Made by a program: the position numbers and the translations under genes. Shown here one piece after another: positions 1-55,595 of a stretch of 55,595 nucleotides of DNA. The notes beneath the pieces were generated by a model. That model saw nothing but the letters and a program-made list of their open reading frames with translations, made no database searches and was not told where the DNA came from. Position 1 is the stretch's first letter. Every line of letters starts with the position of its first letter. The stretch comes from Pseudanabaena cinerea FACHB-1277 (GTDB lineage: Bacteria > Cyanobacteriota > Cyanobacteriia > Pseudanabaenales > Pseudanabaenaceae), in NCBI RefSeq assembly GCF_014696345.1, contig NZ_JACJPY010000020.1, positions 1 to 55,595 on the forward strand. Reading direction: 5' to 3'.

Positions 1-25
1 CTAGATAGGTCATACTTACTATGAC

Positions 26-1687
26 TTGACCTATCTTTTTTATCTTAAATCCTCAAATCCCCATCTACTCATACTTCCCATATCTTTTGTCGCCCCGTCA
101 GGAGTAAACCAATTGATTCATATTCAAAAACATTACAAACGTTATTGCCAAAGCTATCGCAAGTATTGTGATCTGCATAGCCGATCGCTAGGGTTGCTAG
201 TTGTTTTTTTATCAAGCTGCGGTTTGTCTGTGAGCGCTGGCAATGCTGAAGATTTGCATCGGCAATTAACAGTGCCTAAGGGGCAGGTAACTTTGTCGAA
301 TACATTACCAAGCAGCGATCGCTTAGCACAGTTGCCGTCACCAACAGCATCAACTCAGTTACAGCTAAGAGGTATTGGCAATGAAACCAATGGATTAGCC
401 CTAGCTATTAATGGTGTGCCGCAGATCACTACTTTGCGGGTGAATAACCCTAATCGCATTATTTTAGATTTGCAGTCCACTGAGGTTGCGCCAAGACTAC
501 ATAATTCGGTTTTGCCGATCAATCGCTACGGGATCAAACAAGTTCGAGTAGCCCAATTTCAAAAGTCGCCAGCGATCGCTAGATTAGTTTTTGATCTTGA
601 TGGTGCGGAGCCGACTAGCTGGCAAAGCTCATTTGATCAAAGTCGGGGCATATTTTGGTTGCGTCCTGTCGGCGGTCTAGCTAGTGTTACCACCACCTCA
701 AGCAATCCCCCCCGATCAGTAAATCCCATCGCAACAATAATTGAGGGGCTAGTTTTTAATGGTTACGGGCAACTGGTAATTCAGGCTAATCGTCCAGTTT
801 CCTATCGTGGTAATTTTGATGCTGTCAGTAATATTTATAGTTTTACAATTCCCTCAGCAAGCATTTCTCCAAGGTTACGCCGCCCAGTTTTGGGAGCTAG
901 TAGCCCCATTGAGCAAATTCGGCTAAATCAAGTTGGCAGCTCTGTGGTTGTGAGCGTGAAAACAACTTCGGGTTGGCAAATACAAGAAGCCAATCGTCCT
1001 AATCCTTTAGAAATTCCTTTGCAATTAAATAGTGTTGGCATTGTTGGCAAAATCACTAATCCGATTGGTCAGAACCCCAATATCCCGATCGCCAACCCTA
1101 CAAACCCACCAAACTTAGGTGCAGGCAATCTAAATGGCCGCCAACTAGTCATGATTGATGCGGGGCATGGCGGTGCTGATGTAGGCACAACCCGCAATGG
1201 CAATCATGAGAAAGATATTACTTTGGCTATGAGTTTGCAGTTAGGGCGGTTTTTACAGCAGATGGGATATGCGGTAGCCTATACTCGCACCGAGGATATA
1301 GAAATTGATCTAGAGCCAAGGGTGGCTATGGCAGACAATGCCAATGCTAGTGTGTTTGTAAGCATTCATGTCAACTCTCTAGATGCTAGCTCATCTGAGG
1401 TAAATGGTGTTGAAACTTATCATGCACCTGGTTCGTCTCTGGGTAACAGTTTCGCAAACTTAGTGCAGCAACAAATTATTGCTAGTACTGGTGCAAATGA
1501 TCGTGGTGTGAGATCAGCTAGATTTTATGTCGTCACTAAAACTTCGATGCCTGCTATCTTAGTGGAGACTGGTTTTATTACAAGTCCTTCAGAGTCAAGC
1601 AAGCTAATTAATCCGATCTATCAAGGCAAAATGGCTGAAGCGATCGCTATAGGTGTTGACCAATTTCTAAGGTCTTACCGTAGGTAG
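26..1687 (+). CDS. AMIN-domain N-acetylmuramoyl-L-alanine amidase (first of a tandem pair)
   Basis: This is a periplasmic zinc amidase that cleaves the bond between N-acetylmuramic acid and the peptide stem, as needed for septum splitting. The C-terminal ~180 residues form an Amidase_3 domain: DAGHGG carries the first zinc His, NHEKD the Glu, SIHVN the second His and ETGF the catalytic Glu. Two AMIN-like beta-rich segments (about residues 110-210 and 235-330) precede it and are known in this family to bind peptidoglycan. A hydrophobic stretch around residues 54-72 looks like a signal sequence, so the long N-terminal leader probably is not all translated and a start downstream of this ATG is possible. 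A paralogue follows 117 bp downstream. Function is confident; the start is not. Confidence 0.9.
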   Translation: MTYLFYLKSSNPHLLILPISFVAPSGVNQLIHIQKHYKRYCQSYRKYCDLHSRSLGLLVVFLSSCGLSVSAGNAEDLHRQLTVPKGQVTLSNTLPSSDRLAQLPSPTASTQLQLRGIGNETNGLALAINGVPQITTLRVNNPNRIILDLQSTEVAPRLHNSVLPINRYGIKQVRVAQFQKSPAIARLVFDLDGAEPTSWQSSFDQSRGIFWLRPVGGLASVTTTSSNPPRSVNPIATIIEGLVFNGYGQLVIQANRPVSYRGNFDAVSNIYSFTIPSASISPRLRRPVLGASSPIEQIRLNQVGSSVVVSVKTTSGWQIQEANRPNPLEIPLQLNSVGIVGKITNPIGQNPNIPIANPTNPPNLGAGNLNGRQLVMIDAGHGGADVGTTRNGNHEKDITLAMSLQLGRFLQQMGYAVAYTRTEDIEIDLEPRVAMADNANASVFVSIHVNSLDASSSEVNGVETYHAPGSSLGNSFANLVQQQIIASTGANDRGVRSARFYVVTKTSMPAILVETGFITSPSESSKLINPIYQGKMAEAIAIGVDQFLRSYRR

Positions 1688-1804
1688 ATACAGCAACTTG
1701 TATTGATTTGACATCCAGAAACATTTTAAAAGATGGCGTTCTGCAACACTTTTGAAATTTAAAAATATCTCTGCGCCACTCAGCAAGACCTTTGACGATA
1801 TTCT

Positions 1805-2977
1805 ATGAATCTAGCTGTGCAGTCGCTCAAGCTAAAAAACTTGTATAACTACGGGAGAATTATTTTGCTGTATCGGCAACTAGCTGTCGGAATTTTCATG
1901 AGCATGGCGACTAGCTATGGACTAGTCGAGCAATTGCAAGCGCAGTCGATTCAAACACCTACTCCCATCAACCCTAATGTAATTACGCAGCCATCACCCG
2001 CGATCGCCAATGATGCCACCATTGAAAAACTATCGTTCACCAGTACAGGACAGTTAATCATTGAGGCAAGCAAGCCAATCAACTATCAAATCGGCTTTGA
2101 TATGCCTTCGAGTAGTTATAGATTGATTGTGACAAATGCCAAGATTTCTGCTAACCTCCAACGCCCTAGCCTTGCCGCAAACAGTCCAATCGAACGAATT
2201 CGGTTGTCACAGGTTGGCAACTCCGTAGAAATTGGCATCAAGATGATCGCTGGCTGGCAGATCCGCGAAGTTCAGAGGGCAAACAATCAAACTGTCAATT
2301 TACAGGTTTCTCTTAACAGTGTTGTACCTGTTGCAGGCAATCAACCCAATAATCCTAATCCTGCAATACCGATTAATCCACCAACAAACAGTACGATTGT
2401 TAATAATGGCGATCGCCGTCGCGGCGTAATTTTAGTTGATCCAGGTCATGGTGGGCGCGATCCTGGGGCGATCGGCAATGGCATTCAGGAAAAAGATGTG
2501 GTTTTACCCATTAGCCTATTTCTGGGGCAGAGTTTACAAAGTATGGGTTACACAGTCTATTACAGCCGTACCAATGATGTCGAAGTTGACCTAGCCCCAA
2601 GGGTTGCTCTTGCAGAACGGGTCAATGCTGATGTATTTGTTAGCATTCATGCAAATTCTCTGGCATCGCGTAGTAGTAATGTGAATGGCGTGGAAACATT
2701 TTTTGCGCGGGGTTCATCTACTGGGCGTGAGCTTGCCACATTGGTACAATCCCAGATCATCGCAGATACAAGGGCTAATGATCGCGGTCCTAAAGCCGCA
2801 GGCTTCTATGTAATTGTCCGAACCTCAATGCCAGCGATCTTGGTGGAAACGGGTTTTGTGACTAACCCCAATGAAGCTGCAAATCTCAATAATCCCAACT
2901 ATCAAAAGCTCATGGCAGAGGCGATCGCCAAGGGCGTTGATCAGTTTATGCGTGCCCGTAACGCTAGGGAAGAGTAA
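1805..2977 (+). CDS. AMIN-domain N-acetylmuramoyl-L-alanine amidase (second of a tandem pair)
   Basis: A paralogue of the preceding gene and shorter (390 residues), because it has only one AMIN-like segment (about residues 70-165). The Amidase_3 domain at the C-terminus keeps every zinc and catalytic element: DPGHGG, QEKD, SIHANS and ETGF. A hydrophobic stretch near residues 25-45 ending LQAQS is a likely export signal, with cleavage near the AQS. The two genes share the Asn/Pro-rich linker before the catalytic domain and the same final helix (AIA.GVDQF), so they arose by duplication. They probably act together in cell separation, as tandem amidase genes do in other cyanobacteria; that role is from family knowledge. 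Confidence 0.9.
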   Translation: MNLAVQSLKLKNLYNYGRIILLYRQLAVGIFMSMATSYGLVEQLQAQSIQTPTPINPNVITQPSPAIANDATIEKLSFTSTGQLIIEASKPINYQIGFDMPSSSYRLIVTNAKISANLQRPSLAANSPIERIRLSQVGNSVEIGIKMIAGWQIREVQRANNQTVNLQVSLNSVVPVAGNQPNNPNPAIPINPPTNSTIVNNGDRRRGVILVDPGHGGRDPGAIGNGIQEKDVVLPISLFLGQSLQSMGYTVYYSRTNDVEVDLAPRVALAERVNADVFVSIHANSLASRSSNVNGVETFFARGSSTGRELATLVQSQIIADTRANDRGPKAAGFYVIVRTSMPAILVETGFVTNPNEAANLNNPNYQKLMAEAIAKGVDQFMRARNAREE

Positions 2978-3022
2978 GACGCTTTGCGCCCTACCCACTC
3001 TGTTTATTTACAATAATTGTCG

Positions 3023-3093
3023 CCCAAACCAACTACATTGGAAACCTTGATAGCCTAGCTTAGCCACACTTTCAAGGTTTCTAATGGTTTGGG
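3023..3093. terminator. Long imperfect hairpin between convergent genes
   Basis: CATTGGAAACCTTGA (3036-3050) pairs with TCAAGGTTTCTAATG (3072-3086), and an outer CCCAAACC/GGTTTGGG pair extends the stem across a small bulge. It sits between the convergent second amidase gene and the nucleotidyltransferase gene, so it may stop transcription from both sides. There is no clean T-tract. Confidence 0.45.
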
Positions 3094-3116
3094 CTTGAGC
3101 ATAAAGCGCCGTATTA

Positions 3117-4250
3117 CTATTTAGTAGTATCCAGGGGCGAATAGACATGGTGCTGATGTCTCGCATCCGTAATTAGCCAGTCTAGCGCCGCCGCCTGTAA
3201 ATCTATAGTTGCCCCTGTTTTGTCGACACAGTAGCGACCAAATACCAACTTATCCACTAGGCGCACATCAGACAAACGCGAATATTCAAAAATAACACTA
3301 CGCTCCACCACCGCTCCACTACATACATGGCAATTAGGTCCAATCATTGTCGGACCAATAATAGTTGCACCGTCATCAATTTGCGTCATCCCACCAATAT
3401 AAACAGGTCCACGAATGTCCACCTTATCCCAATTTACCGACACATTCAGCCCTGCGTAAATATTAGGATGCACTTCATGTCCTGGAATATTCACATTTTT
3501 GATTTTATTAGACAATACATCTTGAATTGCTTGCCAATAGTCGGGAACTTTACCAATATCGACCCATTGAAAATCCATAGAAATGGCGTGAAAAGGTAAA
3601 TCGGCAGCCACCAACTTAGGGAATAAATCACTACCCAAATCAAACTCAACCCCTGACGGTACATAGTTTAAGATCTCTGGCTCAAAGATATAGATACCAG
3701 TATTAATCGTATTGCTCAAGGCAGATTCAATGCTGGGCTTCTCCTGAAATTCTTTGATTTTGCCATCAGCATCTGTAACTACTACACCATAGCTTGACAC
3801 CTGATCCTTAGGAACTGTTTTGGTAATAATTGTAGCTAGGGATTTTTTCTGGCGATGCCAATTAACGGCATAGGTCAGATCAAGGTCAATCAGGGCATCC
3901 CCACACAAAACCACAAAAGTATCGTCAAAGAAGGGAGAGAAGTCTTGAATCTTTTTCAATCCCCCCGCCGAACCAAGGGCGCTGCCCTGCAACTTGCCAT
4001 CAATGATTGTCCCCTCAAAGGAGTATGCCATCTGTACGCCAAACTTTTGACCATCACGGAAATAGTTCTCAATTTCTTCAGATAGATGGCTGACATTGAC
4101 CATAATTTGATCAAAGCCGTGTTGTCTTAGCAATTCAACCAAAAATTCCATCACAGGCTTTTGCATGATGGGAATCATGGGTTTGGGCATAATATTTGTG
4201 ATTGGGCGAATTCTAGTTCCTTTGCCCGCAGCCAAAATCATGGCTTTCAT
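3117..4250 (-). CDS. NDP-sugar pyrophosphorylase (mannose-1-phosphate guanylyltransferase-like)
   Basis: A cytoplasmic enzyme that makes an activated sugar nucleotide from NTP and a sugar 1-phosphate. The N-terminal ~240 residues are a nucleotidyltransferase fold: LAAGKGTRIRPIT at residues 6-18 is the nucleotide-binding signature, KPMIPI follows, and VLCGDALIDLDL carries the metal-binding Asp. Residues ~260-350 contain hexapeptide-type repeats (GPVYIGG, GATIIGP, MIGPNCHV) of a left-handed beta-helix, the two-domain layout of GMPP-like proteins. Which sugar and which nucleotide it uses cannot be read from the sequence. The gene stands alone, convergent to the amidases and 150 bp downstream of phoU on the same strand. 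Confidence 0.85.
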   Translation of the reverse strand: MKAMILAAGKGTRIRPITNIMPKPMIPIMQKPVMEFLVELLRQHGFDQIMVNVSHLSEEIENYFRDGQKFGVQMAYSFEGTIIDGKLQGSALGSAGGLKKIQDFSPFFDDTFVVLCGDALIDLDLTYAVNWHRQKKSLATIITKTVPKDQVSSYGVVVTDADGKIKEFQEKPSIESALSNTINTGIYIFEPEILNYVPSGVEFDLGSDLFPKLVAADLPFHAISMDFQWVDIGKVPDYWQAIQDVLSNKIKNVNIPGHEVHPNIYAGLNVSVNWDKVDIRGPVYIGGMTQIDDGATIIGPTMIGPNCHVCSGAVVERSVIFEYSRLSDVRLVDKLVFGRYCVDKTGATIDLQAAALDWLITDARHQHHVYSPLDTTK

Positions 4251-4347
4251 AGATTATGTTCTCCTGTCATTACGCTAGATTCTCCCTGTTACTTGGCAAA
4301 TCTTCTTACTTAAGGATACCTTTACAGCGCTTTGCGCTAACCTAAAG

Positions 4348-4399
4348 CCCAGAAAAGATTTTTAAGCAGTACTTTGCACTACTCAAGATCCTTTCTGGG
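4348..4399 (-). terminator. Hairpin downstream of phoU
   Basis: CCCAGAAAAGAT (4348-4359) and ATCCTTTCTGGG (4388-4399) form an 11-of-12 bp stem directly after the phoU stop codon. The loop is long and no run of T follows on the minus strand, so it could be a weak terminator or an mRNA 3' stabiliser. Confidence 0.45.
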
Positions 4400-4400
4400 T

Positions 4401-5075
4401 TTAACGAACTCTTTTGCCTGTAACAATATAAGCCACTCTTAGCCCAACATTGGTGGCGTGATCCGCCATTCTTTCTAAATGATGGATTGCCAATACCATG
4501 AGCATGACTGGTTCCATTGGTTCGCCATAAATTCTTTGGGATGCCAAAAGATTGTAAATATGTTTGTAGTCATGGTCAACGGCATCATCTTTGGCTTTGA
4601 TTTGAATGCCAATATTGGCATCGAGGTTGGCTAAGGCTTCTAAACTCATTGCCAGCATGGCGCGACAACGATTGGACATGACTTGTAGTTCGCTGAGGTA
4701 TGGCGATGCTGGATAAGGAAAAAGTTTGATCGCAATTTCTCCGAGGTTTTCAGCATAGTCGCCGATGCGCTCAATATCACGGATCAATTGCATGAGAGCG
4801 CTGAGCAACCTCAGGTCGCGGGCTACTGGCGATTGCAATGTGATGAGACTAATGCAGTCGCTCTCAATCTGCCGATAGAGTTGATCAATTTGTTCTTCTT
4901 GAGCGTCAATGAGCGCGGCTGATTCTAGGTCACGCTCAAATAAGGCGGCGTGAGCTTTGAGAAATGAATTTTCGACTAGTGCGCCCATTCGCAGGGTATC
5001 TTGCTCTAGCCTTTGTAGTTGCCGTTCAAATTCGCTCCTTGTGCGTCTTTGACCTGTATATGAGGTGTCAACCAT
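4401..5075 (-). CDS. phoU: Phosphate signalling regulator PhoU
   Basis: A cytoplasmic all-helical protein that links the Pst phosphate transporter to the PhoR-type kinase (SphS in cyanobacteria) and keeps the phosphate regulon off when phosphate is plentiful. At 224 residues it has the normal length and shows the two tandem three-helix PhoU repeats: first EEQIDQLYRQIESDCISLI and RDLRLLSALMQLIRDIERIGDYAENL, then DAVDHDYKHIYNLL and HHLERMADHATNVG. The E/D-x-x-R-x-x-D metal-binding signatures are present in both halves. No pst genes are in the window. Confidence 0.95.
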   Translation of the reverse strand: MVDTSYTGQRRTRSEFERQLQRLEQDTLRMGALVENSFLKAHAALFERDLESAALIDAQEEQIDQLYRQIESDCISLITLQSPVARDLRLLSALMQLIRDIERIGDYAENLGEIAIKLFPYPASPYLSELQVMSNRCRAMLAMSLEALANLDANIGIQIKAKDDAVDHDYKHIYNLLASQRIYGEPMEPVMLMVLAIHHLERMADHATNVGLRVAYIVTGKRVR

Positions 5076-5201
5076 GAACTCCCACCAAACTTAAATGGGA
5101 TATAAGTAAATAATACGAATAGCAAAGCGAAATTAACTAAACTAACATAACACTAATATTAATTAATTAAAGTGCTAAAGAATGCTATGCCGTATATATA
5201 G

Positions 5202-5223
5202 CCCTATTAAAGCTTTTAATGGG
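5202..5223 (-). terminator. Hairpin downstream of the GNAT gene
   Basis: CCCTATTAAAG (5202-5212) and CTTTTAATGGG (5213-5223) form an AT-rich near-perfect palindrome 8 bp beyond the acetyltransferase stop codon. It is a plausible but weak terminator. Confidence 0.35.
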
Positions 5224-5230
5224 TTTTCAG

Positions 5231-5758
5231 TCAGCGCAAAGCGCTGTATCTACTGCTAACTGATAGCACGCGATCGCTGGTTGTTACAGATTCTTCTACT
5301 TCAGGGATCGATGCGGGGAGTTGCATGGCGCGATCGCCACTGAAGCGGTGGTTGAATAGTACTAGGGTGGTTGATGTGTTGCTGTCAAAGCCAATTTGTT
5401 CATAAAATTTTTGCTGGTGGGTAGTCATGAGATAGACTCGCTCCACGTTGCAAACATGGGGATGTGCTAGTACGGTTTGCACAAGTTTACGCCCTAAACC
5501 TGCGCCGCGATATTGGGTAGCGATCACGACATCCCAAATAGTTGCTCTGTAGATGCCATCGCTGGTTGCCCTTGCGTGACCGATGAGGCGATCGCCGTCC
5601 CATACAGTGACGACGGGCTTAGAATTAGCGATCGCGATTTCCATATCCGCCACAGTTCTTGTATTTGCCCAAAATGTCCCCATTTTAAACAGTGCTTGCA
5701 ATTGATGAATGTCAACATCCTCTTGGCGATCGCTAAAGCGAATGTGGCGGTGATCCAT
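5231..5758 (-). CDS. GNAT N-acetyltransferase, Ycf52/NSI-like
   Basis: A cytoplasmic acetyl-CoA-dependent acetyltransferase. The acetyl-CoA pyrophosphate-binding loop is QYRGAGLGRKLV (about residues 82-93), and the preceding block GHARATSDGIYRATIWDVVI matches the pattern of the plastid-encoded Ycf52 and plant chloroplast NSI proteins, as I recall them. Those plastid relatives acetylate protein lysines or N-termini, so a protein substrate is possible here; it is an inference. The last ~35 residues, rich in Ser/Val, lie beyond the conserved domain. The final codons (YSALR and stop) are encoded by a short dispersed palindrome, AGCGCAAAGCGCT, so the C-terminus was probably shaped by that repeat. 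Confidence 0.8.
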   Translation of the reverse strand: MDHRHIRFSDRQEDVDIHQLQALFKMGTFWANTRTVADMEIAIANSKPVVTVWDGDRLIGHARATSDGIYRATIWDVVIATQYRGAGLGRKLVQTVLAHPHVCNVERVYLMTTHQQKFYEQIGFDSNTSTTLVLFNHRFSGDRAMQLPASIPEVEESVTTSDRVLSVSSRYSALR

Positions 5759-5847
5759 GTATTTACTTTTCCTTGTTGATTAGCCGCATACAGATATACA
5801 TATAAATGTATCGGTTAAATGTATCAGTTTTGTCTATCAACTGATAA

Positions 5848-5873
5848 AAAAAGGGCGCTAAGCGCCCTTTTTT
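5848..5873 (-). terminator. Rho-independent terminator of the desaturase gene
   Basis: GGGCGC (5853-5858) and GCGCCC (5862-5867) form a perfect GC stem with a 3-base loop, flanked by A and T runs on both sides. It lies immediately after the desaturase stop codon and could work in both directions. Confidence 0.8.
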
Positions 5874-6746
5874 TTAGTTTGATTTCGGTAGCCAAGGATC
5901 GGCTAAATACACTTTTTTAGCCAAGCCAACTGTTTGCAGTAGTTTAATTATTGACCAAGTGGGATCAAGCTCCCACCACATCAAACCTGACCGCGCAGAC
6001 TTAGGAAAGGTATGGTGATTATTGTGCCAGCCCTCACCATAGGTAAGGATTGCTGCCCACCATAGATTAGTTGAATGATCGGGGGTTTCAGCAAAGTTTT
6101 TGTAACCCCATTTGTGACAGGCAGAGTTAATTAGCCAAGTACTATGCCACAAAATCACAGACCTAACAAACATTCCGTAGACCACAAAAGACCAACCCAA
6201 GCCTGAAAATAAGTTTTCACCAATGAAGTACATCAGTGCACCCAAGGGCAGTTGCAAGGATAGAAAATATTTATCTAAGAATGCGTAATATGGATCACTG
6301 GCAAGGTCGGGCGCAAATTTCTGATAATTTTCGCGTTGAAAATGTTCGGGGCGCGATCGAATAATCCACATGATGTGGCTAAACCAAAAACCACGATTAG
6401 CGGAGTAAGGATCTCTTTGATTGTCTTCGGTAAAACCGTGATGTTGGCGATGACCACCCACCCAAAACACTGGTCCACCCTGTACTGCCAAAGCGCCAAT
6501 AGTGGTCAAAATGTACTCAAGCCATTTAGGTACTTGAAAGCTACGATGGCTCAGTAAGCGATGATAAGTAAGACAAATGCCAATACTGCCAAACAACCAA
6601 TGCAGGAAAACTGTAAGCAATACAGCTTGCCATGAAAAATAAAAAGGGGCGAGTACGAGGGCAGCAATATGAAATGCACTGAAAAACGCAATGTTTACCC
6701 AGTTCAATTTCTGTTCAGCGATGGGGATTTGGATGTTGGCGGTCAT
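5874..6746 (-). CDS. desC: Membrane acyl-lipid/acyl-CoA desaturase (delta-9 type)
   Basis: An integral membrane di-iron enzyme that puts a double bond into fatty acyl chains, typically at carbon 9 of stearoyl lipids in cyanobacteria. All three histidine boxes are present: HRLLSH at residues 62-67, HRQHH at 99-103 and HNNHH at 241-245, with hydrophobic segments between them (about 15-57, 75-90, 155-200). The length (290) is normal for the DesC group. The gene is divergent from a TetR-type gene, and two copies of a palindrome lie in the shared promoter region, so repression by that protein is likely. The delta-9 assignment is from family similarity. Confidence 0.88.
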   Translation of the reverse strand: MTANIQIPIAEQKLNWVNIAFFSAFHIAALVLAPFYFSWQAVLLTVFLHWLFGSIGICLTYHRLLSHRSFQVPKWLEYILTTIGALAVQGGPVFWVGGHRQHHGFTEDNQRDPYSANRGFWFSHIMWIIRSRPEHFQRENYQKFAPDLASDPYYAFLDKYFLSLQLPLGALMYFIGENLFSGLGWSFVVYGMFVRSVILWHSTWLINSACHKWGYKNFAETPDHSTNLWWAAILTYGEGWHNNHHTFPKSARSGLMWWELDPTWSIIKLLQTVGLAKKVYLADPWLPKSN

Positions 6747-6787
6747 GAAATATTAAAAAATTTTGTGAGGTAAAGCAGCTATATGAT

Positions 6788-6853
6788 GCAAGTATCACTT
6801 ACAGTTGGCATAAGTCTAACCGCTTATTCATCAATAATGCAAGTATCACTTGC
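6788..6853. promoter_or_regulatory. Pair of palindromic operators between desC and the tetR-like gene
   Basis: GCAAGTATCACTTAC (6788-6802) and GCAAGTATCACTTGC (6839-6853) are near-identical; the second is a perfect 6-bp inverted repeat around a 3-base centre. Their centres are 51 bp apart, about five helical turns. One is about 40 bp from the desaturase start and the other about 25 bp from the TetR start, the expected placement for a local regulator of both genes. Binding by the neighbouring TetR protein is an inference. Confidence 0.65.
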
Positions 6854-6877
6854 AAAATATACCAATTAACATATCTG

Positions 6878-8146
6878 ATGGTACATACATCCGTGCCTGT
6901 GTCGCGCACCCCTACTCGTCAACGCATAGTCAATACAGCTTTGGAATTATTTGCTAGTCAGGGCATTACCGAAACAACCACTCGCCAAATTGCTGATTTT
7001 GCCAAGGTTAATGAGGTTACATTATTTCGACATTTTGGCAATAAACATGGGTTACTGTTAGCTGTACTGCAAGAATGTTTGCAAAAATATTTGGTGTTGG
7101 CACAAGTGGGAGAGTCTCTGATGGTGTCGGATATCTCTAGTCAGGGCGATTTGCGTCGCTTTCTTAAATATTATATCCAAAATTCATTAAGGGCGCTAGA
7201 GAGCGTGCCTGAGTTGGTGCGATCGCTGGTGGGTGAGGCTGGGCAGTATCCCCATGAAAGCCGTCAGGCGCTTGCCCAAGGTATTAACCAAGTTAATCAG
7301 ACGATCGCCAATGCTATTCACGAAGTATTAATCAAGTCGCGACTGCCATATCCTGTCCCTGCGATTAAAGTTGCTAATTTGCTGAATACCTGCATTTTGG
7401 GGTATGCCGTGATTACGCTGACGAGCGATGTACAGGCGGTCTGGAGCGATCGCGATGAATTTGTCAATACATTGGTTGATATGTTTGTGCAAGAGGTGAT
7501 GCCGATGGCACAGGCGCATCCGATTATGGATATTGGCGCTGATACTGTGCGTGAAATTATGTTACAAGCCAAAAAATTTAGTGTGCGCGACTATGCGATC
7601 GCTTATTTATTATTTGCATCGGGTTTAACGGCTAGAGATATTACAAAGCTGCGTCTCAGTGATTACCAACATCAGGGTAATCACGGTATCCTTTGTGTCA
7701 CTGGCAGTCATGGCAATAAGCGCTCAGTACCGCTTAACCAAAAAATATTAGGGCATCGCTATGGCTCCGCTAGCAACAATCCTCTTAGTGCTTATCTCAA
7801 GATGCGCCATAAAAATATTGGCACTACGAATATTTCCAATAATATTTCTAACAATCAGACAACCGACTTAATGTTTGGCGGCGACGATCGCAAACCCTTA
7901 GCCCTAGAAGAGATCGAGCAGCTATGGGAGCGCTGGACAATGCCCTACCGCAATGCTGACGGTACGCCCTTAAAAATTGATCAAGCAAGGCATACATGGT
8001 GTCTCGAAATGCTGTCGCGGGGGATGGACTTAGATAGCTTTGGCATTATCAGTGGTGTCCTCCCGCAGGAACTGGCAATCTATCAAGCGCGGCTTAATGA
8101 AAAAATTGCTATCAATCGGGCGATCGCCCTTGACGCAACCTGTTGA
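6878..8146 (+). CDS. TetR-family regulator fused to a tyrosine-recombinase-like domain
   Basis: Residues 12-58 are a TetR helix-turn-helix (TRQIADFAKVNEVTLFRHFG), followed by a helical ligand/dimer region to about 210. TetR proteins usually end there, but this one runs to 422. The extra half resembles the catalytic domain of tyrosine recombinases: GLTARDITKLRLSD (R253, box I), GNKRSVPL (K281, beta-hairpin Lys), QARHTW (R371, box II) and, 31 residues on, IYQARL (Y402, nucleophile position). The box II His is replaced by D368 and the usual GH by G393-V394. It may therefore be a DNA-binding module rather than an active recombinase. The gene is divergent from desC with palindromic operators between, so it probably controls membrane fluidity genes. 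Confidence 0.75.
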   Translation: MVHTSVPVSRTPTRQRIVNTALELFASQGITETTTRQIADFAKVNEVTLFRHFGNKHGLLLAVLQECLQKYLVLAQVGESLMVSDISSQGDLRRFLKYYIQNSLRALESVPELVRSLVGEAGQYPHESRQALAQGINQVNQTIANAIHEVLIKSRLPYPVPAIKVANLLNTCILGYAVITLTSDVQAVWSDRDEFVNTLVDMFVQEVMPMAQAHPIMDIGADTVREIMLQAKKFSVRDYAIAYLLFASGLTARDITKLRLSDYQHQGNHGILCVTGSHGNKRSVPLNQKILGHRYGSASNNPLSAYLKMRHKNIGTTNISNNISNNQTTDLMFGGDDRKPLALEEIEQLWERWTMPYRNADGTPLKIDQARHTWCLEMLSRGMDLDSFGIISGVLPQELAIYQARLNEKIAINRAIALDATC

Positions 8147-8241
8147 TATTTTGGCTACTTTACATTCAAAACGAAGTTGTACCTGTAAAATTTACCCAAG
8201 CCTTAATTTAGCGCAAAGCACTGTTACCGATTATCTTGGTG

Positions 8242-8247
8242 TATAAT
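8242..8247 (+). promoter_or_regulatory. Possible -10 box for zipN
   Basis: TATAAT lies 95 bp upstream of the zipN GTG start. No convincing -35 element is visible at 17 bp, which is common in cyanobacterial promoters. Placement is suggestive only. Confidence 0.3.
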
Positions 8248-8341
8248 TCGGGCGTTCTATACATAGCATATGAACAGTCGGATTGGTATTATCGGCATTT
8301 AGATCGGCATTTCCAATTGAAGTTTCGGGTAAAAAAGTAAA

Positions 8342-10543
8342 GTGAGAGTTCCCCTAGACTGTTATCGTATTCTCGGATTAACGCATCTGTCAGGGCTAGA
8401 CAAGATTCATCAAGCCCATCGCGATCGCCTGCTGTCAATGCCAAGGCGAGAATATTCTGATGCGGCGATCGCCTCACGCAAGCGCATTATCGACAAAGCT
8501 TACGAAACCCTCACCGATGCCAATCAAACCAGTAGTGATCCTGAACTTGCGGAAACTGGAAATACTCAAACAGCCACTGCCCCCCTGCCCCCACAAATCG
8601 AAGCCGATGAAAAAGACTTTGCAGGTTTGCTGCTGATCCTGTACGAGCTAGGAGAATCCGAAAAAGTTCTTAATATTGCCCGTCCCTACTACGATCCCGA
8701 AGAAGCCGAATATCAATCACCTCGCGTTTCGCCCCACGATCCTGACCTATTGCTATCAGTATCACTGTCCTATCTAGACCTTGGACGCGAATCTTGGAAG
8801 CAAGGTCAGTACGAAGCCGCCGCCGATGCCCTTGAGTCTGCCCAAGAAATTTTGCTGCGTGAAGGTTTATTTTTAAGCATTCGCAGTGAAATCCAGGCGG
8901 ATCTATTTCGTCTGCGCCCCTATCGCATCCTCGAACTGCTCTCTGCACCTGACAATCAGACCAATAACCACCGCAAGGGGTTATTGCTTTTGCAAGAGAT
9001 GTTAGATGCGCGGCGCGGTATTGACGGTTCTGGCAATGACTATTCGGGATTGGGGATTGATGATTTTCTGCGATTTATTCAACAGTTACGCAGTTATATG
9101 ACCACCCTAGAGCAGCAAACTCTTTTTGAAGAAGAGGCACGCCGCCCTTCCTCAGTAGCTACATATTTGGCAGTATATGCCCTCATTGCTAGGGGCTTTT
9201 CGCAGCGCCAGCCCGCCCTGATTCGCCGTGCCAAGGGCTTATTAGTCAAGCTAAGTGCTAGACAGGACATATATTTAGAAAAAGCCGTATGTGCCTTGCT
9301 GTTGGGACAAACTGAGGAGGCGAGCATTGCCATTGATAATAGCGCTGAGGATGATCAGGTGGCATTTATTCGTCAAAACTCTGAAGGCGCTCCCGATCTA
9401 TTGCCAGGGCTATGCCTCTATAGTGAGCGTTGGTTACAAGAAGAAGTATATCCCCATTTTCGCGACCTGATGAATCAGATCGTATCCCTTAAGGATTATT
9501 TTGCTGATGATCAGGTTCAGTCCTATTTAGAAGAGTTGCCCAACACTAGCGCGATATCTTCAGAATGGACTGCGCCTGTGGGTGGGGGCTTGGGTCTAGA
9601 TGAGGGGCGATCGCGTAGAGAGAATAGAGGCAATTTTGCCAGCGCATCGGGCAGTTTATCTGGTAACTCATCGGTTAATCTTAACGCTGAGACCAGCGCG
9701 GCCAATAGTTTAGATACAGCTAATGAGCAAAGACTAACAGATTACAGTCCTGAACCACCAACCCGTTTCCAGAGGTCAAATGCGCCTCTAATAAGTCGCT
9801 CTAGTGCTGCGAATAACAATGGCAGAGGTGAATTGCCGCGATCGCCGCGTACAGGTCATGTACCACCGCCACGCTCTAAAAATATCAATGAAGCAGTACG
9901 CGAGATTAAACGCCCTAGTCCCAATCATGCGCCTTCAGTTCCCACCGCTCCCAAACGTAAGTTTAATACTGGGCGATTAGCCATTGTCATTGCCATAGCG
10001 ATCGCCCTGATCGGCGGCACATTTACCTTAGTGGTTTGGGCGATTAACAGCCTGATGAGTCCAACCCGCAGCAGAACCTTTGTGCCACTGGAAAAACCAA
10101 TCACCACCTTAGCCCAGTCTAGCCAAGCACCACAAGCAGCAGCGATCGCCCAATCTGGCCCACTCAATAAGGAAACAGCCACAAGATTAATCGAAACATG
10201 GCAAGCAACTAAGTCAAAGGCCCTTGGCAATACCTATGAAGAAAACATTCTCGAAGAAATTTTGACAGAGCCTGCGCTCAGCGATTGGAGAAGTCGTGCG
10301 AAGGAGCTGAAAGCCAGTAATTCTTATCTGCAATACCAAACTAAATCCACCAGAGTTGATCAAGTAATTGCCGATGGCGAAACCAAAGCCAAGGTCATTG
10401 CCAAAATCTCTGAGTCGCGCAATTTCTTTAGTAACGGTGAGTTGGATAGTGGTGCATCTAAGGCTGATGCCAATTACACCGTTGAATATGATCTAGTCCG
10501 CAAGGACAATAAATGGCTAATTAGAGAAATGCTGGTATTTTGA
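8342..10543 (+). CDS. zipN: Cell division protein ZipN/Ftn2 (ARC6 homologue)
   Basis: A membrane-anchored division protein that tethers FtsZ and recruits other divisome parts in cyanobacteria; plants keep it as ARC6. Residues ~5-62 form a DnaJ-like region (CYRILGL, AHRDRLL, AYETLTD) without the HPD motif, as in ARC6. A long helical, TPR-like region follows, then a low-complexity Ser/Asn/Pro-rich linker (about 400-540), one transmembrane segment at about 545-568, and a C-terminal IMS/DUF4101 domain from about 607 (ETATRLIETWQATKSKALG to KWLIREMLVF). The start is GTG, chosen because it directly precedes the conserved domain. Length and order match the family. Confidence 0.92.
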   Translation: MRVPLDCYRILGLTHLSGLDKIHQAHRDRLLSMPRREYSDAAIASRKRIIDKAYETLTDANQTSSDPELAETGNTQTATAPLPPQIEADEKDFAGLLLILYELGESEKVLNIARPYYDPEEAEYQSPRVSPHDPDLLLSVSLSYLDLGRESWKQGQYEAAADALESAQEILLREGLFLSIRSEIQADLFRLRPYRILELLSAPDNQTNNHRKGLLLLQEMLDARRGIDGSGNDYSGLGIDDFLRFIQQLRSYMTTLEQQTLFEEEARRPSSVATYLAVYALIARGFSQRQPALIRRAKGLLVKLSARQDIYLEKAVCALLLGQTEEASIAIDNSAEDDQVAFIRQNSEGAPDLLPGLCLYSERWLQEEVYPHFRDLMNQIVSLKDYFADDQVQSYLEELPNTSAISSEWTAPVGGGLGLDEGRSRRENRGNFASASGSLSGNSSVNLNAETSAANSLDTANEQRLTDYSPEPPTRFQRSNAPLISRSSAANNNGRGELPRSPRTGHVPPPRSKNINEAVREIKRPSPNHAPSVPTAPKRKFNTGRLAIVIAIAIALIGGTFTLVVWAINSLMSPTRSRTFVPLEKPITTLAQSSQAPQAAAIAQSGPLNKETATRLIETWQATKSKALGNTYEENILEEILTEPALSDWRSRAKELKASNSYLQYQTKSTRVDQVIADGETKAKVIAKISESRNFFSNGELDSGASKADANYTVEYDLVRKDNKWLIREMLVF

Positions 10544-10920
10544 GAATATCCATGATGTATCTTTAGGGATAGCCGATCGCTTTTTGGGCGGGGTGATGGC
10601 GCGGTGATGGCGGGTTTTGAGATAGGCGATCATTGAAATGCTTTGATCACAATTAAAGGCTTTTTTACGCAGACTTAAGCCTAGAACTAGAGCAGATTTA
10701 GATGCTGCTGTTTCTACTTTCATTGCTTCTCTTCAGCAAAAAGACTTTCCTAGCTTTATTCCTTGAGACAGAATCTCGTACCGTACTCACCTGAAAGCCG
10801 CAGGGTGGATAGACATTAGTAAAACACTGGGGAAAGTATATTGATTTTTCGATGATAGCTTATTGACGTTTATGGGAGATTTGCGTCACACTGTCTATTA
10901 ATTCAATAACTAGAGCCAGT
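10544..10920. other. Gene-free stretch after zipN
   Basis: This stretch of 377 bases holds no gene that I can support. The minus strand of 10560-10723 reads as a short open frame with a phrase (AYLKTRHHRAITPPKK) reminiscent of IS5-type transposases, and the plus strand of the same stretch is also open; neither has a convincing start or domain. The final ~120 bases are the probable promoter region of the DUF2997 gene. Confidence 0.4.
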
Positions 10921-11151
10921 ATGGAAACTCTGGAATTTATTATTTATCCTGATGGTCGGGTCGAAGAGCGCGTCACGGGCATCATCGGTTCTAGTTGTGC
11001 TGAGGTGACAGCAGCGATCGAAGCAAAGTTAGGCATAGTTGCCCATCGTGAGCTAACTTCTGAAAATTTTGCCAATCAAAGCTTAGTCTCAAATAGCCAA
11101 CCTGATCGTTTGTCCGTTGAAGATGTGACTCGATTTAGCCAATGGGAATAA
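10921..11151 (+). CDS. DUF2997 family protein
   Basis: A 76-residue soluble protein of unknown function. The family signature is visible at the N-terminus: a beta-strand IIYPDGRVEERVTG, then GSSCAEVTAAIEAKLG. In cyanobacteria this family usually sits beside ycf35 and a small ferredoxin, and the same order is seen here, with 133 bp to ycf35. The association suggests a shared role with that ferredoxin, but the role is not known. The divergent C-terminal 20 residues have no recognisable motif. Confidence 0.8.
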   Translation: METLEFIIYPDGRVEERVTGIIGSSCAEVTAAIEAKLGIVAHRELTSENFANQSLVSNSQPDRLSVEDVTRFSQWE

Positions 11152-11284
11152 TCACTATAATAAAAGACAGATCAAGCGCTTGGCGCTGACTTAAAGCTCA
11201 AATAATTTATCGATAGTGGCGCTCTTTGTCCCTGTCGGTAGGTTGTATTTAAATCCACTTTAGATAAACTTTAGGATACGCCCT

Positions 11285-11671
11285 ATGTCACATTTTAGCC
11301 AAGTTAAAACCCAAATCCGTAGCCTAGAGCCTCTGCAAAAAGCCCTCACCGATTTAGGTGTCAATTGGAAATCTGGCGATGCACCGATGCGTGGTTACGA
11401 AGGCAATACCACCGTTGCCGATGTCGTCATTGAACAAGAGAATGGCTATGATGTTGGTTTTCAGTGGAATGGCACTGCTTACGCGCTTGTGGCTGATATG
11501 CAGTTTTGGCAGCAGCCTTGGACGGTGGAAAGCTTTTTGCATAAGGTAACGCAACGCTACGCGATCGCCACGGTCATGGGCGAATCGACCCAACAGGGCT
11601 TTAGTTTGGCGGAGCAGCAAGTCCGTGAAGATGGCTCTGTGCGTCTTGTTTTGCAGCGCTGGCATGGATAA
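11285..11671 (+). CDS. ycf35: Ycf35 (DUF1257) protein
   Basis: A 128-residue protein of the Ycf35 family, conserved in cyanobacteria and red-algal plastids, function unknown. The start MSHFSQVKTQIR and the internal EQENGYDVGFQWNGTAYAL and DMQFWQQPW blocks are typical. The stop codon overlaps the start of the downstream ferredoxin gene by 8 bp, so the two are probably translationally coupled. A function with iron-sulphur or photosynthetic electron carriers is an inference from this coupling. Confidence 0.9.
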   Translation: MSHFSQVKTQIRSLEPLQKALTDLGVNWKSGDAPMRGYEGNTTVADVVIEQENGYDVGFQWNGTAYALVADMQFWQQPWTVESFLHKVTQRYAIATVMGESTQQGFSLAEQQVREDGSVRLVLQRWHG

Positions 11672-12062
11672 TTTATCCCCAAGTACAGTTCAATCGCCTA
11701 GCTCTGAGTCAGAAATCGATTATCGTTCTGGCTTTGAGCCTGAGTTGGGCGGTGATTTGCGACAAAACGCCGTATTTGTCGATGAAACCGTTTGTATTGG
11801 CTGTGGACATTGCGCTCACACTGCTCGCGGCACTTTTTTCTTAGAGCAGGAATATGGGAGGGCTCGGGTGATCGCTCAAGATGGCGATGAGGAAGATCTG
11901 GTTCAAGAGGCGATCGATACTTGTCCTGTGGACTGCATTGCTTGGGTGAGTTATAACGACCTGAACCGTTTAGAAGAAGCAAGAAAGCATCAGGTTATTC
12001 AAAATTTAGGTGTTGTTGGCGATGGTGCAGCATTGCGCCGCGCAGTCAATACTAGTTTTTAA
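11664..12062 (+). CDS. [4Fe-4S] ferredoxin coupled to ycf35
   Basis: A small soluble electron carrier with one cluster. The ligands are C44, C47 and C50 (CIGCGHC) plus C87 (CPVDC), the pattern of a single-cluster [4Fe-4S] ferredoxin. The ATG at 11664 lies inside the end of ycf35, giving 132 residues; it was preferred to ATGs further upstream in the same frame because those lie deep inside ycf35. The ~43 residues before the first Cys are Ser/Glu-rich and the last 40 residues are helical. A terminator hairpin follows directly. The redox partner is unknown. Confidence 0.88.
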   Translation: MDNLSPSTVQSPSSESEIDYRSGFEPELGGDLRQNAVFVDETVCIGCGHCAHTARGTFFLEQEYGRARVIAQDGDEEDLVQEAIDTCPVDCIAWVSYNDLNRLEEARKHQVIQNLGVVGDGAALRRAVNTSF

Positions 12063-12075
12063 GACTCATTTTCAA

Positions 12076-12105
12076 GAAAACTACGCGCAGCGTAGTTTTC
12101 TTTTT
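12076..12105 (+). terminator. Rho-independent terminator of the DUF2997-ycf35-ferredoxin operon
   Basis: GAAAACTACGC (12076-12086) and GCGTAGTTTTC (12090-12100) form a perfect 11-bp stem with a 3-base loop followed by five T, 14 bases after the ferredoxin stop. Confidence 0.85.
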
Positions 12106-12150
12106 CGTGGTTGATTTTTGAGCGCAAAGCGCATTAATGTTATGGCGCAG

Positions 12151-12657
12151 TTATGGGGCAACATAGCCTTGAATATTTTCGGGACGGAGGGGGCGCATAA
12201 TTTGATTGGCGCGGACAACCTCTTGATCGGTTCCCTGAATGATAATTAAATATTTGCCTTCGTCTAGGCGGTTACGGTAGGGAACGGTATCGCTGCTGCC
12301 TGTGGCAACACCAACGCCGCCACCCACAAAAATACTACCCATTGCGCCGCCAAAAGCGCCTAACAAACCACCGATCGCATGGTTGCCAATCGTGCCAGCC
12401 CAAGCGAAGGTTTGCAAATCGGTGACGAGACTAAAGCCCACACCCGCAAAAAAACCAAAGGGAACTAGCCAATATGCCATTAAAAAGGCTTGTTTTTTAC
12501 CTTGGACAAGGGGATCGATAAACCCAAACTCACTGGCGCTCTTATAACCTTTGCCAAGGATAGAAATACAATTCATAGGGAAATTAGCTTTTTCGAGGGT
12601 GGTATAGACCTCTTCGGCTTTGATGCGATCGCTCCAAACACTGATCAAATAATTCAT
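12151..12657 (-). CDS. Conserved glycine-rich membrane protein (general-stress-protein-like N-terminus)
   Basis: Exact function unknown. The ATG at 12657 gives 168 residues starting MNYLISVWSDRIKAEEV; an in-frame TTG 33 bp upstream is less likely. The N-terminal ~50 residues look like the ferredoxin-like fold of general-stress-protein 17M relatives (a strand, then an A-E-x-V-Y-x-x-L-E-x-A helix). A hydrophobic segment AFLMAYWLVPFGFFAGVGF and a Gly/Ala-rich segment (AIGGLLGAFGGAMGSIF) form a membrane hairpin. The C-terminus returns to a strand-rich part (YLIIIQGTDQEVVRA). Similar proteins are common in cyanobacteria and usually have no assigned role. Confidence 0.7.
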   Translation of the reverse strand: MNYLISVWSDRIKAEEVYTTLEKANFPMNCISILGKGYKSASEFGFIDPLVQGKKQAFLMAYWLVPFGFFAGVGFSLVTDLQTFAWAGTIGNHAIGGLLGAFGGAMGSIFVGGGVGVATGSSDTVPYRNRLDEGKYLIIIQGTDQEVVRANQIMRPLRPENIQGYVAP

Positions 12658-12715
12658 AGGACTAATAAATTCTTTAAAATTTAGTTGCAACTGCTAATCA
12701 TCATCCTAATCCCAA

Positions 12716-14098
12716 ATGTATATCCTCAACTTCGATCGCTTTTTTAGCCCTGAACAATGGCAAATTATCACTAAGGCGGCGGCGATCGCGGTTGAGCAGA
12801 ATTTACGCGCTTTTGCCGTGGGGGGGATTGTGCGTGATGGTATTTTGCAAGCTGAGGTTACAGCGCCTAAGTTTCCTAAGGATATTGATTTGGTGTTTGA
12901 TGGTGGCGAAAATGCAGGGATTAAAGTGGCGATCGCCTTGCATGAGATCTTCCCAGAATCCCAGATCCAGATCCATGAAAAATTCCAGACGGCAGAACTA
13001 GTCTGGCAGGGGGCGCTTAACTTTACGATGGATTTGGCAACCGCTAGGGCAGAGCATTATGCCTATGCAGGGGCAAATCCAGAGGTGAGGGCTGTCAATA
13101 TTGAGCAGGATCTCTATCGGCGGGACTTTACAGTAAATGCGCTGGCGGTACAAATTGATCCCGTGCATGGCACTAGAGGCGAGGTGATCGATCGCTTTCA
13201 TGGCATTGAGGATCTGCGTCAGCGTCAAATTCAGGGTATCCGCCAAGGACTTTTTGCCGAAGATCCCCGTCGCCTATTTCGGGCGGTGCGGTTTGCGGTG
13301 CGCCTTGGCTTTGCGATCGCCGATGAAACGGTGGCGGAAATGATCGCCACGACTAGCACAGGTCTCCATGATGCGATCGGCGGCGCGAGGTTAAGGGCAG
13401 AGCTAAGTTACACCCTTGCCGAACCGAAGTCGGCACAAATGTTTGCGTACTTAGAAAATTTAGGGGCTTTGCGCTGCATTCACCCTGATTTACATTTGCC
13501 AAAGGTTAAGCATCTCCATAGTTTTAAGCATCAATGGCGGCGATCGCAATATTGGCTAAAGCAGATGAATTTGAGTCAGCAAGTTCCTGTAACTAAGCGA
13601 TCGTCACAGATTAATTTGGGGATCGAATTATTAATTTCCTATTTAGTTGATCATGTTGTGAAAAGTTACGGCGATCGCCCCGATTTGGTGCAACTAACTC
13701 AGCCCATCAACCAATTACTGGATTCCCTAAACTTAGGACTAACTAACGATCAAAAATTGCGCCAGATCAATTTAGTCAAACTTTTAGCCGACTTATCTAG
13801 TCTCGAATTTGGCAGTGCATCCCCTCAGCCATCAAAAATAACACTGTACTTGCAAAAATTTGATCTAAATACATTGCTTTTAGCCGCCGCAAAATGTTTA
13901 CCCACCCATAGGCGCATAATTTGGCATTACTTAACCAAATGGCAAAGGATCAAAGCCCCCCTCACAGGTAAAGATCTCCAAAAACTAGGCTATGGCGCTG
14001 GCAAGCAAATGGGGGAGATTTTGCAAACCCTTCGCAGTGCCGCCATCGATGGGCTAATTACGACCCAAGAGCAGGCGATCGCCTATCTAAACCAGTGA
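12716..14098 (+). CDS. cca: CCA tRNA nucleotidyltransferase (class II, poly(A) polymerase family)
   Basis: Adds or repairs the CCA end of tRNAs; some family members only add A or C. The nucleotidyltransferase motif is GGIVRDGIL (about residues 37-45), with the catalytic DxD in FPKDIDLVFDGG. Further family blocks follow: RRDFTVNALAV, EDPRRLFRAVRFAVRLGF and a helical C-terminal body. The length (460) is normal. Whether it adds the whole CCA cannot be decided from motifs alone, because cyanobacteria can have split A- and CC-adding enzymes. It faces the membrane protein gene divergently with a short shared promoter region. Confidence 0.88.
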   Translation: MYILNFDRFFSPEQWQIITKAAAIAVEQNLRAFAVGGIVRDGILQAEVTAPKFPKDIDLVFDGGENAGIKVAIALHEIFPESQIQIHEKFQTAELVWQGALNFTMDLATARAEHYAYAGANPEVRAVNIEQDLYRRDFTVNALAVQIDPVHGTRGEVIDRFHGIEDLRQRQIQGIRQGLFAEDPRRLFRAVRFAVRLGFAIADETVAEMIATTSTGLHDAIGGARLRAELSYTLAEPKSAQMFAYLENLGALRCIHPDLHLPKVKHLHSFKHQWRRSQYWLKQMNLSQQVPVTKRSSQINLGIELLISYLVDHVVKSYGDRPDLVQLTQPINQLLDSLNLGLTNDQKLRQINLVKLLADLSSLEFGSASPQPSKITLYLQKFDLNTLLLAAAKCLPTHRRIIWHYLTKWQRIKAPLTGKDLQKLGYGAGKQMGEILQTLRSAAIDGLITTQEQAIAYLNQ

Positions 14099-14201
14099 CA
14101 GCATAAAGCGCCATTACTTATCTTTGGGGCTTTAGTATAAAATGAAGCCTTAGGGCAATTAAGCATATCTCCCCTGCCAACAACTTTAGGACATACACAT
14201 C

Positions 14202-15476
14202 ATGAGAGGCGGTATCCGCATCGGCAGTATTTCAGGCATTCCCCTATATATAGACGTATCTTGGTTTTTGATCCTTGGCTTTTTAGCGGTTTGGCTAAGT
14301 GGCGCTTATAGCCGCTTTTCACCAAACTTTGCCCTTGGCTATGGCGCGATTACTGCCATTCTATTTTTCCTGTCGATCGCCATGACACGCATCGCCCATG
14401 CTCTGATGTCTAAAGCACAAGGTGTAAATATCAACAGCATTAATCTTCAGTTTATGGGGGGAGGCAACAATAACCTTGAGCAAGAACCCCAAAAGCCTTT
14501 AGCACTATTTGGCATTGCGATCGCTGCACCACTAACTAGCCTAGTTTTGAGCATCATTGGGTTTACTGCCGCTTGGCTAATTGCGGGAGATGTTGCCTTT
14601 TCTAGCAGTCCTAAAGCGATCGAGGCTCTACCCGACAGCATTGGCAACCTGCGGACAATCTGGACATTAATCGCCTTAAATTTTGCTCGCATTAATTTCA
14701 TCTTCTTTGTGTTTAGTCTGATTCCAGCCTTGCCCTTTGAGGGTGGGACGATGCTCAAAGCAGCCATCTGGAAAGTGACAGGCGATCGCTTAGCAGGAAT
14801 ACGTTGGGCGGCGCGATCGGGACAAACCTTTGGCATATTGGTAATGCTATTGGGCGGCTTTATTGCCTTAACCAACTTGAGCGGCTTATTTTTGATTTTC
14901 TTCGGTTGGTTTCTGTTTGGCAATGCAGGGAGCTATCTGTACATTAACAATCTTCAGCAAGCATTGCTCAATATCACCGCCGAATTTGCCATGACCCGCG
15001 ATTTTCGGCTAGTCGATGCAGATTTATCCCTTAGAGAGTTTGCCGACAAATTTTTGTTAATGGAAGATAAAGATGCCAATCCTATTTATATCGCTTCTGC
15101 CAATGGGCGCGATCGCGGTGTTATTTCTGGCGTTGTCATTCGCAATATCGATAGCAAGGAATGGTCATCTCAAACCGTGCAGTCCTTAGCCAATCCCCTT
15201 GATGAAGTTGATACGGTTGAGCTCAAGACAAAACTCGCCGATGTGATCAATCTCCTTGAAGAAAAGCAGCTTAAATATCTAATCGTGCGATCGCCTGTGG
15301 GGTCAGTGGCAGGGGTAATCGATCATGGCGATATTATCAAAGCTTTAGATTCGCATTTATTGTGGCGCATTCCCTCAGAATATATCAAACAAATCAAATC
15401 TGATGGTAAATTCCCACCTAACTTTCGCCTTAGCGAACTCTGCAAACAGTTAGCTGATACTGATACAGCCAAATAA
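14202..15476 (+). CDS. Degenerate site-2 protease (M50) homologue with CBS region
   Basis: A multi-pass membrane protein with the M50B layout: GIRIGSISGIPLYIDVSWFL at the N-terminus, membrane segments to about residue 235 and a C-terminal CBS-pair region (about 275-400). The protease motif HExxH should fall at residues 62-66, but the sequence reads TRIAH, so the first His and the catalytic Glu are gone. The second metal site, normally N-x-x-P-x-x-P-x-D-G-G, reads SLIPALPFEGG (S172, E180 in place of N and D). The protein therefore probably has no protease activity and may act as a regulatory or scaffolding relative of S2P. No frameshift or stop suggests decay, so it is likely functional. Confidence 0.8.
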   Translation: MRGGIRIGSISGIPLYIDVSWFLILGFLAVWLSGAYSRFSPNFALGYGAITAILFFLSIAMTRIAHALMSKAQGVNINSINLQFMGGGNNNLEQEPQKPLALFGIAIAAPLTSLVLSIIGFTAAWLIAGDVAFSSSPKAIEALPDSIGNLRTIWTLIALNFARINFIFFVFSLIPALPFEGGTMLKAAIWKVTGDRLAGIRWAARSGQTFGILVMLLGGFIALTNLSGLFLIFFGWFLFGNAGSYLYINNLQQALLNITAEFAMTRDFRLVDADLSLREFADKFLLMEDKDANPIYIASANGRDRGVISGVVIRNIDSKEWSSQTVQSLANPLDEVDTVELKTKLADVINLLEEKQLKYLIVRSPVGSVAGVIDHGDIIKALDSHLLWRIPSEYIKQIKSDGKFPPNFRLSELCKQLADTDTAK

Positions 15477-15587
15477 GATTTCGAGTAGCACAGGGAATTT
15501 CTATAGAGATTAAACTTGATCGCTGTTTGCTTAATATTGCGTCATAATAGAGGCTAAACTCTATTAAAACTGACCTCACCTAGTATC

Positions 15588-18464
15588 ATGACCTCTGCTC
15601 CTAAAGCCAAATCTGAGAATCCAGCCAGTAATCTTGAATATAAAGACACCGTTAACTTGCCCCAAACCGACTTTTCGATGCGGGCAAATGCAATTATTCG
15701 TGAACCAGAGATTCAAAAGTTTTGGCAAGAGCAAGGTATTTTTAAAGACCTCACCCATAACAACAAAGGCGATGTGTTTACCCTCCATGATGGTCCTCCC
15801 TATGCCAACGGGACATTACACATGGGTCACGCCTTAAACAAAGTTTTAAAAGATATTATTAATCGCTATAAGTTATTGCGTGGCTATAAAGTGCGCTATG
15901 TGTTGGGTTGGGACTGCCACGGCTTACCGATCGAACTTAAGGTTTTACAAAATATCAAAGCCGAAGAACGTGCTAATTTAACACCTTTGCAATTGCGGAA
16001 AAAAGCCAAGGAATTTGCCCTGCAAACGATTAACGAACAAGCGACAGGCTTCAAGCGTTGGGGCGTTTGGGGAGACTATGAGAATGCCTACTACACTCTG
16101 AAACCTGAATATGAAGCTGCCCAGATCGGTGTATTCGGGAAGATGGCACTTAAAGGCTATATCTATCGTGGTTTGAAACCCGTCTATTGGTCGCCCAGTT
16201 CCCATACTGCTCTCGCAGAAGCGGAATTGGAATACCCCGAAAATCACGTTTCGCGGAGTATTTACGTTGCTTTCCCAGTCACGCAATCTAGCGATAAGTT
16301 GAAGGCGATCGCCTCCCTTGATAATCTCCATGCCGTAATCTGGACCACCACACCTTGGACAATTCCTGCAAACTTGGGAATTAGTGCTAATCCCCATCTT
16401 GACTACAGCATCGTTGCGGCTGGTGATAAAAATTATATTGTCGCCACAGAACTGGTTGAGAAGTTAGCCGCCACCTTTGAACAATCTTTGGAAGTGAGAT
16501 ACACCTTCAAGGGAGATGTTCTCGAAGGAACCATTGCTAAGCATCCCATTGTTGATCGCCCTAGTCCGATTGTCTTAGGCGATCACGTCACCGCCGAATC
16601 AGGTACGGGCTTAGTGCATACTGCGCCTAATCATGGTCAAGATGACTTTATCGTGGGCAGAAAATATCATTTGGGCATGATTTCCCTTGTGGATGATCGC
16701 GGTATTTTCAATGAAGATGCTGGCGCAGAATTAGCAGGGTTGAGCGTTCTCAAAGAAGGCAATGCTAAGGTTGTGGAAATCTTGACCGCTAATGGAACCC
16801 TAATTAAAGAAGAAGCCTATAACCACAAATATCCCTACGATTGGCGTACTAAGAAGCCTGTGATTGTTCGCGCTACTGAGCAATGGTTTGCCTCCGTTGA
16901 TGGTTTCCGCGAAGAAGCATTGAAATCGATCAAAGAAGTTAACTGGATTCCTGCGATCGGTGAGAATCGGATTACGTCAATGGTGCAAGAGCGATCAGAT
17001 TGGTGTATTTCCCGTCAGCGCACTTGGGGCGTACCGATTCCCGTATTCTATGACGAAGAAACTAATGAGCCTTTGCTTACGGAAGAAACCGTTACCCATA
17101 TTCAAGAGCTCATTCGTGACCATGGTTCCGATGTGTGGTGGGAAAGGGAAGTGGAAGAATTACTGCCTGAAGCCTATAAAAATAATGGTCGCAAGTATCG
17201 TAAAGGTACGGACACAATGGATGTCTGGTTTGACTCTGGATCTTCATGGGCAGGAGTACTCGGCGGCGAAAGCCATGATTCACGCACCGTTCCCTATGCG
17301 ATGAACTATCCTGCGGATATGTATCTTGAAGGCTCCGATCAACATCGTGGCTGGTTCCAATCTTCGCTTTTAACTAGCGTGGCAACTAATGGCTATGCAC
17401 CTTACAAGACGGTGCTAACTCATGGCTTTGTCCTCGATGAAAAGGGACAGAAGATGAGTAAGTCCCTCGGTAATATCGTTGATCCGATGGTGGTGATTAA
17501 TGGTGGCAAAGACCAGAAGAAAGAACCTCCCTATGGTGCGGATGTGATCCGTCTCTGGGCAGCGAGTGTCGATTACAACGGTGATGTTCCCATCGGCAAA
17601 ACCATCTTGGCGCAGATGTCCGATGTGTCGCGTAAGATTCGCAACACCGCCAGATTCTTGCTCAGCAACCTCTTTGATTTTCAACCTGCGGAGCAGCTAG
17701 TTCCCTATGCCGATCTCTCGGAAAGCGATCGCTATATCCTCCATCGTCTCACCGAAGTCACTAAGGACATCACCGAAGCATACGAGAAATTCCAATTCTC
17801 GCGCTTCTTCCAAACCATCCAAAACTTCTGCACCGTTGATTTATCTAACTTCTATTTAGATATTGCCAAAGATCGCCTCTACATCAGTGCGCCCAATGCT
17901 CCCCGTCGACGCAGTTGCCAAACCGTGTTGATGTATTGCTTAGAGACTATTGCCAAGGCAATCGCCCCAGTGCTTGCCCATACTGCCGAGGATATCTGGC
18001 AATACTTACCCTATCCCGCACCTACCAAGTCCGTATTCCAATCAGGTTGGTTTATTGTACATACTGAATGGTACAAGCCCGAATTGGCAACTAAATGGGA
18101 GTATCTCCGCGAAGTCCGTTCTGAGGTCAATAAAGTCCTAGAATCCGCTAGAACTGGCAAACTGATCGGCGCACCCCTAGAAGCGAAGGTCTTACTAGTT
18201 GCCACTGATGCAACTCAGAAAGCTTATCTAGAATCCTTAGGAGAAGATTTGCGCTATCTCTTCATCGTGTCACAGGTCGAGCTTGTCGATAGCTTACCCG
18301 ATGCTGACTTTAAGGGAGAGGCAACCAATTTACAAATTGCGATCGCGAAAGCTGATGGTGAGAAATGCCCACGTTGCTGGAACTACTCAACTCATATCGG
18401 TGAGTCTACCGAGCATCCTCATATTTGCGATCGCTGTGTTGGTGCATTAGCAGGTACTTTTTAG
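15588..18464 (+). CDS. ileS: Isoleucyl-tRNA synthetase
   Basis: Charges tRNA-Ile with isoleucine in the cytoplasm. The class I signatures are present: the HIGH-type HMGH at residues 78-81 (PPYANGTLHMGHALNK) and KMSKS at about 618-622. The large editing (CP1) insertion lies between them, with WTTTPWTIPANLGIS. The C-terminus carries a zinc-binding module, CPRCWNYST then CDRC. At 958 residues this is the bacterial type of IleS. The next gene is 21 bp downstream, but its AT-rich composition marks it as a separate, probably acquired unit. Confidence 0.97.
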   Translation: MTSAPKAKSENPASNLEYKDTVNLPQTDFSMRANAIIREPEIQKFWQEQGIFKDLTHNNKGDVFTLHDGPPYANGTLHMGHALNKVLKDIINRYKLLRGYKVRYVLGWDCHGLPIELKVLQNIKAEERANLTPLQLRKKAKEFALQTINEQATGFKRWGVWGDYENAYYTLKPEYEAAQIGVFGKMALKGYIYRGLKPVYWSPSSHTALAEAELEYPENHVSRSIYVAFPVTQSSDKLKAIASLDNLHAVIWTTTPWTIPANLGISANPHLDYSIVAAGDKNYIVATELVEKLAATFEQSLEVRYTFKGDVLEGTIAKHPIVDRPSPIVLGDHVTAESGTGLVHTAPNHGQDDFIVGRKYHLGMISLVDDRGIFNEDAGAELAGLSVLKEGNAKVVEILTANGTLIKEEAYNHKYPYDWRTKKPVIVRATEQWFASVDGFREEALKSIKEVNWIPAIGENRITSMVQERSDWCISRQRTWGVPIPVFYDEETNEPLLTEETVTHIQELIRDHGSDVWWEREVEELLPEAYKNNGRKYRKGTDTMDVWFDSGSSWAGVLGGESHDSRTVPYAMNYPADMYLEGSDQHRGWFQSSLLTSVATNGYAPYKTVLTHGFVLDEKGQKMSKSLGNIVDPMVVINGGKDQKKEPPYGADVIRLWAASVDYNGDVPIGKTILAQMSDVSRKIRNTARFLLSNLFDFQPAEQLVPYADLSESDRYILHRLTEVTKDITEAYEKFQFSRFFQTIQNFCTVDLSNFYLDIAKDRLYISAPNAPRRRSCQTVLMYCLETIAKAIAPVLAHTAEDIWQYLPYPAPTKSVFQSGWFIVHTEWYKPELATKWEYLREVRSEVNKVLESARTGKLIGAPLEAKVLLVATDATQKAYLESLGEDLRYLFIVSQVELVDSLPDADFKGEATNLQIAIAKADGEKCPRCWNYSTHIGESTEHPHICDRCVGALAGTF

Positions 18465-18485
18465 ATAAGTGCATTTAACTAAGTT

Positions 18486-19532
18486 GTGACTCAATTAAGA
18501 TTCATTGATCTATTTGCTGGCATTGGTGGCTTTAGACTGGGATTCACCCAAGCAGGCTACCAATGCGTTTTTTCATGCGAAATTGATCCAACTTGTCAAG
18601 CGGTTTATGCAAATAACTTTGGTGAAACTCCATTTGCAGATATTACCAAAATTGACGTGCGATCTCTTCCTGATTTTGAAGTATTAACGGCTGGCTTTCC
18701 CTGTCAGCCTTTTAGTATTTGTGGTAAACGCAAGGGATTTGAAGACACTAGAGGCACATTATTTTTCCATATTTGTCGAATTATCGAAGCCAAACAACCA
18801 GCGATCGCCGTTTTAGAAAATGTCAAATATCTGATTTATCACGATAGCGGTAAAACTTTAGCAATTATCTTAGAATCACTTGAAGAGTTAGGCTATTACG
18901 TTAGCTATGCTTTACTCAATTCAAAGGATTTTGGTGTTCCTCAACATCGTGAAAGATTAGTTATTATTGCCAGTAAAAAACAAGTTTTTAATTTTAGAAA
19001 TCTATCTCTTATTAAGCCAATTCCCAAATTAAAAGATTTTTTGTGTAAAGATGATAAATTTGAATACTTATTACCTGATGAATACACATTAATTGATAAT
19101 CCTAAACATCAACAATCAGGCTTAATATTTACGGGCTATAGAACCAATAAAAGTATTTGGAAGAAAGGAGTAAGACCTAATACCGAACATCTATCAAGAG
19201 TGCATCATCAACCAAATCGCATTTATTCAGTAGAAGGAATTCATCCAACTATTCCATCTCAAGAAACTTCGGGAAGATTTTTTATCTATATTCCATCAGA
19301 GGATAGAGTTAGAAAACTAACTATTAATGAATGTTATAAAATTATGGGTTTCCCAGAATATTTTAAATCTTGCGAAATACTAGGTAGTTCTTACAAGCAA
19401 ATAGGTAATTCAGTATGTGTGCCGATGATTTATCAAATCGCATTAGAAGTTAAGAAAGAATTATCTCAACCTATATCTAAATTAATACAAACTAACATAT
19501 ATAGTTCTAAACAATTATCACTTTTTAGCTAA
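18486..19532 (+). CDS. DNA (cytosine-5) methyltransferase of a type II R-M system
   Basis: Methylates cytosine in a DNA recognition site and protects it from the nuclease encoded next. The ten-motif C5 order is present: motif I DLFAGIGGFRLGF (residues 8-20), motif IV GFPCQPFS with catalytic C73, motif VI ENV (111-113), motif VIII PQHRER (152-157), a target-recognition region at about 180-280, and motifs IX/X (RKLTINECYKIMGFP, GNSVCVPM). The start is GTG, directly before the conserved first strand. The gene is AT-rich, nearly lacks HIP1 sites in its second half and is followed after 3 bp by the nuclease gene, which points to transfer as a pair. Confidence 0.92.
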   Translation: MTQLRFIDLFAGIGGFRLGFTQAGYQCVFSCEIDPTCQAVYANNFGETPFADITKIDVRSLPDFEVLTAGFPCQPFSICGKRKGFEDTRGTLFFHICRIIEAKQPAIAVLENVKYLIYHDSGKTLAIILESLEELGYYVSYALLNSKDFGVPQHRERLVIIASKKQVFNFRNLSLIKPIPKLKDFLCKDDKFEYLLPDEYTLIDNPKHQQSGLIFTGYRTNKSIWKKGVRPNTEHLSRVHHQPNRIYSVEGIHPTIPSQETSGRFFIYIPSEDRVRKLTINECYKIMGFPEYFKSCEILGSSYKQIGNSVCVPMIYQIALEVKKELSQPISKLIQTNIYSSKQLSLFS

Positions 19533-19535
19533 AAA

Positions 19536-20678
19536 ATGAATCATCGAGATAAATTAATTCAAATATACGAACTAATATCTAAAAAATCTACTGTAGTAGA
19601 AATTAAAAAAATACCACAAGAGATTTTAGGAAAAATTGATTTAATTGCTCAAAACTGCTCTAAACAAAAGGGAGTGTATACAGTACTGGTTACTCTCCTA
19701 ATACATAAAACTTTGCATCCCCAACAAGATGTTAGATTTCACCAAGAAAATTTGCCAAATGGATTTTCAGGAAGAACTATTGATACAAAGTACATTACAC
19801 CAACTCTTAAATCTTTGGGATTGCCTTCAATGTCAGAAAGTGGATGGTTAACACGTTCACTGGAACAACCATTTCCATATTTAATAGACTACCAAGGTAA
19901 AATCGGCGGCAAAGGGGTTAAAGATGCTTTTTTAAGTATTCTAGATTTTCTGGAGGCGAAAGTTAAGTCAACTAACCAGCAAAAAATAGCTGAACAGATG
20001 ACTATCTATTTACTCCAAGCAGTAGTAGAAATAGCCAAAGAAGAAACTATTGAAATCCCAAAAATCGATGACAATAAAAAATCTGAGATCAAAATAAACG
20101 ATATTGTTTCGGCATTGGAAGAACATTTTTACTGCAAAACCTATACAGCGAAGGGAACTTCAAAATTGCCTGTAATTGCCGTTTATGCAATATATGAATT
20201 AATCATAAAAGAAGTAAACAGGTATCAAAACTGCATCTTAAAGCCATTGGGTAGTCACACCGCTTCAGATAGAACTTCAAAAAGTGCAGGTGATATTGAA
20301 GTTCATTATTCAGAACCTCCTACTTCTCTTTTAGAGGTAATAGAAATTAAATTCGAGAAGCCTATAGATAAACATATAGTGGCGATCGCTACAGAAAAAA
20401 TAGCCAAATTTAATCCTCAGAGATATTTAATTTTATCTTCAGCGAATGTTAAGCAAGAAGATGTGAGTGATATTTCTCGAATGATTGATGAAGTAGCTAA
20501 TAAATACAAATGTCAAATAATCGTGAATGGGGTACTACCAACGATCAAGTATTATCTGAGACTAGTCAATGATTTATCTGAATTTATCAATGACTATTCT
20601 GCATTAATTGAACAAGATTGCGAAATAAATTTTGAACACAAACAAAAATGGAATGAAATAATCACTAGGTTTAGATAA
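19536..20678 (+). CDS. Type II restriction endonuclease (PD-(D/E)xK), partner of the C5 methyltransferase
   Basis: A 380-residue protein directly downstream of the methyltransferase (3 bp gap). A conserved N-terminal region contains FSGRTIDTKYITPTLKSLG and SESGWLTRSLEQPFPY, which I recognise as typical of DUF4928-like endonucleases that accompany C5 methyltransferases; the family name is recalled, not searched. The likely catalytic site is D253 (GDIEVHY) with E270-I-K272 (LLEVIEIKF), a PD-(D/E)xK pattern. The coding sequence is strongly AT-rich. The recognition sequence cannot be deduced. No truncation or frameshift is visible, so the pair looks active. Confidence 0.8.
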   Translation: MNHRDKLIQIYELISKKSTVVEIKKIPQEILGKIDLIAQNCSKQKGVYTVLVTLLIHKTLHPQQDVRFHQENLPNGFSGRTIDTKYITPTLKSLGLPSMSESGWLTRSLEQPFPYLIDYQGKIGGKGVKDAFLSILDFLEAKVKSTNQQKIAEQMTIYLLQAVVEIAKEETIEIPKIDDNKKSEIKINDIVSALEEHFYCKTYTAKGTSKLPVIAVYAIYELIIKEVNRYQNCILKPLGSHTASDRTSKSAGDIEVHYSEPPTSLLEVIEIKFEKPIDKHIVAIATEKIAKFNPQRYLILSSANVKQEDVSDISRMIDEVANKYKCQIIVNGVLPTIKYYLRLVNDLSEFINDYSALIEQDCEINFEHKQKWNEIITRFR

Positions 20679-20964
20679 TACAACTGCTTTACACGCTATG
20701 TTAGCCATCTAACTTTTTGGGAGTAAGAGTGCTTTAACGCAAAACTAAATCCATAGCCTTTGTTTGCGGAATCCATTATGAAATCCACAAAAAATTGCTT
20801 TAATGCAAATCTAAGATGCTCTCTATTTTTGTAAGTGCTTCCATCTTATTTGCGCTAAGTTTAGGTGCAGATTCACTCAGAGTTAGTCTTGAAGGGTTTT
20901 AGGCTTGTTCTTGCGGTTATGATTATCCTATTAGCAGAATTATCAAAACCCCTCTTAATTAATC
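20679..20964. other. AT-rich spacer after the R-M pair
   Basis: There is no gene here. Two imperfect direct repeats occur (GCTTTAACGCAAAACTAA near 20731 and GCTTTAATGCAAATCTAAG near 20797), about 66 bp apart. They may be the footprint of the R-M insertion or regulatory sites of the following FAD-oxidoreductase gene. Confidence 0.3.
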
Positions 20965-22296
20965 ATGCAAATATCGATTCAAGATCTATCTCAAGAGCTA
21001 TCCCATATTGAGGCAATTATCAACCCTGCTCAAGTTGCCAAACTTTCAGAAGATTATTATCACTTCAGTCCTGTTTTAGTGCCTTTGCTGTCGGGCAAGG
21101 TGGGGGATATTGTCTTCCGTCCTAAGGATGAGATGGAAGTATTACAAATTGCACAAGCTTGTGTCAAATATAAAGTGCCGATTACGGTGCGGGGTAGTGG
21201 TACTGGCAACTATGGTCAATGCACACCGCTCATGGGGGGCGTAATTTTAGAGACTTCCAAATTACAAGCAATTAAATGGATTAAGGCAGGTTTGGCAAGG
21301 GTTGAAACTGGGGTTAAACTAGCGGCATTGGACAAACAGGCACAGGAAATTGGCTGGGAATCGCGTATGGTTCCTTCTACGGTGCGAAGTGCAACAGTGG
21401 GTGGCTTTATTGCGGGAGGCAGTGGGGGCATCGGCTCGGTGTTGTATGGACAGTTACGCGATCGCGGCAATGTTAGGGCGGCACGGGTCGTCACCCTTGA
21501 GGATCAGCCAAGGATCATCGAGTTGCGCGGCGACGATGTGCAGAAGGTGAATCACGCCTATGGCACAAATGGCATCATTACAGAATTAGAAGTTCCCCTT
21601 GCACCTGCCTATGATTGGGAAGAGTTTGTGGTGAGCTTTGCCGATTTCATGACCGCCGCCAAGTTTGGGCAAGTCTTAGGTAATAGCGATGGCATTATCA
21701 AAAAAATGATTAGTGTCCATGCGGCTCCAATTCCTAGATTCTTTAACGCTTTACAAAGCTATATTCCCGCAAATGCTCATTGTGCTTTAATCTTAGTTGC
21801 CGCCAGCGATCGCGAACCATTTTTGAGCCTCGTCAAGGAATTTCAAGGAGAAATTTGCTATGAGAAATCGACACAAGAAATGGGTAAAGGGATTAGCCTA
21901 GTAGAATTTTCATGGAACCATACCACTCTCCATGCCCGTGCTGCGGATGCTTCTTTAACCTATCTGCAAAGCCTATTTCTCAACGATCCGCAATTACATT
22001 TATTGCAAAAGATGCACGAACATTTCGGTGATGAAGTGATCATGCATTTGGAGTTTATAAGGGTAAATGGGGTGGTCATTCCTGCGGCGCTGCAATTAGT
22101 GCGCTTTACAACTGGCGATCGCCTCAATGAAATCATTGAGTACCACGAATCCCAAGGCGTATTCATTGCCAATCCCCATACCTACATTCTCGAAGATGGC
22201 GGCATGAAGACCGTTGATCAAAATCAGCTAGACTTCAAGCGTTTAGTCGATCCTTACGGCTTGATGAATCCTTTGAAAATGAGAGCTTGGACTTAG
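20965..22296 (+). CDS. FAD-binding oxidoreductase (GlcD/D-lactate dehydrogenase type)
   Basis: A flavoprotein of the vanillyl-alcohol-oxidase superfamily that probably oxidises a 2-hydroxy acid such as glycolate or D-lactate. The FAD-binding half (residues ~45-205) shows VTVRGSGTGNYGQCTPLMGGVIL and TVGGFIAGGSGGIGS, the two pyrophosphate-binding loops of PF01565 proteins. The C-terminal part ends with HTYILEDGGMKTVD and KRLVDPYGLMNPLKM, the usual family tail. The substrate is not readable. The gene stands alone, preceded by an AT-rich spacer and followed by a terminator-like hairpin. Confidence 0.85.
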   Translation: MQISIQDLSQELSHIEAIINPAQVAKLSEDYYHFSPVLVPLLSGKVGDIVFRPKDEMEVLQIAQACVKYKVPITVRGSGTGNYGQCTPLMGGVILETSKLQAIKWIKAGLARVETGVKLAALDKQAQEIGWESRMVPSTVRSATVGGFIAGGSGGIGSVLYGQLRDRGNVRAARVVTLEDQPRIIELRGDDVQKVNHAYGTNGIITELEVPLAPAYDWEEFVVSFADFMTAAKFGQVLGNSDGIIKKMISVHAAPIPRFFNALQSYIPANAHCALILVAASDREPFLSLVKEFQGEICYEKSTQEMGKGISLVEFSWNHTTLHARAADASLTYLQSLFLNDPQLHLLQKMHEHFGDEVIMHLEFIRVNGVVIPAALQLVRFTTGDRLNEIIEYHESQGVFIANPHTYILEDGGMKTVDQNQLDFKRLVDPYGLMNPLKMRAWT

Positions 22297-22303
22297 GCAG
22301 CTT

Positions 22304-22330
22304 GTACAAGTTGTCCTAGACAACTTGTAC
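22304..22330 (+). terminator. Hairpin after the FAD oxidoreductase
   Basis: GTACAAGTTGTC (22304-22315) and GACAACTTGTAC (22319-22330) form a perfect 12-bp stem with a 3-base loop, with an outer GCAG/CTGC pair. It begins 8 bases after the stop codon. There is no T run, so termination is likely but not certain. A related hairpin follows hpsJ at 28068-28094. Confidence 0.55.
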
Positions 22331-22566
22331 ACTGCGATAAGAGATACTTGTGAGAGAAGCGATCGCGTGTCAACCTCTTGGCAACTGCGAGATCTTCTGA
22401 TACTCTCAAAAACAATCTCCTACTCGCTAAAGAACATGATCTCGCGATCTATTGGAAGCTGTTTTGATAGCGATCGCACCTTGTATCAGGCAAATGCTCT
22501 AAACACTAGAAAAAGCGAGTAATTGGGAAATTTCGAGCATTAAATTTTTGAAATTGGAGTGGAACC

Positions 22567-23067
22567 ATGTTTAAAAAGTTTACAAAAATTATTAGTGTTG
22601 TATTAGTTGCTACTTTGTTAAATTTCCAGCTATTTGTCGGTAGTTCTTTTGCTTTAGAATTAGGCGAAGACATCCGCACCGTTGACTTAAACGATCAAGG
22701 TGATCCCGTCGTTCTCAGTCTAAAGCAAGTGAAAGAGGGCAAACGTTTATTTAATTACGCCTGCGCTCAATGTCATGCTGGGGGCATAACGAAGACTGAT
22801 CAGAACGTAGGATTAGATCCTCAAGCTCTAGCACTAGCTACACCACCGCGTAACAATATCAAAAGCTTAGTGGATTATATGAAAAACCCTACTACCTACG
22901 ATGGTGAAATAGAAATCTCTGAATTACACCCCAGTACCAAGAGTGCAGATATTTTTACCGAAATGCGAAACTTGACCGATGAGAATCTAGTAGCGATCGC
23001 TGGTCACATTCTTTTGCAACCTAAAATCTTGGGTAGTCAATGGGGTGGCGGTAAGATTTACTATTAA
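22567..23067 (+). CDS. psbV: Photosystem II cytochrome c550 (PsbV)
   Basis: An extrinsic lumenal haem protein that stabilises the oxygen-evolving centre of photosystem II. Residues 1-29 are a signal peptide (KKFTKIIS then a hydrophobic core, ending SSFA), giving a mature protein that starts LELGEDIRTV. The haem is bound covalently through C66-A-Q-C69-H70; H121 in ELHP is the expected second axial ligand (mature position 92). The C-terminus GGGKIYY is typical. A GGAGTGG ribosome-binding site lies 5 bases before the ATG. The presence of this gene by itself marks the genome as cyanobacterial. Confidence 0.97.
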   Translation: MFKKFTKIISVVLVATLLNFQLFVGSSFALELGEDIRTVDLNDQGDPVVLSLKQVKEGKRLFNYACAQCHAGGITKTDQNVGLDPQALALATPPRNNIKSLVDYMKNPTTYDGEIEISELHPSTKSADIFTEMRNLTDENLVAIAGHILLQPKILGSQWGGGKIYY

Positions 23068-23079
23068 TACCGAATAAAG

Positions 23080-23100
23080 AAATGGCTACGCCATTTTTTT
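23080..23100 (+). terminator. Rho-independent terminator of psbV
   Basis: AAATGGC (23080-23086) pairs with GCCATTT (23090-23096) around a 3-base loop, followed by a T run, 12 bases after the psbV stop. Confidence 0.8.
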
Positions 23101-23129
23101 GTTTAAAAACCCTTACTGGGTTTGGTTTT

Positions 23130-23165
23130 CAATTAACGAAAGTGTAGTCACACTTTCGTTAATTG
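23130..23165. terminator. Perfect 16-bp inverted repeat between psbV and the Toprim-like gene
   Basis: CAATTAACGAAAGTGT and ACACTTTCGTTAATTG form a perfect 16-bp stem around AGTC. It lies between convergent genes and probably blocks read-through from either side; there is no T run. Confidence 0.5.
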
Positions 23166-23207
23166 GTATAAATACGCAATGTGCAACAAAGAATTACGAG
23201 GGAGAAG

Positions 23208-23648
23208 TCATGTCAAAGCTGCTGAGCGATCGCTGTAATAACCACGAATTTCCTTCCAAGACCAATCTCTAGGTAAATCTTTTTGTCCAGCTAAAATCCA
23301 TACTTCTAATTCCTGCCAAGCGCATTCAGCTATAAATTTGCAACGATTTTGGTATTTATCTGTGAGAAAACTTTGGGCTTTTTTAGTCAGGTGATCTAGC
23401 TCTGCTCGCCGAGACGGTTTGCCATCACGATCAACACAAAGTAGGAATATGTCAACCATATTGTAGCGATCTAATATAGGTTGAATCTTTTCCCATTTCA
23501 AAGCTTGTTCTACTCCACCCAAACGTGGATCAGTACAAACTTTTACTTTTGCTTTAGGTTTACCAATTGATGCCATCATCGCTTCTATAATTGGTTGCAA
23601 TGCGTTTTGATCATTTGTAAAATCTTCGGGAATTACAAGAACATTCAT
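23208..23648 (-). CDS. Toprim/DUF4276-like partner of an AAA ATPase, probably 3'-truncated
   Basis: A 146-residue protein. Its start overlaps the end of the ATPase gene by 4 bp (ATGA), so the two are translated together. Acidic positions suggest a Toprim-like nuclease or nucleotidyl-transfer fold: VIPED at the N-terminus, LLCVDRDG (DxD) near residue 73 and ECAWQELEVWIL near 110. Proteins of this kind accompany OLD/AAA-type ATPases in defence loci such as PARIS and RloB-like pairs; that link is from family knowledge. The frame ends at a GCGATCGC site just after KEIRGYYSDRS, earlier than I would expect for a ~200-residue family, so the 3' end may be lost. Its activity is therefore uncertain. 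Confidence 0.6.
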   Translation of the reverse strand: MNVLVIPEDFTNDQNALQPIIEAMMASIGKPKAKVKVCTDPRLGGVEQALKWEKIQPILDRYNMVDIFLLCVDRDGKPSRRAELDHLTKKAQSFLTDKYQNRCKFIAECAWQELEVWILAGQKDLPRDWSWKEIRGYYSDRSAALT

Positions 23649-24979
23649 GGGTTCTGTACCTCTTCATCTTCGAGGAAATACATCGCATCTTCTAACCAAC
23701 CTGAGTCGAGTAAGCTCGATAACCCATCGTTAGCAACAATTTCCCTAGCATTGGGAATATCCATAATTTTAGTGATGCGTGACTCGGCGCGATCGCCTAT
23801 TCGATACATTAAAGAGGCATATTCGAGACTGGCAGGACTGAGGAAATTTAACAAAAGCGGTGAATGGGTTGTAATCACTATTTGCATTGAGCCATTAGCG
23901 ACTTCTTGCTCCATTAGTTGTAGTAGTAAACTCAAACGATTGGGATGAATACCGTTTTCGGGTTCTTCAAAAAAGTAAAAGCGCGATCGCTGATTACCCA
24001 AAAGCGCTGCTAATAGTCCTAAAAATCGCAATGTTCCATCCGATGCACTATAAGCAGTTGTTTTCTGACCACTTGCTTCTTCGATTCTTAGTAAAACTTT
24101 GCCAGTAAAGTCTTCGGGAAAGTCAAAATCTTTTGCATCCATTGGTGTTAAGGCTTGCAACCAATCTAATAAAATCGCCTTACGGGTTTGATCGCGACAA
24201 ATATCTAACATTACCGATGATAAATTTTCGCCGCGATCACCCAATGTATTTTGTCCCGCAAAAGATGGCAGTCTCATTACATCAGGACTGAGATCCAGAA
24301 ATCTCATTTCGTTTATGGCATTTAAAGCTATTTCGCAGACTCGTTTTGCTGTTGAATGTGAAAATTGTTCTCGATCTAACTCTCCATATGGTTTAGCTCC
24401 CTTAGCAACTTGAGCAAGTACAGGGATATGATTAGCTAAGTAATCATAAACAGAATGTTCATAAATATCTTCATCAGTTTCTATATCTAATGTATAGTCT
24501 TCAAGATAGTCCAAAAAATGAATTTGACTAGAATTGGGATAAACTGGATGATTCAAATTAAAACTTGCTTCAAAAATAGGATCAGTTTTTTGATTACAGG
24601 ATAGATGCTCTTTTTTAATGTATGGAAATGGATTATGTGTTGTATCTAATCCTAACTGGATAAAGTATTCAAGTTCAGATTTTTGATCCCCATCATCTAC
24701 AGAAAAAGAAACAGAAATAGCAAATGAATTTGCTCCGCGATAGGCTATTTCTTTTGTCCCACCTCTTATACCTTGCCACTGCTGTACGCCATCCTCATAC
24801 TTACCACCAATAATATCAGCAATACTATACCCTCGCGAAATGCCATGTAAAAACCTAAAAGCATCACGAATATTGCTCTTACCTGAAGCATTAGTCCCGA
24901 CTAAAACCGTCAAATCTCCAAGGGAAAGTTCGGCATTTTTAAAACTTTTAAAATTTTCTAAGCGCAAACTCTTTAGCAT
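23645..24979 (-). CDS. AAA (SMC/OLD-like) ATPase of a two-gene defence-type module
   Basis: An ABC/SMC-like ATPase of the AAA_15/AAA_21 type. The Walker A is VGTNASGKSN close to the N-terminus, preceded by SLRLENFKSFKNAELSLGDLTVL; the Walker B/signature near the C-terminus is YFFEEPENGIHPNRLSLL, with the following TTHSPLLLNFL switch. The ATG at 24979 is preferred to an in-frame TTG 12 bp upstream. It overlaps the small Toprim-like gene by 4 bp. A second pair with the same layout lies at 42.2-43.9 kb. An anti-phage or plasmid-defence role is likely but inferred. Confidence 0.82.
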   Translation of the reverse strand: MLKSLRLENFKSFKNAELSLGDLTVLVGTNASGKSNIRDAFRFLHGISRGYSIADIIGGKYEDGVQQWQGIRGGTKEIAYRGANSFAISVSFSVDDGDQKSELEYFIQLGLDTTHNPFPYIKKEHLSCNQKTDPIFEASFNLNHPVYPNSSQIHFLDYLEDYTLDIETDEDIYEHSVYDYLANHIPVLAQVAKGAKPYGELDREQFSHSTAKRVCEIALNAINEMRFLDLSPDVMRLPSFAGQNTLGDRGENLSSVMLDICRDQTRKAILLDWLQALTPMDAKDFDFPEDFTGKVLLRIEEASGQKTTAYSASDGTLRFLGLLAALLGNQRSRFYFFEEPENGIHPNRLSLLLQLMEQEVANGSMQIVITTHSPLLLNFLSPASLEYASLMYRIGDRAESRITKIMDIPNAREIVANDGLSSLLDSGWLEDAMYFLEDEEVQNP

Positions 24980-25156
24980 TGAAATACTCAATATGGCTAG
25001 ATTGGCAGATGGATTTGGGTATGGCAGTACTAACGCACAATTATTACGATCTATGTTTTGCTACCCTATCAGAACCTCACTGATTGCAATTTCTTGGGCT
25101 AAATTTATAACCGTGACCGAATTAATTTTGAGCAATAGGGCTTTGCGAGAATGCAA

Positions 25157-25181
25157 GAAGTGAGCGCGAAGCACTCACTTC
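25157..25181 (-). terminator. Hairpin downstream of mtnP
   Basis: GAAGTGAG (25157-25164) and CTCACTTC (25174-25181) form an 8-bp stem 20 bases beyond the mtnP stop codon. No T run follows on the minus strand. Confidence 0.4.
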
Positions 25182-25200
25182 CTTTAGATTTATAGATGAT

Positions 25201-26076
25201 TTATAGATATTTCTGCAAAATCACCTTGAGGCGATCGCGACTAGCATCAGAGATCTGTGCCAAATCTGTCAAAATTGAAGTCTTGAGCGCATGGTGTGCC
25301 TCTGACTTCGGCGGATTAGCTGCAATCTTGGCTACGGCATTTTGAATTACCTTTTGGGCATTGGCAGCATTTTTTTGCAAATTCTGCACGACCATTTCCA
25401 CGGTCACGCTCTCATGATCGTCATGCCAACAGTCATAGTCTGTCACCAATGCGATCGTGGCATAGGCAATTTCCGCTTCACGGGCAAGCTTAGCTTCAGT
25501 CAAGTTAGTCATGCCGATCACCTTCGCGCCCCAACTGCGATAAAGCAACGACTCCGCCTTCGTAGAAAAAGCTGGTCCCTCCATGCAGAGATAAATCCCA
25601 CCCTTATGTACCTTATTGCGCCCTAGATCGATATTTTCTGCCGCCGATGCGACTACTGATAGCAAAGCCTTACAAATTGGCTCTGCAAAAGCAACATGAG
25701 CAACGACCCCTTCACCAAAAAACGTTGCTGTTCGCCCATTAGTGCGATCGATAAACTGGTCAGGCAATACAATATCCAAAGGACGGGCATATTCCTGTAA
25801 TGAGCCAACCGCCGAAGCGGAAATAATATACTCTACCCCTAGGCTCTTCATTGCATAGATATTGGCGCGATAGGGAACCTCTGAGGGTAGCAAATGATGC
25901 GATCGCCCATGCCTTGCTAAAAATAAAACGGAAGTACCTGATAACTCGCCATAGATGAGCGCGTCTGAAGTTTTACCAAAGGGGGTATCGATATTTACTT
26001 CTTGAATGTTGGTGAGAGCAGACATTTTGTAGAGTCCACTGCCACCAATGATGCCTATTTGTGCGCTTACTGTCAT
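25201..26076 (-). CDS. mtnP: 5'-methylthioadenosine phosphorylase
   Basis: Splits 5'-methylthioadenosine, the by-product of polyamine and related synthesis, with phosphate into adenine and methylthioribose 1-phosphate. The trimeric PNP/MTAP signatures are present: [11 protein letters not shown] at the N-terminus, [21 protein letters not shown], the substrate loop [13 protein letters not shown] and [13 protein letters not shown], with [10 protein letters not shown] near residue 215. The length (291) is normal. The gene is on the same strand as hslO, with 46 bp between them. Confidence 0.93.
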
Positions 26077-26122
26077 GGTAATTAAAGATTTAGGTATAGT
26101 TCAAGGATAAATTGCGAATAAC

Positions 26123-27085
26123 TTAGGAAATGCTGGTAATGCTTTTTTCTGTTAGCAATTCTGATAATAGTTGAGATAGTTGCTCAGTATTAGCATGATA
26201 AACCTCACCACAGAAATGGCAAATCGCCTCTGCACCGCGATCGTCAGCAATCATCAGTTTTAGCTCCTCCTCACCCATAATTTTGATTGCCCCTAACATC
26301 CGATCCCATGAGCAAGGGCAATGAAACTGTACCTCCTTACCCATCGGCAAGATTTCTAGATCTATATCCGCCAACAACTCCTGCATTACTGCTTCCAATG
26401 CCTTACCCTGCGCCAAAAGCGATCGCCATTGCGACACAGCCCCCTTAGACTCCAATTGCATAATTAAAGACTCTTGGGACAGATTGGCAGTTTTTGCAGC
26501 TCTCAATGCCGCCTTGGGCATCACCTGCAATAGCATCCCGATCGCAAATTTGACAGGTGCATCCATACCTGCTGCAATTTCTTCGGTATTGATTTCTTCA
26601 ACAAAAAGCACTTGTGAGTAAGTCTGTTCAGAAGAAGCCAGAAACCAACCAATGTCATCGGATACATTACCTGCAACTAGCTCAACCGTGCTGCTGTAGG
26701 GTTCGCCATAGCCAACATCGCGCAATACCTTAAGTAGCCCCACAGAGCCGATCGCCTGCTGTACATTTTGACCGCCATCACCATTAGCGGGTAAATCAAT
26801 ATCAGGATTCGCCACAAAACCACGCACTGTGCCATCAAACCCCGCATCAGCATATACCAACCCCAAATCGCCATCTCCTGCTAACCTAACATTTACCCGC
26901 GCCTGCGGCTGTTTCATACTAGAAGCAAGCAAGAGACTGGCACTCATGGCACGTCCGAGGGCGGCGGTGGCAACAGCCGATAAATGATGGCGGCGATAGG
27001 CTTCATTGAGTGACTGAGTAATATCAACACCGACCACCCGCACCCTCGCATTAGCGGCGATCGCCCTAATTAATCGATCCTGCAT
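26123..27085 (-). CDS. hslO: Redox-regulated chaperone Hsp33
   Basis: A cytoplasmic holdase that is switched on by oxidation. The zinc-binding redox switch is at the C-terminus, FHCPCSWDRM followed by ICHFCGEVYH, giving the CxC...CxxC set of four cysteines. The N-terminal substrate-binding fold is typical (DRLIRAIAANARVRVVGVD, RAMSASLLLAS). The length (320) is slightly above the usual ~295 because of the C-terminal extension after the zinc site. Its mRNA probably runs on into mtnP. Confidence 0.95.
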   Translation of the reverse strand: MQDRLIRAIAANARVRVVGVDITQSLNEAYRRHHLSAVATAALGRAMSASLLLASSMKQPQARVNVRLAGDGDLGLVYADAGFDGTVRGFVANPDIDLPANGDGGQNVQQAIGSVGLLKVLRDVGYGEPYSSTVELVAGNVSDDIGWFLASSEQTYSQVLFVEEINTEEIAAGMDAPVKFAIGMLLQVMPKAALRAAKTANLSQESLIMQLESKGAVSQWRSLLAQGKALEAVMQELLADIDLEILPMGKEVQFHCPCSWDRMLGAIKIMGEEELKLMIADDRGAEAICHFCGEVYHANTEQLSQLLSELLTEKSITSIS

Positions 27086-27250
27086 GAATTTTTTCTATCC
27101 TTTTTTGTAGGCAAGCCAATGATAATAGGCTATTGTCATATCAATTTTATCGATAAACTCCAAGAATTAACCGATCGTGCCAAGTGTCGCACCAGTAACT
27201 CTTGAGCTTTTAAAGTCCTAACTCTCAATAACACAGCTATATCAGACATT

Positions 27251-27952
27251 ATGGAAGACTCGCAAATGCCAGCAATGGGGCGGCCAACCTATCTATTAAT
27301 TAGAGCCTTTGGTTATTGCTGCCTAGTTCTCTCTCTCCTCGACAACTTTGTATTAGCAATTCCCTTTAAATTTACAGATGCTGTATGGGAGCTAAGTTTA
27401 TACGGTCAATTGATTGAAAGAATCCCATTATTATTATTGGCGTTTCCTTTAGTATTTATGGGGGAATATAGCGCCAGAATGCCTTGGGAAAGAATCATCA
27501 CCAGAATTGTGGCTTGGATTGCAATAATTGCCGCAGTTTTATTACTGCTTGGAGTCCCTTTGGCGATCGTCAATACCGTGCGCGTGCAAAATATTCGTCA
27601 TAGTGAAATTATTGCTAAGGTTGCCCAACAAAATGGTCCGATCCAAGAGGTTGCTGATCGTCTCAGTAAAGCCAATACCGATGACGAAATTCGCAACATT
27701 TTACAGGCGATTAATGCCCAAGCCAATATTAGCGATAGGATTAATCTCCAAGAAGCAAAACAAACATTACTAGCTGAGATCGAGAAGTCTGTACTCAAAA
27801 ATCAGACTGAAGCCGATGTTTTAAAACGCCGAGCAACGATTTCCCTTTGGAAAGATGGGGCGAAATGGGCGATCGCTGGCTTATTTTCTGGACTATTTCT
27901 TGTGTATGTATGGCTACAGTCAAAATGGACTAGGGTTGGTATTAGCTATTAG
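27251..27952 (+). CDS. HpsJ-like cyanobacterial membrane protein
   Basis: A 233-residue membrane protein. Four hydrophobic segments are visible: about 14-36, 55-72, 84-106 and 206-224. A charged helical, coiled-coil-prone region of ~95 residues (about 110-200) sits between the third and fourth. This layout resembles the HpsJ family of filamentous cyanobacteria, named for hormogonium polysaccharide secretion, but none of the other hps genes are nearby, so the specific role is unsupported. A strong terminator follows. Confidence 0.6.
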   Translation: MEDSQMPAMGRPTYLLIRAFGYCCLVLSLLDNFVLAIPFKFTDAVWELSLYGQLIERIPLLLLAFPLVFMGEYSARMPWERIITRIVAWIAIIAAVLLLLGVPLAIVNTVRVQNIRHSEIIAKVAQQNGPIQEVADRLSKANTDDEIRNILQAINAQANISDRINLQEAKQTLLAEIEKSVLKNQTEADVLKRRATISLWKDGAKWAIAGLFSGLFLVYVWLQSKWTRVGISY

Positions 27953-28022
27953 CTATTAGCAGCTATTAGCTACAGGCTTTCACGGTTTTAAGCTAGGGCA
28001 AAACGCTGAAATTTAAAAAATG

Positions 28023-28060
28023 CAAATAGGCGGCGCATTGCGCCGCCTATTTGAGGTTTA
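28023..28060 (+). terminator. Strong hairpin after the hpsJ-like gene
   Basis: CAAATAGGCGGCGC (28023-28036) and GCGCCGCCTATTTG (28040-28053) form a perfect 14-bp stem with a 3-base loop. It lies 70 bases after the stop codon and before the convergent lpxA. Confidence 0.7.
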
Positions 28061-28067
28061 TTGCAGT

Positions 28068-28094
28068 GTGCAAGTTGTCCATGACAATTTGCAC
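28068..28094. repeat. Inverted repeat related to the hairpin at 22304
   Basis: GTGCAAGTTGTC and GACAATTTGCAC pair around CAT with one mismatch. The core AAGTTGTC...GACAA is the same as in the 22304-22330 hairpin, so this may be a small dispersed palindromic repeat. Confidence 0.45.
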
Positions 28095-28161
28095 TCCATC
28101 AAATCCATATTTTCTATCTTCGGTTTTCACCTTGTCCGTACCAATGTGAAAACAAATATAG

Positions 28162-28980
28162 TTAATGGCGGTGCGGAATTAATCCGCGTCTTTTGGGTAA
28201 GGTAATTGAATCTTGTAAAAATTGCCGCAAATGCTGTACATGGGGATTGTCAGCATAAATTGCTAATTTTTCTAGGGCATCCGCCAATGTGAGATCTTGA
28301 TGGTAGAGCAATCGAAAGGCAGACTTGAGAGCTTGCTGCGTATCGGCATCCAGTCCAGCGCGGTCAATGCCCACACGGTTGAGGGTACGCACCCTCGAAG
28401 GATTGCCCTCAACAAGAATATAGGGTGGCACATCCCGTTCGATCCGACTCATGCCGCCAATCATTGACAGCCGCCCAATCCGCACAAATTGATGTACACC
28501 CAACACACCGCTTAATCTGGCATTAGACTCGATATGTACATGACCCGCAAGGGCAACCCCATTGGCAATAATCACCCGATCCTCGATTTCGCAGTTATGC
28601 CCCACATGGACATAGGCCATTAGTAAGTTGCCATTACCGATACGGGTGACTTCATGGGCTTCATTAGCCCGATTGATCGTCACATATTCGCGGATGCGGT
28701 TATCATTGCCAATCTGCACCAGACTATCTGCGCCTAGATATTTTAAATCCTGTGAGTCGAGTCCGATCGCTGCACCAGGGTAAATGTGATTGCGATCGCC
28801 GATTTCGGTGTGTCCTTCAACAATCGCGTGATGTCCAATCACAGAGTGAGCGCCAATTTTAACCTGCTCACCAATGACAGCATAAGCGCCCACCTTGACA
28901 GTCGGATGTAGTTGGGCATCAGGATGCACTATGGCTGTCGGGTGAATAAATTCAGACACAGGCACATGGGACACAGGCAT
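28162..28980 (-). CDS. lpxA: UDP-N-acetylglucosamine O-acyltransferase LpxA
   Basis: First enzyme of lipid A synthesis: moves a hydroxyacyl chain from acyl carrier protein to UDP-GlcNAc. The N-terminal two-thirds are hexapeptide repeats of a left-handed beta-helix (HPTAIVHPDAQLHPTVKVG, IGHHAIVEGHTEIGD). The catalytic His lies in the MAYVHVGHNCEIED block. The C-terminal helical part (residues ~190-260) is typical. It is the last gene of the bamA-lpxC-fabZ-lpxA group on the minus strand; lpxB is not in the window. Confidence 0.93.
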   Translation of the reverse strand: MPVSHVPVSEFIHPTAIVHPDAQLHPTVKVGAYAVIGEQVKIGAHSVIGHHAIVEGHTEIGDRNHIYPGAAIGLDSQDLKYLGADSLVQIGNDNRIREYVTINRANEAHEVTRIGNGNLLMAYVHVGHNCEIEDRVIIANGVALAGHVHIESNARLSGVLGVHQFVRIGRLSMIGGMSRIERDVPPYILVEGNPSRVRTLNRVGIDRAGLDADTQQALKSAFRLLYHQDLTLADALEKLAIYADNPHVQHLRQFLQDSITLPKRRGLIPHRH

Positions 28981-29084
28981 AAAAAGTTTGGCTCGCTTAG
29001 TTATTAAGTTAGATCGCTCGGATGAGATCCTTAGTTAAAGTAATTAATTAAATTAGCTTGACCAGTTGGATCTCTGCTTTAGAC

Positions 29085-29118
29085 CACTTTATGTAAGCGG
29101 GGCAGCACTTACATAAAG
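29085..29118. repeat. Inverted repeat between fabZ and lpxA
   Basis: ACTTTATGTAAG (29085-29096) and CTTACATAAAGT (29107-29118) form a perfect 12-bp stem. It lies ~120 bp downstream of fabZ and ~100 bp upstream of lpxA, where it could weaken read-through into lpxA. A further ACATAAAGTAAAAA follows at about 29126. Confidence 0.5.
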
Positions 29119-29238
29119 TAAAAATACATAAAGTAAAAACATTATCAGAGTAATGTCTTTGACTTTTAAAATTTGCCTTTCAAGAGCAGGGTAGCTGCTT
29201 TGGAAAATGGGGTAGATGATAATGGCAAATATGATCGA

Positions 29239-29799
29239 TTACAACTCAACCAATGAAAACATTAACTCACCTTCGCAAGCCAGTTGACCATCAACTTCCA
29301 CCCGCCCCTGCATTTTGCCAAAGCGCTTGCGGGCAACTAAAAGTTCTGTGGTAATCGTCAAGCGATCGCCTGGTACAACAGGGCGACGGAAGCGCACTTT
29401 GTCGATACCAGCAAATAATGATAGTTGATTTTCCATGCCTGGTAAGTGTCTCAACACGATCCCGCCCACCTGTGCCATCGCTTCCACGATTAGCACCCCT
29501 GGCATAATCGGATGCTCTGGGAAATGTCCTTGAAAGAATGGCTCGTTAAAGGTGACATTTTTGATGCCCACGGCGGACTTATTGGGGACAAAATCAATAA
29601 TTCGATCTACCAACAAAAATGGATAGCGATGGGGCAGTAATTTTTGAATGTCTTCAATCATCAAGACTTTTTTGACAATGGCAATATCAGGATCTTGTGC
29701 TGACTCTGGTGCAACATCTGTCTGAGTGCTGTTAGTGGGTATATTGGCAATATTGGTTTCATCAATAATTTCGGTACTGGTGGCGGTCAAGGTTGACAT
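29239..29799 (-). CDS. fabZ: 3-hydroxyacyl-ACP dehydratase FabZ
   Basis: Dehydrates 3-hydroxyacyl-ACP in fatty acid synthesis. The hot-dog fold signature is clear: [14 protein letters not shown], then [20 protein letters not shown] with the catalytic His and Glu. The first ~45 residues are a low-complexity Thr/Asn-rich extension not found in most FabZ proteins, so a later start cannot be excluded; the in-frame MIEDIQKLL near residue 47 would give the usual ~140 residues. It belongs to the envelope gene cluster, 66 bp from lpxC. Confidence 0.93.
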
Positions 29800-29865
29800 A
29801 TTTTTAAATGCTTGCAGATGCTTTTTTATAAGGGTTTTTGATATTTTTTGGTTGGTGTTGGTTAA

Positions 29866-30717
29866 TTACTGAGTCAGCAATTGTGAGGCTTTAGTCCCAT
29901 TGGCGATCGCGACCGCCAATTCAGCATGGAGATTGTGACTCGCTTTGTAAGCCACAATATGCGCCCTCGGTAAAAATCCTAGCAAGCTTAGGTCGCCAAT
30001 GAGATCTAAAAGTTTATGACGACAGGGTTCATTGTCAAAGCGTAAGGGCGGATTTACCCAGCGATCGCCGTCACAAACGATCGCATTCTCTAGACTGCCC
30101 CCCTTAATTAGCCCTGCGGCTCGCATTTGATCAATGTAAGCGGCAAGGGTAAAAGTACGGGCAGGGGCAATATCTTGGGCAAATGCCGCCGCAAAATCTT
30201 CAACCTTGGGCGACCAGCTAAACCACTGCTCGCCGATCGCTTGACTAGGAAACTCGATGCCATAGGTAAAGCGCAGGTGATCGGCGGGGATCGCTGTCAC
30301 AAAACTATCACCCTTAGCGATCGTGAGCGGTTGTGGTAAGGCAATTAGGCGATCGCCCTCAGCTTGTAACTCAATACCAACTTGGGCGATCGCCTCCACC
30401 CAAGGCAGCGCCGATCCGTCCAGAATTGGCAACTCTGGGCGATCGAGTTCTATACAGGCATTATGCACACCCATACCAAACAAAGCCGACAGCAAATGCT
30501 CCACCGTCCGCACGCCAGCGCCATTTTGCCTCAACTCAGTTGATAGCTGTGAAGCTGTCACCACATTAGTACTAGCAGGAATTTTTTGATCGCCAATCAT
30601 AAAATAGCGACCCGCATCAATGGGCGCAGGGCTGACGGTTACTGTCACCGCTTCGCCACTATGTAACCCAACCCCTGACAGTGAAAATGGAGACGCGATC
30701 GTCTGTTGATAAAGCAT
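29866..30717 (-). CDS. lpxC: UDP-3-O-acyl-N-acetylglucosamine deacetylase LpxC
   Basis: Zinc enzyme for the committed step of lipid A synthesis. The family blocks are present: GVGLHSGEAVTVTVSPA at the N-terminus, TVEHLLSALFGMGVHNA (first zinc His) and ELPILDGSALPWV, then RHKLLDLIGDLSLLG (second His and Asp), and a late SHNLHAEL His. The length (283) is typical of cyanobacteria. Only 2 bp separate it from the end of bamA, so both are in one transcript. Confidence 0.95.
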   Translation of the reverse strand: MLYQQTIASPFSLSGVGLHSGEAVTVTVSPAPIDAGRYFMIGDQKIPASTNVVTASQLSTELRQNGAGVRTVEHLLSALFGMGVHNACIELDRPELPILDGSALPWVEAIAQVGIELQAEGDRLIALPQPLTIAKGDSFVTAIPADHLRFTYGIEFPSQAIGEQWFSWSPKVEDFAAAFAQDIAPARTFTLAAYIDQMRAAGLIKGGSLENAIVCDGDRWVNPPLRFDNEPCRHKLLDLIGDLSLLGFLPRAHIVAYKASHNLHAELAVAIANGTKASQLLTQ

Positions 30718-30719
30718 GG

Positions 30720-32672
30720 CTAGAATTTTTCCCCTAGACCAAAGCTAAACTGCGTACCGCCATTGGAAGCCAGACCATAATCAACACGGATCGAACCTAG
30801 CGGTGATTGCACTCTCACGCCAATCCCATAGCCCGCGCCACTACCTGGCTTATTTCGCGCTCCCGCAGGGTTGCCTGGTACTGCCGAAGCAGAGCCAAGG
30901 TCAGTGCCATAATCAAAGAACAGCACACCGCCCACAATACTAAACACAGGGAAACGATATTCTGCTGAGAACGTGGCAAAGCTTCGCCCACTGCCAATCT
31001 TGCCCTCATCCCAACCCCTTATTGAGTTGCTACCACCCAACTGGAAAGCCTCATAGGGGGGCAGGGTTCCAAAAACTGTCCCACCCTGAAAGTTAAAGCC
31101 AAGGGTTTGCGCTCCCTCCGAAAAATTTAGGAAGTTAACAGGAATAAAGTAGCTATAACTAGCCCGTATGCGGTTTAGAAAAACTGACCCCGAACCAATT
31201 GGCACAGACTGCTCAGTGGCAACCCGAAATACCGATCCAGAAGATGGCTTAATCGGGTTATCCCTTTGGTCATTGGCATAGGCAAATTGCAACAGCAATA
31301 GATCATCTTGACCAGTGCCACTAGCGGATAGGGGATTGCCAAGGGAGTCAGTGGCAGTAACTTGATTGTTATTACTATTGGTGACACTTACCCTCTCATA
31401 GCGCAAACCAACGGAGGCAGTAGTACCCGCGCCAAGGGGACGCGAGAAGCTAAAACCAGTCCCCAATCGGTTAATGCGGGGGCTAACATTATCTTTACCA
31501 ATGCCAATGGGACTATCAAAAATATAGCTAAAAAGACTGCGGTTAAAGATATTTGCGGTGAAGGAGGTGCGGTAAGGATCTCCCGCTAGCCAAGGATCGG
31601 TAAAGTTAAGATCGAACAATAGTTCCCGTTCACCAACTTGGATATCCAAGCCGAGCTTTTGGTTGTTGCCGCCCAAATTTTGCTGCTGAAAGCTGACCGT
31701 ACCAAATAGTCCTGTTGAGGAGCTAAGCCCCGCACCCGCCGAAATCGAGCCAGTACTGCGCTCTTTAACATTGACCGTAACAATCACCTTGCGCGGGTCA
31801 GTACCAGGAGCTAGTCCAATATTCAAATCCTCAAATAGCCCCAAGGCAAATACTTTTTGGAGATCGCCTTCAACGGTCTTACGGTTAAAAATCTCGCCCT
31901 CTTTAATGGACAGTTCCCGCGTGATGATGAAGTCCCTAGTTGTGCCTGTAACTGGCTTACCTTCATTATCTACGGTCTTGCCGTCTTCATTGATAAAGGC
32001 AACCTTGATCCCTTCAATTACCCCTTCAGATACGATTAGGTTAATGACACCTTCGGGGGTTGCTTTGATATCAACCACTTGAGCCAATACAAAGCCTTTG
32101 TCCTGATAGGATTTTTCCAGTTCCTTAACCCCAGCCTGAATATCTTTGAGGTTGGTGATTTTGCCAATTTGCGAACCAAAAATGCGATCGACCTCTTTCT
32201 GTTCTAATACCTTTGCGCCCTCGGTATTAACTGCCTTAAGTACGGGGTTAGGTAGCACAAAAAAGGTGACACGCACACCGATATCAGTGTCTTCTGGCTC
32301 TGCCTGCACATTCGAGAAAAAACCTGTGGCAAATACGGCATTAATATCTGCCTGAAGCTGGGTACGGGTGACAGTCTGCCCTGGTTTGGTGGCAATGACA
32401 CTATAGATTTGCTGTTCTAACTCAGGAGGCAGAGGTGGCTGCCCTTCGGGTGGCTTGATCACCACTTCACCAACAAGTACTTGCGCTTCGGGCGCAGATA
32501 TGGGCGGTGTGGCGGGAGGCGTGAAGGTGGGCGGTGTAGCAGGTTGAGAAGGCTCTGGGGATGCGGGGGCTTGAGCAATCTCTTGCTTGGGGGGAGCAGC
32601 CTGCGCCAGCAATGAGTCTATTGATAATGTGCTGGTGGCAAGGGCTGTAATTATGAGCAAGTTTATACGCAT
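30720..32672 (-). CDS. bamA: Outer-membrane assembly factor BamA/Omp85
   Basis: Inserts beta-barrel proteins into the outer membrane; the cyanobacterial form is the ancestor of chloroplast Toc75. The ATG at 32672 is preferred because GGAAG lies 5 bases upstream; an in-frame TTG 12 bp further up is unlikely. A signal peptide covers about residues 1-25, followed by a Pro-rich linker to about 65, three POTRA-like domains (starting GEVVIKPPEGQPPLP) and a 16-strand barrel from about residue 310 to the aromatic C-terminus SFGLGEKF. The RGWDEGKIGSG loop is the VRGF/Y-equivalent barrel motif. The gene heads the lpxC-fabZ-lpxA group. Confidence 0.93.
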   Translation of the reverse strand: MRINLLIITALATSTLSIDSLLAQAAPPKQEIAQAPASPEPSQPATPPTFTPPATPPISAPEAQVLVGEVVIKPPEGQPPLPPELEQQIYSVIATKPGQTVTRTQLQADINAVFATGFFSNVQAEPEDTDIGVRVTFFVLPNPVLKAVNTEGAKVLEQKEVDRIFGSQIGKITNLKDIQAGVKELEKSYQDKGFVLAQVVDIKATPEGVINLIVSEGVIEGIKVAFINEDGKTVDNEGKPVTGTTRDFIITRELSIKEGEIFNRKTVEGDLQKVFALGLFEDLNIGLAPGTDPRKVIVTVNVKERSTGSISAGAGLSSSTGLFGTVSFQQQNLGGNNQKLGLDIQVGERELLFDLNFTDPWLAGDPYRTSFTANIFNRSLFSYIFDSPIGIGKDNVSPRINRLGTGFSFSRPLGAGTTASVGLRYERVSVTNSNNNQVTATDSLGNPLSASGTGQDDLLLLQFAYANDQRDNPIKPSSGSVFRVATEQSVPIGSGSVFLNRIRASYSYFIPVNFLNFSEGAQTLGFNFQGGTVFGTLPPYEAFQLGGSNSIRGWDEGKIGSGRSFATFSAEYRFPVFSIVGGVLFFDYGTDLGSASAVPGNPAGARNKPGSGAGYGIGVRVQSPLGSIRVDYGLASNGGTQFSFGLGEKF

Positions 32673-32891
32673 AGAGTCTTCCAAACACCTACAGGATTTT
32701 TTTACGGGAAACTTAAATAATTGTATCAGCGTGAGACTATGGGTATAAAGTTTCTCATTGTCATTAACAGATTACAGCAATTTGCTGTTAAACCCAAATT
32801 TATCAGAAGAATAGGTTCAACTCCCCGTGCTTCTAGCACGGATTTATGTCTATCGTCAAGGCTTATTTGTAACTCAGCGCGATCGCGCTAT

Positions 32892-35102
32892 TTAGGTAAA
32901 AAGCTGGATGCTTGCCTTTTGAAGGACTTCCCTTAATGTGTCGATGGCAACGGGTTTAGTCATGTAATCATACATACCGATCGCCAAGCAGTCATCCTTA
33001 GTTTCAGCAAAGGCATTGGCAGTTAAGGCAATTACTAAGGGCTTCACGTAAGGATAGCCGTCCTGAGTATTATTGAAATTATTTACTGTCGATGGCTGTT
33101 GGCGATCGCCCTGATGCCAATAATTATGGGCGATCATTTTAGTTGCCTCCAAACCATCCATATGCGGCATCTGAATATCCATCAAAATCACATCGTAAAT
33201 ATGATTTTCTAGTTTTGCCAATACTTCTAAACCGTCTTTGGCAACATCGGCTTTATAGCCTAACTTCTGTAGCATTCGCAATACAATTATCTGGTTAACC
33301 TGATTATCCTCTGCTAAGAGAATATCTAGGTTTGGATTAATCTTGGCAGCATCATTGACTAAGAAACCCATAAGATTTGGGTTAAATATAGAACTATCTG
33401 GAATAATTTGGTTGTCATCTAAAGACAAATTCTTTATCGGGTTATCATCGGGAACATCTTGGACTAGCTTTACAAGTATATTAAATCTAAATAGAGAGCC
33501 TCGATGGAGGGAGCTAGATGCAGATATATCGCCTCCCATTAAATGGATTAGATGTTTACTAAGAGGCAATCCTAGTCCAGTTCCTTCATAAAAACGATTG
33601 CCCAAGTCTGCTTGAAATAAGGGATCAAAAATAAATTCTAAGTCTGATTCACTAATACCAATACCTGTATCTTCCACTTCAAAATAGAGAGGAATATATT
33701 GAGATTCTTGGAGATGATCTGGTAAAATTGTTTCAGAACTAATCCGCAGGGTCACACCGCCTGTATCGGTAAACTTCAAGGCATTATCTAGAATGTTAAC
33801 CAATATTTGTTTCAGTTTTAATTCGTCAGTTTCAATTAAGCTATTAATATTTGCTTGATTTTCCAATTTAAAGAATAGCTGTTTTTGTCTAACCTTAAAT
33901 GCAATAACTTCTTGAACACCTTTGATTAAGTCACTGATATAAAATTGCTTAATATCCAGTTTTTGTCTTCCTGGTTCCATTTTAGTAATTACTAAAATGC
34001 TATTGATCATATTTAACAGATTCTGCCCACTTTGGCTAATGATATTGATCTGTTCTTTAGTTTCTGTTGGTATTTGATCATCTTCAAGAATTAGTTGGGC
34101 AAAGCCTAAAATTGCGTTGAGAGGGGTTCTTAGCTCATGGCTCATATTAGCTAAGAACAGACTTTTGGCTTTGCTAGACTCTTGTGCCAATTCCTTGGCT
34201 TGTTGCAGTTCTAGGTTAGTATCTGTTAGCTCGGCAGTACGTTCAATCACCTTCTGCTCTAGAAACTGACTTAAATCAGATAGCTCTTTATTGATTTTAC
34301 TCAATTCAGCATTTTTCTGACTTTCTACCGCCCGTAATTGGGCGATCGCAGCGACTAATGTATTGGCTAAGAAAGCAATTTCATTATCGGGTAACATCTT
34401 AGGCAGTTTGATATTGTCTAATGCCTGACTATTGACGATCTCCGTATGTAATGATTTAAGAGGCTGTATTGCATATTTATGAATTAGCGTTAGCATTAAA
34501 AACAAGATTGCTAAAATGCCAATGAACATAGTAATTGTGGTGGTGACAAATATTGCCCAAGCCTCATTTCGCACCTGTTCTAAATCAATAGCCACAATTG
34601 CTAATCCGCGCTGATTGAAATATTGATTACCATTATCAAAAAGTTTGCTGCTAAATGGCAATATATGCACAAATGCCTGTTTGTTTTTAATTTTTGTTTG
34701 GATGACTATCTCTAATCCAGAGGTTGCAGCTTGGATAAAAGCATTGTCCAATTCGGAAGATATGCCACTAAACTTATGCTTGTTAGTAGAGGGGTTGCTG
34801 GGCTTGACTGATTTATTAAGAACTAACGATTTGCCATCGGGAGCAACTATATCGATATCGACAATTTTGGGTAAGGTGGCATAGTTTTGCACCATGCGCT
34901 GCAAAATACTGGTATTCCCATATTCTAATAGCCCCTCGGTGGCAAATTCTAAGCTGCGAGCGATCGCCTGACCATTACTTTTGACTTGTTTATCTAGATC
35001 ATTTTGTAATAGGCGATAATTAATCACTAGGGTCAGCGTTCCCACTAACACTATGGCTAAACTAAAACCGCTTAATAGTTGACTAGATAAGCTCTTTTTC
35101 AT
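32892..35102 (-). CDS. Hybrid sensor histidine kinase with receiver domain
   Basis: A membrane sensor kinase. There are two transmembrane helices (about 10-32 and 183-207) flanking a ~150-residue periplasmic sensor, then a coiled coil (about 255-310). The HisKA domain has phospho-acceptor H322 (MSHELRTPLN), and the HATPase domain has NILDNALKFTDTGG, EDTGIGI and GTGLGLPLSKHL. A CheY-type receiver follows with acidic E599/D600 (LLAEDN), phospho-acceptor D642 (MDIQMPHMDG) and K717 region (TKPV). There is no output domain, so the signal must pass to another protein. It is 49 bp downstream of a periplasmic binding protein gene, which may supply the ligand. Confidence 0.93.
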   Translation of the reverse strand: MKKSLSSQLLSGFSLAIVLVGTLTLVINYRLLQNDLDKQVKSNGQAIARSLEFATEGLLEYGNTSILQRMVQNYATLPKIVDIDIVAPDGKSLVLNKSVKPSNPSTNKHKFSGISSELDNAFIQAATSGLEIVIQTKIKNKQAFVHILPFSSKLFDNGNQYFNQRGLAIVAIDLEQVRNEAWAIFVTTTITMFIGILAILFLMLTLIHKYAIQPLKSLHTEIVNSQALDNIKLPKMLPDNEIAFLANTLVAAIAQLRAVESQKNAELSKINKELSDLSQFLEQKVIERTAELTDTNLELQQAKELAQESSKAKSLFLANMSHELRTPLNAILGFAQLILEDDQIPTETKEQINIISQSGQNLLNMINSILVITKMEPGRQKLDIKQFYISDLIKGVQEVIAFKVRQKQLFFKLENQANINSLIETDELKLKQILVNILDNALKFTDTGGVTLRISSETILPDHLQESQYIPLYFEVEDTGIGISESDLEFIFDPLFQADLGNRFYEGTGLGLPLSKHLIHLMGGDISASSSLHRGSLFRFNILVKLVQDVPDDNPIKNLSLDDNQIIPDSSIFNPNLMGFLVNDAAKINPNLDILLAEDNQVNQIIVLRMLQKLGYKADVAKDGLEVLAKLENHIYDVILMDIQMPHMDGLEATKMIAHNYWHQGDRQQPSTVNNFNNTQDGYPYVKPLVIALTANAFAETKDDCLAIGMYDYMTKPVAIDTLREVLQKASIQLFT

Positions 35103-35151
35103 CGGGACTAAGTTTTATGCGTTATATTCATAAGCTATTTCTGCAATACCT

Positions 35152-36240
35152 TTACTGTGGTTGCCACATTTTGATTGCTTCCATTAATGGGTCTGGAGCA
35201 ATCTCAACATCATGACGAATAACCCTAGCGTGACGGGTATCTTCGAGCAGCAACCTTTGCGAATCAGCAATAATTGATTCTAACCGACCATTCTTCTCAA
35301 ACATTCTTTGGTTTAAGGCGATGTCTCCCTTTTTTAGTCCACTATATCCCTTTGCCACAGCCTCTAATGTTTGATTGGTCTGATTAGCGATCACCCCAAA
35401 TACAAGGTTAGGATTATTTTCTACACCTTGGATTGCGTCAAACCAAGCTAAAATGAATTTTACCAGACTTTCCCTATGAATGCTGACTTTTTTTGAGCTG
35501 ACGGCTAGACAATCCACAACTAAGCTATCGACATCAGCCGTATCAAAAATAACTTTTAAATCAGCATTTTTAATTGTCTCACCCAATAACGGCTCCCACA
35601 TTACGGCCGCATCAACTTTCCCCTGTTGCAAAAGTTCGGCTCCGCGTTCATTAGATACATCGACTATTTCCACATCTTGGGGTTTGATCATTCCCGATTG
35701 AAGTGCCTGTAACAGGATCAAATGGGCGACTGTACCGAGTTTAGCACTGACTTTTCTGCCCTTGAGGTCTTTAATTGATGGGACATTTGACCTTGCCACG
35801 ATCGCATCGGAGCCAGATGAAAGATCAGCAACGAGGATTACCGCAGGTCGATCATTGGCAGGGTCGATCTGCATCAATTCCCATAGAGTCACAAAACTCA
35901 TGTCCTGAGCGCCGCGAATTGTTGCCCGAATATTGTCCTGTTGATTGTTAAACTTGGTAATCTCAACCTGAATGCCACGTTTCTCAAATAGTTTCGCCTC
36001 TTGAGCATAAAGGGCGATCGCATAGCCAGGCCAATTATTCATGCCTAAGCGCAAGACTGGTAAAGCCTGAGCGTTAACGCAACCATTGACGACAAATATC
36101 GTGGTCACGAGCATGGCGCTAACTAGCCAAACTTTAGTGAAGGTAATAGATACTAAGTAATTGTGGAATAAATAATTACGGAATAAGGATGAGGAATATT
36201 TGAGTTGCTGGGATAAAAACTCAACTGATTTTCGCAGCAT
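35152..36240 (-). CDS. NMT1/SsuA-type periplasmic substrate-binding protein (lipoprotein)
   Basis: A binding protein of the nitrate/sulfonate/thiamine-precursor type. The hydrophobic stretch before FVVNGC (about residues 37-53) looks like a lipoprotein signal, with Cys as lipid anchor, although the preceding leader is unusually long. The mature part begins LPVLRLGMNNWPGYAIALYAQ and contains KGRKVSAKLGTVAHLILLQAL and VDAAVMWEPLL, both typical of the family. No ABC permease or ATPase gene is next to it; instead the hybrid kinase follows. It may therefore serve as a sensory subunit. The ligand is unknown. Confidence 0.85.
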   Translation of the reverse strand: MLRKSVEFLSQQLKYSSSLFRNYLFHNYLVSITFTKVWLVSAMLVTTIFVVNGCVNAQALPVLRLGMNNWPGYAIALYAQEAKLFEKRGIQVEITKFNNQQDNIRATIRGAQDMSFVTLWELMQIDPANDRPAVILVADLSSGSDAIVARSNVPSIKDLKGRKVSAKLGTVAHLILLQALQSGMIKPQDVEIVDVSNERGAELLQQGKVDAAVMWEPLLGETIKNADLKVIFDTADVDSLVVDCLAVSSKKVSIHRESLVKFILAWFDAIQGVENNPNLVFGVIANQTNQTLEAVAKGYSGLKKGDIALNQRMFEKNGRLESIIADSQRLLLEDTRHARVIRHDVEIAPDPLMEAIKMWQPQ

Positions 36241-36308
36241 AAATTTTTTTGCTTGCTATAGATCCATGTTACTCGGAGTTTATCCCAAAGTACAAAACGG
36301 TATCGCTA

Positions 36309-36371
36309 TGGTTTATCTATATTTATCTATATTATTTATCTATATTTATGTGTTTATGTGTTTATGTTTTC
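36309..36371. repeat. AT-rich tandem repeat upstream of tatC
   Basis: The stretch is built from TTTATCTATA units (three in a row, with variants) followed by TTTATGTG units. It lies in the divergent spacer between the binding-protein gene and tatC, and probably has no coding role. Confidence 0.55.
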
Positions 36372-36496
36372 CAAAACTATTGCCGATTACAGCCAAATGT
36401 CATGAATCTTACAAAATTCATTGCCCATGCGATCGCTATAATTAGGTCAGCCCCCATTGCTCCAGTTGATTTTCTTTTAATAACGACAACGACACC

Positions 36497-37330
36497 ATGC
36501 TAGAGACGGTAAACACATCAGAGCAGTCTTCACCACAATATCAGGATTTGCCAGAAAATCCGCCAGAGCGAAATCTCAGTAGCGGCGAGGCGATCGCCAG
36601 TCCTGCGGATCAGGATGAACTTGAGACGATTGACGATGTGGAGATGTCTTTGTTTGATCATTTAGAAGAACTGCGATCGCGCATTTTTTATGCCCTGATT
36701 GCGATTTTCTTGGGCATAGTCGTTTGCTTTATATTTGTTAACAAAATTGTGGCAGTTCTGGAAATACCTGCACAGGGGGTCAAGTTCTTGCAACTTGCCC
36801 CAGGGGAATATTTCTTTGTCTCCGTCAAAGTTGCTGGCTATAGTGGCATCCTGTTGTCTAGTCCTGCCATCCTCTATCAAATTGTGCGCTTTGTCTTACC
36901 AGGACTGACCCGCCGCGAAAAACGGGCGATCGCTCCCATTGTCTTTGGCTCCAGTATTTTATTTGTCCTTGGCATCGTTTTTGCATACCAATTACTGATC
37001 CCTGCGGCGCTAAACTTCTTTATTAGCTATGGTGGTGATGTGGTTGAGCAGTTTTGGTCAATCGATCGCTATTTTGAATTTGTATTGTTACTGCTATTCA
37101 GTACAGGTTTAGCCTTTCAGATTCCTGTGATCCAAGCACTATTGGCAATTATTGGGATCGTTAATTCGGAGCGGATGTTGGCGGGTTGGCGCTATGTGGT
37201 TTTAGGCGCAGTGATCCTTGGAGCCGTGCTGACCCCATCCACTGACCCCATGACCCAGAGTCTCTTAGCGGGTGCGGTGGGAATGTTGTATTTCGGTGGC
37301 ATTTTTATTGTCAAGGCGATCGGCAAGTAA
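36497..37330 (+). CDS. tatC: Twin-arginine translocase subunit TatC
   Basis: Integral membrane receptor for folded proteins carrying a twin-arginine signal. The hallmark [15 protein letters not shown] is at about residues 50-64, and six hydrophobic segments follow. The conserved Pro/Glu loop [16 protein letters not shown] and the later [11 protein letters not shown] block are present. The first ~48 residues are an acidic, Pro/Ser-rich extension seen in many cyanobacteria. The stop codon lies inside the first unit of an 11-bp tandem repeat that separates it from cimA. Confidence 0.95.
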
Positions 37331-37363
37331 TCGGCAAGTAATTGGCAAATAATTGGCAAATAA
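37320..37363 (+). repeat. Four 11-bp tandem repeats spanning the tatC stop and cimA leader
   Basis: TCGGCAAGTAA twice, then TTGGCAAATAA twice, without gaps. The first unit contains the last codons and stop of tatC (GGC AAG TAA), so the array is a tandem duplication of that gene end. It sets the 34-bp spacing to the cimA ATG at 37365. Confidence 0.9.
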
Positions 37364-37364
37364 T

Positions 37365-39002
37365 ATGTCTCACCCTAATAATGCGATTTATATTTACGAC
37401 ACGACCCTGCGGGATGGTACACAGCGCGAAGGGCTGTCTGTATCCCTAGAGGACAAAATCCATATTGCCACCAAGCTGGATCGGTTGGGGGTGGCTTTTA
37501 TTGAAGGGGGCTGGGCGGGGGCAAATCCTAAGGATGCCGAATTTTTTCAAAGGATGCAGACACAACCCCTCCACCATGCCGAATTAGTCGTATTCTGCTC
37601 CACTCGTCGCGCCCATCTGACGGCGGCAACCGATCCTATGCTTGTGCCGATCTTGGCGGCTAAGACCAAATGGGTTACGGTTTTTGGTAAATCTTGGGAT
37701 CTCCATGTCACTGAAGGGTTACGCACCACCCTCGCCGAAAATTTGGCGATGATCCAAGATACGATCGCCTATCTCAAAGGATGCGATCGCCGCCTCATCT
37801 ACGATGCCGAACATTGGTTTGACGGCTACAAACACAATCCTGAATATGCCCTTTTAACCCTCAAAACTGCCCTAGAAGCAGGGGCGGAATGGTTTGTTCT
37901 CTGTGATACTAATGGCGGAACCCTACCCCATGACATAGCAAGAATTATCAATATTGTCTATGAGTCTCTCAAAACATGGCATGGCGGCAAAATTCCGCAA
38001 ATTGGCATCCATACTCACAATGACTCTGGGCTTGCCGTTGCCAATGCCCTCACTGCCGTTCAACATGGCGCAACCATGGTACAAGGCACAATTAATGGCT
38101 ATGGTGAGCGCTGTGGCAATGCTAATCTCTGCACCGTCATGCCCAACTTGCAACTAAAAATGGGATATAGGTGCATTGAGCCAGAGCAATTGAGCCAGCT
38201 CACCGAGCTATCCCGTCAGGTCAGCGAAATTGTCAATCTTGCTCCCGATGACCATGCCCCCTTTGTCGGTGCTTCGGCGTTTGCCCATAAGGGCGGTATC
38301 CATGTCAGTGCCGTACAGCGCAACCCCATCACCTACGAGCATATTGCCCCCGAAAGCATTGGTAATCATCGCCGCATCGTCATTTCCGATCAGGCAGGGC
38401 TGAGCAATATTATTGCCAAGGTGGAAAATTTTGGCATTTGCTTGAGAAAGGAGGATGGAGCCTGTCGCCAAATCTTGCAAAAAACCAAGGAACTGGAACA
38501 AATTGGGTATCAATTTGAATCTGCTGAAGCCAGTTTTGAACTGCTAGTACGTGAAGCTTTGGGCGATCGCCCCAAATTCTTTGCCATTAAAAATTTCTAT
38601 GTATATTGCTCAAGTGATACTAAACATCTCACGGGTTCTGTTAACTCACAGGCAACCGTAAAAGTCGTGGTTAATGATGTCGAGCAGCTTACCGCCGCCG
38701 AGGGCAGTGGGCCTGTTGCCGCTCTCGATTTGGCATTACGCAAAGCCTTAATCAACTTCTATCCAGAAATCGCAAATTTCTATCTGACCGATTACAAAGT
38801 ACGGATTCTTAATAGCGAATTGGGAACCCATGCCACCACTAGGGTCTTAATTGAATTTAGTAATGGCAAACGCCGATGGTCAACCGCAGGTGTTTCCGAC
38901 AATATCATTGATGCCTCTTGCAAAGCGATCGGTGAAGGCTTGGAATATGGTTTGCTATCAGCAGTGCGCTATAGTCCTATGCTGACAACAAAACCATTTT
39001 AA
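37365..39002 (+). CDS. cimA: (R)-citramalate synthase
   Basis: Condenses acetyl-CoA with pyruvate to citramalate, the start of the threonine-independent route to isoleucine. The catalytic barrel starts with YIYDTTLRDGTQREGLSV, the DTTLRDG metal/substrate motif, and contains GIHTHNDSGLAVANALTAV (HTHND metal ligands) and GTINGYGERCGNANL. The C-terminal half has the LeuA allosteric-type domain (about 400-545). Its length fits citramalate synthase (CimA) rather than homocitrate synthase. The ATG at 37365 replaces an in-frame TTG 12 bp upstream that lies within the tandem repeat. Confidence 0.92.
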   Translation: MSHPNNAIYIYDTTLRDGTQREGLSVSLEDKIHIATKLDRLGVAFIEGGWAGANPKDAEFFQRMQTQPLHHAELVVFCSTRRAHLTAATDPMLVPILAAKTKWVTVFGKSWDLHVTEGLRTTLAENLAMIQDTIAYLKGCDRRLIYDAEHWFDGYKHNPEYALLTLKTALEAGAEWFVLCDTNGGTLPHDIARIINIVYESLKTWHGGKIPQIGIHTHNDSGLAVANALTAVQHGATMVQGTINGYGERCGNANLCTVMPNLQLKMGYRCIEPEQLSQLTELSRQVSEIVNLAPDDHAPFVGASAFAHKGGIHVSAVQRNPITYEHIAPESIGNHRRIVISDQAGLSNIIAKVENFGICLRKEDGACRQILQKTKELEQIGYQFESAEASFELLVREALGDRPKFFAIKNFYVYCSSDTKHLTGSVNSQATVKVVVNDVEQLTAAEGSGPVAALDLALRKALINFYPEIANFYLTDYKVRILNSELGTHATTRVLIEFSNGKRRWSTAGVSDNIIDASCKAIGEGLEYGLLSAVRYSPMLTTKPF

Positions 39003-39029
39003 AGTTTTTGATGTGTAGTGATTTAAGCA

Positions 39030-39398
39030 TTAGGCGATCGCAAAACCGTTATATTGACGCATAAAGGGAGCATGGTAAGCCAACACGATGTCAGTTTTGG
39101 GGATGCCTTGATCGGTGAGTTCATTGGCAACGCCGATCTCAGTGCTGTCATATTGAATCCAGATTTTGCCATCTTCTATATCTATATGGATTAAGGCTCC
39201 AAAGACTCGCCGATCGCCTTGCCAACCAGTACGCAGCAGTTGATAGCGATCGCGCTCTCGATCAAATACTAACTTCATCGCAATTTCGCCATAGACAGGT
39301 TTAACTTGGCTATGTTCGGTAAGAATTTCTTGAATAATTTGGCGATACTGTTCTAGTTTATCTCCAGTTTGAATGTTATAGACTAAAAGAAGAATTTG
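39030..39398 (-). pseudogene. xisI copy without a start codon, preceded by an xisH tail remnant
   Basis: Residues GDKLEQYRQIIQEIL and VKPVYGEIAMKLVFD, read in one frame from 39365 down to the YNGFAIA stop at 39030, give a full-length XisI-like protein. The expected initiating ATG is missing, because the sequence reads ...CAA ACT GGA GAT AAA CTA GAA where other copies have ATGGAC/ATGGAT. The only in-frame ATG is internal (39278), leaving 82 residues. Upstream, ILLLVYNIQT continues in frame like the C-terminus of XisH and is stopped at the next xisI. This looks like a decayed xisH-xisI unit; internal initiation is possible. Confidence 0.65.
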
Positions 39399-39425
39399 TT
39401 GGTCTTGAACGATTTCTGTAGAGTT

Positions 39426-39761
39426 TTAGGCGATCGCATATCCAGTGTAGGGACGAACTTCAGGTTCATGAAAGCCGAGTACGATGTCTGTTTTGGGAAT
39501 ACCAGCTTTGACAAGTTCATCGGTAATGCCATCTTCGGTTCCGTCATATTGCACCCAGACTTTGCCATTGACAATTTCGATATGTAGCAAAACGCTATGC
39601 AGATGCTGCTGATGGTTCCAGCCTTCAAAAAGAATAATGTATTGGTCTGTGTCTGAGTCAAAGGCGGCGCGATTTTTGCCATTGACGTTGGCATAGGTAA
39701 TACTGGTATAGGGTTTGAGGGTATTACGGATAATTTGACGATAGGTATTTAGTCGATCCAT
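39426..39761 (-). CDS. XisI family protein
   Basis: A 111-residue protein of the XisI family, named as a controlling factor for excision of the fdxN element in Anabaena; most copies, like this one, are unlinked to that element. The typical start DRLNTYRQIIRNTLKPY, the central WNHQQHLHSVLLHIEI and VWVQYDGTEDGI blocks, and the ending GIPKTDIVLGFHEPEVRPYTGYAIA are all present. Its ATG overlaps the end of a strongly shortened xisH frame by 13 bp, in the same way as in the intact xisH-xisI pair at 41 kb. The function outside the fdxN element is not established. Confidence 0.85.
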   Translation of the reverse strand: MDRLNTYRQIIRNTLKPYTSITYANVNGKNRAAFDSDTDQYIILFEGWNHQQHLHSVLLHIEIVNGKVWVQYDGTEDGITDELVKAGIPKTDIVLGFHEPEVRPYTGYAIA

Positions 39762-39850
39762 CGGGTGATAACCTCTTTGTCTGGGTTGAATGTGAACAGT
39801 TTTAGAACTTGGTTTTCTAAAAGGATTTTGCCGATTTCTTTTGCTGGCAT
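39749..39850 (-). pseudogene. Internally deleted xisH (33-codon remnant)
   Basis: An open frame of 33 codons starts MPAKEI, like an XisH N-terminus, and goes straight to FNPDKEVITRWID, an XisH C-terminus, overlapping the xisI start at TGGATCGACTAA. About 100 central residues, including the PD-(D/E)xK nuclease core, are missing. It is best read as an internal deletion that kept the translational coupling to xisI. Confidence 0.65.
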
Positions 39851-39882
39851 ATAATTTGTTTTTCTTTTTTACTTTTACCTTT

Positions 39883-39960
39883 TTACTTGATCAATCCTCG
39901 CTCGACATCGCGATCGCCATTAAGCGCATTGAGTTTGAGGTGATCGCCAATTATCGAAAA
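39883..39960 (-). pseudogene. Decayed 3' end of an Eco57I-like methylase gene (copy C)
   Basis: The minus strand reads LKLNALNGDRDVERGLIK followed by a stop, matching the last residues of the intact methylase (VKLNALNAYRDVRTGLIK). Homology stops after about 25 codons. A TTTTTAC heptamer tract and the shortened xisH follow directly. The fragment is too short to be a gene and has no start. Confidence 0.75.
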
Positions 39961-39994
39961 CACAAAAAATATTATTAATGATCATAATACTTGT

Positions 39995-40062
39995 AGGGGC
40001 AGAGCATTCCCACAGAGATTTATGATATTTCAGACCATTTTAAATTGGGAATGCTCTGCCCT
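39995..40062. repeat. Inverted repeat (small non-autonomous element or REP-like hairpin)
   Basis: AGGGGCAGAGCATTCCCA (39995-40012) pairs with TGGGAATGCTCTGCCCT (40046-40062) with one extra G. I recall TAGGGGC..GCATTCCC-type ends as common dispersed palindromes in cyanobacterial genomes; a search would be needed to confirm this. Confidence 0.65.
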
Positions 40063-40141
40063 AAACCTCGCAACGTAGAGACAATTTATTTTTATCTGGA
40101 ATCTCATAACGCGGGGATAATTTGTTGGTGAATGGCGAAGA

Positions 40142-40208
40142 GGGTTGAGCATTTGCGGATCGAGATTTTGGTGATGAGTTTGGGAATTGTGACACAAATG
40201 CTCAACCC
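40142..40208. repeat. Second inverted repeat of the same style
   Basis: GGGTTGAGCATTT (40142-40154) and AAATGCTCAACCC (40196-40208) are a perfect 13-bp inverted repeat 41 bases apart. It lies just past the end of the DUF2283 gene and could also act as its terminator. Confidence 0.65.
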
Positions 40209-40218
40209 CTACAGGTTT

Positions 40219-40440
40219 TTATCCTACCAACTGCCCCATTTCGATGCTGACGCTATCAAAGCGGTTGTCGCTGGGATGATAAGAAAGGAGTTCTATGCCA
40301 ATTGGTTCTCCGTTATCCGCGTCTTTAATTAGGATGATGCCATTGCCTAGTTCGGTGCAGATCTGATTTGTGCGTGGGGCTTGCCAGAACACGGTCAAGA
40401 GTTCCATTTCTGGTTCGTAGTAGATTTTCACTTGTGCCAT
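40219..40440 (-). CDS. DUF2283 protein, probable antitoxin
   Basis: A 73-residue protein. The ATG at 40440 gives MAQVKIYYEPEMELLTVFW, the typical DUF2283 opening; a longer upstream reading is just the other frame of the neighbouring gene. The central GNGIILIKDADNGEPIGIELLSY matches the family pattern of a short beta-rich domain. It overlaps the preceding small nuclease-like gene by 13 bp. DUF2283 genes often follow small RelE/colicin-type toxin genes, so an antitoxin role is likely by context. Confidence 0.75.
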   Translation of the reverse strand: MAQVKIYYEPEMELLTVFWQAPRTNQICTELGNGIILIKDADNGEPIGIELLSYHPSDNRFDSVSIEMGQLVG

Positions 40441-40733
40441 AGTAGTTCTCCTTCTTTGATTGCGTCGGTTTGATAAGCAGTGATCAAAAATCCGTCTCCG
40501 TTTAAGCGTTTGGCTACGGCGACAACCCATCGTTTGGCTTTGAGGACTGCATAAAACAATAGTATATTTTCATCTCGGCTACTGCGATGAATTTCGTCTG
40601 GGTTGGCGAGTGCTTGTTGTACTTCTAGTTCCAGATTGGCTATATCAGGATGTTTGACGATTACTTTTTGCCAATATTCTTCTGAGGTGCGAACGGTTAA
40701 GCCAAGAGGGGTTAAGATTTCAAATTTGTTCAT
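40428..40733 (-). CDS. Small RNase-like toxin (PBECR/DUF4258-like)
   Basis: A 101-residue protein resembling the Barnase/EndoU/ColicinE5/RelE-like fold group. Visible blocks are HPDIANLELEVQQALANPDEIHRSSRDENILLFY and AKRWVVAVAKRLNGDGFLITAYQTDAI; the conserved His, Arg and late Thr-Ala-Tyr would be the candidate active-site residues. It overlaps the DUF2283 gene by 13 bp, the usual arrangement of a toxin-antitoxin pair. Its ATG overlaps the stop of a methylase-tail remnant (AAATGA), so translation may be coupled to that fragment. The exact family is recalled, not searched. Confidence 0.65.
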   Translation of the reverse strand: MNKFEILTPLGLTVRTSEEYWQKVIVKHPDIANLELEVQQALANPDEIHRSSRDENILLFYAVLKAKRWVVAVAKRLNGDGFLITAYQTDAIKEGELLWHK

Positions 40734-40822
40734 TTTATCAATCCTGTTCGCACATCGCGATCGCCATTAAGCGCATTGAGTTTGAGGCGATCGCTAACTA
40801 TGAGAAATATGGTGAGAATATA
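40730..40822 (-). pseudogene. Decayed 3' end of an Eco57I-like methylase gene (copy B)
   Basis: Thirty codons reading YILTIFLIVSDRLK then LNALNGDRDVRTGLIK and TGA. The intact methylase has YILTTFPIVPDPVK and LNALNAYRDVRTGLIK at the same place, so this is clearly the same gene end. Its TGA overlaps the ATG of the toxin gene. The DNA match continues beyond the coding similarity, including GGTGAGAATATA. There is no start codon and an in-frame stop lies just upstream. Confidence 0.85.
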
Positions 40823-40843
40823 GATTTAAGTAATCTTCTGAGT

Positions 40844-41188
40844 TCAAACTGTTGCATATCCTGTATATTGCCGTAAATAAGCAGGTTGCAGACCTATCAC
40901 GATATCTTCTTTAGGCACTCCTTGATTAACTAGAGCTTCAGCAATATCTATTTCTGTATTGTTGGCTTGAATCCAAATTTTTTCTGCTTTAATGTCGAGA
41001 TGCATTGAGCAGCCATGGATACGTCTTTCTTTATCCCAACCAATTGCTAGTACTTGATATCGATCTTGTTCTATATCAAATATGGTTTGCATTTCAATTT
41101 CGCCATTTGCTGGTTTATAAGAGGCGTATTGGCGAAGAAATTTTTTGATGATGTTACGGTAGTTGTGAATTTTTTCTAGATTGTCCAT
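40844..41188 (-). CDS. XisI family protein (partner of intact XisH)
   Basis: A 114-residue XisI protein overlapping the end of xisH by 13 bp. The family pattern is intact: MDNLEKIHNYRNIIKKFLRQ at the start, the central CSMHLDIKAEKIWIQANNTE and the ending GVPKEDIVIGLQPAYLRQYTGYA. It is clearly more similar to the copy at 50.7 kb than to the two copies at 39 kb. It probably acts with XisH, but the molecular activity is unknown. Confidence 0.9.
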   Translation of the reverse strand: MDNLEKIHNYRNIIKKFLRQYASYKPANGEIEMQTIFDIEQDRYQVLAIGWDKERRIHGCSMHLDIKAEKIWIQANNTEIDIAEALVNQGVPKEDIVIGLQPAYLRQYTGYATV

Positions 41189-41589
41189 GTGATGATTACC
41201 TCCTTTTTGACATCATAAACTAAAACATCAAGCTGACATTCTTTGATAACCATGCGTGGAAATTCTTTTTTAAAGAAGGTTTCATAGGCAGTGTTGGGAA
41301 TTGCTAAAAATATTTTATATTCTGGATAGGTGAATTTTAGACCTATTCTATAGTTAATAAATTGCCCAACTGCCAAATGAAAATCATTAAGAGATGAGTT
41401 GCCAATAAAGCTTTTAACTTCTACGGCAATTTTTTGATTATCACGCTCAGCAGCAATTAATCTTTCTGCACCAAGGTCAATATAAAGTTCTGAATCTCCA
41501 ACTTTTAGGGATAATGGATCATCTGTAATTTTCCAACCGTCTTTGATTAGAGCGTTTTTAACCACATCATGAAATAAGTCTTTTGCCAT
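41176..41589 (-). CDS. XisH family protein (PD-(D/E)xK-like nuclease fold), intact copy
   Basis: A 137-residue protein, the only full-length xisH in the window. The core LYIDLGAERLIAAERDNQKIAVEVKSF shows the pattern of a PD-(D/E)xK nuclease, with D38 and E57-V-K59. It begins MAKDLFHDVVKNALIKDGW and ends VLVYDVKKEVIITWTI, where the ATG of xisI lies in another frame. Directly upstream are heptamer repeats and a fragment that resembles the methylase tail. XisH is named from Anabaena fdxN-element excision; a nuclease or defence/toxin-like role would fit this context but is inferred. Confidence 0.88.
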   Translation of the reverse strand: MAKDLFHDVVKNALIKDGWKITDDPLSLKVGDSELYIDLGAERLIAAERDNQKIAVEVKSFIGNSSLNDFHLAVGQFINYRIGLKFTYPEYKIFLAIPNTAYETFFKKEFPRMVIKECQLDVLVYDVKKEVIITWTI

Positions 41590-41646
41590 TACTTTTTACT
41601 TTTACCTTTTTACTTTTTACTTGACGCACATCCCGATCGCTTTTGA
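41590..41646 (-). repeat. Heptamer tract plus short methylase-tail fragment (copy D)
   Basis: On the plus strand, ACTTTTTACTTTTACC-type units (TTTTTAC/TTTTACC) fill 41590-41620. The next bases read SDRDVRQ on the minus strand (GCGATCGGGATGTGCGTC), similar to GDRDVRT of the methylase tail. The fragment is only about 7 codons, so it is suggestive and would not stand alone. Confidence 0.5.
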
Positions 41647-41661
41647 ATGTGCATAGTATTA

Positions 41662-41925
41662 TCATGCCAGTTTCCTTGTTTTACTTTTTATTTGTAAATT
41701 TGGAAGAGGAATATCATCGCCACATTCCCAAGCTGTTTCTAGCCAAGCGTGTTTGGCTTCTTGAATGTTGGCAACTGCTTCTTCGAGGCTGTCACCTTGA
41801 GAAAGACAACCGACTAAATCGACAATCATCACGGTGTAGCCGCCATCAGGTTCGGGGTAAAGGGTGATGGGGTAGTTGAGATTGAGGTATTCTTCTAGGG
41901 TTTTAGGTTTGGTCTGGGTTTTCAT
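41662..41925 (-). CDS. hicB: HicB-type antitoxin
   Basis: An 87-residue HicB protein that would neutralise the HicA toxin encoded just upstream. The partial RNase-H-like fold is visible: LNYPITLYPEPDGGYTVMIVDLVGCLSQGDSLEEAVANI and AKHAWLETA. The last 25 residues are a short tail without a clear DNA-binding domain. Only 4 bp separate it from hicA. Confidence 0.93.
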   Translation of the reverse strand: MKTQTKPKTLEEYLNLNYPITLYPEPDGGYTVMIVDLVGCLSQGDSLEEAVANIQEAKHAWLETAWECGDDIPLPNLQIKSKTRKLA

Positions 41926-41929
41926 GATT

Positions 41930-42166
41930 TTAGTCTTCTAGATTTAGTAGTTTTATGACTTGCTGAACGTATACTCCTTTCACCATTTCGCCACCTTGTT
42001 TCGGGATGGTTATTTTTAGTCCTGCCGAATTACGAAATGTATGATGACTTCCTTTTACACTTTTTTCTTCAAAATCAAATGCTTCCAAGAGATACTGTAC
42101 GTCATCAAATCGGACTTCTGGCGGATCTCTTAAAAATTGCGCTATCAGTTTTTCAAGTTTGCTCAT
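41930..42166 (-). CDS. hicA: HicA-type mRNA interferase toxin
   Basis: A 78-residue toxin with a dsRNA-binding-like fold that cleaves mRNA. The catalytic His is in KGSHHTFRN and the following strand KITIPKQGG is typical. It lies upstream of hicB on the same strand, the usual HicAB order. An intact start and the paired antitoxin suggest a working module. Confidence 0.92.
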   Translation of the reverse strand: MSKLEKLIAQFLRDPPEVRFDDVQYLLEAFDFEEKSVKGSHHTFRNSAGLKITIPKQGGEMVKGVYVQQVIKLLNLED

Positions 42167-42196
42167 GGCTCATACAGTCAACAAGAGAATATATAT

Positions 42197-42784
42197 TTAA
42201 GTAATTTTCTGCACAAAGCGTTCAAATGATGGACATTTCTTCGCAATTTTTTCGAATTTGGATATATTTTTGGCAATTATGTCTGCATGAATGAGGTCAT
42301 TGTATTTTTTGCCAGTGTTTTCTTCAAATAGTTTGGTTAAGGTCTTTTTAGGATTGGTTCCACCATTAGGGGATTTTCTAATTGTTACGGGATGGGCTGT
42401 GGTTGATAAGACGCTTGAGAGTGCGGTTAGATCGTAGAGAAACCATTCTTCAAGCTCTGGCTCGATGCAAATTAGATAAACATTTGCAGAGGTCACACCA
42501 GCATTTGCAAGGGTATTTTGAATTGCTTGACGATCTTCTTTGCGACAGGGCTTTTGTTTTTTTTCGCGCCATGCTGGATAAAGATCCCAAACGATGAGAA
42601 TACGATCGCAGCCTTGTTTGATTAATTGAGCCGCCACCTTACCGCAATTGGTGATTAAGTTGGGTTTGTTGTCTAAAGTGACGCTGATAATCTGAATATC
42701 TGGCTTAATCTGACGGGCAAACCTTTCGCATACTTTTTTGTCTGCTCCTTGCGGTCCACACTCAAAAATCATCCCTATTTTCAA
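42197..42784 (-). CDS. Toprim/DUF4276-like partner of an AAA ATPase (second pair)
   Basis: A 195-residue protein whose ATG overlaps the ATPase stop by 4 bp. The acidic blocks FECGPQGADKKVCERFA near the N-terminus, LIVWDLYPAW near residue 85 and CIEPELEEWFLYD near 108 are arranged like those of Toprim/RloB-like partners. The DxD step is not obvious (WDLY). It resembles the 146-residue partner at 23.2 kb in layout but is longer and has a Lys-rich C-terminal part. It is likely the effector of a two-gene defence module; the activity is inferred. Confidence 0.65.
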   Translation of the reverse strand: MKIGMIFECGPQGADKKVCERFARQIKPDIQIISVTLDNKPNLITNCGKVAAQLIKQGCDRILIVWDLYPAWREKKQKPCRKEDRQAIQNTLANAGVTSANVYLICIEPELEEWFLYDLTALSSVLSTTAHPVTIRKSPNGGTNPKKTLTKLFEENTGKKYNDLIHADIIAKNISKFEKIAKKCPSFERFVQKIT

Positions 42785-43941
42785 GATATTCCCTCCTGAT
42801 TTAATTGTCCCATTGTGTAAAGTTTGCCGATGCTAAATTGTTCTGTCCATTCTTGGAGAGATTTTTGATCAGCAGGACGGGTGAATAGGGGTTGTCCTTG
42901 GCTATCTCTCTCCACCATCACGATCTGAGATATGGTCAATAGGTCAAGCAGGTATGGGGAATGGGTGGTGATGATGATTTGCGATCGCCCTGATGTAACT
43001 GCGTTACGGATTTCTTCTACGATCAGGTGAATAGTGCGTGGATCGAGTCCATTTTCGATTTCTTCAATGACAATTAATGGCGGTGGTGTGGGATGACGTA
43101 AGACGGCTAACAGGGCTAGCACTCGCAGGGTTCCAGTGGAAAGCAACCAACCAGGCACTTTAAAATCTGATTCAGTTAGTTGAAGATAGACATTTCGTTC
43201 TAGTTCTGAAGTAATCGCTGGTTGTAAATCAGTTGCGTATGGTAGAACATATTGCAATGTTTCGATAATGCCATTAAAAGAGGCTTTGTTGAGGTTATAA
43301 ATATTTAGGAGATACTCGGCAATGTTTGAACCATCTTTGGATAAATGAACTTGTCCACCTGTACGTTTTTGCGGTAAGGGAAATCCCATTGTGTATGGGT
43401 TTAAGTTTAAAAACTGCCAATGGGAAAGATTTTGATACAGATTTGCGTGAAATTTTCGATCTAAGGAAATTAAAGAAAGATCATCTGGTAGTCTTTCTGG
43501 ATAAAAGTTTTGATGCTCATCTGTGGAAGCAAATGAGGTTCGGTCAATTATTCTTTTGCTTGCTCCTTTTTCACTAATTGTGATGGTTTCTGCTTGGATA
43601 AATTGTTCGTTCCCTCCTGCTCCAAGATTAATTGTCATGGCAGTATGATAATTCTGCCATGCTAAGTTAAATTCGATTGGGTTAGTTTCATAGGGGCGAT
43701 CGCCATTGGATTTGTGGAGGTTATGTGGAACCGCTTTGTTACGAATATGCTCAAAACCTCGCCAAGGCAGCATGGCTTCGTGCAATCCAGACTCAATGAT
43801 TATTTTATAGGTTTCTAAGCCTTCGATAATGCTGCTTTTTCCTGAGCCATTGTTACCGATAAAAACAGTAAGTGGGGTAAGACGAATTTTTTTACTGTCT
43901 TGGATTGATTTAAAGTTTTTGATTCGGATCGATTTAAGCAT
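42781..43941 (-). CDS. AAA (SMC/OLD-like) ATPase of the second two-gene module
   Basis: A 386-residue ATPase: IRIKNFKSIQDSKKIRLTPL then Walker A FIGNNGSGKSS, and late Walker B VIEEIENGLDPRTIHL with the TTHSPYLLDLL switch. Same architecture as the ATPase at 23.6 kb, but the two sequences are clearly diverged. Before insertion of the IS element its start was only 33 bp beyond the stop of the methylase gene, so it probably belonged to that operon. The IS now separates them. Confidence 0.82.
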   Translation of the reverse strand: MLKSIRIKNFKSIQDSKKIRLTPLTVFIGNNGSGKSSIIEGLETYKIIIESGLHEAMLPWRGFEHIRNKAVPHNLHKSNGDRPYETNPIEFNLAWQNYHTAMTINLGAGGNEQFIQAETITISEKGASKRIIDRTSFASTDEHQNFYPERLPDDLSLISLDRKFHANLYQNLSHWQFLNLNPYTMGFPLPQKRTGGQVHLSKDGSNIAEYLLNIYNLNKASFNGIIETLQYVLPYATDLQPAITSELERNVYLQLTESDFKVPGWLLSTGTLRVLALLAVLRHPTPPPLIVIEEIENGLDPRTIHLIVEEIRNAVTSGRSQIIITTHSPYLLDLLTISQIVMVERDSQGQPLFTRPADQKSLQEWTEQFSIGKLYTMGQLNQEGIS

Positions 43942-43990
43942 AAAAGAATTATAGGTAAAGTAATTGTACTCATTTTACACTTTATCTTTA

Positions 43991-45308
43991 GGGCATCTCT
44001 AAAAATAGGAATAGACAGTACAAGGGATTTGAGGAATCGGGACAGAGATGTACTACAATAATAAAGAGATAGAAGAGGCTAAAAAGCAATGCAGGATAGG
44101 CAGACAAATATTTTTGATTTTGAAAAGTACGAAGTAAAACACAGCAGCTTTAAAAATTCACTATTAGAATTAAACAAAATCATCGACTGGGCATCATTTC
44201 TGCCAATTCTGAATGAAGCATTTAAGAAAGAGAAGAAAAGTACAGGAGGTAGAAAACCCTACGACCGCATCCTGATGTTGAAGATCCTGATTCTGCAAAG
44301 CCAATACAACTTGTCCGATGACCAGACAGAGTATCAAATCTATGACCGCAGAAGCTTTAGAGAATTTCTAGGACTGAGCATCGGAGATGAAATTCCAGAT
44401 GCAAAGACAATCTGGCTATTTAAAGACAAACTAGCAAAGAAAGGGACAGTGGAAAAGTTGTTTAAGCACTTTGGAGAACAACTGAACGGCAACGGATATA
44501 GAGCGCAGAAAGGACAGATCATTGATGCCAGTATTATTCCCGTACCAAAACAAAGAAATAGTCGGGAAGAAAATGCTCAGATCAAGGAAGGTGAGATCCC
44601 CGAAGCATGGAAAGAACAGCCAAATAAACTAGAGCAGAAAGATACTGATGCAAGATGGACAAAGAAAAACGACATCAGCTACTACGGCTACAAGAACCAT
44701 GTGGATATTGATGTCAAACACAAATTGATTAGGGAGTATGAAGTAACCGATGCGGCTGTTCATGACTCGCAGGTAGTCGATGCGATTATCGACCCACACA
44801 ATACCAATGCTGACGTTTATGCTGATAGCGCCTATCGTTCCGTCGCCCAAGAAGAGAAGTTTGCGGCTGATGGTTATCGCAGTAAGGTACATCACAAGGG
44901 TACAAAATCTAAACCACTGTCAGAATTCAAGCAAGAGGTGAATCATCATCGCTCCAAAGTCAGAGCAAAGGTGGAGCATATATTTGGTAATCAAATGATG
45001 ATGATGGGAAGTAAGCTGATGCGTTGTATTGGTATGTCCAGAGCTAAGGCTTGCATTGGTTTACGCAATCTAGTTTACAATATGCATCGATTTGTATTTT
45101 TGACTAAGTTGAAGGTAACATCGGCTTAGAACAAGGGATTATTCTGTCTCCAAAGCAGGAATAATCGCGAAGTTAGAGATACATTGTCAAATTTAAAGAG
45201 ATAGTATATCTAACATCAGAAAATATCCATGATAATGTCTTGTTATTTGGTTAATTAATTGCTCTTGATTTTCATGTTTACCTCTCTTTCTCTTTTTTAG
45301 AGATGCCC
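43991..45308 (+). mobile_element. IS5-family insertion sequence
   Basis: The element is 1318 bp with perfect 15-bp terminal inverted repeats: GGGCATCTCTAAAAA at 43991-44005 and its complement at 45294-45308. A direct TTTA flanks both ends (43987-43990 and 45309-45312), the probable target duplication. One transposase gene fills most of it. The perfect ends and intact gene mean a recent insertion. It hit the final codons of the methylase gene. Confidence 0.93.
44089..45129 (+). CDS. IS5-family transposase
   Basis: A 346-residue DDE transposase that cuts and joins the ends of this element. The catalytic triad is readable: D146 (IIDASII), D246 (VYADSAYRS) and E296 (KVEHIFG), with Y[2]R[3]E[6]K-like spacing between them and a following basic C-terminus. 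An N-terminal DUF772-type domain (GRKPYDRILMLKILILQ, DRRSFREFLGL) marks the IS5 group. There is no frameshift. It is the only long plus-strand gene in the 39-55 kb island. Confidence 0.94.
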   Translation: MQDRQTNIFDFEKYEVKHSSFKNSLLELNKIIDWASFLPILNEAFKKEKKSTGGRKPYDRILMLKILILQSQYNLSDDQTEYQIYDRRSFREFLGLSIGDEIPDAKTIWLFKDKLAKKGTVEKLFKHFGEQLNGNGYRAQKGQIIDASIIPVPKQRNSREENAQIKEGEIPEAWKEQPNKLEQKDTDARWTKKNDISYYGYKNHVDIDVKHKLIREYEVTDAAVHDSQVVDAIIDPHNTNADVYADSAYRSVAQEEKFAADGYRSKVHHKGTKSKPLSEFKQEVNHHRSKVRAKVEHIFGNQMMMMGSKLMRCIGMSRAKACIGLRNLVYNMHRFVFLTKLKVTSA

Positions 45309-48300
45309 TTTAATCAATCCTGTACGGACATCGCGATAAGCATTAAGCGCATTGAGTTTGACGGGATCGGGGACGATGGGGAATGTGGTGAGAATATATT
45401 GAAATTCTTCTTCGGTGAGTCCGTAGATGTGGGCGATGATGCCATCGAGTTCGGCTCTGAGCTTGCCGCGTTCTATCTCGTTGGTTACGCCGTAGTTGCC
45501 CTCACCCCCAGCCCCTCTCCCAAGGGGGGAGAGGGGAGTAAGAGAAGATTCTTGTCCCCCCTCTCCCGTCTTGGGAGAGGGGGCTAGGGGGTGAGGGGCT
45601 TTTGGTGCTAGTCCGACTTCCTTAGCTAACTCATCAAATTCGGGTGTGGTGCAGATGAGTTTGGCGGCGCGGGTTACTATTGCATCAAACCATTTGTCGC
45701 CTTTTTGGAGACGAGGAACTTGAGTATTGTAAACAAAGAAAAAATTGATATTTGCTGTTACTTTCATTCTCAATAGAAAGTCATAGACAAAGCTATTCCA
45801 AATAGAACATAAAATAAGAATCTCTGCGTATGAGGTAATTAAATCGCCTTTTGCATCAACCATGTTAACAGTCTGTAAATTCTCAATACATAGTTTAGGT
45901 GGGATAACTGTAGATATCATGGTTCTTATGTCAGTATTTCTCGCAATTTTACGGAATCCTAAACGATAAACTTGATAATCTAGTTTTTGCCCAATATCTG
46001 CATTTTTTCCTAAAATAGTTTTTCTAGCATCTTTTTCTGACATCCAAAATCTTACTTCAGGATTAAAATAAGCATTGAATTGATGAATCATTTTTCCTTC
46101 TAAAAGAGGTAAAAGATTTTTAGCAGGTTCATCTTTGATATATTCACGATCTAAATCTGGCGCTATTTCTCTTGAGAATTTAAGATTTTTATACAGAGAA
46201 TTATCTGCATCAAACGTTGGATGTTTTGCAATTTTGTTCATGATCTGATATTCAATCTCGCCCTTAAACTCCATGATTGACAAAGAATCTGGTGATAACT
46301 TGCGGATGAGAGGAATGTCTAAACGAATATCATCGGGCGTAGGAAAATTGGCTAACTCAGTGACATCATGACGCATAAAGCGTGTAGGGAAAGACTCGGT
46401 TTTACTGCCTTTCTCGAAAGTGAGAATGATAAATTTAAAACGACTATCCACACCTTCAAAAATTGCTTTACGATTCTCAAAACAGAATAAACCTGTAATT
46501 TCCGTTTCACTAAACAACATCTCGCGTAACTGCTTAGTTCCTAAATCTGTATAAATCCCGCTAGGAATCACGATCCCACATTCACCACCCTTTCGCAACA
46601 AATGATAACAACGCTCTAGAAACAGCTTATAGAGATTAATATCCGTCCCTGCCTTCTTGCCATTCACAATTGAAATTTGATTTTTATAATCCTCAGCCGA
46701 GCGAAAATAGGAACTAACATAAGGGAACTTGCTCTGATACTCTAGCCAAGCGATCGCCACATCAGGAGATTCTAAAAGCTTCTTCTGTTCCTTCTCAAAG
46801 GTTTTAATATCCATTTTATTCTTCGTCACCAACTCGCTATGGTGAGCAAAAAATTCCTTAGCCTGTGGCTTAAAAATCTCCCAAGGCGGATTAGCAATAA
46901 TCGCATCAAACCCGCCGCGTTCAAACACCCTATCGAAATGATAACCCCAATGAAACGGCTCCAAAACATTAATATCATTGATATTGAGAACCCGTTTGAT
47001 CGGTTTACCCGTTAACTGCGCCTCCTCAAACTTAATCTTTAAATTACTGCTAAATTCATTCAGCAATAAATCATTTAGTTTAACCTGCGACTCAGTATTT
47101 AGCTTTTCGATCTGATTCCGCAATTCTGCAACACTTGATTCCTGTGACCTATGATCAGGATTTCGTTGAGAATCTGATAGAAAAGAATGTTTTTTGTACA
47201 AAGCAATATCGCGATTCTTCTCATTCAAAATTTGGTTATAGAGATCGCTAGTCCACTGATTTTCTAAAGTTCCTTGACTTCCTTTAGCAAAAGCATCGGC
47301 ATTAACCCTGATCAATCCAATCAAAGAATTCCCAGCCATGATATTAAAATCGATATTCGGCAAAGGTTCCAACTCATCAACCTTCTTCGCAGAAGCCACT
47401 AAAGCCAGAAATAACCGCAATTTCGCAATCTCTGTCGCCTCCTGCATGATATCCACACCATAGAGATTATCCGTAATAATCCGCTTCTTGATGTAGTAAT
47501 CGAGGGAAGGATGGGAATTTGCTTCATCGAGCCATTTTTTAAGACCCTCACCCCCAGCCCCTCTCCCAAGGGGGGAGAGGGGAGTAAGAGAAGATTCGGG
47601 ATCTTGTTCCCCCTCGCCCTTTTTGGGAGAGGGGGCTAGGGGGTGAGGGTCTTCGACAAACCGCCGCGCCTGACTAACCACCGTTGCATAAACCCCGATC
47701 AAAGTCTTCATCGCCGCCACTAGAAAAGCCCCTGACCCACAGGCAGGATCAAGCAAAGTTAGATTTGGCAGGATGTGATTTAGGAGGCGATCGCATAAAT
47801 TAGCATCTAATCTCAGCAATAACTCATTAAGATTACTGTCAGCCTTACCCGCAACCTTATCTAAAATCAACTTATTAATCGTGCGATCGCAGAGATATTC
47901 CGTAATCTCTGGACGAGTATAGTAAGCCCCAAACTCCTTTTGGTTAATATACTTCTCAAAAATGTAACCCAACACATCAGGATTAATCTCATCATCCTTC
48001 CCTTCAGGCGTATCATCGAGATTCCATGAATAGCGCGAAAACAAATCTAAAACCTGCTCAAAGGCGCGATCGCTAATACTAATATTGGGATATTGCTTCT
48101 CTAATCCATGGGGCAAAAATAAACCCCCATTCAAATAGCGAATTTTACCAATTTTCTTTTTAACATCATCAGCGCGATCGCCCTCTGGCTTACCAAAGCC
48201 CTCAAAAAATAACGGCTGCAAAAATTCTCGATAAAAACAATCATCACCCGTTTGTTTACTCACTTTCAGCTTATTTTGCAAATACAACTCATCGCCATTA

Positions 48301-48950
48301 TCCAAAAAATATTTGCGCTGTAAAAAGTACACAAACATCAAACGATTCAACAAAATAGAAGCATACCAACGGCGATCGCTTTCAAGTTCAATATTCTCAA
48401 TTAACTCCAAAAAATCCCCATGTAAGTCTTGAAACTCACTAAAAAATTTCTTAGTTACGCGATCGATATCAAAGCTATCCCTCAGCCGCCGCGCCGCCGT
48501 GATTACCGATACAGTTCCCTTATCCCAATCACTAATATCAACAACCAACGCCCCCAACTTACTCAAAAACAAATCGCCAGATTGCCCCTTCACATATAAA
48601 TGATCGCGGCGATATTGCTTAGTCCCCTCCCGTTTCACCCAATACCACAGACTTTTCTGGCGATCGCCATCCAAAAAAATCACCAAATTCTCCAGCGCTA
48701 ACTTGCAAATCTCCTTATGCACATTCGCTCGCACCTTACCATCAGGAATCTCCCCATCCTCAGCCGTCACCTCTAAAACCAACACCCCCGCCAACTCCGC
48801 CACACCCCTACGATAAAAAGTTTTCCCATCACATTTAAAAGCGATCGCGCCACCACTAGGCGGATTCGACCAGCCCAACTCCTCAATAAACAAACTCGAA
48901 AAATCAAAATCCTGTAAATATTGACGCGACTTTTTGAGATTAATTGCCAT
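45297..48950 (-). CDS. Eco57I-like adenine-specific DNA methylase (type IIG/DISARM-MI-like)
   Basis: A 1217-residue DNA methyltransferase. Motif I is LLDPACGSGAFL (residues 399-410), after the helical NPDVLGYIFEKYIN segment and GAYYTRPEITEYL; motif IV is IIANPPWE (684-691), which indicates N6-adenine methylation. The first ~170 residues are strand-rich and not assigned; the C-terminal ~400 residues would hold target recognition. Two ~33-residue inserts (about 434-469 and 1119-1151) are translated palindromic repeats. The last three codons and stop (GHL) come from the IS5 terminal repeat in place of an original DKV. The likely partner is the PLD-helicase at 51.5-55 kb. Confidence 0.88.
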   Translation of the reverse strand: MAINLKKSRQYLQDFDFSSLFIEELGWSNPPSGGAIAFKCDGKTFYRRGVAELAGVLVLEVTAEDGEIPDGKVRANVHKEICKLALENLVIFLDGDRQKSLWYWVKREGTKQYRRDHLYVKGQSGDLFLSKLGALVVDISDWDKGTVSVITAARRLRDSFDIDRVTKKFFSEFQDLHGDFLELIENIELESDRRWYASILLNRLMFVYFLQRKYFLDNGDELYLQNKLKVSKQTGDDCFYREFLQPLFFEGFGKPEGDRADDVKKKIGKIRYLNGGLFLPHGLEKQYPNISISDRAFEQVLDLFSRYSWNLDDTPEGKDDEINPDVLGYIFEKYINQKEFGAYYTRPEITEYLCDRTINKLILDKVAGKADSNLNELLLRLDANLCDRLLNHILPNLTLLDPACGSGAFLVAAMKTLIGVYATVVSQARRFVEDPHPLAPSPKKGEGEQDPESSLTPLSPLGRGAGGEGLKKWLDEANSHPSLDYYIKKRIITDNLYGVDIMQEATEIAKLRLFLALVASAKKVDELEPLPNIDFNIMAGNSLIGLIRVNADAFAKGSQGTLENQWTSDLYNQILNEKNRDIALYKKHSFLSDSQRNPDHRSQESSVAELRNQIEKLNTESQVKLNDLLLNEFSSNLKIKFEEAQLTGKPIKRVLNINDINVLEPFHWGYHFDRVFERGGFDAIIANPPWEIFKPQAKEFFAHHSELVTKNKMDIKTFEKEQKKLLESPDVAIAWLEYQSKFPYVSSYFRSAEDYKNQISIVNGKKAGTDINLYKLFLERCYHLLRKGGECGIVIPSGIYTDLGTKQLREMLFSETEITGLFCFENRKAIFEGVDSRFKFIILTFEKGSKTESFPTRFMRHDVTELANFPTPDDIRLDIPLIRKLSPDSLSIMEFKGEIEYQIMNKIAKHPTFDADNSLYKNLKFSREIAPDLDREYIKDEPAKNLLPLLEGKMIHQFNAYFNPEVRFWMSEKDARKTILGKNADIGQKLDYQVYRLGFRKIARNTDIRTMISTVIPPKLCIENLQTVNMVDAKGDLITSYAEILILCSIWNSFVYDFLLRMKVTANINFFFVYNTQVPRLQKGDKWFDAIVTRAAKLICTTPEFDELAKEVGLAPKAPHPLAPSPKTGEGGQESSLTPLSPLGRGAGGEGNYGVTNEIERGKLRAELDGIIAHIYGLTEEEFQYILTTFPIVPDPVKLNALNAYRDVRTGLIKGHL
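45499..45598. repeat. ~100-bp double palindrome inside the methylase gene (copy 1)
   Basis: Outer arms CCCTCACCCC(C)AGCCCC...GGGGCTAGGGGGTGAGGG enclose two inner hairpins built on CTCTCCC/GGGAGAG. Read on the minus strand it encodes PHPLAPSPKTGEGG and LTPLSPLGRGAGGEG without a stop or frameshift, as an extra loop near the methylase C-terminus. Confidence 0.88.
47545..47649. repeat. ~105-bp double palindrome inside the methylase gene (copy 2)
   Basis: Same repeat as at 45.5 kb, in the same orientation and reading frame, encoding PHPLAPSPKKGEGE and LTPLSPLGRGAGGEG between residues ~434 and 469, just after motif I. The spacer between the two hairpins is 6 bp longer than in copy 1. Confidence 0.88.
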
Positions 48951-48952
48951 GA

Positions 48953-49348
48953 TTACCAGATTGTTTCTACATGAGGATAATTTAAAATCTTGCTATCACA
49001 AGTCACCAATGGAATTTGATAACGCCTAGCGATCGCCACCAAAATTCTATCAGCAGGATCTTTGTGAAATAGTTCAGGCAATAAGCTACTAGCGATCGCA
49101 TCTATTGGAGAAAGTGGTTCAACGATAATTCCTGAATGACTTTGAGCTAACTGATACCATTCATCAATTGGAAGTGGAATGGTTAATTTGCCAAGACTAA
49201 CTTTAACAGCTATTTCCCATACAGAGATAGCGGAAATCAACAAGCTATCCTGATTTTGTTCAGCATGAATCGCCGACAGTGCCTTTTCTGACAATTGGCT
49301 GGGATTATGAAGTAACCATAACCAAACATGAGTATCCAGTAAAATCAT
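48953..49348 (-). CDS. vapC: VapC-type PIN-domain toxin
   Basis: A 131-residue PIN-domain ribonuclease. The acidic active-site residues are at D5 (MILLDTHVWLWLL), a Glu in SVWEIAVKV, and two Asp in KDPADRILVAIA, with a further Asp in VTCDSKIL. The ATG at 49348 overlaps the antitoxin stop by 4 bp (ATGA), which fixes the start. It lies 2 bp upstream of the methylase start codon, so both genes are probably in one transcript. Confidence 0.92.
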   Translation of the reverse strand: MILLDTHVWLWLLHNPSQLSEKALSAIHAEQNQDSLLISAISVWEIAVKVSLGKLTIPLPIDEWYQLAQSHSGIIVEPLSPIDAIASSLLPELFHKDPADRILVAIARRYQIPLVTCDSKILNYPHVETIW

Positions 49349-49575
49349 TCGCTTAACGCTTCCCAAAGCTCAGGCATTGGCTCATCAAAATCATCTGCGA
49401 TCGTAATAGGCATCCCCAAAAGTGGGTAATGCCTATTACGAGAAATTTTATAAGGAATAATCCGTGCTAAAGGTGTTCCATTACGAGTAATGACAATTTC
49501 AGATTGGTTGACTGAAATTTGATTAACAATTGCAGCAAGGGAAGGATCAATTTCCTGCAAGTTCAGATATTGCAT
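49345..49575 (-). CDS. Phd/YefM-type antitoxin
   Basis: A 76-residue antitoxin upstream of vapC. The Phd-like fold is visible as INQISVNQSEIVITRNGTPLARIIP with the following Arg/Tyr-rich part, and the acidic C-terminus EPMPELWEALSE would wrap the toxin. Translational coupling by a 4-bp overlap is the usual arrangement. It probably also represses its own promoter. Confidence 0.9.
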   Translation of the reverse strand: MQYLNLQEIDPSLAAIVNQISVNQSEIVITRNGTPLARIIPYKISRNRHYPLLGMPITIADDFDEPMPELWEALSE

Positions 49576-49630
49576 ACCTGTTTTTCTATGAGACTAACTT
49601 TTATAATTATACTGTTTGCTTATGATCTAT

Positions 49631-50203
49631 TTATGAAAACTTTAGTAAATTAAACACATCCTGTACCGACAACTGCCAATCCTCAAAAATTTCTAACATT
49701 GGCAAAATGTCCATACCATGATGACTATTAAACCCATTATCCGTAAAAGTCAAAATCACATCCTCCATAGAATCTACCAACCAAGCCAACTTAGTCCCAT
49801 GCAAAAGCGCTAACTTGATTTTGGCAATCAACAAAGTCACCGACTGCTCAGGCGAAAGAACTTCAATCAACCAATCAGGCGCAACCTTAATCAGAGCATT
49901 AGAAATTTCGTCATTCTCATCAATCAAAATGCGATCGCTTACAAATACAGAAATATCAGGAACGATCATCGCATCACTCATCACAAAATCTAATTCCAGA
50001 AAAGCACTAGCCAAGCGATCGCCTCTTCTTTTCTGATTAATTAGACTCGTCAACTCACCTTGCAAAACACTGTGATGCATATTGGGCATTGGTTTCTGAA
50101 AAATTCTGCCATTGAAATACTCACTCGCAGGTTTTGTCTCTGGTAAAGCCAGAAACTCCTCAAGGGAAAGTGTACTTGTGCTTTTTTTTAGGGCGATCGT
50201 CAT
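49631..50203 (-). CDS. Uma2-family (DUF820) PD-(D/E)xK-fold protein
   Basis: A 190-residue protein of the Uma2 family, which is greatly expanded in cyanobacteria and has a restriction-endonuclease-like fold. The family blocks are TLSLEEFLALPETKPASEYFNGRIFQKPMPN, then AMIVPDISVFVSD (active-site Asp) and DWLIEVLSPEQSV (Glu); the usual Lys follows at IAKIKLALLHG. The biological role of this family is unknown. It sits alone between the DUF29 and Phd genes. Confidence 0.88.
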   Translation of the reverse strand: MTIALKKSTSTLSLEEFLALPETKPASEYFNGRIFQKPMPNMHHSVLQGELTSLINQKRRGDRLASAFLELDFVMSDAMIVPDISVFVSDRILIDENDEISNALIKVAPDWLIEVLSPEQSVTLLIAKIKLALLHGTKLAWLVDSMEDVILTFTDNGFNSHHGMDILPMLEIFEDWQLSVQDVFNLLKFS

Positions 50204-50227
50204 AATTTAAATCTCCATACTTTTATT

Positions 50228-50677
50228 TTACTCCAAATCTTCATTAATATCATCAGGAAAATTAGCATCAAGAATCTGCGCGATCGCATAGGGACAATCA
50301 GTTGGTAATAGCTTCTTTTTAAGTTTTGTTTCCGAAAGCACTAAACCCAATCCTAATAAAAATCCATCTTGCACAGCCGTATCTAAATAGGGTTTCAAGC
50401 TCGGATTATTTGTTAATAGCTTCTTGATTGCGCGTCTTTGATTACTAATCGTCACCTGCCAACTACGCGATCGCTTATTTGGTTGATATTGCCATTTTAA
50501 AAGATGCCCAATTAACACACCCAACCGATTTTCTAGCTCCTGTCTTTCCTGCCTACCCAAAGATGCGATCTCCTCAGCTAAGTTTTCTAAATCCAAACCT
50601 TGCAACTTACCTAAAGCCAAAAGCTGCGACTGCTCAACCGTCCATTGATAAAAATCTGTTTCATATAATCCAGCCAT
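50228..50677 (-). CDS. DUF29 family protein
   Basis: A 149-residue all-helical protein of unknown function that is common in cyanobacteria. The hallmark opening YETDFYQWTVEQSQLL and the central LENLAEEIASLGRQERQELENRLGVLIGHLLKW are typical. It is preceded by a heptamer tract that directly follows the xisI stop codon. DUF29 genes often appear in mobile or accessory regions, but the function is not known. Confidence 0.88.
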   Translation of the reverse strand: MAGLYETDFYQWTVEQSQLLALGKLQGLDLENLAEEIASLGRQERQELENRLGVLIGHLLKWQYQPNKRSRSWQVTISNQRRAIKKLLTNNPSLKPYLDTAVQDGFLLGLGLVLSETKLKKKLLPTDCPYAIAQILDANFPDDINEDLE

Positions 50678-50678
50678 A

Positions 50679-50711
50679 ACTTTTACCTTTTTACTTTTAC
50701 CTTTTTACTTG
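50679..50711. repeat. Heptamer tract between xisI and the DUF29 gene
   Basis: ACTTTTACCTTTTT occurs twice in a row followed by ACTTG. The same type of tract is seen at 39861-39888 and 41590-41620. It lies upstream of an ATG in each case and may supply an A/G-rich ribosome-binding context (AAAAGGTAAAAG on the minus strand). Confidence 0.7.
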
Positions 50712-51056
50712 TCAAGCGATCGCATATCCAGATACTTTACGGATATAGACAGGCTGAAAACCGATCACAATATCTTCTCGCGGGACACCTTTCTCAACGA
50801 GAGCTTGACCAATATCTAATTCCGTATTATTAGCTTGAATCCAGATTTTGCCATTTTTAATATCTAAGTGCATCGAACAACCGTAAACCCGTATTTTTTG
50901 ATCCCAACCCACACCTAACACTTGATAGTGATCATGTTCTGTATCTGACAGAAACTGCATCTCGATCTCGCCGTGAGAAGGTTTATATGACGCATATTGT
51001 CCCAAAATCTCTTTGATGATGGCGCGATACTTAGCGGTTTTTTCTAGATTTTCCAT
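50712..51056 (-). CDS. XisI family protein (partner of a frameshifted XisH)
   Basis: A 114-residue intact XisI, closely related to the copy at 40.8 kb (shared CSMHLDIK and IWIQANNTE blocks). It begins MENLEKTAKYRAIIKEILGQ and ends FQPVYIRKVSGYAIA. The ATG overlaps the end of the xisH frame, but that xisH has a 2-bp insertion, so coupled translation would be disturbed in this copy. Confidence 0.88.
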   Translation of the reverse strand: MENLEKTAKYRAIIKEILGQYASYKPSHGEIEMQFLSDTEHDHYQVLGVGWDQKIRVYGCSMHLDIKNGKIWIQANNTELDIGQALVEKGVPREDIVIGFQPVYIRKVSGYAIA

Positions 51057-51459
51057 GTGATGATTACCTCATTTTCGATATCGTAGACAAAGATTTCCAA
51101 TTGATATTCGGCAATGACCATATAGGCAAACTCCTTTTGGAAGAAGCTTGCATAAGCAGTATTGGGGACTGCTAAAAATAGTTTGCGCGTTCTGGCTCTC
51201 TTACTTTTAATGCTACTCGATAGTTAAGAAACTGCCCGATCGCCAGATGAAAATCCGTTAGTGATGACGGATTGATAAAACTTTTGATCTCCACGGCAAT
51301 TTTTTCATTATTACGTTCCGCAGCAATGAGTTTTTCGGCTCCAAGATCTATATAAAATTCAACGCCTCCAACTTTCAAGAAAAATGGATCGTCTGTAATC
51401 TGCCAACCATCTTTGATGAGGGCATTTTTGACTGCATCATGAAATAAATCTTGTGCCAT
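51044..51459 (-). pseudogene. xisH with a 2-bp frameshift
   Basis: MAQDLFHDAVKNALIKDGW begins at 51459, and the PD-(D/E)xK core (YIDLGAEKLIAAERNNEKIAVEIKSF) is intact. After VREPER the frame is lost at 51184-51190, where the minus strand reads GAACGCGCAAACTATTT; removing one GC pair restores KLFLAVPNTAYASFF to the normal end VITWKI-like tail overlapping xisI. As it stands the protein is 95 residues with a NYF tail. A sequencing error at CGCGC cannot be ruled out. The start at 51459 lies 14 bp after the helicase stop codon. Confidence 0.8.
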
Positions 51460-51473
51460 AAATTCCACATTTA

Positions 51474-54400
51474 CTAATATTGAAAAATTCCCATCGAACA
51501 AATAATCTGTGGCTCCTGCTCATGCTCTTCTTCTGAAATTATACAAAGAAGATGATCAGTGCGGAGAGCCAAAACTAAATCTGCCAACTGCTGATCATCA
51601 ATGCCATCTTTAAACCTACTGCTCAAAGTATTGATCGCTGATTGGCGCAACGGATAGCGATAAATCTCATCGATCGCCTTGTCTAAATCGGTGGGAACTA
51701 ATAGAGGATTACGCTCTAGTTCATGATCTAGATAGCGCTTGAGCCGTTCATAGGTGCGATATCTTGCACCCTTAACACTACCAAGCTGACCACCTGTACT
51801 TTTCTCCTCCTTAACTAGCATGATCGCTGCTTGCCTCACTAACTCATGATGGTTTGCATCTCTTGGTATCGCTGGAGTATTCGGCTCACAGGCAGCTAAT
51901 TTGAGGATCGCCAATTGCGATTGCGTCACACTATAACCATTGCGATCGACATAAGCTAAAGCATCATTCCCTTCTGCCGTGCGAACATAGAGCAGCACCC
52001 CTTCAGGCTTAGTGATCTCTGGCGTATGCGATCGCGTGGAGTAGGAAACATTCGACAATGACTCCACAATCTTTTTGAGTTCGGGATTGCGATCGGTGGC
52101 ATTTTTCCAAATCTGAAAAGCCTCAGAAGTCAGGTCTACTTCATTATCCTCATCATCATCAATAATTCCTGTCTTTTCGTTATACAGATCTCGCACAATT
52201 TGATCGGCATCTCCCTCAAAAAAAGCCTCATCCGTACCCACCACTTCCGCATTTTGATCCAAACGCTGACGTAAACGGCTTCTTAGATTAATCAACTTTT
52301 CAACACCATCCGCAGGTAAAAAAGAATAACAGAGAATTTCTTCTGACTCCTGACCAATGCGATCGATCCGTCCTGCCCGTTGGATTAGGCGAATGATTGC
52401 CCAAGGTAGATCGTAATTAATAATCATGTCGCAATCTTGTAAGTTTTGACCTTCACTAAGTACATCCGTGGCAATCAACACCCGCAATTCCTGATCTTTG
52501 GGGATTTTATGACTTTTGTTATTGCTTTTAGGACTAAATCGATAGGCGAGTTCGGTCGGGTTAGGCGTGTTACCTGTAACGATCGCCAATTTATCAATCC
52601 CAAACTTGGGTAGCTGCTCACCCAAATATTTAGCGGTGTCCGCAAACTGGGTAAAAATCAACACCTTGCGATCGCTATGTTCGACTTTCAGCAAATTAAC
52701 AAGGGAAGCTAATTTACAATCTTGCTCAGATTTCCATTCAGGACATAGATTGAGAACCCTAGTCAAGGCTTGAGCATCCGCTAATAAAGCCGTTTTTAGC
52801 TCTGGTTTGAACAAACTTGCCCGAATCCATTTAAACCGCTTTTTGTATTTGCTCCCATAGAGTTTATAGACCGTAGCAGCACGGTCAAGATAATTCATTG
52901 TAATTGTGCGCGATTCTTCTTCCACATCGCTGCTAGAGTTCCCCTCTGCTTCGATCTCAAATTCTGTCGATACTAATGAATCCGAATCTTCATCAGCATT
53001 GCGCGTATCTAAAAGCTCTGCATCCTGCGTGCCAATGGGAATATCTAACCCGTTATTAATGGCATGGAGGTAAACATAGTTGCGTAAAATATGGCGATCG
53101 AGGGACTGTAAAAACGCAAATCCACTACTTTCTAGACGCTTAAATAAATTAGTCCGACAAAATCCCATCAACCGCCGCCCCGCATGGGAAAGATTATCTA
53201 AAATCTTCTGCTCACCCTCCGATATCTCCAAATCTACCGTCTTTCCTTTTCCTTTTTCCTTTTTCCTTTTTCCTTCCAAAACAAAGTTGCCTAACCCATA
53301 GCGCGGTAAATTTAGCTCATTGATCACATCCACCACGCGATCGGAATAAAGCAAAGCATAGGGATCGCCCTCATCCCCCAGCCCCTTCTCCCAAGTAGGG
53401 AGAAGGGGAGCAAGAGAATCGTTCTTATTCCCCTCTCCCAAGGGGGGAGAGGGGCTAGGGGTGAGGGTCTTAATCGAAAACTCCGCAGTCTTCGGAATTC
53501 GTTTGGGGAAATACGACACCTTTCCATCAGGAAATTCTAGATATTTTCTTCCTTGAGAATCAGTCTTAGCATAGTTATTTTTGATGAAGCTGCGAGTCCG
53601 CCGAATCATAAATAATTTCATCAAGTCCCGCCAATCATCGGCATACTCACTCAAGTTAAAAGCTTTCAGCGATCGCTCTTCCCCTTGCAACCGATTCCGA
53701 AACTCAGTCTCCCCAAGTTCTTGAATATATCGCTCAGGACGAATTCCTAGATTGCGATCCTCATCGATAAATAATTGAAACTGTGCCGACAAATCCAGAT
53801 AGCCTTTGTTGTAGGGCGTGGCGGTTAATAGAATACATTTACTGCCATTGATTTCAATATATTCTTGAATCGCTCGATAGCGCCGCCCTTGCCGATTTCG
53901 TAAATTATGACTTTCATCAATCAGCACCACCCGATAGCGCCGTAACTCTTTCAACTCTTCCAACACTCGACTAATGGGCATTACCTTCGCAATTAAGCGA
54001 TATTCCGCCACATAGTCTTCCCACATTGGCACAAGATTCTTAGGGCAAATAATCAAAGTTTCTAAAAATGAATCATCCTGTAAAACCCTTGCCAATGCGG
54101 TCGCAATAATCGTCTTACCAAGTCCCACCACATCGGCAATCATCACCCCGCCATGTTTATTCACATGATGCGCCGCAATTTTTACCGCCGCCGCCTGAAA
54201 GTCAAATAAGCGAAACTCCTTTGGCAATCGATATTCTAACATCCCTGCTCTCGCCTCCTGTGATAGGTGATAAACCATTTTTAGATAAATGTGATAGGGC
54301 GGTATCAGTGTTTCCCTAGCCCAACTTTCATCAATAATTTGCGCTAGTTCTTGCGAAATATCCACACAGAATTTATCTGTCCATTTGTCCTCAAACCAAG

Positions 54401-54962
54401 TTTCTAAAGTCTCTGTATTCTTGCGATCGTTAACATCGATATTTAATTCACCCTGCTTAGACAGTCCTGATAGCGTGAGATTACTACTCCCTAAATAAGC
54501 CATACGTGGTGTTATTTCAGGCAGATAAATTAGATAAAGCTTGGCATGGAGAGTATGTCGAGCAAATAATTTCACCGTTACTTTCCCAGCTTTTATTTGA
54601 GCGCTCAACCTTCGTAATGCTGCTTCGTCTTGATTATTTGGTGCGCCAAAACTTAACTGCGATCGAAATTCTTCGACATACTTGCGTTTGATGCGATTAA
54701 CTTCTGCCAAATCAACTTTATTTTCTGTATTGGCAAAGCTTAATAACGTATGTAGTTCATCTTTTGGTAATTTCTGCATTCCCACCAATAGGCGACAACG
54801 TGCGTCATCCGTCCCTGCAAACTGCTCGATCTTGTCTTCAAGCGATCGCCATCCCCTCAGATTGACATAACCCACACAAAAATCTGCCCGAATTCCCTTA
54901 TCTAGAGTTCTGCGTAACTCTGGTAGTAAAGGGTTCTGCATATTGTCAAAAATTTCTGGCAT
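51474..54962 (-). CDS. PLD-nuclease/SNF2-type helicase of a restriction-like system
   Basis: A 1162-residue protein from the ATG at 54962, which has GGGAG 9 bases upstream and begins MPEIFDNMQNPLL; an ATG 42 bp upstream is possible. The N-terminal ~190 residues are a phospholipase-D-type domain with one HxK motif (H139-A-K141, LYLIY) and GSSNLT, as in PLD nucleases that dimerise. A superfamily 2 motor follows: VGLGKT (279-284), DESH (349-352), TATP (380-383), then ATDVLSEGQNLQDCDMIINY and QRAGRIDRIGQ. Two repeat-derived inserts interrupt the region between the two motor lobes (about 499-532 and 564-574). Together with the Eco57I-like methylase it suggests a restriction/defence system. Confidence 0.88.
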   Translation of the reverse strand: MPEIFDNMQNPLLPELRRTLDKGIRADFCVGYVNLRGWRSLEDKIEQFAGTDDARCRLLVGMQKLPKDELHTLLSFANTENKVDLAEVNRIKRKYVEEFRSQLSFGAPNNQDEAALRRLSAQIKAGKVTVKLFARHTLHAKLYLIYLPEITPRMAYLGSSNLTLSGLSKQGELNIDVNDRKNTETLETWFEDKWTDKFCVDISQELAQIIDESWARETLIPPYHIYLKMVYHLSQEARAGMLEYRLPKEFRLFDFQAAAVKIAAHHVNKHGGVMIADVVGLGKTIIATALARVLQDDSFLETLIICPKNLVPMWEDYVAEYRLIAKVMPISRVLEELKELRRYRVVLIDESHNLRNRQGRRYRAIQEYIEINGSKCILLTATPYNKGYLDLSAQFQLFIDEDRNLGIRPERYIQELGETEFRNRLQGEERSLKAFNLSEYADDWRDLMKLFMIRRTRSFIKNNYAKTDSQGRKYLEFPDGKVSYFPKRIPKTAEFSIKTLTPSPSPPLGEGNKNDSLAPLLPTWEKGLGDEGDPYALLYSDRVVDVINELNLPRYGLGNFVLEGKRKKEKGKGKTVDLEISEGEQKILDNLSHAGRRLMGFCRTNLFKRLESSGFAFLQSLDRHILRNYVYLHAINNGLDIPIGTQDAELLDTRNADEDSDSLVSTEFEIEAEGNSSSDVEEESRTITMNYLDRAATVYKLYGSKYKKRFKWIRASLFKPELKTALLADAQALTRVLNLCPEWKSEQDCKLASLVNLLKVEHSDRKVLIFTQFADTAKYLGEQLPKFGIDKLAIVTGNTPNPTELAYRFSPKSNNKSHKIPKDQELRVLIATDVLSEGQNLQDCDMIINYDLPWAIIRLIQRAGRIDRIGQESEEILCYSFLPADGVEKLINLRSRLRQRLDQNAEVVGTDEAFFEGDADQIVRDLYNEKTGIIDDDEDNEVDLTSEAFQIWKNATDRNPELKKIVESLSNVSYSTRSHTPEITKPEGVLLYVRTAEGNDALAYVDRNGYSVTQSQLAILKLAACEPNTPAIPRDANHHELVRQAAIMLVKEEKSTGGQLGSVKGARYRTYERLKRYLDHELERNPLLVPTDLDKAIDEIYRYPLRQSAINTLSSRFKDGIDDQQLADLVLALRTDHLLCIISEEEHEQEPQIICSMGIFQY
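53244..53276. repeat. CCTTTTT heptamer array inside the helicase gene
   Basis: CCTTTTT is repeated about four times. On the minus strand it is read as the Lys/Gly-rich insert GKRKKEKGKGK without breaking the frame. Seven-base units shift the frame unless copy number changes by three, so the array could act as a phase-variation site. Confidence 0.75.
53368..53467. repeat. ~100-bp double palindrome inside the helicase gene (copy 3)
   Basis: CCCTCATCCCCCAGCCCCTT...GGGGCTAGGGGTGAGGG with inner TTCTCCC/GGGAGAA and CTCTCCC/GGGAGAG hairpins, clearly the same family as the two copies in the methylase gene. On the minus strand it encodes LTPSPSPPLGEG and LAPLLPTWEKGLGDEG, a different frame and arm order, again with no stop. 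Confidence 0.88.
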
Positions 54963-55296
54963 TGTTGTGTTCTCCCACAGCTCTGGTACAACTAAACTCC
55001 TCATTGACTATAGGCTGATAGCCTTCGCCAAAAACAACAGCCTGTCTAAATTTAACAACATAGTCAAAAAAACTAGGCTAAATGTGTCCAAAAATGTCTA
55101 ACCTTGTAAGTGTTTACACGGTGTAAGTTAGTCGTAGTGTCTTGTATTGCCTAATCCAAGGTGTCGGAATCGAACCGACATATCAACGATTATGAGTCTA
55201 TGACTAACTAGGCTGAAAGTATTTGCTAGAGATAGCTACAGATTTCTATATCTTCTATGATAGTCATTTGATAGTCAAACTGCTATATATCTGTTT
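54963..55296. other. Gene-free stretch upstream of the helicase
   Basis: No gene is supported here. It holds the helicase promoter region, a short palindrome TTACAC/GTGTAA near 55112 and a tRNA-like 3' half at 55155-55197. Confidence 0.5.
55155..55197 (-). other. 3' half of a tRNA-Met-like gene (possible attachment site)
   Basis: On the minus strand CTCATAA fits a CAT anticodon loop, followed by TCGTTGATAT and a perfect T-arm, GTCGG-TTCGATT-CCGAC, then an acceptor-like ACCTTGGA. No D-arm or 5' acceptor strand is found upstream, so this is only the 3' half. Such halves are left when an element integrates into a tRNA gene. The parent tRNA gene is not in the window. Confidence 0.5.
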
Positions 55297-55443
55297 TTAT
55301 TTGTGGCTGAGTGCTTCTTTTATTTTGGTTTGTGTTTCTTCGATGATTGTAATGATCTTTTTAAGTTGAGACTCACTTAGTACAGCTTCATTAGCTAAGA
55401 TTTCCACTGCCTGACCGATCGCCATAGGTCTTGCAAAAAACAT
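55297..55443 (-). CDS. Small hypothetical protein
   Basis: A 48-residue frame starting at ATG 55443 (MFFARPMAIGQAVEILANEA) and ending in a helical segment LKKIITIIEETQTKIKEALSHK. It is not recognised. A longer reading to a TTG at 55509 is possible. A GGGCATCTC sequence just upstream (55460-55468) is the same as the end of the IS5 element, so the gene may be a fragment left after an old insertion. Low certainty that it is translated. Confidence 0.3.
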   Translation of the reverse strand: MFFARPMAIGQAVEILANEAVLSESQLKKIITIIEETQTKIKEALSHK

Positions 55444-55595
55444 CTCAAGGACTCTTACAGGGCATCTCCTATAATTATTTAGATCTGCGTTAAGCAATAC
55501 TACGGACAAAATTGGTCAGAGATAGAGCCGTAAGAGCAAAGCTTGTGGAAATTAGGGTGTAATTTAATCGAAGTAAGGTCTAAATCTAACAGGGA

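Follow-up and report, generated by a model that had tools for sequence, protein, structure and literature searches.

The gene at positions 6878 to 8146 of the window (the whole 55,595-nucleotide stretch of Pseudanabaena cinerea FACHB-1277 DNA that was analyzed) encodes a TetR regulator which is joined, within a single frame, to the catalytic fold of a tyrosine recombinase. It is likely that this protein functions as a local repressor of the divergently transcribed fatty acid desaturase gene, desC, and probably of its own gene also, and that its C-terminal domain (C-domain) represents an exapted recombinase which lacks a working active site. The features on which this proposal is based are listed in Table 1.

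Table 1. Genes, protein domains, and predicted regulatory elements of the tetR-desC locus
Feature	Position in window	Strand	Detail or basis
TetR/dead tyrosine-recombinase fusion gene	6878..8146	+	422 aa; relatives with one frame spanning both domains
TetR DNA-binding domain, residues 17-63	6926..7066	+	Pfam TetR_N, E 3.2e-13
TetR ligand/dimerization domain, residues 71-207	7088..7498	+	Helical in AlphaFold2 model
C-terminal tyrosine-recombinase-fold domain, residues 218-420, catalytic residues degraded	7529..8137	+	Pfam, HMMER, structure model
Family-specific conserved segment, residues 284-311	7727..7810	+	Consensus around segment RQVPVNQWILGKRYGSYTNNPLTKWLKSRK; partly a gap in XerA
Tyr402, sole catalytic residue kept in most members	8081..8083	+	98/103 rows
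desC-like gene for a fatty acid desaturase, divergent; predicted target	5874..6746	-	Pfam FA_desaturase, E 4.1e-18
Predicted operator 1, desC-proximal	6786..6804	.	ATGCAAGTATCACTTACAG
Predicted operator 2, tetR-proximal	6837..6855	.	ATGCAAGTATCACTTGCAA
Predicted desC -35 hexamer, TTGCAT, within operator 2	6837..6842	-	Sequence pattern
Predicted desC -10 hexamer, TAGACT, 18 nt from -35	6813..6818	-	Sequence pattern

Domain structure of the fusion protein

A preliminary description of this DNA, made from the sequence alone, had proposed the fusion of a TetR regulator to a recombinase-like domain, and this architecture was borne out. The open reading frame is intact and its coordinates were confirmed, residues 1 to 207 corresponding to the TetR regulator and residues 218 to 420 to the recombinase catalytic fold. 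Both Pfam matches exceed their cut-offs, with scores of 49.7 bits (cut-off, 24) for TetR_N at residues 17 to 63 and of 35.7 bits (cut-off, 27.1; E 9.7e-9) for Phage_integrase at residues 221 to 386. When E values of up to 1 were admitted, TetR_N was matched by all 62 aligned sequences and Phage_integrase by 56 of them, and almost no variation was apparent among the 62 in the TetR recognition region. For the ligand/dimerization domain, Foldseek matches to TetR proteins were obtained, FadR among them.

AlphaFold2 modeling yielded a pLDDT of 85.5 for the full-length protein (62-row alignment) and of 92.5 for the C-domain alone (48 rows). Comparison of the latter using VIA-align returned Z scores of 19.8 for XerA, 17.8 for XerH, 15.0 for lambda Int, 14.6 for Cre, and 13.2 for XerD, in addition to 12.7 for the phi3T protein SroF (9rgl) and 11.4 for YopR (8bpz). 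The idea of a recombinase fold was, therefore, upheld by structure prediction, and the XerA score rules out a chance resemblance. No Pfam match to a core-binding domain was obtained in the fusion protein, nor among the matches listed for its relatives (25 of 36 families, 62 sequences); the N-terminal position which this domain holds in recombinases is occupied in the fusion by the TetR domain.

In the genome from which the window derives, the fusion occurs once, alongside three further strong matches to Phage_integrase. The same genome also encodes a 520-aa frame (G000:C151:17471-18892; L144 and L148) in which Phage_integrase is matched twice in tandem (E 2.6e-24 and 8.9e-6); the weaker match is apparently degenerate, and the frame represents a duplicated tyrosine recombinase domain.

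Loss of the recombinase active site

The register of the catalytic positions was set by HMMER alignments to XerD and XerA, based on six XerD residues which we take to be catalytic. The box-I Arg of XerD (GLR) pairs with T251 in the motif GLT, two residues before R253, while the XerD hairpin GKGNKER pairs with GSHGNKR in such a manner that its first Lys lies opposite S277 and not K281. The box-II motif HxxR pairs with DQAR (D368 and R371), and Y402 is positioned near the nucleophile, allowing for a small indel. R253, K281, R371, and Y402, which the preliminary description had named as four key catalytic positions, are indeed the residues present; R371 and, with its small indel, Y402 hold such positions, but R253 and K281 align off the catalytic sites and were rejected as catalytic residues. 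The two positions which had been described as lost, namely, the box-II His (Asp in D368) and the GH motif (GV, at position 394), were correctly identified.

Conservation was assessed across 103 aligned rows, representing the window and 102 distinct relatives (108 relatives, with identical sequences merged). Arg was observed at position 251 in one row, Lys at position 277 in one row (a weak count, given that this loop is gappy), and Arg at position 371 in 24 rows, including most of the window's group; His was observed in no row at either position 368 or position 394, the latter being Trp in 32 rows, and the Lys hairpin is shortened in most rows. Position 253 is Arg in 8 rows and position 281 is Lys in 4. 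The Arg and Lys positions thus vary freely, a finding which refutes the catalytic part of the original idea, whereas Tyr402 is conserved, with Tyr in 98 rows, Phe in 4, and His in 1. With Trp394 counted, none of the catalytic residues is kept in 4 rows, one in 47, two in 48, and three in 3, and the maximum of four was reached in a single row (L029: Arg251, Arg371, Trp394, and Tyr402). No row possesses all six residues of the R-K-H-R-H/W-Y set of an active tyrosine recombinase, and, as judged from these alignments, the C-domain seems to be a tyrosine recombinase whose active site no longer works.

The preliminary description had also raised the idea of a regulator able to cut and rejoin its own operator. 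That the domain remains active, cutting or inverting DNA at the operator pair described below, is extremely improbable. The widespread retention of Tyr402, the presence of R371 in the majority of the window's group, and the four residues kept in L029 may be cited in its favor; however, the near or complete absence of the box-I Arg and His368, the shortened Lys hairpin, and the replacement of Tyr by Phe or His in five rows all argue against it, as does the presence, in two genomes encoding a TetR without the C-domain, of a separate recombinase with a catalytic set that is intact by eye. Furthermore, the -10 element located between the two operators faces desC in 80 of 80 regions, and so no inverted state was seen. 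Active recombination was consequently rejected, principally on the catalytic counts.

Selective maintenance of the C-domain

Within the family-specific segment (residues 284 to 311), the mean share of the most frequent residue is 0.84, compared with 0.36 to 0.72 at the five catalytic positions other than Tyr, and the last helix of the domain (residues 396 to 421) keeps R405, E408, K409, A411, A415, L418, and D419. For the window's group (20 sequences), the estimate of omega was about 0 in the helix-turn-helix (HTH; 67 pairs), 0.03 in the ligand domain, and 0.10 in the C-domain (68 pairs for each of the latter two), and purifying selection acts on the C-domain. The conserved segment and the low omega together indicate that the domain is maintained, seemingly for a purpose other than recombination.

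It is proposed that the C-domain probably serves as an accessory module for DNA binding, oligomerization, or the binding of a partner. DNA binding by both halves, the two-headed mode suggested in the preliminary description, would be one form that such a module might take. The domain is weakly basic, with a median net charge of +1, which does not strongly support DNA binding. This near-neutral charge, coupled with the conservation of a family-specific segment that contains no catalytic motif, would suit a domain that has lost DNA contact altogether and either senses something or binds a partner protein. Nothing that was computed points to such a partner or ligand, however, and this narrower role is regarded as possible, though not the probable one.

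Conserved linkage to desC and predicted operators

The neighboring desaturase gene, which is presumed to be desC-like based on its size and His boxes, is adjacent to and divergent from the regulator gene in all 79 loci on named contigs (80 relatives, the best of 95, were kept, representing 79 distinct loci) across Pseudanabaena, Nostocales, Leptolyngbya, Xenococcus, and other lineages, and is likewise divergent and adjacent in 35 further loci. This linkage, in combination with the conserved predicted operators at the desC promoter, is consistent with the role in regulating membrane desaturation that the preliminary description had suggested. Within the 5-kb flanks, phoU and an ARC6-like gene recur solely in the window's group (L031 to L049), and a GNAT gene recurs in that group with three weak matches elsewhere (30 to 31% identity). 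The gene 3′ of the fusion (positions 8342 to 10543, plus strand) encodes an ARC6-type division protein (ARC6 E 1.3e-53; ARC6-like_IMS), being linked to the fusion in 17 of the 79 loci, all of which belong to the window's group, L031 to L049.

Two 19-bp palindromes conforming to ATGCAAGT-N3-ACTT(A/G)CAT, with a score threshold of at least 13 of 16, are present in all 80 intergenic regions (the window and 79 loci); in a shuffled control, one site scoring at least 13 of 16 occurred in 1 of 1600 regions. The two best sites are separated by 46 to 48 bp in 58 regions and by 51 to 53 bp in 20 (the window and its group), with outlying spacings of 43 bp and 58 bp occurring once each. Exceptions among 24 further fused loci are L173, with a single good site, and L116, in which 85 bp separate the two sites. 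Across all loci, the spacing ranges from 42 to 60 bp (85 in L116), with no fixed helical phase.

Exact matches to TGCAAGTNNNACTTRCA occur twice in the genome from which the window derives, both at the 6786 to 6855 locus. When two mismatches were allowed, 68 matches were obtained compared with 35 for the reversed pattern, palindromic sites being counted on both strands, and weaker extra sites may be present. Of 116 sampled genomes of the class, 53 contain an exact operator match (1 of 116 for the reversed-pattern control), and 51 of these 53 carry the TetR homologue; this homologue was found in 16 of the 63 genomes without an exact match, that of G443 being merely a more distant TetR. The position of sites or matches relative to tetR was compared by eye in this survey and in that with profile A2 described below. 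G418 carries one exact site within a coding region and a weaker pair in the intergenic region. The two genomes with an exact site and no TetR homologue are G008, in which no desC is present in the 3.3-kb locus (L184; G008:C71:27004-27020), and G114 (G114:C1:1518170-1518186); either site may be due to chance.

Departures from the usual gene order were also observed. In G393 and G409, tetR and desC are codirectional, and the operator pair (48 bp) is located between the 3′ end of tetR and desC, with its -10 element pointing in the desC direction. In G444, one contig carries the usual arrangement of desC, operator pair (47 bp), and tetR, and a different contig has a further exact site, followed by TANNNT at 17 nt, which is located upstream of a second desC gene; no tetR accompanies this gene within the 3.5-kb locus. 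The placement of the pair in G393 and G409 and the additional site in G444 argue for desC as the conserved target. In Gloeothece citriformis PCC 7424, plasmid pP742403 (L179) carries tetR with its own desaturase gene, divergent and adjacent, together with the operator pair, the encoded regulator being annotated merely as TetR/AcrR. This plasmid, which is 29 kb and typed as mobilizable, harbors the module near orange-carotenoid-protein-like and light-harvesting-like genes.

Predicted desC promoter and proposed mode of action

On the desC strand, all 80 regions have a TANNNT element after the operator 2 half-site TTGCAN, at a distance of 17 nt in 59 regions and 18 nt in 21, where shuffled spacers would be expected to yield 12.3 such regions; the -10 element was spotted by eye before counting, and distances of 16 to 19 nt were scanned. 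Operator 1 lies, as a rule, within a few bases after this -10 element. In a second set of 35 loci, which is not fully independent because some species were already represented in the first 80 (L118 and L089, for example), the element was located at 16 to 18 nt in 34 (23 of 24 fused loci and all 11 loci in which the domain is absent or possibly absent), L116 being the locus that lacks it. Of 27 desC-proximal sites, 3 are accompanied by such an element. G534 (L152) lies at a contig end and may still encode the C-domain, G456 (L163) appears broken, and G422 (L132) is interrupted by a stop within the matched stretch. Excluded from the second set were L160 (a short locus without desC) and L162, in which no desC is present and the TetR is a different one that groups with the outgroup. 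Repeated loci (L111, L112, L139, L140, and L153) and partial or second matches (L156, L158, L159, L164, and L165) were likewise omitted.

The arrangement of a -35 hexamer in operator 2, a -10 hexamer, and then operator 1 implies that the pair brackets the predicted desC core promoter. With regard to the regulator gene itself, a putative tetR -10 element upstream of operator 1 was found outside the window's group in 38 of 60 regions (16.1 expected), which is suggestive only, and within that group in 7 of 20 (4.8 expected).

We infer that the TetR half, as a dimer, would bind the two 19-bp palindromes around the desC promoter. Operator 2 would cover the -35 hexamer and operator 1 would lie just downstream of the -10 hexamer, over the expected start site, and RNA polymerase would thereby be blocked. 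The protein is probably released when a lipid-derived ligand occupies the TetR pocket, which would create a feedback switch on the first desaturation step. Activation of desC by the protein, as opposed to repression, is an improbable alternative: the predicted -35 hexamer, TTGCAT, differs from the consensus hexamer and is overlapped by one operator, which may be cited in its favor, but a layout in which operators cover the -35 and the expected start region is typical of repression.

TetR proteins without the C-domain and origin of the fusion

TetR proteins without the C-domain are encoded beside desC in G011, with two sites at 47 bp, in G533, a member of the window's family, with one site, and in six genomes of one genus of family f26, again with one site; in G448, also of family f26, such a protein is accompanied by two sites at 49 bp. 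As these regulators keep desC and one or two predicted operators, the C-domain is dispensable for the core arrangement, and the site pairs of G011 and G448 indicate that the operator pair is independent of it.

These pairs bear on the notion that the C-domain bridges two operator-bound TetR dimers in a recombinase-style assembly without chemistry, thus closing off the desC promoter in a repression complex. It is established that recombinases assemble on pairs of sites, and two operators are present in 80 of 80 fused loci of the first set and, counting the odd spacing of L116, in 23 of the 24 further ones; the conserved residues of the last helix may also be cited in its favor. However, a spacing of 42 to 60 bp (85 in L116) that is not helically phased, and a promoter geometry which alone explains this spacing, argue against this notion, and the occurrence of the pair with domain-less proteins weakens bridging as the reason for its existence. 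We consider it unlikely. It is similarly doubtful that a chemistry-free recombinase assembly locks two dimers around the desC promoter so as to produce a sharper or all-or-none switch of membrane unsaturation, with the domain-less lineages operating a simpler, in some cases single-operator, version. The preferred reading remains that of a TetR repressor of desC to which the C-domain probably contributes an accessory function.

In a tree built from 46 N-terminal domains, the TetR proteins without the C-domain do not form one group. One of them, L154, is nested among fused relatives of the window's family (support, 97/94), albeit on a long branch, and at least one loss of the C-domain is therefore likely. 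Two of the three groups without the domain (L154 and family f26) are situated on long branches, of 1.18 and 1.34 changes per column, as if the TetR half had evolved faster without the C-domain; the third group does not show this.

Two proposals concerning the source of the domain were rejected. No phage relative was found in a scan of IMG/VR using two peptide patterns or in a tblastn search of 50,697 phage records, which excludes an origin traceable to these phages. Profile A2 had matches in 80 of 145 genomes, of which 76 fell within one fusion-sized frame each and the remaining four, all from family f26, were weak (E 1.6e-7 to 2.1e-6), the two of these that were examined being ordinary recombinases; a C-domain that circulates alone was discounted on this basis.

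Significance and comparison with known systems

The first desaturation step, performed by DesC, helps to set cyanobacterial membrane fluidity. Knowledge of how fatty acid biosynthesis is transcriptionally regulated in cyanobacteria has been called scarce, and these organisms are reported to lack, as it appears, beta-oxidation (PMC6123915). The present analysis provides a specific candidate desC regulator, with two exact predicted operators and a predicted promoter, which is testable in many culturable strains and for which the natural domain-less versions represent ready-made controls. It also adds an instance, from bacteria and mostly on chromosomes, of a transcription factor in which a dead tyrosine recombinase has been retained. 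No description of a TetR-recombinase fusion or of a TetR-desC regulator was encountered among the matches listed from one open-access library, and the architecture may well be represented in automatic domain databases.

DesT of Pseudomonas is a TetR regulator of acyl-CoA desaturase genes. The fusion resembles it in the location of a TetR gene beside a desaturase gene and in the palindromic operator at the promoter of the latter, which is predicted in the case of the fusion, but DesT is without the recombinase domain. XerA, XerH, and XerD share the catalytic-domain fold (Z scores of 19.8, 17.8, and 13.2, respectively), from which the fusion differs in having no core-binding domain, a lost active site, and an extra conserved segment.

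MrpR (YopR), the master repressor of phage SPbeta, is described as possessing a recombinase fold, with no recombination shown and a retained Tyr which seems to matter for DNA binding (PMC10516654). It is similar to the C-domain in its fold without recombinase function, its retained Tyr, and its loss of the box-I Arg and His, and differs in being a stand-alone phage protein with a core-binding domain, a kept Lys, and no TetR half (PMC10516654); the relation between the two is a structural match only (YopR 8bpz, Z 11.4). In animals, the DUF3504 proteins, such as KCTD1 and ZMYM, are domesticated Crypton tyrosine recombinases (PMC3212892). Like the fusion, they are transcription regulators with a dead recombinase domain, and further DNA-binding domains are present in many of them; their Tyr is lost, whereas the fusion keeps Tyr402, and TetR partners are not mentioned in the passages used here (PMC3212892). 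By analogy, MrpR may be regarded as a precedent for the exaptation of a recombinase fold, and the DUF3504 proteins as a precedent for its joining to other regulators.
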